Source of the DNA: Periplaneta americana
Lineage: Eukaryota; Arthropoda; Insecta; Blattodea; Blattidae
DNA length: 64,000 nucleotides
Direction of reading: 5' to 3'
NCBI RefSeq assembly: GCF_040183065.1
Contig: NC_091117.1
Location: 121,664,226 to 121,728,225, forward strand
Shown one piece after another: positions 1-64,000 of the stretch. Under the pieces are notes generated by a model. The model worked only from the letters and a program-made list of their open reading frames with translations, searched no databases and was not told the origin of the DNA. How positions within the stretch are numbered: the stretch's first letter is position 1; each line of letters starts with the position of its first letter. A program made the translations under genes and the position numbers.

Positions 1-3000
1 GTTTTCTCAGTCCACTCCCTGTCTTCTTCTCAGTCCACTCTATGTCCTCTCAGTCCACTCCCTGTCTTCTCAGTCCACTCTATGTGTTTTTTAGTCCACT
101 ACGTCTTCTCAGTCCACTCTATGTCCTCTCAGTCCACTCTATGTCTTCTCAGTCCACTCTATGTCCTCTCAGTCCACTCCCTGTCTTCTCAGTTCACTCT
201 ATGTCCTCTCAGTCCACTCCCTGTCTTGTCAGTCCACTCTATGTCCTCTAAGTCCACACCCTGTCTTCTCAGTCCACTCTATGTCCTCTCAGTCCCCTCA
301 CTGTGTTCTCAGTCCACTCTATGACCTCTCAGTCCACTCTATGTTTTCTCAGTCCACTCCAGGTGTTCTCAGTCCACTCTATGTCCTCTCAGTCCACTCC
401 ATGTCCTCTCAGTCCACTCCCCGTCTTCTCAGTCCACACTAAGTCCTCTCAGTCCACTCCCTGTTTTCTCAGTCCACTCAATGTCTTCTCAGTCTACTCC
501 CTGACCTCTCAGCCCACTCATTGTCCTCTCAGTCCACTCTATGTCCTCTCAGTCCACGCCCTGACTTCTCAGTCCACTCTATGTCGTCTGAGTCCACTCC
601 CTGTCTTCTCAGTCCACTCTATGTCTTCACAGTCCACTCTGTGTTCTCTCAGTCCACTCTAAGTCCTCTCAGTCCACTCGCTGTCTTCTCAGTCCACACT
701 ATGCCCTCTTAGTCCACTCCCTGTGTTCTCAGTCCACTCTATGTCCTCTCAGTCCACTCCCTATCTTCTCAGTCCACTCTATATCCTCTCAGCCCACTCC
801 CTGTCTTCTCATTTCACTCTATGTTCTCTCAGTCCACTCCATGTCTTCTCAATCCACTCTATGTCCTTTAGTCCATTCTCTGTCCTCTCACTCCACTCCC
901 TGTATTTTTAGTCCACTCTATGTCCTCTTTGTCCACTCTGTGTTCTCTACGTCCACTCTATGTCCTCTCAGTCCACTCTCTGTCCTCTCAGTCTACTCTC
1001 TGTCCACTCAGTCCACTCTATGTCCTCTCAGTCCACTCTATGTCCTCTCAGTCTACTCTATGTCCTCTCTGTCCACTCCCTGTCTTCTCAGTCCACACCC
1101 TGTCCTCTCAGTCCACTTTATGTCCTCTCAGTCTACCCTATGTCTTCTCAGTCCACTCCCTGTCTTCTCAGTCCACTCTATGCCCTCTCAGTCCACTCCC
1201 TCTCTTCTCAGTCCACTCTATGTGTTTCTTAGTCCACTCCGTCTTCTCAGTCCACTCTATGTCCTCTCAGTCCACTCAATGTCCTCTCAGTCCACTCCCT
1301 GTTTTCTCAGTTCACTCTATGTCCTCTCAGTCCACTCTATGACCCCTTAGACCACTCTATGTCCTCTCAATCCACTCTCCGTCCTCTCAGTCCTCTCTAT
1401 GTCCTCTTAGTCCACTCTATATCCTTTCAGTCCACTCTATGTGCTCTCAGTCCACTCTCTGTCCTCTTAGTCCACTCTCAGTCATCTCTCTGTACTCTAA
1501 GTCCACTCTATGTCCTCTCAGTCCACTCTATATCCTCGCAGTCCACTCTCTGTCCTCTCAGTCCACTCTCTGTCCTCTCAGTCCACCCTCTGTCGTCTAA
1601 GTCCACTCTATGTGCTCTAAGTCCAGTCAGTGTCCTCTCAGTCTACTCTCTGTCCTCTCTGTCTACTCTGTGTGCTTTAAGTCCATTCTATGTCCTCTCA
1701 GTCCACTCTCTGTACTCTCAGTCTACTCTCTGTAATCTAAGTCCACTCTGTGTCCTCTCAGTCCACTCTGTGTGCTCTAAGTCCACTCTATGTGCTCTAT
1801 GTCCACTCTATGTCCTCTCAGTCCACTCTATGTGGTCTCACTCCACTCTCTGTTCTCTCAGTCCACTCTATGTCCTCTTAGTCCACTCTATATCCTTTCA
1901 GTCCACTGTCTGTTCTCTCAGTCCACTCTTTATGCTCTAAGTCCACTCTCTGTCCTCTCAGTCCACTCTATGTGCTCTAAGTCCACTCTATGTCCTCTCA
2001 GTCCACTCTATGTGCTCTCAGTCCACTCTCTGTCCTCTCAGTCCACTCTCAGTCATCTCTCTGTACTCTAAGTCCACTCTATGTCCTCTCAGTCCACTCT
2101 ATATCCTCGCAGTCCACTCTCTGTCCTCTCAGTCCACTCTCTGTCCTCTCAGTCCACCCTCTGTCGTCTAAGTCCACTCTATGTGCTCTAAGTCCAGTCA
2201 GTGTCCTCTCAGTCTACTCTCTGTCCTCTCTGTCTACTCTGTGTGCTTTAAGTCCATTCTATGTCCTCTCAGTCCACTCTCTGTACTCTCAGTCTACTCT
2301 CTGTAATCTAAGTCCACTCTGTGTCCTCTCAGTCCACTCTGTGTGCTCTAAGTCCACTCTATGTGCTCTATGTCCACTCTATGTCCTCTCAGTCCACTCT
2401 ATGTGGTCTCACTCCACTCTCTGTTCTCTCAGTCCACTCTATGTCCTCTTAGTCCACTCTATATCCTTTCAGTCCACTGTCTGTTCTCTCAGTCCACTCT
2501 TTATGCTCTAAGTCCACTCTCTGTCCTCTCAGTCCACTCTATGTGCTCTAAATCCACTCTATGTCCTCTCAGTCCACTCTATGTGCTCTCAGTCCACTCT
2601 CTGTTGTCTCAGTCCACTCTATGTGCTCTCTGTCCATTCTCTGTCAACTCAGTCCACTCTGTATGCTTTCAGTCCACTCCATGCCCTCTTAGTCCACTCT
2701 ATGTCCTCTTAGTCCACTCTCTGTCCTCTCAGTCCACTCTATGTCCGCTTAGTCCACTCTATATCTTCTCAGTCCACTCTATGTGCTCTAAATCCACTCT
2801 ATGTGCTCTCAGTCCACTCTATGTCCTCTCAGTGAACTCTATGTGCTCTAAGTCCACTCTATGTGCACTAAGTCCACTCTTTTTCCTCTCAGTCCCCTCT
2901 ATGTGCTCTAAGTCCGCTCTATGTCCTCTCAGTCCACTCTTTGTCCTCTCAGTCAACTGTATGTGCTCTCAGTCCACTCTGTGTCCTCTCAGTCGACTCT

Positions 3001-3990
3001 CTCTCATCTTTGTCCTATCTGGTTCTCTCAGTCCACTCACAGTCCAACCAGGCCTCTCTCTGTTCTCCCAGTCCACTGTCTGTACTGATATTCCACTCTC
3101 TGAATTCTTAGTCCACTCTATGTCCTCTTAGTCCACTCTATGTCCTCTCGGTCCACTCAATGTGCTCTCAGTCCACTCTCTGTTCTCTCAGTCTCTTCTA
3201 TGTGCTCTCAGTCCATTCTCTGTCATCAGAGTCCACTCTATGTTCTCTCAGTCCACTCAATGTTGTCTCAGGCCACTCCATATACTCTTAGTTCATTCTA
3301 TATCCTTTCAGTCCAGTCTGTGTCCTCTCAGTCCTCTCTATGTCCTCTTAGTCCACTCTATGTCCTCTTAGTCCACTCTATGTCCTCTCAGTCCTCTCTA
3401 TGTCCTCTTAGTCCACTCTATGTCCTCTCAGTCCACTCTATGTGCTCTAAATCCACTCTATATGCTCTCAGTCCACTCTATGTGCTCTCAGTCCACTCTA
3501 TGTGCTCTTAGTCCACTCTATGTGCTCTGAGCCCACTCTCTCTCTCCTCTCAGTCCTATCTGGTTCTTCTCTGTCCGCTCACAGTCCCACCAGTTCACTC
3601 TCTGAATTGTCACTCTACTCTATGTCCTCTCAGTCCACTCTATGTTCTGTCAGTCTACTCTTTCTTCTCCGTCCACTCTCTCTCTCTCATCTTAGTCCAA
3701 TGTGGTTCCTCTCAGTCCACTCTCTGTCCTCTGAGTCCATTTTCTGCCCACTGAGTCCCCTCTCTGAGTTTGGAGTCCTCTCTCTGTCCTCTCAGTCCAC
3801 TCTATGTGCACTCAGTCCACTCTCTGTCCTCTCTGTCCCATCTGCTTCCTCTCAGTTCACTCACAGTCAAACCAGTACTCTCTCTGTACTCATATTCCCT
3901 TGCCTGAATTCTTAGTCCACTTTATGTCCTCTCAGTCCACGCTCTATTCTTTCAGTCCATTCTCTGTCCTCTCAGTCCACTCTATGTGCT
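1..3990. repeat. 20-bp pyrimidine-rich satellite array
   Basis: A tandem array with unit AGTCCACTCTATGTCCTCTC (20 bp) and common variants such as CTGTCTTCTC and ATGTGCTCTA. About 200 units fill the region from the window edge to about 3990, becoming more degenerate after 3000, where units of irregular length appear. Because 20 bp is not a multiple of three and the unit has no stop in most frames, long open frames with a 20-residue Ser/Leu/Val-rich period occur in several frames; these are by-products. The strand is very poor in G. The left boundary lies outside the window. Confidence 0.95.
1435..2610. repeat. 571-bp higher-order duplication inside the 20-bp satellite
   Basis: The block beginning near 1435 recurs almost unchanged 571 bp downstream (from near 2006). 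Diagnostic variants such as the irregular CTCTCAGTCATCTCTCTGTA segment (about 1476 and 2047), TATATCCTCGCAG and the GTGGTCTCACTCC variant occur in the same order in both. 571 is not a multiple of 20 because each block contains the same irregular units. This is a recent block duplication, as expected from unequal exchange. Confidence 0.85.
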
Positions 3991-4544
3991 CTCAGTGTAT
4001 TTCCTTTCCTGTCATTGTGGATTATATGATCTGGTTTTGCAACAATTTACATTTCTGTCATACTCATACATATTTTTTGGAATTGCATTTATTCGGGGTT
4101 CGAACCCGGGTAATAATTTGTTTGTTGTACAGTTCTTTGCCGTACGGGTATCTTGAGCTGAAAGCATAGTGTCATTGCGACTCTGGTGTTCTGTCTGTAA
4201 ACTACGTCCACGATTTAATACAGTTACAACTTATTACCTTTTCAAATACATGATGGCAGCTTTTCTCTCATCGCTATCGCTAAGGAGTGTAGTGTTGGCT
4301 CCCATGCATACATGCTTAATTTGATTTACGTAGTAGCCTTGCGCGCGTCCGCCATGACAGTTCGCCTTGGCAACAGTTTATTGGATTATACCATGAAAGT
4401 AAGATAAGGAATTGGTCTCTCCGCAATAAATGTATCAGATTACTATTAATACCTTGGAGAATGCTGCTATTGCTGGTGAAGATGCCGTTGTTCCCGCTTT
4501 GATCTAGCAGCACTTGTTCCATCTACACTGGATTGAACGAGATA
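3991..4544. other. Intergenic sequence without recognised gene
   Basis: No convincing coding region. Around 4097-4113 there is GGGTTCGAACCCGGGT, which fits an RNA polymerase III B-box (GGTTCRANYCC) and may be the remnant of a tRNA-derived SINE; no A-box partner was seen. No Polinton sequence is recognisable here, so the pogo element at 4545-6970 does not sit between two halves of the Polinton in the present arrangement. Confidence 0.5.
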
Positions 4545-4555
4545 TGACAGCAGGC

Positions 4556-4598
4556 GGGCAAGTGTGCGCGCCTGATTCGAGTTTGCGTACACTTGCCC
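4556..4598. promoter_or_regulatory. Left-end transposase motif pair (inverted)
   Basis: GGGCAAGTGTGCGC (4556-4569) faces GCGTACACTTGCCC (4585-4598): one 14-bp motif in inverted orientation with 15 bp between. The same motif occurs at the right end (6747-6760 and 6946-6959) and in decayed form at 6725-6738. Repeated end motifs in pogo and Tc1 elements are usually transposase binding sites; that role is inferred. Confidence 0.6.
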
Positions 4599-4733
4599 TT
4601 CACCCGGCAGCTTATGCGATAAGACTAATTTTACTGCGCTTTTTCTCATAGATCTTATCTTACTCTTCCATTACCGTTTTATATACGGTAAAGATAATTG
4701 TTTGTATTTATTTCTTGTAGTTAAAGAAAAGAC

Positions 4734-6579
4734 ATGGGGAAGTATGAGAGGAAAACTGAAAAAACATGTCTCACACAAAGACAGTTTGATGAAGCAAAAC
4801 GACTGATTAATGAGAGAGCTAGCCAGAGGGCTGCTGCCAAGAAGGTCGGGTGCAGTGAAGCGACACTTCGAAAGAGGCTTAAGTTGGTGAGAATTATTCC
4901 AATAGGAACAATTATAAATTATTTAGGAGATAGAAAGTTAGAAAGTTAATAACATTTTTTTTTTTTTGTTTTCTTTCATTTAGGGTATCGTAGCTAGTTC
5001 AATGGGAAGGCACAGAAAGGTGTTTAATGAAGAGATGGAGGAACAACTGGTGAAACATGTTAAAGATCTGGAAGCTAGGTTTTATGGCATGACTAGGAAG
5101 ACGTTAATGAAAGTAGCTTATGAATCTGCAGTCCAGAACGGACTAGAGCACCGATTTAACACTGAATTGAAATTAGCGGGCAAAGATTGGGTGTACCGAT
5201 TTCTTGCAGACTGGGGTCTTTCTTTACGTACACCCGAGCAGTGCAGTTTAGGAAGGGCAATGGGATTTAACAAGGTGCAGGTTGACCGGTATTTTGAGAA
5301 CCTCAAGGAATGTTTGGGAAAGTACAAATTTCCTCCCCACAGATTGTTCAACATGGACGAGACCGGAGTGTCGGCTGTTCCTGATAAGACGGCTAAAGTC
5401 GTTGCTACAAAGGGAAAGAAGTCCATCAAGAAAGTAAAATCGGCTGAAAGAGGTCAAATAGTCACTGCTGTTTTTTGTGTAAACCCAACAGGGAACTTTA
5501 TACCACCTGCTTTGATTTTTCCTCGTAAGAGGAACAAACCGGAGCTCTATAACAACTCCCCTACAGGTTCTCTTGGACTTGTTAGCGAATCTGGATACAT
5601 GAATTCCGAACTGTTCCTTGTTTGGTTGGAACATTTTTCCAAGCATGTTAAATCTTCAGTGGATGATCCAGTCCTCTTGGTTCTTGATAACCATGTCTCA
5701 CATTGCTCGCTTTCAGCTGTGGAATTCTGCAGACAGCACAACATTGTCCTATTGACGTTGCCACCCCATGCTAGTCATATGCTTCAGCCATTAGATAAAG
5801 TAATATTTGCCCCATTCAAGAAATTCTATGCCCAAGAAGTAGAAAAATGGCTTTGTAGTAATCCTGGCAGAGCTATAACCCAGATGGAAGTGTCTGGTCT
5901 ATTTCGCGTAGCATTCCAGAGGGTGGCAACTGCTGGAAATGCTGTAGCGGCTTTTCGTGACACAGGCATTTATCCCTACAATCCACACGTGTTCAATGAT
6001 GATGATTTCTTACCATATGAGGTAACCAAAATCGACTTGCCAATTCCTGAATATCTCGATCAGTCAGCAACTAGTAACAGAGATGAAGATGTAGATAAAG
6101 AACAGGAAGAAAGAAAACAATTGAATATGAATAACCAAGAAACAAATGAGGGGTCAACTAATCAAACAGTTCAACCAACCAGTTCCATTAGTTTACCTCA
6201 AGTACCAATCACCAACATTCATCCCTTACCTAAATATGAGAATCTGAACAAAAGGAAAAGAACCAGTCAGCAATCAGAGATTTTAACATCGTGTCCGTAT
6301 AAAAACAATCTTGTGAAGAAGGAAAACTTGAAACAGGAGAAAGAAAAGAAGAAACAAGAAAGGCTGAAAGAAAGAACTCAAAAGCAGCTTTCAAAATCGA
6401 ATCCTCAAGTGTCCAAAATTACAAAAAGATGTAAAAAATATAAAGGAACCAAATCGAAAACTTTCACTGGACAACAGCTGACATTAGGGCCTAGCACATC
6501 TAGTGATAAACAAACTCCATCAGAGAAGACATACATCTGCCCTGGCTGTGGCGAATCCATTGAAGAAGACTGGGTATAG
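4734..6579 (+). CDS. Pogo/Tigger-like transposase, two exons, C-terminal PHD finger truncated by a stop codon
   Basis: Cut-and-paste transposase that would bind the element ends and act in the nucleus. Exon 1 is 4734-4886 (51 codons) and carries a psq/CENP-B-type helix-turn-helix (QRAAAKKVGCSEATLRKRLK). The intron is 4887-4983 (97 bp, GTGAGA donor, TTTCATTTAG acceptor, phase 0). Exon 2 is 4984-6579. The predicted product is 582 residues. The DDE_1 catalytic core is visible: MDETG (Asp about 176), LLVLDNHVSH (Asp about 286) and QPLD (Asp about 322), i.e. a DDD triad. The tail is Lys/Gln-rich and ends in the first half of a PHD finger (CPGCGES). An in-frame TAG at 6577-6579 interrupts it; the same frame stays open to a TAA at 6658-6660 and supplies the remaining zinc ligands (CNGCGEWWHELC, then CDVC). 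The core looks intact, so the stop is probably a recent single-base change. Readthrough is the alternative. Confidence 0.85.
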
Positions 6580-6959
6580 TGTAATGGGTGTGGCGAGTGG
6601 TGGCACGAGTTGTGCACGTCATATGAAGGACATGGAACATTTCTTTGTGATGTGTGTTAATAAGTTGTTGCAATATAGGCCTGCTGTAATTCAGTTAAAC
6701 TAAAGAAAACATACTTTAAAAAGTGCGCACAGTTAGCCGACATTCTGCGTACACTTACCCGCATATGTCGTCTAAGTGTTCGCATTCGCCAACTTGTCTA
6801 AACTTGTATGCCACAATAAATGATGATCACTATAGGCAGTTTTAACAATGCATAAATATTCTTAAACCTTCATTGTGTATGAACATCTACTTAATGTTAC
6901 AAAATAATAACAGACGACCACATTATGAGCGAATTAAAACTAAGTGCGCACACTTACCC

Positions 6960-7709
6960 TCCATTACCTTATAGGTTTTTAGAACTCCCTTTCCGAATTT
7001 CGGAGAAGATAAATAAGTAGGAGTTCTAGGCTTTTCACTTGTAATTTGCGCCCATAGTGGTTTAATAAAGGCTTCATACTTTTTACCTGTGCTTGATTTT
7101 GGCTTTTTTGTTGATGGATCATTATTTTGATAAATGGCATTGGACTCTATTAGTATTTCATGATATTTTAATATATCTTCTGATTTAGCCACGTTATCAG
7201 GGATATCTTTCTTAGTTAACAAAGTCAGTAGGCCATCTGTTGCCTCGTACGTTTTTCCGTTAATAATGAGATTATTATTATGTACCGAAATTTCAGATTG
7301 CCCTATATATATATAGTTTATTACCAACTGGTCTTATCTCAAACACAGGTTTATCTGTTTTATAATTTAAAAACTTTGTTATATTAGGATTTATATATGT
7401 AGTGGCATAATCCGTAATGGGGGGTGTCTGTGGTAACTCAAATAACCCCCCTTTCAAATGACGTTTCAATTGGTGTTGGTGGAATTTCAAGGTTATGATG
7501 AGCTACTGGAATTAACTCTGTGATAAGATTTTTATTTTGGTCAGTAACTTTTCCTACTTCTGTAGCTAGACGCCCAATAGCATCACTAATTGGCTGCTCT
7601 TTCTTCTTATTCAATTCATATTGTAATTGTGGTTGTTTCTTCCATTCCTTAAATCTATCTTTCAGCTCTTGTTTAAGCTTAAGTCGCTCTGTCGGAGACT
7701 TTGTTGCAT
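6960..7709 (-). pseudogene. Polinton DUF8207-like protein, multiply frameshifted
   Basis: Minus-strand gene starting near 7709 at a CATATAAATG motif like the other genes of the element. A charged region (about 7700-7480) is followed by LLTLLTKKDI and SSTGKKYEAFIKPLW, the signature of a structural or accessory protein common in insect and cnidarian Polintons (called DUF8207 in Pfam, from memory). Breaks: the ATG is out of frame with the conserved segment, the frame shifts at the C6 run at about 7445-7450, it shifts again in the TATATATATA run at about 7302-7313, and the 3' end is replaced at about 6960 by the pogo terminus. Two of the breaks lie in homopolymer or dinucleotide runs, so sequencing error should be excluded. 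The function is unknown. Confidence 0.7.
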
Positions 7710-7798
7710 TTATATGAATTATTTTTTAACATATCGTAGACCTAGACATATTCATGTTGACGTAACGTAAACCTAGACATATTCATGTTGACGTAACG

Positions 7799-8599
7799 TT
7801 ATTCTGGAATTATAAAGGATTTTATTTGGTTCCTATATTTTCCATTGTTGGGCAATCTAGATTTGTCAATAGTTATAAAGCCATGAGGTACGCTCCAACA
7901 TATATTACATAGCTCTTGAAATTTATCAAACGACATATCAGGACCAACAAACTCATCATATGCATGTTTAAGATTAATATTATCTGTTTTGAATAAACAC
8001 AAAAAGTTCATGTTATCCCTAATGAGCTGTTTTGGAATTTTAGAATACGTCTGACCTAGATAAAGCAAACAGATCCCCTTATGTCTACCTCTCAAACATA
8101 TCTCTCGTACGATATCTTGATTCTCTAATATCCAATCGTCTATAACAATTAAAGAGTACGGTTCGCAGTTATCTAACGATATCACATCGTCATCTTTTTC
8201 TATAAATGTTGCCATAGATTCACCCGCTTGTGCTTCAAAATCATAAAAAAATTGTCTTAATGTAATATATTTTTGTTGATCCAGACTTTTTGAGTAAATA
8301 TAATAATGATCAGGATCAATCCATCCATCTTTGAGAATAAAGTTGTCTACCGCTAACACGGTCTTCCCACAGCCTGATGCACCTACAAATAAAGCTCTCA
8401 TACATTTAGGACGTAGTTCTCCAGTTATTCTATAATCGCTATCTTTGTCTTCTGGAAGGTGCGTAACATCCCAACACACTGTGCGCAGCGCGAGGGCCGA
8501 AGGCAAGCATAGCTGATTGGTTGATGGCACGAAGCTTGAGCTGCTGTGCCCCGGTTCTTCGCTAACTTTTTTAGTTTTCTTATTGTTGGTTTTGATCAT
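7799..8599 (-). CDS. Polinton genome-packaging ATPase (FtsK/HerA family, A32-like)
   Basis: 266 residues, intact. It would drive ATP-dependent packaging of element DNA into capsids. The Walker A motif GASGCGKT is at residues 73-80, followed by a strand and helix. Walker B is LIVIDDW (about 150-156), and a sensor-like YLGQTYSKIPKQLIRDN segment follows. The length matches Polinton ATPases. The start at 8599 is chosen because it sits at the end of a palindrome shared with the divergent gene at 8616. The first 35 residues are Lys/Ser-rich and probably disordered. The reading frame is free of stops, in contrast to its neighbour at 6960-7709. Confidence 0.9.
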   Translation of the reverse strand: MIKTNNKKTKKVSEEPGHSSSSFVPSTNQLCLPSALALRTVCWDVTHLPEDKDSDYRITGELRPKCMRALFVGASGCGKTVLAVDNFILKDGWIDPDHYYIYSKSLDQQKYITLRQFFYDFEAQAGESMATFIEKDDDVISLDNCEPYSLIVIDDWILENQDIVREICLRGRHKGICLLYLGQTYSKIPKQLIRDNMNFLCLFKTDNINLKHAYDEFVGPDMSFDKFQELCNICWSVPHGFITIDKSRLPNNGKYRNQIKSFIIPE

Positions 8600-8618
8600 T
8601 TATTTACGTAAATAAATG
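8597..8618. promoter_or_regulatory. Perfect 22-bp palindrome carrying both divergent start codons
   Basis: The half-site is CATTTATTTAC, followed by its exact reverse complement. The outermost three bases on each side are the two start codons: the ATPase on minus begins at 8599 and the minor-capsid-like gene on plus at 8616. Each arm therefore reads AAATAAATG into its gene. Only 16 bp separate the two ATGs, so any promoter and 5' leader must be extremely short and shared. The wording resembles the TAAATG late promoters of poxviruses; function is inferred. Confidence 0.7.
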
Positions 8619-9278
8619 TATATTAAACTTGAAGGCACAACCTCTGAATTGAGTTTACGGCTATCTCACAATCACAATATAACCGCAGACGCAATATCCG
8701 TTATTGGATTCTACTCCACATTTCTAACACCTAATGTTAAAGAGGATACTATTTTAAAATACGGTACTCAGGACATTATTATTGATAAAGGACAGTATTC
8801 ATTCGATTCCCTTGTACAAACACTCTCTCACATTAAAGATCTAGAGATTAAAAAAGATGATATTTGTAATAAAGTTAGCATCTCCAACAAAGGAAAACAA
8901 GATTTTGATTTCACAAGCCTAGGTAAATTATTAGGGTTAACAAACAATGCAATCGTAAAACCAGGAGAAAAAATTATAGCTGATGGACCCCCAAACTTTA
9001 TTCCTTTTAATACCATTAATATAGAATACAACTTAGCTGCAAACACCGGTATCATCACAAAACATAGCGAGCATGAGCATAAAAGTAGTGGAATAATTGC
9101 AACGTTTAAACCAAATGTCTATTTTAAACAGTCCATCATTTACGAACCAGTTAATCCACTCATATTTCCAATTCATCATTTGACATTTAGAGATATTAGT
9201 GTTAAGATCATTGACGAAAATAATAAGTTGATTGATTTCGACAGTGCTAAAATTGAAGTTATATTATCAATAATATAA
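8616..9278 (+). CDS. Polinton minor capsid (penton-like, jelly-roll) protein
   Basis: 220 residues, intact. In Polintons the gene between the packaging ATPase and the major capsid gene encodes a short beta-rich minor capsid protein modelled as a single jelly roll. Here the product is rich in predicted strands (for example AISVIGFYSTF, NTINIEYNL, HHLTFRDISVKIID) with no membrane segment. The motif NGLTN-like LGKLLGL near residue 105 and the terminal VKIIDENNKLIDF strand are typical of the family as I remember it. The order ATPase / minor capsid / major capsid supports the call more than any catalytic motif. Confidence 0.75.
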   Translation: MYIKLEGTTSELSLRLSHNHNITADAISVIGFYSTFLTPNVKEDTILKYGTQDIIIDKGQYSFDSLVQTLSHIKDLEIKKDDICNKVSISNKGKQDFDFTSLGKLLGLTNNAIVKPGEKIIADGPPNFIPFNTINIEYNLAANTGIITKHSEHEHKSSGIIATFKPNVYFKQSIIYEPVNPLIFPIHHLTFRDISVKIIDENNKLIDFDSAKIEVILSII

Positions 9279-9298
9279 TCACACTTTTTTTTAATTCA

Positions 9299-9306
9299 TA
9301 TAAATG
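9299..9306 (+). promoter_or_regulatory. TATAAATG start motif of capsid gene
   Basis: TATAAATG, in which the last three bases are the start codon of the capsid gene. The same octamer occurs at the metalloproteinase start (10748-10755), and close variants occur at 8597-8618 and, on minus, at about 7709. It is probably a common promoter of the element. Confidence 0.5.
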
Positions 9307-10532
9307 AGTATCACAGCAATAGAAAAATATCAAACACAATTGTTTGGTGCAAACAAAAGAACCAAAGATAATATAAATAAACCATTAACTGTTACCGAAT
9401 TTGATTTGGATATTGGAGATGGTTTTTATCATCCAAGTAAGATGAGGGCTTATATGCAATTTGAACCTCATGGAAAGGCATCAAATGGCAACTTTGCTAA
9501 GGATGCACTTATAAAACTCGTAAACAACTTTTTCCCATGAATAGAGCACACCTTAGATCGTTTGGACAGCTTGTAGAAACTGTAGAAAGCCCAGCCCTTG
9601 TTTCTGATGTCCTTATTGATTTGAATATTCCGAAATCGGAAATTGAATTTTACAAAGGAGCCGGGTTTATCACAGACGATCGACTTAACTATGAAACTGG
9701 TAGAATTTACGAAGTTAGTTTCCCACTCGAGTACATATTTGGCTTTCTAAGATATAATAGAGACATCATGTTTAATCTTGGCTTAACAATCTCTTTCGAA
9801 CGGGCTTCTTCTGATGAAGCTTGCTTTTACAGATGGGATAAAAAGAAAGCAGACGGCACTGTTGTCGTGATGCCTCACGAGGGAAAAATTGTCATTAACG
9901 ATTTTAAAATAATAGTACCCATTGTTGAATATGAATCTAATTATACTGACGAAATGAAAGCAAAGCTGTATAAGAATCCTGTATTAAAATTGAACTATTT
10001 TGTTTTGAGTGTTCACGAGGAACATGGATTTAAGGCTAAGAATTTAAGAATTGACTTGACTACATCATTTAACAGTTTACAGTTCGATATGCCTGACGTA
10101 TGTATTATCCGTTTTCAAACTAACAGACCCAATGATCAACAAAGGGATTCGAGTGTATACAATCACTGTCAGTTAGCTAACTGGACGTTCAAAAATAGCA
10201 GAAATGAAGAGTTCCCATTTGAAAAACAACAGATGGATATTATGAAACACTGTTATCAAAATGCTTACGATACATATGTAGCTTTCAAACAAACGTGGGT
10301 GGGTAACTCCAATTTACGATGGGATATTGACAAGTTCATTACCGAACATTTCATGGGTATTATCAATATGACTAAACACAAAAATATTACTTTTACAGAC
10401 AGGACACAATTAGTTACTACTATGGACTTTGAGGCTAATGTACCAGACAATACAATTATCTATGCTCTCATGGGTGGTGAGAAAAATATTAAAATTGATA
10501 TGAAGAATAAAAAAGTTAGCGAAGATTTTTAA
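9304..10532 (+). pseudogene. Polinton major capsid protein (double jelly-roll), frameshifted
   Basis: Two open frames form one gene. The N-terminal part is 9304-9540 (78 residues, ends VNNFFP at a TGA); the remaining 331 residues are read in another frame from 9537 to 10532. The second part shows SFPLEYIFGFLRYN, ANWTFKNSRNEEFP and a C-terminal NTIIYALMGGEKN segment, which I recognise from major capsid proteins of arthropod Polintons. The shift sits at TTTTTCCCATGA (about 9529-9540), a homopolymer context. The total length (about 410 codons) is on the short side, so a small internal loss near the shift is possible. No capsid could form from this copy without translational recoding. Confidence 0.75.
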
Positions 10533-10547
10533 TATATAATAAATAGA

Positions 10548-10688
10548 ATGCATCAGAGTGAGAGCAAATTTATATATGATCGGTTATCCAAGCTGCTCAG
10601 ATATAATATCCCAAACACCAATTTGTATTTACCACTATCATATACAGTTGTTTTTAACAAGCAGTTAGCAAAACATAAAGCGTTTTGA
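10548..10688 (+). CDS. Small open frame (46 residues) between capsid and metalloproteinase genes
   Basis: An ATG preceded by AATAAATAGA opens a 46-codon frame (starts MHQSESKFIYDRLSKLL, ends AKHKAF). It has the same AT-rich leader as other Polinton genes, but no recognised domain, membrane segment or signal peptide. It may be the 5' end of a lost Polinton gene cut off by the rearrangement that created the capsid-tail duplication at 10694-10740. It may also be chance. Confidence 0.3.
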   Translation: MHQSESKFIYDRLSKLLRYNIPNTNLYLPLSYTVVFNKQLAKHKAF

Positions 10689-10693
10689 CCGGT

Positions 10694-10740
10694 GCTGTCA
10701 TGGTTGGTGAGAAAAAATATTACAATTGACATGAAGAATT
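10694..10740 (+). repeat. Duplicated 3' tail of the capsid gene, just upstream of the metalloproteinase
   Basis: This segment (GTCATGGTTGGTGAGAAA..., ending ATGAAGAA) repeats the 3' end of the capsid gene at about 10467-10513 (CTCATGGGTGGTGAGAAA..., ending ATGAAGAA) with a few substitutions and one extra A. In both places an AT-rich run with TAATA follows and then a new start codon. It marks a junction created by duplication or recombination directly before the metalloproteinase gene. Confidence 0.7.
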
Positions 10741-10747
10741 TTAATAA

Positions 10748-10755
10748 TATAAATG
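10748..10755 (+). promoter_or_regulatory. TATAAATG start motif of metalloproteinase gene
   Basis: TATAAATG, identical to the octamer at the capsid start (9299-9306); the start codon is 10753-10755. A shared start motif argues that the metalloproteinase is expressed as a gene of the Polinton and not as a host gene that happens to lie next to it. Confidence 0.5.
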
Positions 10756-12258
10756 AGAGCGACAATTATTATTATTACTATATCATGTTTATTATCAGGA
10801 TTACAATCCAAGCCAGTTACTAATCAAACATTAGACGTTATTAATCGCTTGCATCAATATGGTTACCTATCATTATCAGAAAATCAACAGGTCAAATACG
10901 TGGATCAAACAACACTCACTACAGCCATATTTTTATTCCAAGAATATTATGGTTTAGACACAATGGGTGAAATAGACGATATTATAGAATTATTATACAC
11001 TCCAAGATGCGGAGTTAAAGATGATCCTACTGGTTTTTCCACAGCTACTTATAAATGGAATAGCAAAACTATTAAATGGCACTATTCTCTTGCTAACAGC
11101 GATGTCTTACATATCACAGAACAGGCTTTCAATACGTGGCAAAAACACACAGATTTAAAATTTGAACGTGATATGGTGCATCCCAACATAGTTTTAAGTA
11201 ACAAAAGAGGAGGACACAAATGCCAGAAATCTAGCGCAGTTTGTGCTTCTAAATTTGATGGTATAGGAGGAATTCTTGGTCATTCGGACTTCCCTCATAG
11301 CGATAATTCTTTAATCGAAATTCATATTGATAGCGATGAAAATTGGTATATAGGTACAGACGATAACACACCAGAAAATCAAACCAACTTATATGCCGTG
11401 TTAATACATGAAATCGGTCACGCTTTGGGTATAGCTCATTCCAATGATAGAAACTCGATTATGTTTGCATTTTACAGTGGAGATAAACTTGAACTAGGTA
11501 ATGATGATATAAATGCTATTCAGAGTTTATATGGTTCTCCAACTGTAAACAATCAACCAACAACATCACCTATAAAACCCAATCCTTTAGAACCGGAACT
11601 GTGTGAGTTAAATAATGTTGAGACATTTCTGATCGTAAATCAAATCATGTACATTTTTTACGAAAAGTGGGTATGGATGATTAGTCTATCAGACATGAAT
11701 ATTCCTAAACTACAACTTATAACTGACTGGCTATTATTTTTACCGCCAGACTTTAAAAATATATCTACACTATACCAAAGACCATCTGGGGAAATAGTAT
11801 TCTTTATAAACAATCTAATATACATGATAAAGTTTCCTAGTCTAATGTTAGTTAGCGGATACCCCAAGCAAATATCTACCTTAGGAATAACTTCAAACGC
11901 GAGAATACATACAACTGTAAATACATTTACGGGTCAAACGTTCATATTCTATAATGATATTTACTATATGGAGTTGGATGAATGTCAGTTTGTAGCTAAG
12001 AGTTACGGAATATCTAGAAAATTTCCAGGTGTCCCTCCGAACATGAAATCTGCTTTTAGATACACGAACGGTATGCTATATTTCTTTAAGGACAACACTG
12101 TCTTTGAATTTAACGAATTTACAAATACATTACTTAGAGCGGGTAAGAATAACCTATCTACATTCGGTATACAATGTAAAAAGATTCCATCTTCATACGG
12201 AGAAATCATCGTTAACTTAAAGAAGCTTGTATTGAAATTAGATGCTCTTAATGCATGA
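10753..12258 (+). CDS. Secreted matrix metalloproteinase (M10A) carried by the Polinton
   Basis: 501 residues, intact and intronless. Secreted zinc endopeptidase that in animals cleaves extracellular matrix. Layout: hydrophobic signal peptide (about 1-19), a propeptide resembling a peptidoglycan-binding fold (about 22-82), cysteine switch PRCGVKD (84-90, Cys86), catalytic domain about 95-263 with HEIGHALGIAH (zinc His219, His223, His229; catalytic Glu220), Met-turn SIMF (Met237), a Pro/Thr hinge (about 264-282), and a hemopexin-like domain bounded by Cys284 and Cys475, the usual disulfide spacing. No furin site or membrane anchor is evident. All key residues are present, so the enzyme should be active. 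Host MMP genes normally have introns; this one has none, shares the TATAAATG start motif and AT-rich codon use of the adjacent capsid genes, and follows a duplicated capsid tail. Some insect DNA viruses carry MMP genes, so virus-like acquisition is plausible. Confidence 0.9.
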   Translation: MRATIIIITISCLLSGLQSKPVTNQTLDVINRLHQYGYLSLSENQQVKYVDQTTLTTAIFLFQEYYGLDTMGEIDDIIELLYTPRCGVKDDPTGFSTATYKWNSKTIKWHYSLANSDVLHITEQAFNTWQKHTDLKFERDMVHPNIVLSNKRGGHKCQKSSAVCASKFDGIGGILGHSDFPHSDNSLIEIHIDSDENWYIGTDDNTPENQTNLYAVLIHEIGHALGIAHSNDRNSIMFAFYSGDKLELGNDDINAIQSLYGSPTVNNQPTTSPIKPNPLEPELCELNNVETFLIVNQIMYIFYEKWVWMISLSDMNIPKLQLITDWLLFLPPDFKNISTLYQRPSGEIVFFINNLIYMIKFPSLMLVSGYPKQISTLGITSNARIHTTVNTFTGQTFIFYNDIYYMELDECQFVAKSYGISRKFPGVPPNMKSAFRYTNGMLYFFKDNTVFEFNEFTNTLLRAGKNNLSTFGIQCKKIPSSYGEIIVNLKKLVLKLDALNA

Positions 12259-13224
12259 GTGGAATATGTCCATCAGAGATTCTAACATTTTTCCACCTGC
12301 TCTGTCTCCTTTACCCAGTATCATTCAGCAGCCACAGCCTACCATCTCTTTTCAGAGTGATATGTGTGGACGTTACACAGACACTTCATCTGAATTAACA
12401 GATGGGTCCTATTAACTCTGCTGAATAGTAGTGGATATAAGGGAGAGCTAGGAAAAACGGGGTAATAAGCGATCTCACCCCCTCATGGACTTAGCGTTGC
12501 TCCTCTATGGCCACTTGATTTGCAACATCCAATTGGTAGTATATTTCCCAACTGCAATATGCTAAAAAAAAATCTATATAAGTTACATGCTCTTCAACAC
12601 TATCCACTTGGTGTTTTCCATTATTTGAGTAGTTATTTAAGCATTAGAACATTAATATAAAATTAGAGTTACAAAACCATTTTCTGGAAACAAATATGAT
12701 CTACAATTTCATAAGTTTATATTTTGTCTACGTATGCACACAAATTTGAAAAATAGATTTGAAAAACACTAAACTGTATATATCTATCTCTCTTTTCCAT
12801 TTATGATATCTTTTATCACACTGGAGGCGGAACAACACTCCCAGAGGTTGGAACTGAGAAACCACAATCACATCCTATTGGGACGGTTCTGTTATCATAT
12901 CATATCCGCTATTTCTTCACGCCTTAACTAAAATGGTTGCTAGCTGTTTTCGCATATGTTTCAAAGTGCACCTAATATCTGGAATTTCTGGCGCAGCACC
13001 CCATTTTTCTGACGCAATTTCTAGCGCATTTTCTAGCGCACTGAATAAAATCCTGGCACAGCTAACTATATTTAGCGCAAAATAGCTGCTTTTTTAGTTG
13101 TTTTTGAGTGTTTTTCTGTGCTTCAAAAATAATGCTTGTATAATGTGCTTGGATATGGTTACTCGTATATGTCAAGAATCTATATAATAACCAGACGAAA
13201 CATGATCTCGTGTTTGTGTAAAAC
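12259..13224. other. Non-coding AT-rich sequence downstream of the metalloproteinase
   Basis: No open frame of note. A cluster of the short phrase (t)tctagcgca / tctggcgca occurs at about 12980-13075 (five variants). No Polinton terminal repeat could be identified here. Confidence 0.5.
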
Positions 13225-13640
13225 AATAAAAATAAAAATAAACGTTTTTCCTAAGTAGGGTTCCTAAAGTAGTGGAATGTTTTAGCTTATAAATACTGTC
13301 ATATATTTGCTTGTTTTGGCTTGTTTTTCTTAGGTATTTTATAAGAATATTGGGGTATAATTTTTTCCAAAGTAAGGGGTGTTTTGAGGACAGCTAAAAT
13401 AAAAAATACATGTTTTTCCAAAGTAGGGGTTCTAAAGTATTGGGGGTTTTCTAGCTTAAAATATTGTTATATATTTGCTTGTTTTTTATTTGTTTTCTTA
13501 GGTATTTTATAATAATATTGGGGGTAAATAGGGTTCCATAGTATGGGGTATAAAGTAGGGTTTTTAAAGTATAGGAAAGTTTTTAGCTTAAAATATTGTT
13601 ATATATTAGAGGGTTTTTGGTTGGTTTTAGTATGTTTTTT
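13225..13640. repeat. Diverged AT-rich tandem repeat, about three units
   Basis: Three related blocks share the order 'ttttcc(a/t)aagtagggttctaaagta', 'tttTAGCTTA' and 'tatatatttgcttgtttt'. The AGCTTA landmark is at 13284, 13453 and 13585, giving offsets of 169 and 132 bp. The blocks are decayed and end where a LINE fragment begins at 13650. Confidence 0.6.
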
Positions 13641-13649
13641 TAACCCAAA

Positions 13650-14097
13650 GTGGAACGTTTTGGGTCTGTCCTCAAGGGCCCCTCTAGTAGTGCTCCCATG
13701 CAAGCAAAGTTAAGTCATATTAAAGCCCAGATACGAACAATATACAGAAGAAGGATGGAGAGAACAACAGTGACTAGTAAAATTATTTCAGCAGAAGAAG
13801 AAGATAAAATGAACATTTTCCATTTGGTAAAGGAAAGAAAACGCTGCAATTCCCACTTCGTTACTAAAATCGAAGATGAAAAAACGGAATATAGTAAACA
13901 AAAGGATATAATTACTATCTTTCATCGGTACTTTACCGATATGTTTGATGATAAATCTGCACATGTTTCTCAAACTTTTAATCCAAATCCAATAAGGTAT
14001 GTCACACCTGAACAAAATAAACAGCTTAATGCATCTATCACAAAAGAGCAAGTTCAAATAGCAGTCTTTCAAAGGAAAGCAAACAAGTCACCCGGAA
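13650..14097 (+). pseudogene. Non-LTR retrotransposon fragment (linker and start of reverse transcriptase)
   Basis: An open stretch encodes a region like the one between endonuclease and reverse transcriptase in LINE ORF2: IFHLVKERKRCNSHF, then IFHRYFTDMFDD, then ITKEQVQIAVFQRKANKSPG, where KSPG is the usual start of the RT domain (KSPGPDG). The coding sequence stops abruptly at 14095, where the purine-rich array of the segmental duplication begins. Only about 150 codons remain. Clade not determined. Confidence 0.7.
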
Positions 14098-16020
14098 ATA
14101 AATGGAGAAAACGGGGAACACAAGAACATAAGGAGAATGGAAGAGGAATACTAATACAAGCAGGGTAAAAATTAGATGAAAATGAGCATATAAGTACAAC
14201 AACGGGAATAATAGGCGAATTGCAGGATTACCAGGAAAAATTGGAAATAGAAAGTGAAGAAGACGATTACAAGAACAACAAGAGGCATGCAGTGAAATCA
14301 AGAGGAATGCAAGGTGAATAATTCATTGAAAGGACAGCAAAGGGAATGCTAGGAGTACAAGAGGAGGACAACGAAAACAACACAAAGAGAACAAGGGAAA
14401 GACAAGTGAAAGGAAAGAAGGTTAACAAGGCAAATATGACAAAAATGGAATACGTGGAGAATAAGGGGATACAAGAAAAACAAAGAGAATGCAATGAGAA
14501 GAAGACAAGTGAAAAGAAAGGAAGGAAAAGACTGGAACAACAAAAATGCAAGGCGAATAAGATGAATATAAGGATAACAAGGAGAACAAATGGAAGAGAA
14601 GGAAAACAAGAGTAATACAAGAAGAGGTTAATACAAGCAGAACGAGGGGAAGGCGAGGGGGAAAGGAGAAGTCATGGAGGCCAAGGAGAATTCAAGGGGA
14701 AAAATGACATACAATGAGAACAAGGAGATGCAAGAAAAAATATATTAATAAAAGGAGAACAAAGGGAGAATAGGGAGAGAAAAAAGAGAACGAAAGGAGA
14801 AGATGAACAAAAGGAGAATATGGGGAATACAAGCAGAGAGAACCGTAGGAGTACAATGAGGGAAAGGGGAATATAAGGAGTTTATAAGTAGAGCACACAA
14901 AGAGAATTCGAAGAGACCAAGCTGAGTACAGGGAGATTGAGGGGAATATGAGAACATGAGGAATACAAGGAGGAAAAGGGGCGTATAAGAATAACAAGGG
15001 GCACAGAAGCAGAACAAGCGGGAGAAAATGAGAACAACCGAGATACAAGGACGTGTGGAATGTAAGGAGAAAGAGGGAAATATGAGGACAAGGGAATATC
15101 AGAGGAGAATACGAGGACAGCAGGAGAATAGCAGGAAAAGAGGGGAATATGAGGAGAACTCGGGGTATACGAGGAGATTGGGGAATGCGAGGAGAACAGG
15201 AAGATAGGAAAACATTTGACATAAAGATAAGAGGAAAATGACGGGATACAAAGAGAGCAGGGGTACATTAGGAAAATAGGGAGATACTAGGAAAGAGAGG
15301 TATACTAGGAGAAAATGAGAATACGAAATGAACTGGGGGACACGAGGAGAAAATTTGGGATATGAGGAGTATATGAGGATATGAGGAGATTAGGGGGCAT
15401 GTAAGGAGAACAGGGGGATACGAGGCGAACAGGGAGGAAGATTGGGATACGAAGAGAACTAGATAAAACATGCAGGATACGTGGAGAACAGGGGAATACG
15501 AGGAGAACAAGGGGAATTCGAGAAAAACAGGTGTGGGATCGGGGGATACACAATAAGAACGGGCAGGATACGTGGAAAACAGAAGGATACGAGGAGAATA
15601 GGTATGGGATACAGGATCAGGAGTGGGATAAAAGTACATGGATAAAATACGAGGAGAACAGGGGGAATACTTGGAGAGCAGAGGCAATAGGAGGAGAACA
15701 ACGGGGATACTAGAAGAACAGATTGTGTTACAAGACGAACAAGAGAAATACCTGGAGAACAAGAGTAATAACTGCAGGACAAGTGTAATACCAGGAGAAC
15801 AAGAGTAAACCTGAAAAGAAAGAGTAACACCTGAAGAACAGGAGGAATTACTGGTTAACAAAGGAATGCAAGAACAAACAAGGAGAATACAAAGGAAATG
15901 CAAAGAGAACAAAACAAATACATGGAGAACAAGTGGCATACAAGGAGAACAAGGGAAATACAAGTAGAATAAGGGGAATACAAGGAGAACAATTTTAATA
16001 TAATGAAAACCAGGGGAATA
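14096..16020. repeat. Purine-rich degenerate 20-bp array (copy A)
   Basis: Loose tandem repetition of a GGGGAATACAAGGAGAACAA-like 20-bp unit, strongly purine on plus. On minus it reads as long open frames rich in Ser, Phe, Pro and Leu, which is a side effect of unit length and composition. It grades into the regular 60-bp array at about 16021. Confidence 0.85.
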
Positions 16021-17085
16021 CAAGGAGTATGCAATTAAAACAAAGGGATTGCGAGGAAAACAAGGGGAATGAAAGGAGAGCAAGGAGTATGCAATTAAAA
16101 CAAAGAGATTGCGAGGAAAACAAGAGGAATGAAAGGAGAGCAAGGAGTATGCAATTAAAACAATGGGACTGCGAGGAAAACAAGAGGAATGAAAGGAGAA
16201 CAAGGAATAACGAATTAAAACAAAGGGACAGAGAGGAAAACGAGAGGAATGAAAGGAGAACAAGGAGTATGCAATTAAAGCAAAGGGACTGCGAGGAAAA
16301 CAAGAGGAATGAAAGGAGAGCAAGGAGTATGCAATTAAAACCAAGGGACTGGGGGGTGGGAAACAAGAGGAATGAAAGGAGAACAAGGAGTATTCAATTA
16401 AAACAAAGGGACTGTGAGGAAAACAAGAGGAATGAAAGGAGAACAAGGAGTATGCAATTAAAACAAAGGGACTGCGAGGAAAACAAGAGGAATGAAAGGA
16501 GAACAAGGAGTATGCAATTAAAACCAAGGGACAGAGAGGAAAACAAGAGGAATGAAAGAAGAACAAAGAGTATGCAATTAAAACAAAGGGACTGCGAGGA
16601 AAACAAGGGGAATGAAAGGAGAACAAGGAGTGAGCAATTAAAACAAAGGGACTGCGAGGAAAACAAGGGAATGAAAGGAGAATAAGGAGTAACCAATTAA
16701 AACAAAGGGACTGCGAGGAAACAAGGGAATGAAAGGAGAACAAGGAGTGAGCAATTAAAACAAAGGGACTGCGAGGAAAACAAGGGAGTGAAAGGAGATC
16801 AAGGAGTATTCAATTAAAACAAAGGGACTGCGAGGAAAACAAGGGGAATGAAAGGAGAACAAGGAGTAAAGAATTAAAACAAAAGGACTGCGAGGAAAAC
16901 AAGGGAATGAAAGGAACTGCGTGGAAAACAAGAGGAATGAAAGGAGAACAAGGAGTATGCAATTAAAACAAAAGTACTGCGAGGAAAACAAGAGGAATGA
17001 AAGGAGAACAAGGAGTATGCAATTAAAACAAAAGTACTGCGAGGAAAACGAGTGGAATGAAAGGAGAGCAAGGAAGAGGAGTACA
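16021..17085. repeat. 60-bp tandem array, about 18 units (copy A)
   Basis: Unit: GAACAAGGAGTATGCAATTA + AAACAAAGGGACTGCGAGGA + AAACAAGAGGAATGAAAGGA (three 20-bp thirds, 60 bp). About 18 copies, with variants such as GGGACAGAGAGG and CCAAGGGACTGGGGGGTGGG. The length of 60 keeps one plus-strand frame open with a 20-residue period (QLKQRDCEENKRNERR...); it lacks a convincing gene context. Confidence 0.95.
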
Positions 17086-17388
17086 AGAGTTACTTTGAGA
17101 ACACAATGAGGACAGGGGAATGTAAGGATAGAAATAGGCATTAAAGGACAACATAGTGAATGCGAAGAGAATAAGGGGAATCCAATGAGATCAAGGTTAA
17201 GTCAATGAGGACAACGGGAAGACAAGGAGAACAAGAGAAATACAAGAAGTATAAGGGAGGGGCCTTCCATTCGCGAAATTGGGGATTGATCGATATATAT
17301 TTTTTGGTGACATTGCATTTTACATTTAACTACAATTAGAATATGTCACCTTTTAACTCTATTAATTTCTCCTCTGTTTTAATAAGTA

Positions 17389-17597
17389 GAGATGGAACAA
17401 TTTTTTCGTAAACAAAGTACTGTTTAATAACACTACTGTAGTGTCTTCTTAAGAGTACAGTTTGGTACTTAGTGACTGAAGTTACGTTTCTTACGTACAG
17501 TGCAGCTTTATTAGATGGAATAAGCACAATCACGTATTTTCAAATTAAATGTCATGATTGTGCTCATGCTTTGTTTAGGAAGGAATTGTTCCATCTC
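17389..17597. mobile_element. Small Tc1/mariner-type MITE (copy A)
   Basis: 209-bp element with 14-bp perfect terminal inverted repeats, GAGATGGAACAATT at the left and AATTGTTCCATCTC at the right, flanked by TA on both sides (17387-17388 and 17598-17599). No coding capacity. It lies in the 3' flank of the minus-strand cassette gene, 20 bp beyond its stop codon. Present at the same site in copy B. Confidence 0.8.
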
Positions 17598-17616
17598 TAG
17601 TGATCACTACATACAC

Positions 17617-17756
17617 TTAAAATCTTCTCTTTCTCTTGCACAAACAAGGACAACAGCAACTACAAATCCGAAAGAATAATCTAATGAAGAAATTACGCTT
17701 TTTGACCTTCACTGGTTCGAGTTCTTCTTCTTCTTCATAGTTGACAACCCGTATTT
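17617..17756 (-). CDS. Terminal exon X4 (copy A): acidic run, aromatic stretch, Cys cluster, basic end
   Basis: 46 codons after a CTCTTTGCAG acceptor. The order is five Glu, then Lys-rich VKVKKR, then FFIRLFF, then a cluster of six Cys, then KRKRRF and stop. The aromatic/Cys/basic layout would suit S-acylated or membrane-peripheral anchoring, which is an inference. It is conserved in copy B at 53667-53806. Confidence 0.55.
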
Positions 17757-18055
17757 CTGCAAAGAGCAAAACGAAATTGATCATTAAGTATGTGTCATTG
17801 CATTCACTGATTTTCATTGAATGTTATATTAATAGGGCGAGGATTCGTAAGCAATCCATGCAAAAACATTTTATACATTTTTGAACGTCTGTAATGACGA
17901 ATATTTAAAGTTACTCGTACATATGTTTGCACATTTCTGGCGTCCTATATAAAAGACTATTGAGCATACAATATTGTATATTTGTAGGATTTTGTGTCAG
18001 AAAACCTCAAATTAGCATATTTCGTAAAAATATATTTTGGATTGTTTCTCAGCAC

Positions 18056-18103
<48 letters not shown>

Positions 18104-21100
18104 TTGTTAACTGTAGACTACTTGATGGCGGAAAATTCTTGCATATATGAAGTGTAAGTGTGGAAAAGCCAAAACAACACCACACTCTGCCTTTGGCCTA
18201 CTGCACAAGAAGGATTTCCAAATACTCCTCCGTACCTGACTTAAACTCCATAACTACCTTCTCTGTCTGTTGGCATGCTAGCAGTCTGAGTGTCGAGTGC
18301 GTGATTTGTTGTATTATGTGTGCGGATTGTGTGAGTCTGTTCGTGATGCCTCCTGAAAAATTATTCGAAGCAGTAGAATCCTAACGGAAGATATTTGTCA
18401 CGCACAAGGGTCCACTGATGAGGTTGTGAAGACAAAATTAGACATGGTACTGTCGAAATAAATACCTTGGTTACAGCACTGTGCTCAATGTAAAAAAATA
18501 ACGAGAAAATGTGGCTTGCTTGAACCTGAATCTTACAAAAATTACAATTTATACACTAAAATTTTGTGAATAACTTCATGTGAAGGGTCCAGGGAAAAAA
18601 CCAGGTAAGTCACTTTTTTGTCGAGATGGAGTTCGAGGTGCCATTAGATTCTCTATGGAAAGGACTATCGTTTAGAGGTATGAAACAGGAAAAGAAACAG
18701 ATTAGTCATGGGTTTATTTGCCTTCAAATTTTTGGTGTACATGATAAGAGATAGGTAAGTCAACTCTTTCAGCGAAGAAAACAGGTTTCAAGGAAAAAGT
18801 GACTTACCTGGTTTCTTCCCTGGACCCTTCATGTGATGTCAAACGATAATTTTCAGCATTCAAAAATCTTCTTGTAGGCAACAAAGTACGTCAACAGATA
18901 AGTTTAAAACGCTGTTGGCTGTGTTTTGTAACCAGAAAAAGTAAAGTAAACAAAGATATGAAGTGCACATATGGATCTTGGTGCAAAGTGATATATACCT
19001 CACATAGTCTCATTTTTTAATGATATTAAACTCTAGTTAAATTGGATTGTGCATGTTTTTGCAAATGTCTTGTTTCATTATGAAGACTTCGTATATAATC
19101 TCTGGCCTTATGTTTGTTTGTATGTTTGGGTAGTCCCTCCAAGTGAAGTGCCAATTTAAAGAATCACAACTCGACTCCTTTTAAACTCTAGTCAATCCTT
19201 CACATCACTTTTCATCTATCGGGCTAGGTCTTTCACCTATCTGTTGAAGTATCGCACCTGGCTGAACAAGCTTTCTGTGGGTATGACGGTGATCCACGTC
19301 TATGTGGAAAAAACTGGGAAAATACAACTAATATACGTGTTAAAAAATATCCGCAAATTTCATAATCTCAATAGAAATATGAAATAATAAGCAGCTACAA
19401 ATAAAGTAAAACTACAAATCAACATGCTCTTATATGTATAATTTAAAATCCTTGACTCTCGTCAGGAAGAAGGGGGTAGACTTCCGACACTTCGTCTGTG
19501 CACTGGGCGACATCAGAGCGGTGGAAGGTTACCTCGCTACATCTGCAAACATATGTATCATATTATCTTACCTGTCTAAGATGTAGTTCTACCTAGCCTT
19601 GCTTGTTGCAGCCCTATGCTCCACATAATACTATACTATCCGAAGATGCGTCTGCACACACACAATCTAGGCTACTGTTACCGCACATTAAGTTAATTTA
19701 ACATGTACAGTATTTCAGCACCACTTCGTAGCAATGCCGTATTGTGTTTTGGTTCACGAAAAATATAATACGTTGTTCTAATGGAGTGGCGGGAGTGAGT
19801 TTTCCCATAAAGATGAATATTTTTCGTAAACCAAAAATTCAGCAGGGTTTTTCTAAAAAAGTATGGGTGATGTACTACGTATATACCAATTTAACACTTT
19901 ACTTTTCGAAACATCAACCAACCACCACTACCAAGAAGACTTGACCGACCGCTTTAACGTTTCATTGCACTACAATGATTTCGTTCTGGGATTTAGATTG
20001 AAATATAAGCACAGCTTATATGATGCTGGCTACTACCGACCCAGCGGCCATAAAGCATTCATTATTGTTAATACTCTTAATGAAAAAATAATTAATTGGA
20101 TTGGAATAAAAAATTGTAAGAGAAATATTACAAATGGAAAACGAAGTACTTTATTAATGTGCTCAACAATCCATTTACTTTTTTTAATTATTTTTTTGAA
20201 TAACTTACTACGTTTCATTATTGTGTATGCGGTATTATCACTGAAATGGGGAAGTATAGGTAGTCATTCCACGAAAAGTGGGAATTGTGGTTAAAAATAT
20301 AAAATTTAGAAAGAAGTATTATTTCATACTACAAATAGTTTAAAACACATTAAATTTTAAGGTTCCACCTTGATTTCCTCAATTTTATAGAGGTAAAATA
20401 AGTTTTAGGCATCTTTCTTGTAGGTACTTTTCATGTACCCAACACTGATTCCAAAATATGTGGGTTGGGCAGCCTATAGCATTCAATCTTATCAGCTGAT
20501 ATCAGCCATTTTTGTTTTAAAGCATGGCATAAAGATTGTAGTTTCTTGAACTGATTGTTACATTTTCAAGGTATGTACCAAATTATATTTAAATCTTATT
20601 TGAAATTCAGTTAACTAATGTAGCATCCGTTACATGAAAATTGTCTTTTTTTACTATAACATTGTAAGTATTATTAGAAACAAAACCACAGCTCATGAAA
20701 GTAATTATACAGTTCCAACATTGCCTTTACATATATTTTTGCATTTCTAAAGTGAATTAAAAACATAATGGACTGTAACGGATTCTACACTGTAACGGAT
20801 TCTACATGACAACCTGTTTTTTTTTTTTTTTACGATTTTAGACCTAATTTTCTACAGAATCATGGCAGATCACAGTAAATACAATATTCGTATGGCTAAG
20901 CTGAAATTTAGGGCTAAGAAGAAAGAAGATAAAAAAAATGGACTGAATATCTGAAGAAAGATCGAGATAGAAATATTGGTGGATTAAACCAAATTTCAAT
21001 CCGAAAAATTTTGACATATTCTTCAATTAATCATATAGGGTGAATATTAGTAGCTATAAATATTGGAGAAAATATATTATTCATTTACTTTCTAATCTAT

Positions 21101-24100
21101 TCAATACTAACTTTAACAATCATTACAATCGTTAGATCATATCAAATTTCATTTATTAATCAAACATTTTTAATAGGGAATGAAATATCCACAGTAAAAG
21201 TCCTAATATTCACCACTTTATTGTCATTAGGGGGATTAAAGTAAAAGGGACCAATTAAAGGTAAGGCGTCAGTCAGATAGAATATTGGATGATATGCTAA
21301 ACCGGGCAAAGAGAGAAGCAATGAGGAAATATAGAAAAAAGAAAGCAGAAGAAAATAAGACAATAGATGGGTCAAAACCAGAAAAGGCTTTTGGGTCTTA
21401 CCAATGTACCAGCACTTTAAGAAAAGCTGTAAAAAAGCACAAAATGTACTCAGTCCTACCACTGAGTCCTTCAAAGAAAAGGGCATGCTGTGTATGGCTC
21501 CCAAATGAGGAAGTGATATGTTGTGGTGAGATATTGCCAACTCCTGATTTCAAAACTCAAGGACATAGAGCAATGCACGAGTTTCACAAAGACGTTAATG
21601 TTAATGAGAAATAAACTTGTAAATATTAATGACACTGTAAATAAAAATTAAAGCTATTTTTAGTGTATGGTATAAGTTTATAACAAATTTAAGTGATAAG
21701 TATTTTTTTTTTCGGAGAAATTGTAGAAATATTCCCAACATTTGATTTCAGGACTCAACAGCACAGCTTAAATGTAAGAGTTTCACAACGATGTTAATGT
21801 TATATTGAGAAGTAACCTTGAAAGTATTAATGAGACTAAAAACAGCTAATAATTCTTTGTACACAAAAATAAAACTCTTATTAGTGTATGCTATATCTAA
21901 CCAACAGTATTACATTGTTTTCCTATACATTTTTCCTTTAAACTGTATAATTTAATTTATTGTCAGAGTTCATTTATTTAATTTCAAATAGTAAATATTA
22001 AATTACTACACTTCAAAAATTAATTTTTTACTATCTTATACTTCATAAAAGATCCATAGCTACATATCAAAGTGACTTGTAGAATCCATTACAATTGAAT
22101 GTAGAATCCGTTACACTGTATAAAATTCATTAATGAATTAACTTTTTATCATTTCTAAAAAATTCTTGTAAAAAATTAAAGTGCAATTCTTCATATATAA
22201 ACATGAAAGAGATGAATTTGTTAACCTCATCCTAGAACATGAACTATCAGTGAGAATAATGGTAAGTCATGAATTTAACAGAGAGGTGGTAGCATCCGTT
22301 ACAGCAGCTAAAAACAGTCAGTCTCCTTTATAACTAAGAACTGTAAAACAAAATTTTTCAGAATGAATGTTTGGCTTCCATATAATCAGAGAATTATAAA
22401 ATATTTCTTAAAACTGAATTATTTTTTTAGAAGAAAAGGGATTTAAGGTGTGAACATGTAGAATCCGTTACAAATGGATTGGTTGTAGGGGTAAACCACA
22501 GCCAAAATAAGCGAAAGTGTGTTTCAAGGCTGCAGGCATAATATCATATTCCTGTCCTGACTGCCTACACACTTGAATAGGAAACAAGAATGTAATAATA
22601 ATTCGTTTCGAGTTTATTTTATCGTTTATTTTAGCATTATGTTTATTGCCACATTAAAAAGCTAGAGAATTGTGTTTAAATTAATATTCTTCCTTTCTGT
22701 AAAGAACTTAATTCAAATATTTAACAGCAGGTTCTACGAACTGCGACAAATTTAACAAGCGGTTTGGACTAACTGGCTGAATGGCTCTACTCCATAAATC
22801 TCCTCTTTGCTACCATCAATCGAACTTGTGAGCAGCTGGAAGCGCCACCACTTCAGGATATAAACAATTACTTTACCTTCTTCTTTGGGACGTCTGTCTA
22901 AGTGTGTCATTCTTTTCTGGTGCGGGTAGTACGGGTAGTGACCTGTCATTTTGAGTCTTTCCATCATATTCCTCTCTCTCGCTCTGCGTAAATCTAAAAT
23001 GCAACAAAATTCTGAATTTAAATAGTCGTAATAAAGTGTTTGTTAGCTAATGTAATGAACAGGATAAATAGGTAGCATATTAAGTAAGTAGACAATATAA
23101 GTAAATTATTAAAGTGAATTTTGGAAAGGAATAAAAAGTTGAAGTGCGTAGTAAAGTTACTTCTAACGCTAACGCATGTATAGCCTTAAGGGGACACTCG
23201 GCTATATTTTGGAACTTTTTTCCTATTTGACCAATTTTTTTCAAATTTGGAGAAAAAATTTAATATACACATGGAAAGTAACATGCAAAATCTCAGCTCA
23301 TTAGATCCAATACTTTTCAAAATAAAAAATATTTCTATTTTTAATCAATCATTAATTGAAATATCACTTTTAATTATCATTTTTTATTTTTTGGCTTTGT
23401 GCATTTGACTGTGACTTCTCAATGAATAGGGGAAGAATTTGCGTATTGATTTAGTTCTGTCACGTAAATTAGTGTAGAAATTTAATTTTTCATTTCTATG
23501 ACACTTTTTCTCCAATTTTTAAGTTGAGTGTTCCCATAAAGAAAAATAAATTCAGTGTACTGAAATTAAAGCAATTTTTTAATTTTATTTCAAAAATGAA
23601 ATTAATTTATCCTTATTCTTTTATTTACAGTAAAAATAGAACTTGTGCGTAGCTGGAAGCGCCACCACTTCAGGCTGTAAACAATTACTGTACCTCCACT
23701 GTTAACTCTGATACGTCTTATTCTTTCCAGGAAGCGTTCTCTCGACGTCATCACCTTCTCTGTCGCTTTGGGTACATCTAAAATGCAAGATAATTCTGAG
23801 TTTAAATCGTCGTAATGAAGTAATTGTTAGCTAATGTAATGAACAGGATAAATAGGTAGCATATCAAGTAAGTAGACAATATGTACGTCATCAAACTATT
23901 AATAAATTATTAAAGTGAATTTTGGAAAGGAATAAAAAGTTGATGTGCGTAGTAAAGTTATTTCTAACGCATGTATAGCCCTAAAGAAAAATAAATTCAA
24001 TGAACTAAAATTAAAGTAATTTTTTAATTCTATTTAAAAAATGAAATTAATTTATCCTTATACTTTTTTTACAGATGGCTTCTAAATGTAGAGTGCCTGT

Positions 24101-26404
24101 GTGTCTGCGTGTATACTGGCGTTCAGAGGTATCGGGCCTACAATTTTCTGATCATAAGGGTGAGCGAACGTCCTAACCACGGATAGGTCAGAACCAAATA
24201 TATAACAAATTGAGAAACTTTGAACAAGTTCTGCTAGTTTTTCAATAGGTGAATCTATTACAGGAACGGGTAAAAAAGTGTTTGCAAAAATATTGATATA
24301 GATCAAGTACAAATTATTTTCATAATTGACGGTAATAGCGGTTCTGCTAAATGTAGTGTTTTTTTTTTTACAATCATTCAAGGGGGATGAAGTGTTGAAT
24401 TTCATAATACGGGTATATTTATGTACTATTGGCAACACTGAATTATCTTCGCCATCTATTCATAGGAATAATGACTAAAAAAGCCACACTTACACGAACA
24501 AATTATCGAACACTTTCTTCGAATGCCAGTGTACCACCAATTAGGCCTATCAGAGTGCTCTACTTGAGAGCAGTTATACAGTTTTCAAATTTCCATCTGA
24601 AAAGGAGAAGCTTGTGACTAGAAAATATACCACGAAATGTCTTCACGCCAACAAAGCATTCAGTTGTGTGTATAAACACTTAGAAGTAAACGTTTGTACC
24701 TACTACATGATTCTAGAGACAGAGAAAGAAATGTGCAGAAATACTCCGAAATAGCTGTTTCTTAAAACTTAGTGATATGCCAAGGATATTTCCAGGCTTA
24801 CCGGAACGATTATACAATCGTATTACTCAACAAGAATGAACCCTGAAATGAGAAGGCACAACGTTAAGAACTTTGAACAGTACCGTAACGAATTAAGTGG
24901 TTACAAATAAACAAAATTAATTCGTTTGATGAACTATGTAACAAGTTAGATACTCAAAAAAGTAAGATCGATAGTGGAGGATCACTAATGTAAATGCTAT
25001 GTTTATGTGCTTTTTGTTGGTTCATTTTGAGGATGTGTAAGAAATTGATGTAGGCTATTAAAATATATCAAAATGTCGTTGTCATTGTCTTCGTTGTTTC
25101 TGATGTTTATGATTTAACAATAAAGTTATTTTCATTTTTCACGAAATTATTATTTCATAGTGTTGTTACTTTTGTTTCAAACTGTACGCAGCGCGCAACG
25201 GGCAGGACACAGTTGTTTCCCTCGCAACCCCAGCAGTCAGACCACCCCACTATGATTTTGAAAGCGTGCTTCCAGTGACGAATACGCGAAGTATGTCGAA
25301 GCTATAAGTGTTCTTTGTGTCGTTTTCAGTGTAAATTACAGTTTATGCTCTGTTAAAAACTCATATTTAGAACATACTGAATTATTGCACTATTCTGGAA
25401 GTTGAATTTAATATTTATAAGTGGTTAAAGATAAATTCGAGTGGAGTAAGTTGGAAGATGTATAAAAACAGAGTATGACTATAGCTTGTTTTTTTGAAAG
25501 ATGGGACATGATCAACGAGCACAGAATGCCTGTATTTCATGCCTCTTCAGAAGATAAAATTGTACCCAATTCTTCTTAAGTACTGAAGACTGCGGTTTTC
25601 TTCCTTCTGTGTTTTGTATTCCAGTGTTATTGCCATTATTCTGTTTTGTACTGCTTTCTTGGCTGTGCTGTTACCTTCCTTTCCAATCTTAACTCTTGCA
25701 TCGTGACCTCAGTGTCTGCTTGTTCTTTTTTAATTTCAGCTAAGGCCGTATAAAGGGATGATGATTGATGATGCTTGCTGATGAGCATTTGAAATCTATT
25801 ATGCCGCGCTTCACTTACATTGTTGGTCCGGTGTTCAACTTGCAATGTTCATTGGTATTGATTCCAAATGCGATGTTATAGCGCGGTGGTACACGTCGTG
25901 TTTTGCCTCTACCTCTTCGGCCACTGATGTAGGCCTAATGGAAATCAAAGTATCGTATATAGGTAGTATGGTGTCAGGCGCATCTTCTCTGAGTTCTTCG
26001 AATAATTGTTTTACATGATCTGGGGGAACAAATGCTAATGACAGCAACATATGTGTATATAATCTTACTTCATTGTTTTCGATATCGTTGTAAGCTTCCT
26101 ATAGTTAGACCTTCAGCCTGGATGCGTCTATACAGGATCTGCCCCAAATGAAAAGAGCAACAATTTATGGCGCTTGTAGGTAACACAGAACGGGCACTAT
26201 TTATCCGAATAATGTATCGGATTATTAATTTCGGTAAACAGTGAACGCGTAAAAGAAATAGTCATTTGGAGAAATGCTCATTCGGAAAAGTGTCAGTCGT
26301 AAAGTTGATTTTAGAAAAAAGGATGCAAACGGTGTGTCTGCGCTATGAGACATGAAATAATACATATTGCAACTATTAGGCCTAATAACAGTGTACTGCT
26401 ACTG

Positions 26405-26468
<64 letters not shown>

Positions 26469-29400
26469 GACCACCACCACTACTACTAATTAAATTTGTT
26501 CCGGTTAAGGAGGTTTCGTCAAGATCCTCAGGTCCACCGTTGTGAAGTAACAGTATGTCTGACCGCGAAACGAGCGAGCCGGAGTTTAAATCCTGGTTGG
26601 GAAAGTTGCCTGGATAAGAATTTTTCCGGGGTTTTCCCTCAACCCATTAAGAACATATGTTAGATAACTTTCGGCGCTGGACCTGGACTCACTTCGCTGT
26701 CGTTATCATCTCACTCAAACGCTAGACAATTTTAGCAGTCGATAAAGCGTCGTAAAATAAACCAATTAAAAGGAAAAGATCCTGAGTCATTTTTGTACGA
26801 CCCTCTTCTACGACCAAATCATAGGTATTAGCATGTTTTTTTATAGTGGCGCTCCACATTATATTGGCCACGAAAGTACCACATATCAGGCATCTCGATC
26901 GTTCATCTACTTGAAGAAAGAAATATTTTTCATCTTTAATCTTGCGTACACTACTTTTAACACTTAAATATAACTGACTGGTTGATTGGCAAACTTACTC
27001 GTGTTAAATTGTATAAGCTCTGAGGATGGCGTGAAGCACCGAAACAGCTGTAAGCCACACGAGCTTATACAATTCAACACGAGTAAGTTTGCCAATCAAG
27101 CAATCAGAAATATTTTTCTTTCCAATCTATATCCTGGGTAAAGGAATCTGCGCGTCTCCTCTCCAATCTGCATTGTTCGAATCCATATTATTAGAGCGAT
27201 CAGAGTTTTGAAAATGCCATCTAAAATTACTGGAACTCACAAATTTCCAAAGCATTACAATGCTCATATCCTAAGTGCTTTTGATATACTAACTATTGCT
27301 AATTATGTTGTTTCTTTGATGCAGTGACTCTGCGTTTCCAATTATCTGTACTGCTCAGTGTAAAAGAAAGCATTTGTGCGAGTAGTGTCAATAGCTTCAG
27401 TGAGTTGTTGAAATGTATTAAGGAATATAAACTAGAGGCGGCCTACTCTGTAGTTGTCAAATTTTGTGAACTTACACTAACAATTCCTACCACTACTTCC
27501 TCTCTATTCTCAAGAGAGTAAAGGCATTTGTGAGAAATTCTATAGGCCAAAAGCGAATCTCACAGTTGGCAGTTTTGAAATTGAAAAATCATTTATTAAG
27601 AAACTGCCACAACAATCTCGGTTTTACGGTGACGTCATAGACGAGTTAGACAAACAAAATGGGAGAATCGTTCTGCAGCTTAAATGACAGGTGAGTAGGT
27701 AATTTTTTTTCTAAATATTAATTGTATTTAGTTACTGCTTCCCTCCTTTGAAATATTAATACTCTCCACTAATATAAACAATTTACTGTACCTTCAACAA
27801 GGCTGGATACGCTCGTCTGTGCGGATGTTGCGTCCTCCTGGATGACTTCAGTCTGTAAGTAGTAGTCGCTCGTCTTTGTTCCTTCGTCCATCTGTATCAC
27901 TTCAGTCTGTAAGTAGTGGTCGCTCGTCTGTGCGGATGTTGCGTCCGTCTGGATGATTTCAGTCTGTAAGTAATGGTCGCTCGTCTTTGTTCCTTCGTCC
28001 GTCTGTATCACTTCAGTCTCTAAGTAGTGGTCGCTCGTCTTTGTTCCTTCGTCCGTCTGTATCAATTCAGTCTGTAAGTAGTGGTCGCTCGTCTTTGTTC
28101 CTTCGTCCGTCTGTATCACTTCAGTCTGTAAGAAGTGGTCGCTCGTCTGTGCGGATGTTGCGTCCATCTGGATGACTTCAGTCTGTAAGTAGTGGTCGCT
28201 CGTCTTTGTTTCTTCGTCCATCTGTATCACTTCAGTCTCTAAGTAGTGGTCGCTCGTCTGTGCGGATGTTGCGTCCATCTGGATGACTTCAGTCTGTAAG
28301 TAGTGGTCGCTCGTCTCTGTTTCTTCGTCCATCTGTGTCACTTCAGTCTGTAAGTAGTGGTCGCTCGTCTGTGCGGATGTTGCGTCCGTCTGGATGATTT
28401 CAGTCTGTAAGTAATGGTCGCTCGTCTTTGTTCCTTCGTCCGTCTGTATCACTTCAGTCTGTAAGTAGTGGTCGCTTGTCTTTGTTCCTTCGTCCGTCTG
28501 TATCACTTCAGTCTGTAAGTAGTGGTCGCTCGTCTTTGTTCCTTTGTCCGTCTGTATCACTTCAGTCTGTAAGTAGTGGTCGCTCGTCTGTGCGGATGTT
28601 GCGTCCATCTGGATGACTTCAGTCTGTAAGTAGTGGTCGCTCGTCTTTGTTTCTTCGTCCGTCTGGATGACTTCAGTCTGTAAGTAGTGATCGCTCGTCT
28701 GTGTGACTACGTCCGTCTGAATGACTTTGGTCTGCAAGTAATGGTCGCTCGTCTGTGTGCCTGCGTCCGTCTGTATCACTTCGGTCTGTAAGTAGTGGTC
28801 GCTCGTCTGTGTGCCTGCGTCCGTCTGTATCACTTCGGTCCGTAAGTAGTGGTCGCTCGTCTGTGTGCCTGCGTCCGTCTGTATCACTTCGGTCTGTAAG
28901 TAATGGTCGCTCGTCTGTGTGTCTGCGTCCGTCTGTATCACTTCGGTCTGTAAGTAGTGGTCGCTCGTCTGAGTGGCTGCGTCCGTCTGTATCAGTTCGG
29001 TCTGTAAGTAGTGGTCACTCGTCTGTGTGCCTGCGTCTGTCTGTATCACTTCGGTCTGTAAGTAGTGGTCGCTCGTCTGTGTGCCTGCGTCTGTCTGTAT
29101 CACTTCGGTCTGTAAGTAATGGTCGCTCGTCTGTGTGTCTGCGTCCGTCTGTATCACTTCGGTCTGTAAGTAGCGGTCGCTCGTCTGTGTGTCTGCGTCC
29201 GTCTGTATCACTTCGGTCTGTAAGTAGCGATCACTCGTCTGTGTGTCTGCGTCCGTCTGTATCACTTCGGTCTGTAAGTAGTGGTCGCTCGTCTGTGTGC
29301 CTGCGTCCATCTGTATCACTTCGGTCTGTAAGTAGTGGTCGCTCGTCTGTGTGTCTGCGTCCGTCTGTATCACTTCGGTCTGTAAGTAGCGATCACTCGT

Positions 29401-29711
29401 CTGTGTGTCTGCGTCCGTCTGTATCACTTCGGTCTGTAAGTAGTGGTCGCTCGTCTGTGTGCCTGCGTCCGTCTGTATCACTTCGGTCTGTAAGTAGTGG
29501 TCGCTCGTCTGTGTGCCTGCGTCCGTCTGTATCACTTCGGTCTGTAAGTAATGGTCGCTCGTCTGTGTGTCTGCGTCCGCCTGTATCACTTCGGTCTGTA
29601 AGTAGTGGTCGCTCGTTTGAGTGGTTGCGTCTATCTGGATCACTTCGGACTGCAAGCAGTGATCGCTCGTCTGCGTCGCTGCGGTCGTCTTCATCTTCTC
29701 TGCTGGTCCAG
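17617..29711 (-). CDS. Minus-strand gene with phase 1-1 cassette exons and TQT-repeat exon (copy A)
   Basis: I do not recognise the family. Four exons can be joined with consistent phase 1 at every boundary, in 5' to 3' order. X1 is 29711-27792 (1920 bp; TTGCTTTCAG acceptor, G|GTACAG donor). X2 is 23777-23694 (84 bp; TGCATTTTAG, G|GTACAG). X3 is 22993-22877 (117 bp; TGCATTTTAG, G|GTAAAG). X4 is 17756-17617 (CTCTTTGCAG, ends TAA). X1, X2 and X3 are all multiples of three, so each can be skipped. X2 encodes VPKATEKVMTSRERFLERIR, X3 a Tyr/Pro/His-rich segment (GHYPYYPHQKRM), X4 a Glu run then NFFIRLFFRICSCCCPCLCK and a basic end. Introns beside X1, X2 and X3 are homologous, so the cassettes arose by duplication. 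The 5' exon(s) with the start codon were not found; they would lie beyond 29711. Confidence 0.6.
18059..18100. repeat. (AT)n microsatellite
   Basis: About 21 AT units in copy A. The same locus in copy B (about 54108-54118) has only five or so, so the tract changed length after the duplication. Confidence 0.95.
18581..18831. mobile_element. Fold-back/MITE-like element (copy A)
   Basis: TGAAGGGTCCAGGGAA at 18581 continues into CCAGGTAAGTCACTTTTT. The reverse complement of that run ends at 18831, giving inverted arms of about 38 bp around an internal spacer of about 175 bp. No coding capacity. Present at the same site in copy B (54601-54848). Confidence 0.7.
18840..20256. other. Unique intron/intergenic sequence (copy A), no gene recognised
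   Basis: Between X4 and the 20261 insertion there are only short open frames without recognisable domains, the longest at 19863-20294. The counterpart in B is equally conserved along coding and non-coding stretches, so this conservation reflects recent duplication and not selection. Confidence 0.5.
20619..20806. repeat. Subterminal 16-bp motif cluster, left side of the insertion
   Basis: TGTAGCATCCGTTACA at 20619-20634, then two reverse-oriented copies TGTAACGGATTCTACA at 20774-20789 and 20791-20806. Right-side counterparts are at 22079-22094, 22100-22115, 22288-22303 and 22457-22472. Such arrays are typical transposase-binding regions; that role is inferred. Confidence 0.75.
20863..21614 (+). 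pseudogene. Transposon-encoded Lys/Arg-rich protein, frameshifted and split by a NUMT
   Basis: Starts MADHSKYNIRMAKLKFRAKK; the frame shifts in the A8 run at about 20932-20939, after which WTEYLKKDRDRN is read. Mitochondrial DNA then interrupts (20975-21238). The frame resumes with KRDQLKVRRQSDRILDDMLN and, from 21285, runs open to TAA at 21612-21614, including the conserved-looking SYQCTSTLRKAVKK and LPLSPSKKRA segments. I recognise this as the basic N-terminal half of a repeat-associated insect protein family; a related second half may be the sequence at 37887-39256. No function can be given. Confidence 0.6.
20975..21238 (+). other. nad2: NUMT: nuclear copy of mitochondrial nad2 fragment
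   Basis: 88 codons read without break only with the invertebrate mitochondrial code (TGA as Trp, ATA as Met, AGA as Ser). The product contains GGLNQISIRKILTYSSINHM and ends LLSLGG, the core of NADH dehydrogenase subunit 2. The absence of indels and the intact mitochondrial frame mean the transfer is recent. It interrupts the transposon gene between DRDRN and KRDQ. It cannot make ND2 in the nucleus. Confidence 0.9.
23190..23536. mobile_element. MITE with TAA target duplication (copy A)
   Basis: 347 bp, starts GGGGACACTCGG and ends GAGTGTTCCCA, flanked by TAA (23187-23189 and 23537-23539). The homologous cassette at about 23970 has the empty site (GTATAGCCCTAAAGAAAAAT), which confirms insertion. 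A 3-bp TAA duplication suggests a PIF/Harbinger-type element. The same insertion is in copy B (56978-57325). Confidence 0.75.
24075..24760 (+). pseudogene. THAP-like zinc-finger pseudogene fragments (copy A)
   Basis: After a TTTTTTTACAG acceptor-like tract the plus strand reads MASKCRVPVCLRVYWR, resembling the start of a THAP domain (C-x-V-P-x-C). A piece further on (about 24570) reads VFKFPSEKEKL, like the THAP FKFP block. Several stops and shifts separate them. The short paralogous stretch at about 33713-33830 reads CLDVPAITK then, in another frame, YVPVLKFPK. The call rests on these short patterns only. Confidence 0.35.
25512..25527. other. Deletion junction in copy A with 16-bp filler
   Basis: Up to 25511 copy A matches copy B to 59361; from 25528 it matches B from 63265. 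Between them A has 16 unrelated bases. Since A keeps only the left end of a MITE that is whole in B (59334-59715), A has lost about 3.9 kb here by a deletion with filler, as in end-joining. Confidence 0.75.
25636..26050 (-). pseudogene. MULE-type (Mutator-like) transposase C-terminal remnant (copy A)
   Basis: Minus strand, two frames. The upstream part (26050-25835) has LAFVPPDHVKQLFEELRED, and the downstream part (25845-25636) has HRTNNVSEARHNRFQ followed by SLYTALAEIKKEQADTE. These are the C-terminal region of MULE transposases (RTNN...E.WH...F.. and an EIKKEQ helix). A frameshift separates the parts at about 25840. Upstream coding sequence is cut off at 26050. Copy B retains slightly more (63388-63856). 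Confidence 0.7.
26225..26345. repeat. Probable right terminal repeat of the MULE (copy A)
   Basis: On minus: ...CGCAGACACACC...CTAAAATCAACTTTACGAC...CTTTTCCGAATGAGCATTT. A similar sequence at 63035-63152 in copy B reads plus-wise (GTGTCTGGG, AAAACCAACTTTCCGAATG, TTTCCGAATGAACATTT). The two lie on opposite sides of the transposase remnant in inverted orientation, as MULE terminal repeats would. Confidence 0.5.
26395..26488. repeat. (CTA)n/(CCA)n microsatellite
   Basis: A run of about 20 CTA units passes into CCACCACGACCACC and back to CTACTA. Confidence 0.95.
26532..26775 (+). mobile_element. tRNA-derived SINE, degraded head
   Basis: Ends in the family body ccggggttttccctcaaccca ... TAACTTTCGGCGCTGGA ... 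AGCGTCGTAAAATAA shared with 60801-61070. Flanked by imperfect 11-bp direct repeats AAGATCCTCAG (26521-26531) and AAGATCCTGAG (26776-26786). The B-box is mutated (AGTTTAAATCCTGG), so it is probably inactive. Confidence 0.75.
26984..27097. ncRNA. Long fold-back with hammerhead-ribozyme-like core
   Basis: 36-bp arms 26984-27019 and 27062-27097 are complementary with one mismatch. Between them lie CTGAGGA (27020-27026), a short GGCG..GCACC hairpin, GAAAC (27041-27045), then AGCTGTA. That order (stem I, CUGANGA, stem II, GAAA, short stem III ending GUA, stem I) is the layout of a type I hammerhead, as known from Penelope-like elements and retrozymes. Stem II has a C-A mismatch and the expected G10.1-C11.1 pair is not obvious, so the copy may be inactive, or the match fortuitous. 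Confidence 0.4.
27324..27625 (+). pseudogene. hAT transposase C-terminal remnant (ZMYM1-like)
   Basis: Reads ELLKCIKEYKLEAAYSV then LTLTIPTTTSSLFSRE, the hAT dimerisation region (LTIPVT.. SAERSFS). After a shift at about 27515 it reads RVKAFVRNSIGQKRISQLAV, matching the RIK..LRS.MGQ.RL..LA block. Only the C-terminal hundred or so codons remain. Confidence 0.7.
27792..29711 (-). repeat. 54/57-bp coding tandem repeat: 34 units with 19 TQT motifs
   Basis: Exon X1 of the cassette gene. On minus the unit is TSDHYLQTEVIQTDAGTQ (18 residues). There are 34 units: 28 of 18 residues and 6 of 19 (ending ATSAQ). The frame is open throughout although two unit lengths mix, since both are multiples of three. 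The N-terminal half has unbroken TQT at each junction (19 times); the C-terminal half has TKT (9), AQT (6) or TET (1). The opposite strand is also partly open as a by-product. Unit homogeneity indicates recent expansion. Confidence 0.85.
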
Positions 29712-29864
29712 CTGAAAGCAATATTATTCTTGGTTGAAATCGTCGTTATCACACTGATTTCTAGCTAATGACTAGGATGAATAGGGCATATTAAGTAAAA
29801 ATGACAACATGTACAATTGGATTAAAATAGAATGGGCCGACACTTGGTAGTTCAAATAGTTTTT

Positions 29865-30240
29865 AAAGTCAGGTTCACACGAGTAAATTCATTTCGTTCG
29901 AAGGCAATGCTCTGATGTTTGTTCCGGTTGATTCTTTGATAATGATCCGTCTACAATGCAGGGGTAATGTTTCTGATTTCGGAACCAGAGTTGTAAGTTC
30001 GCTTCCCGGTAGGGATGATTTTTATGTTGTATTATTTTATATGTTTAATGACAAGTGTTAGTGGAATTTGTTAATAAACTTGGTTATGCAAGTGTTGCAA
30101 ACATATTATATCCTATTATTTGTGGGCTACTATTAGGCACAACCTGATCTGTATGCGAAATTAATAGTTTGTTTGCCTCCTCAAACATTAGAAGTACATC
30201 AAATATAAATTAACAAAAATTATACAAAAACATATATAAA
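29865..30240. other. Intergenic sequence, possible SINE trace
   Basis: No gene. TAAGTTCGCTTCCCGGTAGG at about 29993-30012 is a decayed B-box-like string. Nothing else recognised. Confidence 0.4.
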
Positions 30241-30269
30241 CAAAAAAAAAAAGGCCTGTGGTAGGGACT

Positions 30270-31070
30270 AGTATTTCTCCATAATCCACTTGCATCAACA
30301 ACTGCCCTCATTCAGCGCGACATGGAGTCCAAAAGATTACGTAATAGGTCTACATCCGTGACCACCTCCTCCCACGCATCTAGTAGCTACTCTGTTCCAT
30401 AATTTGTCTGCTGTTCGTAAGGGTGGTTCTGCCCAATTAGAGCGTAAGATCATTTTCAATCTATGCCACACATTTTCAATCGGATTCATATCAGGTGAAA
30501 AATCCAAGGACATTCGAGCATGTCGACATCAGACCTCTTCGTAAACCATCTTTAAATGCGATTGGCGGTGTGTATCTGATGGTTTTTCTGCTGGAACACA
30601 AGTGTTCCGTCTGGATACCATTCTCGGGCGGAAGGAATCATTATATTTGCCAAATTTATTCATACACATCTGTCGTAAACCGACCATGCATGCGTTCTAG
30701 AGGCTCTGCTCCAGTGTTTGACATCGCAACGCTCACGCGACCCGGCCTGTGAAGTCGTCCCACGAACGTTCATTATATCGGTGGTCATCCATACGATACA
30801 CACGGGCAGGACATAAGTGCTACTGAAGACATCTACCTCGTCGGACAAAATGACATTCTCCAGTCGAAGTCCTGCCAAATAGTAGCGTAAGCTAGAAGGT
30901 CCACGACATGATTCATTTTCAAATGTTCTTTCGTCGCAGTTCGACGAGACCTTATGCCATACTCTCTAAAATGTCTCCTCACGGTTGAAAAGTTGGACGC
31001 CATCTTCAAATCAAAGGCATTTAGAAAGAAGTGGTTTTCAACTTCTCTGATTAAGATTGCGTCCTCTTAC
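30270..31070 (-). pseudogene. Tc1-like transposase, decayed
   Basis: Read on minus from about 31070. It starts with TVRRHFREYGIRSRR, the second HTH end of Tc1 transposases. Then comes VILSDEVDVF (first catalytic Asp), then WYPDGTLVFQQ and the WFT.R.DVD block, then SPDMNPIENVWHRLK, the hallmark of Tc1. Several frameshifts and stops. Short poly-A at 30241-30250. Terminal repeats not located. Confidence 0.8.
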
Positions 31071-31402
31071 CTTGCAGAGATGCGCGGTCGACCAGGAATT
31101 GAAGGATTCAGAACCATAGTGGGCCAAGCGCCATTTATTAAAAACGGAGAAAGTGAGAGTTAAAGTTAAGTGAATACCATAGTTTAATGAATATTGAGAT
31201 ATAATTTAATTTTATTATGCATACTTCATATTACTTGCTATATGTTTTCATTGAATTATTGTAATAACTTAGTTTTAACCCTTGTTGTCTACGTTTTTAT
31301 TATATGGCTCTTGGCCCATTATGGTTCTGAACCCTTCAATAAGGACGATACAGAAAGCTAAACTCCAATACGAACAAATTGAAGAATGCTAAACAGTATC
31401 AC

Positions 31403-32852
31403 CAGGGGCGGTTATTCAGGTGAAGTAGGTGAAGTGCGACTTCACCTATTTACGCGTAAAACACAATTTTATCTCGTACTAATAATTAATTCTAGTTATT
31501 ACCGGTACCATATTTCTAAACTAAAAAAAAAAGTTTTATTTTCAGTCGTTATGAATAGTGTTTAGTTGTATAAATAGTATCTGTAACCGTCTGCTGAATA
31601 GAATAATGTCAACAGTTACGAGCGCCGAGCGGTGTCTATTGGAACTTACAATACTGTAAAGGTGAAATTATTTGGGCTCCCATTCTCATACAGCACTTGG
31701 TTTCCATGGTAACGTGACGTCACGTACTAAAGAAAGATTGTATGAGTGAAGTGCATTTCTGAGTCTTTCAGTTACGGAGAACTGTCAGATTTGTTGTATG
31801 TGGAGTAACCAGTTTGCAGATCTGACGATAGGGTAGGGTTGCAGCTGGTCTCCAAGGCCGGAGGCTATTGTTTAAGGGCTGCGAAATTTTAGAGTATGTA
31901 CTACCTGACTCGAGAATACTATCTTCATTCCTTGTGTAGAAGCAGCCACCCCTGCTGTGGTAAATTAGCTAGCTCTTATGTTATTTTATCAGAAATACAC
32001 CCAACATACATTCGCAAAGTTTAAAAGTTGTTTTCCGCAGCGTGTATTATTTCTTACCATGAGCTTGCGAGTTTTGTTCAAGCTCTTGTATTTGAAAGTT
32101 TAACGTGCGCGTAAATGTAAACGTATAGCTTAATACTGTGTACGTATATATTAACTTATTATTTAATGTATTTAGCGAATATTAGTGATAAGTCTATATA
32201 GTGTATTAATCCTACATCATAGCGCATATTATATGTTTAATCACTAGTGCTATTATACAAATACTTAGATACCAGTACATAGAAAATATTGATAAATGAG
32301 TGTGAAATATGTATCCCGAAAATAACACGTTTTATTATTTATTAGAAATGCTGTTTTGTAGACTTATACATAAGGATAAGAAAGATGTTTTAAGTTCTGG
32401 ACGACCTACAGTTCCATTTGTTCTTTGTTTTAAAAAGTGCTAAGAAAATAGAGAAGTTGTATAAAATAAGTTAAAAAAAATCGATGCAAGAATATTTTCT
32501 GTTTGATGAGATTAAAAATTTCACTCGGAATGCTACATCACAGGAGAGATTTTCCTCATTAGCCCCATAGCTTTGCATAGAGATATACTGTCCACTCTCA
32601 GTTAGTCAGACATTTTATGAAGACATCATCGAACAGGTTTACTGCTTTAAAAGATAGGAGGATTGACTTGGTATGCAAGAAATTGAGTGAGTCCTGAAAT
32701 AAATTAATTTTCCTGTTTGCATGTGTTCTAGACCTATTAAAATTGTACGCAGTTTACGAATAGTAGGCCTACTCATTATATTGGTAAAACTGTTATGCAT
32801 TTGTGTATGTGAAAAGCACTTCACCTATTTTTTTTACGGCGAGCCGCTACTG
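31403..32852. mobile_element. Non-autonomous hAT element, 1450 bp, with 8-bp target duplication
   Basis: Starts CAGGGGCGGTTATTC and ends CGGCGAGCCGCTACTG, so both termini begin CAG.(G)GCGG on their own strand. An identical 8-bp AGTATCAC flanks it (31395-31402 and 32853-32860), diagnostic for hAT. Subterminal TAGGTGAAGTGC occurs near both ends (31426 and, reversed, about 32815). No transposase-like frame inside, so it needed an enzyme in trans. Confidence 0.85.
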
Positions 32853-32860
32853 AGTATCAC

Positions 32861-33505
32861 TTCAATATTGCCATTATTAAAACAAATAAAACTAAATTCT
32901 ATGTTTACAATGGTAACATGTTTTAATGTTGTAGTTAAACATATTTTTTTTAACTATAAATCAGATATAAATACAGACAGTTTTATTAACAGACAGGAGT
33001 GTTGCTCAGGGGAGAGGTTGTGCTATTTACTAAACATTCAATCGACTTCCAGGCGATGTCGCCTATTGGTACTTTTGAAAATGGTGTTTATGAAAAACTT
33101 ATTATGGTAAATTTATAATGTAAAAAAATTAAGACTAATGGAGATTCGAACCTATCTTAATCACTGCTATCAGGTTTAGACCCATGCTTAAATCATCTAC
33201 GGTACAATGGCCCATGGTTTAATGCGGCGTATTATTTGCTTTCTCATTCATTTTCGATACTTTTGTACCTCGTTTCAATAGATTTAGTATTTATCAATGT
33301 TATTGCTATTTCACTCTTCAGAGACTCTGATGCAGCTAGAATCAACCCTTTGTTTTATTTTATAAAATATTTTAGAACAAAATACAACACATTTATATGG
33401 TTTAATTGTGTCATCTTGTGAACTGGAACTTCAAGGAGACGGGCATGCACACTATTCTGTTTCTGGAACTTATTTACACATTTGTCACCGGCCCATTCTT
33501 TTTGA
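32861..33505. other. Intergenic sequence, no gene recognised
   Basis: AT-rich, only short open frames without domains (for example 33236-33421). Nothing else seen. Confidence 0.5.
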
Positions 33506-33509
33506 ACCT

Positions 33510-33850
33510 TATTGTAGTTATCAAACTATCAACAATAAGTAAATCATGAAAGTGAAGTTTGAAAATGAATCAAAAGCTGAAGAACGTAGTAACGATTACT
33601 TCTAAAGCATGTCGTATAAATCTCAAACAAAAATAAATTCAATGAACTGAAATAGAAGTAGTTTTTACTTTTATTAAAAAACCTAATTTATCCACATTCT
33701 TTTATTTACATACGGCTCATAAATATAGTGTGTCTATGTGCCTGGATGTACCAGCAATTACCAAAATGCTATAAGAGAGAGGGATTACGTTCCAGTTTTA
33801 AAATTTCCAAAACTATAAGCTTGTGACTAGAAGCTATATGCATACATGCA
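33510..33850. repeat. Third, internally deleted paralogue of the 23.9-24.6 kb cassette flank
   Basis: Follows the order of 23890-24080 (TATCAAACTAT.., AAAGTGAAGTTTG, AACGTAGTAACGATTACTTCTAA, AAAAATAAATTCAATGAACTGAAAT, CCACATTCTTTTATTTACA) and then jumps to the counterpart of 24570-24620 (ATAAGCTTGTGACTAGAAG). More diverged than copies A and B are from each other, so it is an older duplicate. Confidence 0.65.
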
Positions 33851-34405
33851 ATCATTTTCGCTCTGTTTTTCATTACAGGCAATTTTTAGTTAATGAATGT
33901 TTATTTTTACATCTTTGCTTACGAAGACCATGCATAATTCTGTAGATAGTGCTAAAATAGCCACCAGGATTTAAAATAAAGACTTCTAAGCAACGCATCA
34001 TGTACCATCTTACTGGCTATTGTATCTGCTGACATTCTTCTTCAACACACTGGCGAAGAATTTCAATGTATTACTACTACTGTTACCAATAATAATATAT
34101 TTTATTTTACCTGGCAGAGTTAGACCCTGAGGCCTTTTCTGCCACTCAGGCAGTCTACAATTAATAGAATTACAAAAGTTATACGTAGTAATAATACTAG
34201 ATTCGGGTCATTCCACAGTAACTCACGTTGCATTTAGACACATTTATGAACTTTTCAAGATACTAAAACAAAAAATAAAGTTTTTTTTTCGGTTCATTTA
34301 TTGAATTTAGGAACATTCTTTATAGCAGTAAACAGCCATCGGGAATATAATTCGTGATTTGTGATTTATTGTTGAAATAGTTGTTGTAACTCATGCTACA
34401 TTTTA

Positions 34406-34790
34406 CTAACCACTATCTTCCCACCTCACTTCTGATATTCTCATCACATCCACTCTGTTTCTTTTCATTACTTCCTTCAAGCTTTCCAACTCACCTGAAA
34501 CGAGAGGCGTTCCAGTAGTCAGTCTTCTTTTCTTCTCTCCTGTAGGCTCCGTCATGAATCGTCCTTCCCCAGTATCCCCCTCCCGGACATCCGATTGGGG
34601 GGATAGTTTACGTCCGGAATTTTTTACCAGGGAATGACTCATCATGCAATCTTAATTCCAATATCTTCTTGGGATATATATAAATGCGGAAGCTTCCCAT
34701 TGCTTTCCGCATACCACTCTCTCTTTCGCATCTTACAAGATCCCAGGGGGCCCCAGCGTGGAGGTGAGGAGAGTGGATTTGACTAATTAG
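34406..34790 (-). pseudogene. Non-LTR retrotransposon 5' fragment (endonuclease start)
   Basis: Minus frame 34645-34406 contains KKRRLTTGTPLVSGELESLK and ends MRISEVRWEDSG, the N-terminal block of apurinic-type LINE endonucleases (..ISEVRW.G.G). A leader with a GGGGCCCCCTGGGATCTTG segment precedes it. The element is truncated at about 34406 on its 3' side. Confidence 0.65.
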
Positions 34791-35770
34791 GCCCTCCGGA
34801 CTTCACCGAAATTCACCGCAATGGTTTAAATATCAGTTCCATCAGGGTTTTTGACCCAATCAGAGACTGGGAAATCCCAATTAGCCTTTGCCCCCCTTAT
34901 TGAGTCTAAAGCATTACAAAGGTCATCAACATGAAAAGAGAACTAAGATCTTTATCGAAAATGACACCAGGAAAGTTAGTCTTCCAGGATGATTTAAGAT
35001 TAAAGTTACGTCATTGAAATACTAAATATGAAAAATTAACATTATTACTAAAAATAAACAAGTTCTGTCTACATTAACAATAAGATTATTAGAACGACAC
35101 CATTTTTAAATTCACAAATACCATTAATTAATTTTCAGTTTGCGCAATACCTAGATGCGAAATAGGAACAAGATGAAGTTAAACTATCAAGATTAATCAA
35201 ACCGACACTTCAATATTATTAAATTATGCAGTGATAAGAGAAGTTGTGAAACAATACAAATGAAAAATCGTGAACTGAATATAATTTATTAAAGTAGTAA
35301 TTATAGAATTAATATAATTGTGACGAAAAAAGTTTTAACTTCAATTTTCATATTCGTGTGGAGTGCGGGCATACAGGTAGACATGGAGTAATTTTGATTG
35401 TGCCACGAAAGCCCTTTGAGTCTTGGTATCCCTGAGTGAAAATATGTCTAGCAGAGCTCACATTTGACGTGGATAAAAAATTGCGTGTGAAGATTATTTT
35501 ATGTGCTGTGCACTTGTCTTTGGGCTGACACTAAAGATGGGTAGGCCTACGCATTGTAAGTCCCCATGGTGGTCAGTACAACACATAACTACCGCTCAGA
35601 CAATATTTTCCAAAGGTTATGCTTTGCGGAATTGCCCAGTGATAGTATTAATTATCCATATTGTAAATGTTTGTACGTTACACTGTTTAATATGAATACT
35701 GGAATAATCTTATTCTCGCCTTTCTGTATTTGTTGTGCACACCACAAAAACATACTTACGTCCTACTGAA
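34791..35770. other. Intergenic AT-rich sequence
   Basis: No gene recognised. Short open frames at 35501-35769 carry no domain. Confidence 0.45.
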
Positions 35771-36395
35771 TAATCTTTTGGAGAAATTCTGCAGATAGTA
35801 AAAATATATTACAAAAAAGAGCAATTAGAATAATAGTCGAGCAAAGCCTAGAAAATCGTGTAGAGTGTAGACCAGTGGTCATCAGCTTACAGCACCCTGG
35901 GACTAGCATCTCTTACCTGCAGAGAAACACACTGTACTATAGTGCAATCATATCTGCTAGCGGGTATGCTCCCTACCTCTTCCTGCTGCACAACTGGGCA
36001 CACGGGACAGCTCATTTAACATTTCAGCGAGTGCTGACGACCATTGGTGTAGACCATTTTTAAAAAATTAGAGATTATGACCTTAACAAATCAGTATATT
36101 ATATACTCTTTAATAAGTTTCCTCTATTGTAATAAAGAAAATTTTCTGACTAATTCAGCCATACATAGTATAAATACCCGCAGAAAGAATGATTTTCATG
36201 TACCATCATCAAATTTATCAAAGGGAAATAGGGTTACGTTACATGGCAATAAAAATGTTCAATAGTCTTCCTGAAGACATTAAAAATCATAACCAAAACT
36301 CTGCATTATTTAAGATAAAACTAAAAAATTACTTAATATCTCACACTTTCTGTTCTGTAGATGAATTCTTGACATTTCACGCTAATGTGTAAATA
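35771..36395 (+). pseudogene. Jockey/CR1-like LINE reverse transcriptase 3' end, interrupted by a MITE
   Basis: Before the MITE: TFWRNSADSKNILQKRAIRI, the typical C-terminal RT block (I.WG.S......LQK.AIR.I). After it: the block around KKLEIMTLTNQYIIYSLISF, then IHSINTRRKNDFHVPSSNLS, then GNRVTLHGNKN and, after a one-base shift, MAIKMFNSLPEDIKNH.., the usual '..F.K.....I..FN.LP..IK' end. Decayed by shifts and the insertion. Confidence 0.75.
35873..36046. mobile_element. 174-bp hAT MITE inside the LINE, 8-bp target duplication
   Basis: Termini CAGTGGTCATCAGC and GCTGACGACCATTG are inverted with 2 mismatches. Flanked by identical GTGTAGAC (35865-35872 and 36047-36054). The LINE coding sense (CRP.. 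block) resumes exactly after the second duplication. Confidence 0.85.
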
Positions 36396-36566
36396 TTTTA
36401 ATAATATGAAATGGTAATCATATTCCATTGTATAATTCGTTATTAAGGTATTAATTCTGTATATAGGCCTATTTCATATTTGCATTTGTATATGTTAAAC
36501 GTAATAACTGGACATGTTCTTTATTCTTTGCTATAAAGCAACTATAAGAATATTATGAAACGAGTG

Positions 36567-36591
36567 TGTCTCTCTGTCTGTCTGTCTGTCT
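36567..36591. repeat. (GTCT)n microsatellite
   Basis: Short run of CTGT/GTCT units. No gene is recognised around it (36400-37400). Confidence 0.8.
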
Positions 36592-37406
36592 ATACAGTTA
36601 AAACTACAGCACTTTTCATTTCCAGGACTGATCCATTAACGTTACAAGAAAATGTTAAGCAGTACAAAGAGCGAACGGCCTGTCTCAACAACATCGTAAT
36701 CAAAAAGAAGTGCTGCGCATTCTCATAGACCTTCGCACTGAGTGCTTACGTATTCTTCTCGAAATTCTTTCATGGAGTGAGTCTTGATGGGGGTTCACCT
36801 GTATGTAAGCAACAATTTCGCACGACAAGTAGCATATATACAGGGACTCTTGTTTACTGCACATGTAAGTGAAACAATAAGGGAGAGCCAATTTCTTTCC
36901 ATCTCTGCACATACTCGTATATCTGTGGTTGATACTTTTGTACGCGGTTTGTAACAGCTGGTGTTTAAACCCCAAAAGACGGAAGAACATACTGTTTTTA
37001 TCATCGTTAAAATCTACTTATTTCAACACATTCGAACATGCAAGCTATCAAAATATCTGTATAAACTAATTTCAAGAATTGAGGAGATTTGCCAGTTCAA
37101 GACGTTATGAAAGTGCAATAATTTAACATGAATATTTGAAGTGTGCATTTCCATAACGTTGTAAGTGCCGAAACCGGGAGAATCTATTTTTTCACTTATA
37201 TCAGTTTAGGCGCCATGTTTAACAACATTACGAAAGGTTCTGCTCCGAGTAATAAAGTAGTGCACTTTAAGGTTGTGCAAGTCACAACGTTGTATGTACT
37301 GTACATGTGCATATGCTATAAGCGCGACCTCTGTATCCTGTGTTTCATTGCGAGTTGATAATAGTTTGAATGTATTTGTTACTGTGGTGTGACGATTACT
37401 ACAACC

Positions 37407-37740
37407 ATGAATACAGATCCACAAAATTCCAGAAAAAGGAAAAGGAATTAAGACAATTGGAGAAAAAATCAAACAAAACGCTTAAAAAATGCTGGGAAAG
37501 AATAAATTTTCCCAAAAAGCAAAAAAGTTGTTCCAAAATGACAGGAACGAGTTTAGGTAAGAAACAATATACTTCTCACATTCATTTTCATAATCAAAAA
37601 GGCATGTCGAAAATATGAATCTAGAGTTACCAATGTTTTCATACCTTAATTTTACTTTATCCTGTACAGTATTTGAAGTTATGTACTTACTGAGTTAACA
37701 ATCAGTTTGGAATTCTAAACTAAACAGTGCTTTATTAAAG

Positions 37741-37823
<83 letters not shown>

Positions 37824-39256
37824 CAAGAGCAATATGTGGCACATTTATATGTGCTAAAATGTATATTCTATTTTACTGTATTGTAGGTGAACTGTAAGTG
37901 TAAACTATCATGCAGCAGCCTTCGACTAGAATATCGAAAAGGACAGTTTAGGCAGTTCCAAGAAATGCGAGAATACTCCAAGCAGCAGGCTTATTTGTTT
38001 CGACTCATGCATCCCCAGGCCATCAAATGGAGAAGACATGGTAAATATGAGCACCCAGGTGAAAGTAGAAGGCAACACTCTTTTCACTACTATCTTCTTC
38101 TTCGTGGAGGAAATGAGGTAAGAATCTGTCTTAAAACATTCTGCAATACATTTGGTATTACTGCAAGAAGAGTTCTACTAATATGGGAAAAAATTGTAAG
38201 AGGTGAAATGGACTGTAAAGATAATAGGCGTGGAGCTCACACAATTCTTAGAAATCAAGGATGGAGAGAGAAGATCATGGAACATATAAAGTCTTTCACT
38301 ACTCTCGAAGCAAGAATCCATAGAAGATGTTCTTATCCCCAGACTTGAATGTAAGCAGGATGTATCGCTCATTTTTGGAAAAGTATTGTCATGGCGACAT
38401 GAAGCCTCCAGTTAGTCGTCAGTGGTACAATGAAATTTTCTTAGCGCAATTTAATCTTTCCTTTGCTCGACGACGAATAGACGCATGTTCAACTTGTGAT
38501 CGCCTTACTATGCAAATGAAAACAGGTGATAAGGAAGCTTCTGTTATGAGAGAGTTCCACCATAGACAAGCTGAAGCAGCCTCAAATGCCATGTCTGCTG
38601 ATACAGAAAATGCGAATTCGTCTGGACATACCATTGTGATTTCATTTGATATGCAGCAGCAGATGTATCTTCCAAGTCTGACGCACTCAGAAATGTTACT
38701 ATTCGTGGCAGATTGCTTGTTGCAACCTTGGTATACATGACGAAGGTACAGGCATGGGAACAATGTGCCTCTGGATAGAAACTGTAGGAGGTAGAGGATC
38801 CCTGGAAGTAGCCCATTGTCTCCACAAATATTTGAGTACACTTACAACAGATAAGAAAAAGCTGATTTTATTGTCTGATAACTGTGCAAGCCAGAACAAA
38901 AATCAGGTATTGATTGCAATGTATATGGCAAATGGTAAATTTAAGGACATTATTCATAAATTTCCGGTAAGAGGTCACACATCCCTTAGTTGTGACCGTG
39001 GCTTGGCCACATAGAGAAGCGAAAACGCAAATGTAAGGCACATACACACATGAATCTCATGCGTATAATCACAAAAGCAAGAGTCAAACAACCATTTTCT
39101 GTAATGATTGAAGAGAGCTTTACTGATTTCAAAGAATTAGCTCATCAAACACTCGACACAAAAAAATTGAAAATTTCAACATTTTCAAAGATAATGCTGA
39201 AAGCTGAAACTTTTGGTCAAGTTGCTGTTATCAAAAGTCATGGTGATTTGCAAATG
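37407..39256 (+). pseudogene. Repeat-associated transposase-like protein (RNase H-like, DUF7869-type), decayed, with intron
   Basis: Exon 1 (37407-37556) starts MNTDPQNSRKRKRN and has in-frame stops. A GTAAGA donor follows, then an intron with a (TTA)n run, then a TGTATTGTAG acceptor and exon 2 from 37887 beginning NCKCKLSCSS. Exon 2 has RHGKYEHPGESRR, the block GAHTILRNQGWREKIMEHIK, LSPDLNVSRMYRSFLEKY, FNLSFARRRIDACSTC, ISFDMQQQMYLP (candidate first Asp), LILLSDNCASQNKN (second Asp) and GHTSLSCDRGL (third). At least four shifts or stops break it. The family is common in insects as multicopy genes. The domain name is from memory. Confidence 0.65.
37742..37823. repeat. (ATT)n microsatellite inside intron
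   Basis: About 27 uninterrupted ATT units between exon 1 and exon 2 of the pseudogene. Confidence 0.95.
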
Positions 39257-39693
39257 TAGGAAAAGACACTTTTAATACTGAAACCAGGAGTATTGTCCGC
39301 GCAACTTATCTAGGCACCTGGGTTCCCTAGTGCTGTCTCACTGCCCTGTAGCTATCTGCTGGCTACCTGACGTTGCTGCAACAGTTGTACGTACAGTTAC
39401 AAAAACATCATTCGGTACTGTATTTAATTTCAGTGCATTCCATTGGATATGGTAGGTGAAAGTATATGGTTTCACAAAATATCAAACATAAATAAATTAC
39501 ATTTTTCTTCTTCTGTGTGCTATACAGTATGATCACAACTCCAATTATTACAATATTCGTATCTGGACGTGAGCCGTAAGCGATACATAAAGTCTTTCAA
39601 GTGGAAGCACAGGTCTGTAGTTGTTGGGTTTCAAAAAGTTCACTTTCACATACAGTCATTATCAATATTCTTCTTCTTCCTCCTCCTCTTCCC

Positions 39694-39694
<1 letters not shown>

Positions 39695-39736
<42 letters not shown>
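39695..39736. repeat. (TCA)n microsatellite
   Basis: 14 TCA units after a (TTC/TCC) run. 39257-39690 around it holds no recognised gene. Confidence 0.95.
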
Positions 39737-39789
39737 CAGTTATCACTGCTGGTGTCGTCTAGACGTATTATAAAATCCATAAATTATTA

Positions 39790-40548
39790 GGGAAAACACT
39801 TGAAGCAAGTAAAGAGATACGTTTCGAAATAAATCCCGAAAAGACAAAGTATATAATTATGTCTCGTGACTAGAACATAGTACGAAATGGAAATATAAAA
39901 ATTGGAAATTTATCCGTTGAAGAGGTGGAAAAATTCAAATACAGCAACAGTAACAAATGTAAATGACACTCGGAGGAAATTAAACGCAGAATAAATAGGG
40001 GAAATGTCTGCTATTATTAGGTTGAGAAGCTTTTGTCATCCAGTCAACTCTCAAAAAAGCTGAAGTCAGAATTTATAAAACAGTTAGTATCGGCTGTTCT
40101 GTATGGTTGTGAACTTGGACTCTCACTTTGAGAGAGAAACAGAGGTTAAGGGTGTTAGGGAATAAGGTGCTTAGGAAAATATTTGGGGCTAACAGGGATT
40201 AAGTTACAGGAGAGTAGAGAAAGTTACATAACGCAGAACCGGATGCATTTTGTTCTTCACCTGACATAATTAGAAACATTAAATCCAGATGTTTGAGATG
40301 GGCAGAATATGTAGCACGTATGGGCGAATCCAGAAATGTATATAGACTGTTAGTTGGGATACTGGAGGGAAAAAGACCTTTGGGGAAGCTGAGACATAGA
40401 TGGGAGAGTAATATTAAATTGGATTTGAAGAAGGTGGGATATGATTACTGTAGAGACTGGATTCATCTTGCTCAGGATAGGGACTGATGGCGGGCTTATG
40501 TGAGGGCGGCAGTGAACCTCCGGGTTTATTAAAAGTCGTAAGTAAGAC
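39790..40548 (+). pseudogene. RTE-like LINE 3' end, decayed
   Basis: Plus strand: EINPEKTKYIIMSRD, then KIGNLSVEEVEKFKY, then RRINRGN..SSSQLSKKLK, then MRWAEYVARMGESRN (40293), then GKRPLGKLRHRWESNI and CRDWIHLAQDRD. This is the characteristic C-terminal end of RTE-type reverse transcriptases (..RHRWEDNI..DL...G...W..LAQDR..W). The element ends with GTAAGTAAG, the usual short-repeat tail. The upstream two thirds are missing. Confidence 0.8.
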
Positions 40549-40632
40549 ATTTCTCTTTTGCCTCTTGATCGCAACAACCACTGATCTTATTATCTCCCTC
40601 TCCTTACTGTCTATGCTAAATTAAAATTAAAT

Positions 40633-40862
40633 CATGGTTTATTTAACAACGCTCACAACTGCAGAGGTTATATCAGCGTCGCCAGCGGAATTTTGTCCCG
40701 CAGGAGTTCTTTTACTTGCGAGTAAATCTACTGACGTGAGCTTATCGCATTTACACACACTTAAATGCCATCGATCTCGGCCGGGATCGAACCGGCAACC
40801 TCGAGTATAGAAGGCGCGTATAACCTTGTTGCATCTCGTATTACTACCGGCTCCATTCACAC
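40633..40862 (-). mobile_element. tRNA-related SINE, minus orientation
   Basis: On minus: GGTTGCCGGTTCGATCCCGG is a B-box, with a tRNA-like head to the right (40800-40860). The body contains CCGCTGGCGACGCTGATATA and GGACAAAATTCCGCTGGC and the tail ends AAATAAACCATG. I recall this repeat as abundant in cockroach sequence. No clear target duplication. Confidence 0.65.
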
Positions 40863-40869
40863 AATTTTT

Positions 40870-41775
40870 TTTAAATTTTATTTAATGAAATGAGCCCCAA
40901 CCCCGCTCATTTCAGTCTCAGGCAGACCACAATTTTACCGAGTCCTTATTTTATTTAGTTTCTTTATTATCAATTTTTATTTGGTTAAACTATTAATTTA
41001 CAACTTTATATGATTATTTATTCATTTAATTTATTTATATTTATGAATTTGTTTGTTTAGTTATGTATGTCCTAGTTTTGATTAAGTACTTGATTTATCT
41101 GCTTTTAAATTATTCATTTAACCATTTACTTATTTATTTATTTGATGATTAATCATTTTTTAAAATATAAAATAATATTGTTTTTTTTATAAGATTGTTT
41201 TCATAGTTTTCTATCACAAAGATATGAGATATCACAGAATACAGTTCATTAATTAACAACACAAAACAGAAAAATAAGGTCACTGAACAATTCTATCTTT
41301 TCTAAATTACTTACAGTATTGTATTAAAGGAAGAAGATTACGTTTCAGAAAGAGAAAACAGTAATAACATGGTCATTAATTAAATTAAACACTTCGTTTA
41401 TAACATTTATGTAATAGAGGATTGTAAACATAAATAGATTAGCTGGGCATAGTGTGTTTGAATTATTTTACCTTATTCATATATAATTCAGTACATTGCC
41501 ATAAAGTTTTTTCCCGTGTTTCTTATTATAGGCTTTGTACCTCGAACGTTTTAGAATTTCCATAAATTCTTCCATTTCCATTTCCCTGTTGTAGTCCATT
41601 ATTAGGAATACTACATTGCTAATGATCCAAATCACAGCATTATGTTTTTGAGATGGTAAATAATGAAAGTCAGGTTGCGTAATCATGCTAGGTTATATAG
41701 ATGTATATGGTGTGTTAAGCCATATACTTATTATATGTTGAATTTTGTGCCAGATTTCCTTAACTTTGTTACATT
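40870..41775. other. AT-rich intergenic sequence
   Basis: Stretches of (TTTA)n-like sequence at about 40940-41170. A 69-codon minus frame at 41477-41686 has no recognisable domain. No gene supported. Confidence 0.5.
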
Positions 41776-41780
41776 CAGTT

Positions 41781-42213
41781 AAACTCATGATATAAGCTGA
41801 AAGAGAGACAGTGAATTAATAGAAAACAGCGAGCAAATAGGTGTATCGTCCATGTTGACTTAATGCAGTAGATAACTCACGGCAGTATCCAGCAAACTCA
41901 TGATATAAGCTGAAAGAGAGACAGTGAATTAATAGAAAACAGCGAGCAAATAGGTGTATCCTCCATGTTGACTTAATGCAGTAGATAACTCACGGCAGTA
42001 TCCAGCAAACTCATGATATAAGCTGAAAGAGAGACAGTGAATTAATAGAAAACAGCGAGCAAATAGGTGTATCCTCCATGTTGACTTAATGCAGTAGATA
42101 ACTCACGGCAGTATCCAGCAAACTCATGATATAAGCTGAAAGAGAGACAGTGAATTAATAGAAAACAGCGAGCAAATAGGTGTATCCTCCATGTTGACTT
42201 AATGCAGTAGATA
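41781..42213. repeat. 113-bp tandem repeat, 3.8 copies
   Basis: The unit begins AAACTCATGATATAAGCTGA at 41781, 41894, 42007 and 42120 (113 bp each). The units are nearly identical (one G/C difference in the first), so the expansion is recent. Confidence 0.95.
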
Positions 42214-42619
42214 GGCCTATTCATTTACACGAGTTAGGGTCGCAAAATGGAGTTTCAAATGATAATATTTTATAGATAATATTTTAGTTCTCATCTCTAC
42301 GTGGAAATCAAAATTATGTAGGCCTATCACACGTTGCACTCCACCGTTTTCCTGCATAATATTCATATGAAGTTCATAACTACTTACTATCACTTTCATT
42401 ATGAATACACTGTGTCATATAGTTTCACATCACGCACGATTTAACAGTACCTGGTGTTAATCACAAGGCTATGAAAGCTTTTCGAGACCTGTCATATGAA
42501 ACTCCTATAAACAACATTAAGGATGTTTATGACTTTCGCGAAGATTGTAACCTGTATATGCTTATGTTTTGCCAAGCCGAAGCCCGCAGCTTTCCTACAG
42601 ACAGCCATGGAATAACTAT

Positions 42620-42968
42620 ATATTTTTTTTCCTCGCTTTTATTTATACTCGCTTTAACATCTTTGGTCATATAGCGAGTTAATCTTTGGTTGAAATCCGA
42701 AGGCCTGTGTACTATTGTTGAGACTGTTTCTATTGTTGTGAACTAGATGGCGACTGTATATGTATGACTGATTTTTTATGAATATGATTTCGGTGATGAG
42801 CCGGTGATTTTCAGGGATGTTGTGGCCCGAATTTACTGGCATTTGCCTTAGGGTTGAGGAAAAACCCTGAAAAACCTCAACCAGGAAATTCAACCCGACT
42901 GGGAATCGAACCCGGGCCCTCTGCGTAAGAGACCAGCATGCTGACCCCTACACTACAGAGGTGGTCAA
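42620..42968 (-). mobile_element. tRNA-derived SINE, minus orientation, 11-bp target duplication
   Basis: On minus, a tRNA-like head at the right includes the B-box GGGTTCGATTCCCAGTCGGG, then the family body ggttgaggtttttcagggtt seen reversed at 42855-42890. Flanked by GGAATAACTAT at 42609-42619 and 42969-42979. 349 bp. Confidence 0.8.
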
Positions 42969-43165
42969 GGAATAACTATTGTTTTGTTGGTTAACCCATT
43001 TTTGCATAACACCGTCCGAATAGAAAGTGTGATTACTCCGCTCACACAAATGGGACTCTATTATGTTGCATTCGTGTACAAGTCACTGTTTTTGTTTGCT
43101 TTCTGCACAGTTTCTTAGATAAATGTAGGAAAATATAAATTGCAATATCAGTACGATGTGCTGCA

Positions 43166-43829
43166 TTGTTACCTATTGAGACACAAGGAGCTTTTACAGA
43201 TGCAATTCTAGTTATAGATGAAGACCGGAGTGAAAATAGATTAGAAACATATAATTTAGTTACTCATATGTGTAATGAGATTTTTAGCCTGAGCCTGAAC
43301 AAAGAGCAGATTGAAGGAGCCTTCAGAATTGGAAGAGGGAAAAATCGTCCCATACTAGTAAAATTTACAAGTATGAGGACTAAATTAGGCTATTTATCTT
43401 AGATTACTGCTGAAAGGAACGAATAAAAAAATTGAGCAGGACTACAGTGTGGAAATAAGGAGTAAGAGAGAGATGTTGCTACCATTTATGAAAGAAGCAA
43501 GATCGAGAGGTCAGTTTGCGATATTAGTTAAGGATAAAATAAAAATAAATGGAAAACTATACGATTTAGAGCATTGTCAGAGGAACTTCAACTCACAGAA
43601 AAACAAGGTCTCCGCAAGTGGAAATTTACGGACGAGAGAAGTGAATACCGAGCAACCGGAAGGAATTATAGAGGAATTGGTTCGTGATGGCAAGGAACGA
43701 GCGAGTCAGCAATATGAAGTATGTACGGAATTAAAGTCCACATCGGAGACTGGTCATCCGATAGACGAGCTTATCGACCGAGAAAGAACCAGTCAGGAAT
43801 CTGCTGAGCCTAGTGGAGTGAAAGAGTAG
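43166..43829 (+). pseudogene. LINE ORF1-like (L1-type RNA-binding) protein, frameshifted
   Basis: First part (43166-43402) has EQIEGAFRIGRGKNRPILVK, the second (43449-43829) MEIRSKREMLLPFMKEARSR and KDKIKINGKLYDLEHC. These match the RNA-binding core of ORF1 in insect non-LTR elements (..RIGR....RPI.VKF.. / ..R..L.PF...AR..G..). A shift at about 43400 separates them, with LLLKGTNKKIEQDYS readable in between. No RT follows. Confidence 0.7.
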
Positions 43830-44542
43830 ATCAACGCAATAACATATGACAACCTACATGAATCAGCAAGAAGAAGAAGAAGACAAGAAGCTGAAACAAG
43901 GAGACATTACGGGAGATCAAGAGAAGGTGGGGGTAGCGTTCAAAGAAGAAGTCAGGATGCGATAAGGATGATGAGTGAAGAGATAGTGCTTTCATCACCA
44001 CAGGGCGGTAGGCCTAAGCTTATATTATCTTTGACGAGTAGATTTAAGGGCCAAAATAGTTACAATCTTAGAAATTAGGTGCATGAGTGATAAGAAATAA
44101 ATAAAGTGTCTGAATAGAACTGCAATATGGTAGTTTTAAAATTTAATGTCGTAAATCGTGTTTAGTGTGATAATAGTGTGTTCAAGGGACCTCGGAAAGA
44201 GATCAGTTTGGAAGTTAAAAAAAAAAAAAAGTGGCTAGTTAATAAATATAGTTACCGAATGAAATTTATTATAAAGAAGTAAATCTTGGAAAGTGATGTA
44301 GTGAAGTTTATGAAATATGATATTAGTGAGAGTAAATACAATTTTCTATAGTTTTTGCAGGGCGTTGTTTGAGGTTAATGAATGGATGATTTCAAACTAT
44401 AGTGAGCGAGATATAATAATGATGTGTATTAGGTAAATGAGTAAAACCGTGTGAAGGTGTTAAGTGTTTTAAACAGGAATATTAGTATCGGGATTTTAAT
44501 AAGAATAGCCAGTTAAAATTTAAGAACAATATTTTTGATAAA

Positions 44543-44910
44543 GTAATGGTACGACTAGCAAAATATCATAGATATTAATTATAGACTATTGTTCTGGTGT
44601 ATATAAGTAGTTCAATCTTTTAAAATATTCATATTGAATGAACACTCAAAAAGAGCTTTTTTCAGGGCTACATAATTTTCCAAATCAAGGAACATAAAAT
44701 TGCCATTTTGACCTATCATGAAGTAAAATTAGGATATATAAATAGTAGGCTAAATTACTTAGTTATCTAAGATATTTAGTCAATATTTCATTATATGTAA
44801 GCTGAATCTGCAAGATAATGATTTTATATCTAAGTACAGTATTACTATTAGTAGTAGCTCCCGGCGTAGTTCAGTTAGCTGAGATGCTTGCATATCGAAC
44901 CGGAATTACG
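44543..44910 (+). repeat. Left arm of a large palindrome, ending in a tRNA-like SINE head
   Basis: 368 bp whose reverse complement occurs, with scattered mismatches and small indels, at 46300-46654. The inner end carries GTAGTTCAGTTAGCTGAGAT, a tRNA A-box-like head (44872-44891). The B-box-like GGGAGTTCGATTCCTGCC (44918-44935) lies just inside the arm and has no mirror copy on the right. Confidence 0.85.
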
Positions 44911-44935
44911 ACTTGGCGGGAGTTCGATTCCTGCC

Positions 44936-46300
44936 AAGCCAAGCCAAGCCAAGCCAAGCCAAGCCAAGCCAAGCCAAGCCAAGCCAAGCCAAGCCAAGCC
45001 AAGCCAAGCCAAGCCAAGCCAAGCCAAGCCAAGCCAAGCCAAGCCAAGCCAAGCCAAGCCAAGCCAAGCCAAGCCAAGCCAAGCCAAGCCAAGCCAAGCC
45101 AAGCCAAGCCAAGCCAAGCCAAGCCAAGCCAAGCCAAGCCAAGCCAAGCCAAGCCAAGCCAAGCCAAGCCAAGCCAAGCCAAGCCAAGCCAAGCCAAGCC
45201 AAGCCAAGCCAAGCCAAGCCAAGCCAAGCCAAGCCAAGCCAAGCCAAGCCAAGCCAAGCCAAGCCAAGCCAAGCCAAGCCAAGCCAAGCCAAGCCAAGCC
45301 AAGCCAAGCCAAGCCAAGCCAAGCCAAGCCAAGCCAAGCCAAGCCAAGCCAAGCCAAGCCAAGCCAAGCCAAGCCAAGCCAAGCCAAGCCAAGCCAAGCC
45401 AAGCCAAGCCAAGCCAAGCCAAGCCAAGCCAAGCCAAGCCAAGCCAAGCCAAGCCAAGCCAAGCCAAGCCAAGCCAAGCCAAGCCAAGCCAAGCCAAGCC
45501 AAGCCAAGCCAAGCCAAGCCAAGCCAAGCCAAGCCAAGCCAAGCCAAGCCAAGCCAAGCCAAGCCAAGCCAAGCCAAGCCAAGCCAAGCCAAGCCAAGCC
45601 AAGCCAAGCCAAGCCAAGCCAAGCCAAGCCAAGCCAAGCCAAGCCAAGCCAAGCCAAGCCAAGCCAAGCCAAGCCAAGCCAAGCCAAGCCAAGCCAAGCC
45701 AAGCCAAGCCAAGCCAAGCCAAGCCAAGCCAAGCCAAGCCAAGCCAAGCCAAGCCAAGCCAAGCCAAGCCAAGCCAAGCCAAGCCAAGCCAAGCCAAGCC
45801 AAGCCAAGCCAAGCCAAGCCAAGCCAAGCCAAGCCAAGCCAAGCCAAGCCAAGCCAAGCCAAGCCAAGCCAAGCCAAGCCAAGCCAAGCCAAGCCAAGCC
45901 AAGCCAAGCCAAGCCAAGCCAAGCCAAGCCAAGCCAAGCCAAGCCAAGCCAAGCCAAGCCAAGCCAAGCCAAGCCAAGCCAAGCCAAGCCAAGCCAAGCC
46001 AAGCCAAGCCAAGCCAAGCCAAGCCAAGCCAAGCCAAGCCAAGCCAAGCCAAGCCAAGCCAAGCCAAGCCAAGCCAAGCCAAGCCAAGCCAAGCCAAGCC
46101 AAGCCAAGCCAAGCCAAGCCAAGCCAAGCCAAGCCAAGCCAAGCCAAGCCAAGCCAAGCCAAGCCAAGCCAAGCCAAGCCAAGCCAAGCCAAGCCAAGCC
46201 AAGCCAAGCCAAGCCAAGCCAAGCCAAGCCAAGCCAAGCCAAGCCAAGCCAAGCCAAGCCAAGCCAAGCCAAGCCAAGCCAAGCCAAGCCAAGCCAAGCC
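44936..46300. repeat. (AAGCC)273 perfect pentanucleotide array
   Basis: 1365 bp of AAGCC without one interruption: 273 units. It begins directly after the SINE B-box segment ...CTGCC and ends at the right palindrome arm. Both strands are open in every frame (QAKPS / WLGLA periods), which is only a consequence of the sequence. Confidence 0.98.
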
Positions 46301-46654
46301 GTAATTCCGGTTCGATATGCAAGCATCTCAGCTAACTGAACTAGCCGGGGGCTACTACTACTGTACTTAAATATAAAATCATCTTGCAGATTCAGCTTAC
46401 ATATAATGAAATATTGACTAAATATCTTACATATTAAGTAATTTAGCCCACTATTTATATATCCTAATTTTACTTCATGATAGGTCTAAATGGCAATTTT
46501 ATGTTCCTTGATTTGGAAAATTATGTAGCCCTGAAAAAAGCTCTTTTTGAGTGTTCATTCAATATGAATATTTTTATAAAATTGAACCACTTATACATAC
46601 CAGAACAATAGTCTATAATTAGTATCTATGATATTTTGCTAGTCTTACCATTAC
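46300..46654 (-). repeat. Right arm of the large palindrome
   Basis: Reverse complement of 44543-44910, from CGTAATTCCGGTTCGATATG outward to TAGTCTTACCATTAC. The arms have diverged (for example GTAGCTCCCGG against the complement of CCGGGGGCTAC), so this is an established inverted duplication and not a strand-switch sequencing artefact. Confidence 0.85.
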
Positions 46655-47440
46655 GTATTCCATTCCATAATGAATGAATGATGTAAATAAGGACAAAATA
46701 TTTAAAACGTTAGAGTTAAGTAATATGTGTGTATGTGTGTATTTATTCACACTGCAAATGGGTATATATACCCGGTGGCAGTGGTAACTAAATACACTCA
46801 ATAATGACAATAATAAACACAACTAATAAAAACAATAATAATGATTAATAATAATAATAATATAATAACAACAACAACAACATCAAGGAACATCCTAAAT
46901 TAAATGAAGCGTGATCACTTAAAATAACATTTAAATTAAATCTATTTTGTATCTTAACTCTAAGTTCGAACTAAGACCCACGACTGTGACAGGTTTATAC
47001 CTGCACAAGTACCTTTCGGCACTACATATCGTCATAGAGTTAGCCTAATTACAGTTTCCATAAATTTTTAACGTTCCTTTTCCTTTAAATAAAACTCATA
47101 GTCTACAGTATTTGGTATTTTTCACAACTGGAGTTATTGCATAACGTTAATATTATAAAAACCTTAATGACGCAATATTAAAAGAAAAATAAATTGTAAG
47201 GAAATGTGTATAAAAGGTTTAGTACCGTAAATTTAATTACTGTCGTTTTGAAATAATCTTTACAACTTTTTGAACGAAAGAGAAATTGTAATAGATAATT
47301 AACACGGGATTTTAACATCGAAAATTTACAAGGAAATAATCTCTACACTTGTTATCTTAGCTGATAAACCACGAGGTGCAGACAATCGTTTGATGAATGT
47401 AAGTTAAAGTAAAATTTTCATTTTTTCATTGCCACTTCAA
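46655..47440. other. Intergenic sequence, no gene recognised
   Basis: Contains a GTGTGTATGTGTGTAT tract and (AATAAT)/(ACA) microsatellite sequence at 46830-46885. No coding region supported. Confidence 0.5.
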
Positions 47441-50320
47441 AATACCAGGAGAACAGGAGGCATATGAGAACGGATGGGATATGAGGGATACTAGAAGAGC
47501 ACGGGGATTCTAGGAGAACAGGGGGACTACGAGGGAACAAGGCGAATATAATGACAGCAAGGAGAACAAATGAAAGAGAAGGAAAACAAGGATAATACAA
47601 GGAGAACAAGAGTAATACAAGCAGAAGGAGGGGAAGACGAGGAGAAAATGAGAAGGATGTGGAGAGAAAGGAAAATACAAGGAGGAAAAAAACATGTAAT
47701 GATAACAAGGAGATGTGAGGAGAATGAGATGAATGAAAGAAGAAAAATGGGAATAGAGGAAGAAAAAGGGCAATAGAGGGATTAAAAGGAGTAGAGAAGG
47801 AGAATAGGAATGGAAGGAGAACAAGGGTAATACAAAGAAAACCATGGGAGTACAAGGAGAAAAAGAGTAACACCAGAAACAGGAAAATCCGATGAGAACA
47901 AGGGGAATTCAAGTAAAGCAAACAAGGAGAACGAGATAAATACGAGGAAAATACTGGGAGAACAAGAGGCATACAATGGATAACAAGGAGACAACCGGAA
48001 TGCGAGGAGAGCAACCTGGATATATGGATAACATGGGAAATGCAAAAAGAACAAGCGGGATACAAATATAACTATTGGAATACAAGTTGAACAGTGGCAA
48101 TACAAGGAGAATAGGGAGCAATTCAAGAAGATTTAGTGGAGCACAAGGGGAACAAGTTGAAGTCTAAAGCGAAGAAGGGAATACTAGGAGCAGAAGGTGA
48201 ATGCAAACAGAAAAATGGGATACAAGAACATGAAAGATAATAGAAGGAAAACAAGCGGAGTACAGAGATAACTATGAGAATACAAGTCGAACAGAGGGAA
48301 TATAAGAATAATAGGGACAATTCAAGGTGATTAAGTGGAGTACAAGGACAACAAGTTGAAATCTAAGCGAAGACGGGAATACAAGGAGAAAAAGGTGAAT
48401 GCAAACAGAAAAATGAAATAAATGGAGAAAACGGGGAATACAAGAACATAGAGGAGAATGGAAGAGGAATACTAATACACGCAGGGTAAAAATTAAATGA
48501 AAATGAGTATACAAGTACAACGGGAATAATAGGCGAATTACAGGATTACCAGGAAAAATTGGAAATAGAAAGTGAAGAAGACGATTACAAGAACAACAAG
48601 AGGCATACAGTGAAATCAAGAGGAATGCAAGGAGAATAATTCATTGAAAGGACATCAAAGGGAATGCTAGGAGTACAAGGGGAGGACAACGAAAACAACA
48701 ACACAAAGAGAACAAGAGAAAGACAAGTGAAAGGAAAGAAGGTTAACAAGGCAAATATGACAAAAATGGCATACGTGGAGAATAAGGGGATACAAGAAAA
48801 ACAAAGAGAATGCAATGAGAAGAAGACAAGTGAAAAGAAAGGAAGGAAAAGACTGGAACAACAAAAAGGCAAGGCGAATAACACGAATATAAGGATAACA
48901 AGGAGAACAAATAGAAGAGAAGGAAAACAAGAGTAATACAAGAAGAGGTTAATACAAGCAGAACGAGGGGAAGGTGAGGGGGAAAGGAGAAGTCATGGAG
49001 GCCAAGGAGAATCAAGGGGAAAAACGACATACATTGAGAACAAGGAGATGCATGAAAAAATATATTAATAAAAGGAGAACAAAGGGAGAATAGGAAGAGA
49101 AAAAAGAGAACGAAAGGAGAAGATGAACAAAAGGAGAATATGGGGAATACAAGCAGAGAGAACCGTAGGAGTACAAGGAGGGAAAGGGGAATATAAGGAG
49201 TTTATAAGTAGAGAACACAAAGAGAATTCGAAGAGACCAAGGTGAGTACAGGGAGAATGAGGGGAATACGAGAACATGAGGGATACAAGGAGGAAAAGAG
49301 GTGTATAAGAATAACAAGGGGCACAGAAGCAGAACAAGCGGGAGAAAATGAGAACAACCGAGATACAAGGACGTGTGGAATGCAAGGAGAAAGAGGGAAA
49401 TATGAGGACAAGGGAATATCAGAGGAGAATACGAGGACAGCAGGAGAATAGCAGGAAAAGAGGGGAATATGAGGAGAACACGGGGTATACGAGGAGAATG
49501 GGGAATGCGAGGAGAACAGGAAGATAGGAAAACATTTGACATAAGGATAAGAGGAAAATGACGGGATACACAGAGAGCAGGGGTACATTAGGAGAATAGG
49601 GAGATACTAGGAAAGAGAGGTATACTAGGAGAAAATGAGAATACGAAATGAACTGGGGGACGCGAGGAGAAAATTTGGGATATGAGGAGTAGATGAGGAT
49701 ACGAGGAGATTAGGGGGCATCTAAGGAGAACAGGGGGATACGAGGCGAACAGGGAGGAAGATTGGGATACGAAGAGAACTAGATAAAACATGCAGGATAC
49801 GTGGAGAACAGGGGAATACGAGGAGAACAAGGGGAATTCGAGAAAAACAGGAGTGGGATCGGGGGATGCACAATAAGAGCGGGCAGGATACGTGGCAAAC
49901 AGAAGGATACGAGAAGAATAGGTATGGGATACGAGATCAGGAGTGGGATAAAAGTACATGGATAAAATACGAGGAGAACAGGGCGAATACTTGGAGAGCA
50001 GAGGGGATAGGAGGAGAACAACGGGGATACTAGAAGAACAGATTGTGTTACAAGACGAACAAGAGAAATACCTGGAGAACAAGAGTAATAACTGCAGGAC
50101 AAGTGTAATACCAGGAGAAAAGAAAGGGTAACACCTGGAGAACAGGAGGAATTACTGGTTAACAAAGGAATGCAAGAACAAACGAGGAGAATACAAAGGA
50201 AATGCAAGGAGAACAAAACAAATACATGGAGAACAAGTGGCATACAAGGAGAACAAGGGAAATACAAGTAGAATAAGGGGAATACAAGGAGAACAATTTT
50301 AATATAATGAAAACCAGGGG
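47441..50320. repeat. Purine-rich degenerate 20-bp array (copy B side)
   Basis: Same kind of sequence as 14096-16020, but reaching about 1 kb further left (47441-48416), so the true array is longer than the shared part. From 48417 on it is collinear with copy A. Confidence 0.85.
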
Positions 50321-53110
50321 AATACAAGGAGTATGCAATTAAAACAAAGGGATTGCGAGGAAAACAAGGGGAATGAAAGGAGAGCAAGGAGTATGAAATT
50401 AAAACGAAGAGATTGCGAGGAAAACAAGAGGAATGAAAGGAGAGCAAGGAGTATGCAATTAAAACCAAGGGACTGCGAAGGAAACAAGAGGAATGAAAGG
50501 AGAGCAAGGAGTATGCAATTAAAACAAAGGGACTGCGAGGAAAACAAGAGGAATGAAAGGAGAACAAGGAATAACGAATTAAAACAAAGGGACAGAGAGG
50601 AAAACGAGAGGAATGAAAGGAGAGCAAGGAGTATGCAATTAAAACAAAGGGACTGCGAGGAAAACAAGAGGAATGAAAGGAGAGCAAGGGGTATGCAATT
50701 AAAACCAAGGGACTGGGGGGGAAACAAGAGGAATGAAAGGAGAACAAGGACTATTCAAGTAAAACAAAGGGACTGAGAGGAAAACAAGAGGAATGAAAGG
50801 AGAACAAGGAGTATGCAATTAAAACCAAGGGACAGAGAGGAAAACAAGAGGAATGAAAGAAGAACAAAGAGTATGCAATTAAAACAAAGGGACTGCGAGG
50901 AAAACAAGGGGAATGAAAGGAGAGCAAGGACTATACAATTAAAACAAAGGGACTGCGAGGAAAACAAGAGGAATGAAAGGAGAGTAAGGAGTATGCAATT
51001 AAAACCAAGGGACTGGGGGGGGGGGGAAACAAGAGGAATGAAATGAGAGCAAGGACTATTCAATTAAAACAAAGGGACTGCGAGGAAAACAAGAGGAATG
51101 AAAGGAGAACAAGGAGTATGCAATTAAAACCAAGGGACAGAGAGGAAAACAAGAGGAATGAAAGAAGAACAAAGAGTATGCAATTAAAACAAAGGGACTG
51201 CGAGGAAAACAAGGGGAATGAAAGGAGAGCAAGGAGTAAGCAATTAAAACAAAGGAACTGCGAGGAAAACAAGAGGAATGAACGGAGAGTAAGGAGTATG
51301 CAATTAAAACCAAGGGACTGGGGGGGGGGAAACAAGAGGAATGAAATGAGAGCAAGGAGCATGCAATTAAAACAAAGGGACTGCGAGGAAAACAAGAGGA
51401 ATGAAAGGAGAGAAATGAGTATGCAATTAAAACAAAGGGACTGCGAGGAAAACAAGAGGAATGAAAGGAGAGTAAGGAGTATGCAATTAAAACCAAGGGA
51501 CTGGGGGGGAAACAAGAGGAACGAAAGGAAAACAAGGAGTATTCAATTAAAACAAAGAGATTGCGAGGAAAACAAGAGGAATGAAAGGAGAGCAAGGAGT
51601 ATGCAATTAAAACAAAGGGACTGCGAGGAAAACAAGAGGAATGAAAGGAGAGCAAGGGGTATGCAATTAAAACCAAGGGACTGGGGGGGAAACAAGAGGA
51701 ATGAAAGGAGAACAAGGACTATTCAAGTAAAACAAAGGGACTGAGAGGAAAACAAGAGGAATGAAAGGAGAACAAGGAGTATGCAATTAAAACCAAGGGA
51801 CAGAGAGGAAAACAAGAGGAATGAAAGAAGAACAAAGAGTATGCAATTAAAACAAAGGGACTGCGAGGAAAACAAGGGGAATGAAAGGAGAGCAAGGACT
51901 ATACAATTAAAACAAAGGGACTGCGAGGAAAACAAGAGGAATGAAAGGAGAGTAAGGAGTATGCAATTAAAACCAAGGGACTGGGGGGGGGGGAACAAGA
52001 GGAATGAAATGAGAGCAAGGACTATTCAATTAAAACAAAGGGACTGCGAGGAAAACAAGAGGAATGAAAGGAGAACAAGGAGTATGCAATTAAAACCAAG
52101 GGACAGAGAGGAAAACAAGAGGAATGAAAGAAGAACAAAGAGTATGCAATTAAAACAAAGGGACTGCGAGGAAAACAAGGGGAATGAAAGGAGAGCAAGG
52201 AGTAAGCAATTAAAACAAAGGAACTGCGAGGAAAACAAGAGGAATGAACGGAGAGTAAGGAGTATGCAATTAAAACCAAGGGACTGGGGGGGGGGGGAAA
52301 CAAGAGGAATGAAATGAGAGCAAGGAGCATGCAATTAAAACAAAGGGACTGCGAGGAAAACAAGAGGAATGAAAGGAGAGAAATGAGTATGCAATTAAAA
52401 CAAAGGGACTGCGAGGAAAACAAGAGGAATGAAAGGAGAGTAAGGAGTATGCAATTAAAACCAAGGGACTGGGGGGGAAACAAGAGGAACGAAAGGAAAA
52501 CAAGGAGTATTCAATTAAAACAAAGAGATTGCGAGGAAAACAAGAGGAATGAAAGGAGAGCAAGGAGTATGCAATTAAAACAAAGGGACTGCGAGGAAAA
52601 CAAGAGGCATGAAAGGAGAACAAGGAGTATGGAATTAAAACAAAGGGACTGCGAAGAAAACAAGGGGAATGAAAGGAGAGCAAGTAGTAAGGAATTAAAA
52701 CCAAGGGACAGAGAGGAAAACTAGAGGAATGAGAGAAGAACAAAGAGTATGCAATTAAAACAAAGGGACTGCGAGGAAAACAAGGGCAATGAAAGGAGAG
52801 CAAGGAGTATGCAAATAAAGCAAAGGGATTGCGAGGAAAACAAGAGGAATGAAAGGAGAGCAAGGAGTATGCAATTAAAACAAAGGGACTGCGAGAAAAA
52901 CAGGGGAATGAAAGGAGAACAAGGAGTATGCAATTAAAACAAAGGGACTGCGAGGAAAACAAGGGAATGAAAGGAGAACAAGGAGTATGCAATTAAAACA
53001 AAAGTACTGCGAGGAAAACAAGAGGAATGAAAGGAGAACAAGGAGTATGCAATTAAAACAAAAGTACTGCGAGGAAAACGAGAGGAATGAAAGGAGAGCA
53101 AGGAAGAGGA
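50321..53110. repeat. 60-bp tandem array, about 46 units, with 968-bp higher-order repeat (copy B)
   Basis: Same 60-bp unit as 16021-17085. The sub-pattern starting with the unit CCAAGGGACAGAGAGGAAAA near 50822 recurs at about 51790: a block of 16 units (about 968 bp) is repeated in order, including the G-run variant GGGACTGGGGGGG. Runs of 7 to 12 G differ between blocks. The extra length over copy A is largely explained by this block duplication. Confidence 0.9.
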
Positions 53111-53318
53111 GTACAAGAGTTACTTTGAGAATACAATGAGGACAGGGGAATGTAAGGATAAAAATAGGCATTAAAGGACAACATAGTGAATGCGAAGAGA
53201 ATAAGGGGAATCCAATGAGATCAAGGTTAAGTCAATGAGGACAACGGGAAGACAAGGAGAACAAGAGAAATACAAGAAGTATAAGGGAGGGGCCTTCAAT
53301 TCGCGAAATTGGGGATCG

Positions 53319-53355
<37 letters not shown>

Positions 53356-53437
53356 GTGATATTGCATTTTACATTTAACTACAATTAGAATATGTCACCT
53401 TTTAACTCTATTAATTTCTCCTCTGTTTTAATAAGTA

Positions 53438-53647
53438 GAGATGGAACAATTTTTTCGTGAACAAAGTACTGTTTAATAACACTACTGTAGTGTCTTCTTA
53501 AGAGTACAGTTTGGTACTTAGTGACTGAAGTCACGTTTCTTACGTACAGTGCAGCTTTATTAAGATGGAATAAGCACAATCACGTATTTTCAAATTAAAT
53601 GTCATGATTGTGCTCATGCTTTGTTTAGGAAGGAATTGTTCCATCTC
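53438..53647. mobile_element. Small Tc1/mariner-type MITE (copy B)
   Basis: Counterpart of 17389-17597: GAGATGGAACAATT termini with TA flanks. Same site, so it predates the segmental duplication. Confidence 0.8.
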
Positions 53648-53666
53648 TAGTGATCACTACATACAC

Positions 53667-56600
53667 TTAAAATCTTCTCTTTCTCTTGCACAAACAAGGA
53701 CAACAGCAACTACAAATCCGAAAGAATAATCTAATGAAGAAATTACGCTTTTTGACCTTCACTGGTTCGAGTTCTTCTTCTTCTTCATAGTTGACAACCC
53801 GTATTTCTGCAAAGAGCAAAACGAAATTGATCATTATGCATGTGTCATTGCATTCACTGATTTTCATTGAATGTTATATTAATAGGGCGAGGATTCGTAA
53901 GCAATCCATGCAAAAACATTTTATACATTTTTGAACGTCTGTAATGACGAATATTTAAAGTTACTCGTACATATGTTTGCACATTTCTGGCGTTCTATAT
54001 AAAAGACTATTGAGCATACAATGTTGTATATTTCTAGGATTTTGTGTCAGAAAACCTCAAATTAGCATATTTCGTAAAAATATATTTTGGATTGTTTGTC
54101 AGCACATAATATATATATTTTTTTTGTTAACTGTAGACTACTTGATGGCGGAAAATTCTTGCATATATGAAGTGTAAGTGTGGAAAAGCCAAAACAACAC
54201 CACACTCTGCCTTTGGCCTACTGCACAAGAAGGATTTCCAAATACTCCTCCGTACCTGACTTAAACTACATAACTACCTTCTCTGTCTGTTGGCATGCTA
54301 GCAGTCTGAGTGTCGAGTGCGTGATTTGTTGTATTATGTGTGCGGATTGTGTGAGTCTGTTCGTGATGCCTCCTGAAAAATTATTCGAAGCAGTAGAATC
54401 CTAACGGAAGATATTTGTCACGCACAAGGGTCCACTGATGAGGTTGTGAAGACAAAATTAGACATGGTACTGTCGAAATAAATACCTTGGTTACAGCACT
54501 GTGCTCAATGTAAAAAAATAACGAGAAAATGTGGCTTGCTTGAACCTGAATCTTACAAAAATTACAATTTATACACTAAAATTTTGTGAATAATTTCATG
54601 TGAAGGGTCCAGGGAAAAAACCAGGTAAGTCACTTTTTTGTCGAGATGGAGTTCGAGGTGCCATTAGATTCTCTATGGAAAGGACTATTTAGAGGTATGA
54701 AACAGGAAAAGAAACAGATTAGTCATGGGTTTATTTGCCTTCAAATTTTTGGTGTACATGATAAGAGATAGGTAAGTCAACTCTTTCAGCGAAGAAAACA
54801 GGTTTCAAGGAAAAAGTGACTTACCTGGTTTCTTCCCTGGACCCTTCATGTGATGTCAAACGATAATTTTCAGCATTCAAAAATCTTCTTGTAGGCAACA
54901 AAGTACGTCAACAGATAAGTTTAAAACGCTGTTGGCTGTGTTTTGTAACCAGAAAAAGTAAAGTAAACAAAGATATGAAGTGCACATATGGATCTTGGTG
55001 CAAAGTGATATATACCTCACATAGTCTCATTTTTTAATGATATTAAACTCTAGTTAAATTGGATTGTGCATGTTTTTGCAAATGTCTTGTTTCATTATGA
55101 AGACTTCGTATATAATCTCTGGCCTTATGTTTGTTTGTATGTTTGGGTAGTCCCTCCAAGTGAAGTGCCAATTTAAAGAATCACAACTCGACTCCTTTTA
55201 AACTCTAGTCAATACTTCACATCACTTTTCATCTATCGGGCTAGGTCTTTCACCTGTCTGTTGAAGTATCGCACCTGGCTGAACAAGCTTTCTGTGGGTA
55301 TGACGGTGATCCACGTCTATGTGGAAAAAACTGGGAAAATACAACTAATATACGTGTTAAAAAATATCCGCAAATTTCATAATCTCAATAGAAATATGAA
55401 ATAATAAGCAGCTACAAATAAAGTAAAACTACAAATCAACATGCTCTTATATGTATAATTTAAAATCCTTGACTCTCGTCAGGAAGAAGGGGGTAGACTT
55501 CCGACACTTCGTCTGTGCACTGGGCGACATCAGAGCGGTGGAAGGTTACCTCGCTACATCTGCAAACATATGTATCATATTATCTTACCTGTCTAAGATG
55601 TAGTTCTACCTAGCCTTGCTTGTTGCAGCCCTATGCTCCACATAATACTATACTATCCGAAGATGCGTCTGCACACACACAATCTAGGCTACTGTTACCG
55701 CACATTAAGTTAATTTAACATGTACAGTATTTCAGCACCACTTCGTAGCAATGCCGTATTGTGTTTTGGTTCACGAAAAATATAATACGTTGTTCTAATG
55801 GAGTGGCGGGAGTGAGTTTTCCCATAAAGATGAATATTTTTCGTAAACCAAAAATTCAGCAGGGTTTTTCTAAAAAAGTATGGGTGATGTACTACGTATT
55901 TACCAATTTAACACTTTACTTTTCGAAACATCAACCAACCACCACTACCAAGAAGACTTGACCGACCGCTTTAACGTTTCATTGCACTACAATGATTTCG
56001 TTCTGGGATTTAGATTGAAATATAAGCGCAGCTTATATGATGCTGGCTACTACCGACCCAGCGGCCATAAAGCATTCAGTATTGTTAATACTCTTAATGA
56101 AAAAATAATTAATTGGATTGGAATAAAAAATTGTAAGAGAAATATTACAAATGGAAAACGAAGTACTTTATTAATGTGCTCAACAATCCATTTACTTTTT
56201 TAAATTATTTTTTTGAATAACTTACTACGTTTCATTATTGTGTATGCGGTATTATCACTGAAATGGGGAAGTATAGGGGTAAACCACAGCCAAAATAAAC
56301 GAAAGTATGTTTCAAGGCTGCAGGCATAATATCATATTCCTGTCCTGACTGCCTACACACTTGAATAGGAAACAAGAATGTAATAATAATTCGTTTCGAG
56401 TTTATTTTATCGTTTATTTTAGCATTATGTTTATTGCCACATTAAAAAGCTAGAGAATTGTGTTTAAATTAATATTCTTCCTTTCTGTAAAGAACTTAAT
56501 TCAAATATTTAACAGCAGGTTCTACGAACTGCGACAAATTTAACAAGCGGTTTGGACTAACTGGCTGAATGGCTCTACTCCATAAATCTCCTCTTTGCTA

Positions 56601-57630
56601 CCAGCAATCGAACTTGTGAGCAGCTGGAAGCGCCACCACTTCAGGATATAAACAATTACTTTACCTTCTTCTTTGGGACGTCTGTCTAAGTGTGTCATTC
56701 TTTTCTGGTGCGGGTAGTACGGGTAGTGACCTGTCATTTTGAGTCTTTCCATCATACCTCTCTCTCTCGCTCTGCGTAAATCTAAAATGCAACAAAATTC
56801 TGAATTTAAATAGTCGTAATAAAGTGTTTGTTAGCTAATGTAATGAACAGGATAAATAGGTAGCATATTAAGTAAGTAGACAATATAAGTAAATTATTAA
56901 AGTGAATTTTGGAAAGGAATAAAAAGTTGAAGTGCGTAGTAAAGTTACTTCTAACGCTAACGCATGTATAGCCTTAAGGGGACACTCGGCTATATTTTGG
57001 AACTTTTTTCCTATTTGACCAATCTTTTTCAAATTTGGAGAAAAAACTTAATATACACATGGAAAGTAACATGCAAAATCTCAGCTCATTAGATCCAATA
57101 CTTTTCAAAATAAAAAATATTTCTATTTTTAATCAATCATTAATTGAAATATCACTTTTAATTATCATTTTTTATTTTTTGGCTTTGTGCATTTGACTGT
57201 GACTTCTCAATGAATAGGGGAAGAATTTTGCATATTGATTTAGTTCTGTCACGTAAATTAGTGTAGAAATTTAATTTTTCATTTCTATGACACTTTTTCT
57301 CCAATTTTTAAGTTGAGTGTTCCCATAAAGAAAAATAAATTCAGTGTACTGAAATTAAAGCAATTTTTTAATTTTATTTCAAAAATGAAATTAATTTATC
57401 CTTATTCTTTTATTTACAGTAAAGCAATTTTTTAATTTTACTTCAAAAATGAAATTAATTTATCCTTATTCTTTTATTTACAGTAAAAATAGAACTTGTG
57501 TGTAGCTGGAAGCGCCACCACTTCAGGATGTAAACAATTACTGTACCTTCACTGTTAACTCTCAAACGTCTTATTCTTTCCAGGAAGCGTTCTCTCGACG
57601 TCATCACCTTCTCTGTCGCTTTGGGTACAT
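53667..57630 (-). CDS. Cassette-exon gene, 3' part (copy B)
   Basis: Counterpart of the gene at 17617-29711. Exons: X2 57630-57547 (84 bp), X3 56781-56665 (117 bp), X4 53806-53667 (ends TAA). All splice sites (TGCATTTTAG, CTCTTTGCAG, G|GTACAG, G|GTAAAG), the phase 1 joins and the exon lengths are preserved. X2 reads RRLRVNSEG where A has RRIRVNSGG. No TQT-repeat exon is found in B within the window, because upstream of X2 the sequence passes into 59362-63264, which carries only transposons. It may be a partial copy. Confidence 0.5.
54601..54848. mobile_element. Fold-back/MITE-like element (copy B)
   Basis: Counterpart of 18581-18831 with arms starting TGAAGGGTCCAGGGAA; 3 bp shorter. Confidence 0.7.
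54849..56270. other. Unique sequence of copy B and empty insertion site
   Basis: Collinear with 18832-20260; no gene recognised. Its right end, GAAGTATAGGGGTAAACC (56265-56284), is the unoccupied target of the insertion seen in A. Confidence 0.6.
56978..57325. mobile_element. MITE with TAA target duplication (copy B)
   Basis: Counterpart of 23190-23536 at the identical site; TAA at 56975-56977 and 57326-57328. Confidence 0.75.
57353..57484. repeat. 66-bp tandem duplication unique to copy B
   Basis: The stretch AAAGCAATTTTTTAATTTTA ... TTCTTTTATTTACAGT is present twice in succession here and once in A (about 23567-23632). Arose after the duplication. Confidence 0.8.
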
Positions 57631-57924
57631 CTAAAATGCAAGACAATTCTGAGTTTAAATCGTAATGAAGTAATTGTTAGCTAATGTAATGAACAGGATA
57701 AATAGGTAGCATATCAAGTAAGTAGACAATATGTACGTCATCAAACTATTAATAATTTATTAAAGTGAATTTTGGAAAGGAATAAAAGGTTGATGTGCGT
57801 AGTAAAGTTATTTCTAACGCATGTATAGCCCTAAAGAAAAATAAATTCAATGAACTAAAATTAAAGTAATTTTTTAATTCTATTTAAAAAATGAAATTAA
57901 TTTATCCTTATACTTTTTTTACAG

Positions 57925-58620
57925 ATGGCTTCTAAATGTAGAGTGCCTGTGTATCTGCGTGCACACTGGCGTTCAAAGGTATCTGGCCTACAATTTTCTG
58001 ATCATAAAGGTGAGCGAATGTCCTAACCACGGATAGGTCAGAACCAAATATATAACAAATTGAGAAACTTTGAACAAGTTCTGCTAGTTTTTCAATAGGT
58101 GAATCTATTACAGGAACGGGTAAAAAAGTGTTTGGAAAAATATTGATATAGATCAAGTATAAATTATTTTCATAATTGACGGTAATAGCGGTTCCGCTAA
58201 ATGTAGTGTTTTTATTTTTACAATCATTCAAGGGGGATGAAGTGTTGAATTTCATAATACTGGTATATTTATGTACTGTTGGCAACACTGACTTATCTTC
58301 GCCATCTATTCATAGGAATAATGACTAAAAAAGCCACACTTACACGAACAAATTATCGAACACTTTCTTCGAACGCCAGTGTACCAGCAATTAGGCCTAC
58401 CAGAGTGCTCTACTTGAGAGCAGTTATACAGTTTTCAAATTTCCATCTGAAAAGGAGAAGCTTGTGACTAGAAAATATACCACGAAATGTCTTCACGCCA
58501 ACAAAGCATTCAGTTGTGTGTATAAACACTTAGAAGTAAACGTTTGAACCTACTACATGATTCTAGAGACAGAGAAAGAAATGTGGAGAAATACTCTGAA
58601 ATAGCTGTTTCTTAAAACTT
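57925..58620 (+). pseudogene. THAP-like pseudogene fragments (copy B)
   Basis: Counterpart of 24075-24760. Starts ATGGCTTCTAAATGTAGAG after a TTTTTTTACAG tract. Equally decayed. Confidence 0.3.
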
Positions 58621-59333
58621 AGTGATATGCCAAGGATATTTCCAGGCTTACCGGAACGATTATACAATCGTATTACTCAACAAGAATGAACCCTGCAATG
58701 AGAAGGCACAACGTTAAGAACTTTGAACAGTACCGTAACGAATTAAGTGGTTACAAATAAACAAAATTAATTCGTTTGATGAACTATGTAACAAGTTAGA
58801 TACTCAAAAAAGTAAGATCGATAGTGGAGGATCACTAATGTAAATGCTATGTTTATGTGCTTTTTGTTGCTTCATTTTGAGGATGTGTAAGAAATTGATG
58901 TAGGCTATTAAAATATATCAAAATGTCGTTGTCATTGTCTTCGTTGTTTCTGATGTTTATGATTTAACAATAAAGTTATTTTCATTTTTCACGAAATTAT
59001 TATTTCATAGTGTTGTTACTTTTGTTTCAAACTGTATGCAGTGCGCAACAGGCAGGACACAGTTGTTTCCCTCGCAACCCCAGCAGTCAGACCACCCCAC
59101 TATCATTTTGAAAGCGTGCTTCCAGTGACGAATACGCGAAGTATGTCGAACCTATAAGTGTTCTTTGTGTCGTTTTCAGTGTAAATTACAGTTTATGCTC
59201 TGTTAAAAACTCATATTTAGAACATACTGAATTATTGCACTATTCTGGAAGTTGAATTTAATATTTATAAGTGGTTAAAGATAAATTCGAGTGGAGTAAG
59301 TTGGAAGATGTATAAAAACAGAGTATGACTATA

Positions 59334-59715
59334 ACTTGTTTTTTTGAAAGATGGGACATGACAGTTTAGCGGCCGAACTTGGAACTACAATGCTATGTTG
59401 CCAACATGGACTACCACGCTGCCAGCTGATGGAAGGTATCAATTGATGTTACGATGGCTGACGTTAAAACATTCATTGACAATTGACGCAAAGGTAAGAA
59501 AACAACACAAAAATCGACAGAGAATCAAAGACGAAACGTACCAATGCTAACACTGTGTGCACAATAAATGTCGCCAAGAGAGCTATTAAGTACTCGCCAT
59601 GTGAGAAGGGTAAGTTTGGCAACTCAACCGTTATTACCATAGCAACAGGCCTACCACGCTATGTGACATTCAGTTGTTTTTCCGATCGCAACGCTCATCT
59701 TTCAAAAAAACAAGT
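59334..59715. mobile_element. 382-bp MITE, whole in copy B, truncated in copy A
   Basis: Inverted termini ACTTGTTTTTTTGAAAGATG and its reverse complement CATCTTTCAAAAAAACAAGT (59696-59715). In A only the first part of the left terminus region (to 25511) remains. No coding capacity; a cluster of CTACCACGCT occurs twice internally. Confidence 0.75.
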
Positions 59716-60070
59716 ATACTGATACTGCTTCTGATGGCGGATCTGGTGTTGCAACATGTGCGACGTTTTGGCAAAGGGATTTTCCACTTACAGCTATACA
59801 GGTGAAAAGGAAATTATAGATAAAGATGAAGTAAAGCCGCCGTTGAACAATTTAATGAAGAAAATCACGACATATACTAGACATTTCAATGTGTATCTAT
59901 ACGAATCTGTAGAATGGCTTACCGGGTGTGAAAGCAAGTGTAAATTATAATGTTGGTCGTGTGTTCTGTTTTCGACGGACAAGACCGTGTAGAATAAAAC
60001 AGGATTTTCAGACTTCAATAATTTACATGAGGTGATAAAGCGTCATTCATCTTGCAAACGTCATTTAAGG

Positions 60071-60701
60071 TAAGCGTTCACTACATCGTAGGCCTATCGC
60101 ACTCATCGGACGAATCGCACGGATCGGAAAAAAACTATCTTTGCTGTAATTGTTATGTAACAGCGTTCACTACATCGTATCGCACGCATCGCCTCTCGGC
60201 AAATCCGTCCACGTTTCTCGGATGAGCAACTTTTCCGATGTGTGCGATCATGGCCTTCTTTAATAAATCAATTTTAATTGGTCAACTGTTACTATTATGT
60301 TGTGCCATGTTCAGTGTCGCGCCAAAATGGCAGACGGAAAACTTATTTCGCTTGTAGAAAATTGCGAAGAATTATATAATTTGAGGCATTCCCGTTACAT
60401 TAATCAAGTCATTTCTTACATATATATTATGTAACCAATATTTGTTTCGTTTCTTCCTCTTCAATTAAGACGCATGAAGCAATTACAAATTCGTATTCGC
60501 TAACAATCATAATTAATAGACCTAACCTCAACTCCTCTGTTTTCAGCAATGTCAATATCGTATGACGTCATGTTTCAAACAGCTGATAGGGGAATCCGAT
60601 GAGGCGATGAGGTGGAGCCATTACAGTGAATGCACTGCACTTAAAATATCCGTTGCGTTGCGTTTCGTACGAAGAGTGTGATACGATGTAGTGAACGCTT
60701 A
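60071..60701. mobile_element. 631-bp non-autonomous element with 20-bp perfect terminal repeats
   Basis: TAAGCGTTCACTACATCGTA at 60071-60090 and its exact reverse complement ending at 60701. A further internal copy GCGTTCACTACATCGTATCG lies at about 60163. The subterminal ATCGCAC(T/G)CATCG motif is repeated on both sides. No protein encoded. Target duplication not clear. Confidence 0.75.
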
Positions 60702-60800
60702 CTTTTAGTGTGCGTTTTGAAATGGAAAACCTTTGGCAAAATTACAAAGAATCGGCCATGCATTAAATCATTATATGAAAATTGACAGTCTAAAACAGCC

Positions 60801-61070
60801 AGGGTCCACACCTTTGGAGTAACGCTTAGCGTGTTTGGCCACGAAACCAGGTGGCCCGGGTTCGATTCCCGGTCGGGGCAAGTTACCTAGTTGAGGTTTT
60901 TTCCGGGGTTTTTCCTCAACCCAATACGAGCAAATGCTGGGTAACTTTCGGTGCTGGATCCCGGACTTATTTCACCGGCATTATCACCATCTCATTCAGA
61001 CGCTAAATAACCTAAGATGTTAATAAAGCATTGTAAAATAACCTACTAAAATTAAAAAAAAAAAAAAAAC
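60801..61070 (+). mobile_element. tRNA-derived SINE with intact B-box and poly-A tail
   Basis: A-box-like GTAACGCTTAGCGTGTTTGG, B-box GGGTTCGATTCCCGGTCGGG (about 60858-60877), then the body GGTTTTTTCCGGGGTTTTTC, CTCATTCAGACGCTAAATAA, ending in A16 (61055-61070). ACAGCC is found on both sides (60795-60800, 61076-61081), a weak target duplication. Confidence 0.85.
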
Positions 61071-61242
61071 TAACACAGCCTGTCAAAGAGAGGTGCCCCT
61101 AATTGGCTCTCGGGGAACAGGGGCAGAAAGCAAATGGACTGGTGCGTGAGGGTGAGTGCAGTGGCGGACTCAAGCACAAGTCGTGTTTTACTGAATAGAG
61201 GAGCTTTTATTTATATTTTCAAAAAAAATGCTTCTCACATAA

Positions 61243-62838
61243 CAATTGGACGACGATTAGCAATATGATCCAAGCGCCAAAACTCAAATATTGAGATTAT
61301 CACTTCAGTGCTTGCAGACAGGCCTATTCTAGTTTAGCAAAAATGATACCAAGCAACTGCTGCAATGTGCTGCTATCTAACGGCAGTTAAACCAAGCTCC
61401 ATCTCCAAATCTCAAATTTCCATTTTAGCAAACGTGATCCAAGGGCCATCTGTTTTGCAATAGTGATCCAAATGCCACCTTTGACACTAATTAAAACTGT
61501 TTTGTAGTCTCTTGGTATGTGAAAAATCTGTTAATCTCGAACAATATATGAATCATGGAACTTGCAAGAAATGCAACTGCAGAGGAAAGGAGTAAACCAG
61601 ATAAATAAAATTCCAAGATACAAATAACACTTTCGTCGAAATGTAACTGACAAAGAATGTAAATAAATACAATACAATAGAACAAGACTACATTAATGTG
61701 ATGAGGATGTACAGGAAAAAAAATCCTCTTGTAACACTAATGGAGACCAGTGATTTTGTTGGATGTTCTAAAATAGAGAACCGAAATTTTAACCGTAAGG
61801 TTGACACCATAGAAAACTAATTGGATGAAATACGCGTAATAATGTTAAAAAAAAGAAGATCCATTTAAATTATACATAGAAACAGATCATAATAATGAGG
61901 ACTATGTCACTGTGAATATCCAGAAAAAAAAAAGAGGTAGGCTTTCTAACTCAAATTTTTATGAACTCTTTGAACCACTTTGATCTCAAGAAAAAAACCA
62001 GAAGCTTGAAGATCTAATATCTAAGTTGCACTTGATTCCCGATGATGCCAAGCACTTTTATCATTCCCTTATTGCAGACCATCAAAGATATCAAAGGGTT
62101 TAACGGCGTAGTTGATTTCGATAGGACATTGGACTTAAGAAGGGTTATATATTACTTCTCTATTATATTTGTGATGTCAAATTAATACTGCTGAAAAAAC
62201 TTGATCATGTTTTATTTACGTGTTTGTTATAAACGTACTATATGCATAAAATTGTTGAAAATTTAGTGAATGATTCATTGTTGCTAAACTTAGAATAATA
62301 GTTTTATAAAGGTATCCCCGTCACATGCCACGAAGGCACTTGGGGGGGGGGGGGACATGGAGGTAGAGCCCCATGCTTTCCATGACCTCGGCAATAGAAT
62401 GAGGTGGTGTGGTCGGCACCATGATCTGATCGCCTTTTACCCCTGGGAAAGACCTGGTACTCAATTTTATAGGAGGCTGAGTGAACCTCGGGGCCGTTCT
62501 GAAAGTTTGGCAACAAGAAAAAATTCTGTCACCACTCGGGATTGATCCCCGGACCTTCCAGTCTGTAGCAGCTGCTCTACCAGCTGAGCTACCCGGTCGC
62601 CTATAATAGTTTTATAACTAAACGATAATAATCCAAACACCATTTTTTAACAAAACATGACATTTTTGAGAATTAACATGTGCCTAATAAAATGTACGTA
62701 CATTATTACTTAATGTTTCACCAGTTTTGGAAAAAAAAATAGCTTTTACACAGATTTTATTATGTAAAAGTTTTCAATTGACCAATCTCAGTTCGCGATT
62801 TTGGAGCTTGGTTCACTATTGCTAATTACAGTCCAATT
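61243..62838. mobile_element. 1.6-kb element with about 40-bp imperfect terminal inverted repeats
   Basis: Left: CAATTGGACGACGATTAGCA ATATGATCCAAGCGCCAAAA. Right, reversed: CAATTGGACTGTAATTAGCA ATAGTGAACCAAGCTCCAAA. The phrase GTGATCCAA(G/A) recurs internally at 61435 and 61466. A frame near 61990-62110 reads KLHLIPDDAKHFYHS, probably a trace of a transposon protein, with many stops. Contains a nested SINE (62310-62602). Confidence 0.7.
62310..62602 (-). mobile_element. tRNA-derived SINE, minus, 15-bp perfect target duplication
   Basis: On minus it starts GGCGACCGGGTAGCTCAGCT and continues GGTAGAGCAGC, an excellent tRNA A-box, then GGGGATCAATCCCGAGTGG as B-box. Flanked by ATAATAGTTTTATAA at 62295-62309 and 62603-62617. 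A G12 run lies at about 62341-62353. Young, because the duplication is exact. Confidence 0.9.
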
Positions 62839-63034
62839 GTCAGTTTAAGTATATGCGGAAGAATTGCTCTAAAGGTTTATTTCATAGGCGTATTAGTATT
62901 ATGCCTGAAGAATGCGTGTCCTTGCATATACGAAAATAAACAAAATAATAAGATTAGTTTAATTCATAGATTACAATGTACTTAACATATAAAGACCATT
63001 TCTCTCGACTACAAAAAAAATGCCATGAGATTAC

Positions 63035-63152
63035 ACTATGTGTGTGTCTGGGTTTCAGGTCATCTTTACAAAACCAACTTTCCGAATGTCCTTTTTTCCG
63101 AATGAACATTTTTCCGAATGAACATTTTTCCGAATGACCATTTTTCATAGGA
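63035..63152. repeat. Probable left terminal repeat of the MULE (copy B), with TTTCCGAATGAAC repeats
   Basis: Four copies of a TTTCCGAATG(A/T)(A/C)C(A/C)T-like 17-bp unit between 63082 and 63148, preceded by GTGTGTGTCTGGGTTTCAGG. Matches in inverted orientation the sequence at 26225-26345 in A. See the transposase remnant at 63388-63856. Confidence 0.5.
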
Positions 63153-63387
63153 CCTGTTTTCTAAAATCAAGAATATTAAACGGAATAATTAGTAAAGTTA
63201 AGGGAACATTAAAATTATTGTGTTTTTACATATAAAATTTAATGTAAGTGTATTACAAATCATGGCCTGTATTTCATGCCTCTTCAGAAGCTAAAATTGT
63301 ACCCAATTCTTCTTAAGTACTGAAGACGGCGGTTTTCTTCCTTCTGTGTTTTGTATTCCAGTGTTATTGCCATTATTCTGTTTTGTA

Positions 63388-63856
63388 CTACTTTCTTGGC
63401 TGTGCTGTTACCTTCCTTTCCAATCTCAACTCTTGCATCGTGACCTCAGTGTCTGCTTGTTCTTTTTTAATTTCAGCTAAGGCCGTATAAAGGGATGATG
63501 ATTGATGATGCTTGCTGATGAGCATTTGAAATCTATTATGCCGCGCTTCACTTACATTGTTGGTCCGGTGTTCAACTTGCAATGTTCATTGGTATTGATT
63601 CCAAATGCGATGTTATAGCACGGTGGTACACGTCGTGTTTTGCCTCTACCTCTTCAGCCACTGATGTAGGCCTAATGGAAATCAAAGTATTGTATATAGG
63701 TAGTATGGTGTCAGGCGCATCTTCTCTGAGTTCTTCGAATAATTGTTTTACATTATCTGGGGGAACAAATGCTAATGACAGCAACATAGGTGTCTTGGAC
63801 GAACAGAAATTATGATAGTAGACTGGTACAGACTGTTTTAGAATATCGTGAACCAT
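63388..63856 (-). pseudogene. MULE-type transposase C-terminal remnant (copy B)
   Basis: Counterpart of 25636-26050 with about 70 more upstream bases: 63856-63572 reads VHDILKQSVPVYYHNFC and LAFVPPDNVKQLFEELRED; 63582-63388 reads HRTNNVSEARHNRFQ. The same frameshift at about 63577 is shared with A, so it was already broken at duplication. The gene continues toward the window end in degraded form (to 64000). Confidence 0.7.
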
Positions 63857-64000
63857 TCATTAGCTGTTCGAAAATATTGTTGAATAATCTGATAACTGGG
63901 ATTCAGAAACTCTTAATTCTTCAAGAGGATACCTTCCTTTGCTGAAGACAGATTTCAATTTTAATTTTCTTTCGCATATATTTGGAGCAATATTTTCTGT

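Follow-up and report, generated by a model that had tools for sequence, protein, structure and literature searches.

The stretch of DNA analysed here (the window; 64,000 nucleotides, C1:121664226-121728225 of a 3.23-Gb genome) contains an intact matrix metalloproteinase (MMP) frame beside genes of a Polinton/Maverick. The question that this locus raises is whether the MMP is a gene of the element or a host sequence that came to lie there, and what its product would do. As set out below, the frame is very probably a virus-type gene, long kept, of a Polinton/Maverick (adintovirus-like) lineage, whose product would be secreted late and would cut matrix for particle spread.

The frame comprises 501 codons and runs from ATG to stop without a break or an intron. 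Analysis with Pfam returned Peptidase_M10 (5e-33, residues 102-261) and Hemopexin (2e-08, residues 434-475), the latter as one repeat, the last of the domain. The best solved relative by sequence was proMMP-1 (1.5e-32, residues 24-467). The frame, the PRCGVKD and HEIGHALGIAH motifs, the Met-turn, Cys284, Cys475 and the hydrophobic N-terminus were all located where the initial annotation had placed them (Table 1). The usual cysteine-switch motif is PRCGxPD; the window MMP has Lys in place of the Pro. The Met-turn is Met237, and the HExxHxxGxxH signature is present as well. No furin-type R-x-K/R-R site was found in the 501-aa protein. A structure model based on 25 sequences had a mean pLDDT of 84.9 and a pTM of 0.57. 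Over the full length, 457 columns of the model aligned with proMMP-1 at a TM of 0.37-0.45, with a different predicted arrangement of the domains. Foldseek fits of single modelled domains were good: TMt was 0.83 for the pro-plus-catalytic part and 0.78-0.84 for hemopexin propellers. Thus, the features of M10A peptidases can be recognized in the sequence, namely the zinc site and Met-turn, the cysteine-switch pro-domain and the hemopexin domain, and the product is predicted to be a whole secreted proMMP, held latent by its cysteine switch. Its putative activity would be zinc-dependent proteolysis.

Table 1. Features of the window copy of the element (window coordinates).
Feature	Position	Strand	Basis
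DDE_1 transposase of a transposon inserted into the Polinton; common to the C9 and C51 copies	5002..6579	+	Pfam
Broken remnant of a Polinton gene (DUF8207-like in the initial annotation)	6970..7725	-	Frames of sister copies
Packaging ATPase, 266 aa, intact	7799..8599	-	Sub-threshold Pox_A32 match (0.0011) and conserved place
220-aa open frame in the position of a putative minor capsid (penton) gene	8616..9278	+	Place
Major capsid gene, double jelly roll, split into two frames (9304-9540, 9501-10532)	9304..10532	+	PF21738, 4e-10
TAAATG start context within TATAAATG (10748-10755)	10750..10755	+	As at other element starts inspected
Intact Polinton MMP gene, 501 aa	10753..12258	+	ORF, Pfam, model, Foldseek
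Probable signal peptide, residues 1-19	10753..10809	+	Hydropathy; cleavage site inferred
Cysteine switch PRCGVKD, residues 84-90	11002..11022	+	Motif; no variation at Arg85 and Cys86 among 25 sequences
Zinc site HEIGHALGIAH, residues 219-229	11407..11439	+	Motif; no variation at His219, Glu220, His223, Gly226 and His229 among 25 sequences
Hemopexin domain Cys284-Cys475, predicted four-bladed propeller	11602..12177	+	Pfam (last repeat), model, Foldseek
Predicted amphipathic C-terminal helix, residues 481-500	12193..12252	+	Model, moment test
Right terminal inverted repeat, ~457 bp	13235..13691	+	95.9% to left repeat of sister copy C9
Target-site duplication GCTCCC	13692..13697	.	Partner read at left end of sister copy C9

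The MMP adjoins Polinton capsid and ATPase genes, as first proposed; the capsid gene is identified by its PF21738 match, and the ATPase match to Pox_A32 is below threshold. The 220-aa frame between them matched no family above the cut-off in Pfam and PHROGs searches. The decay ascribed to the neighbouring genes was found both in the capsid gene, now in two frames, and in the broken gene beyond the ATPase, but the DUF8207 label of the latter could not be confirmed: its counterpart in a sister copy, a 235-aa frame, had no match in Pfam. The transposase in the inserted transposon is of the DDE_1 family, which we take to be of Tigger/pogo type. The right end of the element, which had not been located previously, is at 13691, with the repeat boundary for the GCTCCC duplication of the C9 and window copies placed one base inside the end of the alignment. 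The left half of this copy lies outside the window; a PolB match is located approximately 50 kb upstream of the MMP, on the far side of an array of 20-bp tandem repeats. Between the MMP and the right repeat, neither the window copy nor the C17 copy contains a frame of at least 100 aa.

In three insertions, the MMP follows the capsid gene and precedes the right terminal repeat. Their 6-bp target duplications are exact and differ from one another: CTATCC on C17, TTTTTC on C13 (56.26 Mb) and GCTCCC on C9, the window's sister. With the search for other Polintons of this arrangement, suggested in the initial annotation, the number of independent insertions came to three, that of the window and C9 included. 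A further copy, on C12 at 38.95 Mb, has the same flanks and CTATCC site as that on C17 and was not counted as a separate insertion. The terminal inverted repeats are 355-457 bp long and 95.6-98.0% identical. Two elements measure 18,709 and 18,327 bp; the C9 copy, with at least one inserted transposon, measures 30,418 bp. Polintons/Mavericks are about 15-20 kb long. The layout was read from copies elsewhere in the genome. In the orientation of the MMP, the left part of the element consists of the left repeat, PolB (leftward) and two small unassigned genes (rightward). The middle, read leftward, begins with another frame and the integrase; then come a gene matching trimeric coiled stalks (YadA-type), unassigned frames and the ATPase. 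The right part, read rightward, contains the 220-aa frame, the capsid gene and the MMP, followed by 0.5-1 kb and the right repeat.

Matches to DNA polymerase B (PF03175) occur near MMP-lineage loci, for example on C17, C9, C51, C1, C11, C12 (38.97 Mb) and C13 (76.86 Mb). A 1351-aa frame in L030 is without a PF03175 match, yet is 45% identical to the PolB of Ladona adintovirus. By family homology, the polymerase is putatively of the protein-primed type. The integrase core was recognized as rve above the cut-off (6e-13, and again 2e-12), and a Chromo match (3e-5) was just under it. No adenovirus-type cysteine protease was found among the open frames scanned with Pfam. Based on PolB, integrase, ATPase, double-jelly-roll capsid, terminal repeats, 6-bp duplications and length, the element is a Polinton/Maverick, and it is adintovirus-like.

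The linkage extends across the genome. A search with the MMP gave 54 matches, grouped into 26 loci, 12 with a best identity of at least 87% and 14 weaker; these counts are lower bounds, with only the best candidates scored. An ATPase of the same lineage lies within 5 kb of the MMP in 11 of the 12 stronger loci (2.0-2.3 kb away in ten, 4.8 kb in one); the locus at C10:18.38 Mb has none within 20 kb. None of the 14 weaker loci has a same-lineage ATPase within 20 kb. Conversely, an MMP is close to 15 of 18 ATPase loci at 60% identity or more, of which five belong to a single C11 tandem array, and not to the remaining three. Among 45 ATPase matches below 60% (31-55%), there is no case of an MMP within 20 kb; most of these matches, at 35-41%, probably belong to other Polinton lineages. 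They include at least one other, more numerous Polinton group, whose ATPase and PolB frames are open and which lacks an MMP in the vicinity. The C11 array (C11:120009147-120031549) consists of five tandem units of ~4.5 kb, each with an ATPase and the first 40 MMP codons; the last unit alone continues into the rest of the MMP.

A protein search with the window MMP gave 78 matches. Close named sources were locust, lanternfly, ladybirds, fireflies, leaf and seed beetles, ants, one fungal assembly and Ladona dragonfly adintovirus, whose record is entitled 'TPA_asm: collagenase [Ladona dragonfly adintovirus]'. Judging from these relatives, the host is probably an insect. The tree contained 42 chosen rows: the window MMP, 29 of P0002-P0034, 11 cellular MMPs and one granulovirus MMP. 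P0018, P0029, P0031 and P0032 were left out, as were P0001 (98% identical, 362 aa) and the remaining matches. The 30 element-type rows, insect where named, form one side of a branch supported at 98/98. The window MMP, P0002, Schistocerca, P0006 and the Ladona adintovirus collagenase form a starred set of five; P0002, at 55%, is the nearest relative outside this genome's own lineage. Only the Ladona record links another family member to a named virus, and the other 28 relatives in the tree were compared as protein sequences. Approximately unbiased (AU) tests rejected two placements of the window MMP among cellular sequences, one beside Cimex MMP2 (p 9.7e-6) and one in a group made up of the Laodelphax MMP and three from Lepidoptera (p 1.2e-49); the cellular sample is small and does not extend to full-length MMPs of the host. 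The search and tree proposed in the initial annotation thus place the gene in a clade with an adintovirus gene and apart from the cellular insect MMPs tested.

Of the 14 weaker genomic loci, the analysis covered twelve, all but C3:106.2 Mb and C16:98.2 Mb. All five probable host catalytic exons fit cellular MMPs better than the element family, one being 74% identical to Cimex MMP2 and one, L045, only narrowly so (61.6 vs 57.0 bits); these five places probably represent host MMP genes. All seven loci classed as old relics fit the element family better than cellular MMPs. In a viral-contig collection, the single MMP protein as query found no relative; a search with alignment A1 returned 17 loci whose best stretches all fell within query residues 80-269, none reaching the hemopexin part. 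A phage collection contained no match to P0008. The gene family is older than the window lineage and has named members from several insect orders. The earlier view that this Polinton lineage acquired an MMP is therefore right in that a Polinton carries the MMP as its own gene, but too narrow as to when and where. One family member, P0042, is from Erysiphe pulchra, a powdery mildew; by eye it resembles P0025, which in the tree is sister to a ladybird sequence. P0042 is probably insect DNA in a fungal sample.

The window, C9 and C51 copies have the inserted transposon and the flanks in common at ~98-99% identity, up to ~23 kb in window coordinates, the fetched limit. They are thus segmental duplicates of one insertion, and the C9 and C51 MMPs differ from that of the window by four substitutions each. 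Among the 12 loci at 87% or more, the only other whole open MMP frame is that of the C12 copy at 1.94 Mb (508 aa), and in eight the MMP is split or contains stops. The left and right repeats differ at 6 of ~447 positions on C13, 10 of 355 on C17, 9 of 355 on C12 (38.95 Mb) and 18 of 457 on C9, so that the window's insertion, through its C9 sister, shows the largest repeat divergence measured. The MMP, situated inside the terminal repeats, has the same age as its copy. The intact frame had been taken as a hint of younger age or retained use; with near-identical copies that are segmental duplicates and eight of 12 loci broken, it does not bear this reading.

Synonymous and nonsynonymous changes in the MMP, a comparison also proposed at the outset, indicated constraint between the window and C13 copies (30 synonymous, 20 nonsynonymous, P 1.4e-7) and between the window and C12 (1.94 Mb) copies (17 and 25, P 0.019), but not significantly between the window and C17 copies (10 and 20, P 0.19); the window copy enters every constraint comparison, and changes that arose by decay after insertion are counted in each. 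Synonymous changes were likewise in excess in three of three comparisons of the capsid gene, one of two of the ATPase and one of two of the 220-aa frame. These patterns suggest selection on the MMP while the elements were active, after which the copies would decay in the host genome like the rest of the element.

These data bear on two host-centred explanations. According to the first, the host's own MMP was recently retrocopied, and the copy landed in a dead Polinton or next to one; this would account for the lack of introns, the genome probably containing host MMP genes. This explanation, which the initial annotation had named, together with an absence of other Polinton copies, as the outcome that would contradict its own proposal, is rejected by the tree, the AU tests against both cellular groupings and the fit of all five probable host exons to cellular MMPs (L045 narrowly). 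Moreover, three independent insertions carry the gene inside their repeats. We give a recent host retrocopy next to no credence. Domestication by the host would explain why the window MMP is intact when its capsid gene is broken; it is rejected as the cause of the intact frame, since the three near-identical copies are segmental duplicates and the gene is broken in eight of the 12 loci, and we regard it as highly improbable.

Assignment of the gene to the Polinton leaves two readings of what the protease acts on. The preferred one, a matrix-cutting enzyme, entails the following sequence. In cells infected by an active element, the latent enzyme would be made and secreted late, along with the capsid proteins. 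Outside the cell, it would be activated through the cysteine switch, and the active MMP would cut matrix or basal-lamina proteins, allowing particles to leave or to reach tissues. The C-terminal helix may hold the enzyme on the membrane or particle. Alternatively, the protease could act on viral or immune proteins, in entry, maturation or the control of haemocytes or melanisation. The MMP sequence does not fix the substrate, and the tail is unlike those of the cellular MMPs compared; against this, the secreted architecture has been kept in full, and its hemopexin domain contributes to matrix binding in cellular MMPs. A viral or immune substrate is possible but on balance unlikely; the crossing of basal lamina, as put forward in the initial annotation, is a putative role.

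An MMP gene is of use chiefly to an agent that encounters extracellular matrix. A stable Polinton MMP, constrained in two of three comparisons between elements, argues that the elements behave, or behaved, as infectious viruses. This suggests that MMP-bearing Polintons travel through tissues in the form of virus particles, or did so in the past.

The sequence TAAATG is a poxvirus late start motif. It was found at 13 of 13 element gene starts inspected, covering approximately 10 different genes in several copies (window 7799-12258; L027, L029 and L030) and including the MMP, in a sample biased toward frames whose initial Met directly follows a stop codon. The P value of a comparison of nine of nine starts with the 6.2% of ATGs in this context is inflated by the same start-reading bias and is disregarded here. 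The terms 'TAAATG' and 'polinton' co-occur in published papers. The octamer TATAAATG, reported in the initial annotation at both the MMP and capsid starts, is indeed present at 10748 and 9299, but it occurs nine times in the window against 4.8 expected, and five of 100 shuffles reach nine; it is weak evidence by itself and was rejected as such. Three starts (L029 7900, L030 193 and L030 2167), a PolB start among them, have the same 20 bases around the ATG, suggesting duplicated gene fronts in two copies.

In the family sequences, 16-34 residues follow the last cysteine, spaced as in an amphipathic helix. Their mean moment was 0.50, compared with 0.29 for shuffled tails, and 30 of 30 exceeded the pooled shuffled median. 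Tested against its own shuffles, each tail but one (P0024) was in the upper half (29/30), and 18 of 30 were in the top 5%. Six of the 12 control tails (11 cellular, one granulovirus) were too short; of the six testable, one (P0083, 15 residues) was in the top 5%. Four of the 12 look like hydrophobic anchors. By eye, five of the 11 cellular MMPs stop no more than 11 residues past the last cysteine, four have a terminal hydrophobic stretch and two, both lepidopteran, have a polar tail of 15 residues. The tail thus appears common to family members and often amphipathic, on a mixed test, and we found no description of such a tail as a putative feature of an element MMP family in the literature examined. 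A bolder reading, that an old, insect-wide clade of MMP Polintons uses the helix to anchor the protease on the particle or on membranes of infected cells as a virion-linked matrix cutter, is doubtful; if true, these 'transposons' would be selected for moving through tissues between hosts.

The closest known system is the Ladona dragonfly adintovirus (Eupolintoviridae). Adintoviruses are reportedly the subject of a paper by Starrett et al. The 'collagenase' of the Ladona virus, a GenBank third-party annotation, falls in the same MMP clade and in the starred set and is 42% identical over 93% of the window query. It shares the Pfam domains of the window MMP and ends in a tail resembling that of the window MMP; PolB likewise relates the virus to a sister element of the window copy (45% identity, above). 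The virus differs in host and in sequence, and was compared by its proteins only. The mp-nase of betabaculoviruses (granuloviruses) is likewise an MMP in an insect DNA virus. It belongs to a baculovirus genome. The one granulovirus MMP in the tree (CrleGV) has a long branch, does not group within the 30-row clade and has no residues past its last cysteine; AU tests neither showed nor rejected a common origin with the element clade. An excerpt of PMC4500397 reports the proposal that granulovirus MMP degrades basement membrane. MMPs of nudiviruses, ascoviruses, entomopoxviruses and iridoviruses matched the predicted fold in a viral library, at 17-29% identity in the rows so named; they were compared by fold, outside the tree sample. 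An excerpt of PMC4981718 concerns a poxvirus metalloproteinase. Cellular secreted or membrane-anchored MMPs have the same pro-, catalytic and hemopexin domains, but fall outside the element clade and differ in their tails.

In the main text of two adintovirus papers (PMC11071308 and PMC8363768), a term search found no metalloprotease or collagenase, and the literature found on Polintons or adintoviruses and proteases named no MMP in a Polinton, although adintovirus MMPs may have been described in print. An MMP of this kind is already on record as a GenBank annotation; what is added here is the wider insect family, the demonstrated insertion structure and the characteristic tail. Polintons thereby join granuloviruses, nudiviruses, ascoviruses, entomopoxviruses and iridoviruses as carriers of MMPs.

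Two other repeats were observed in the window. A perfect 5-bp tandem array of GCCAA (44933-46300, ~274 copies) lies between 140-bp inverted arms, and a 54-bp tandem array (27829-29673) keeps a frame of 650 codons open on the minus strand.
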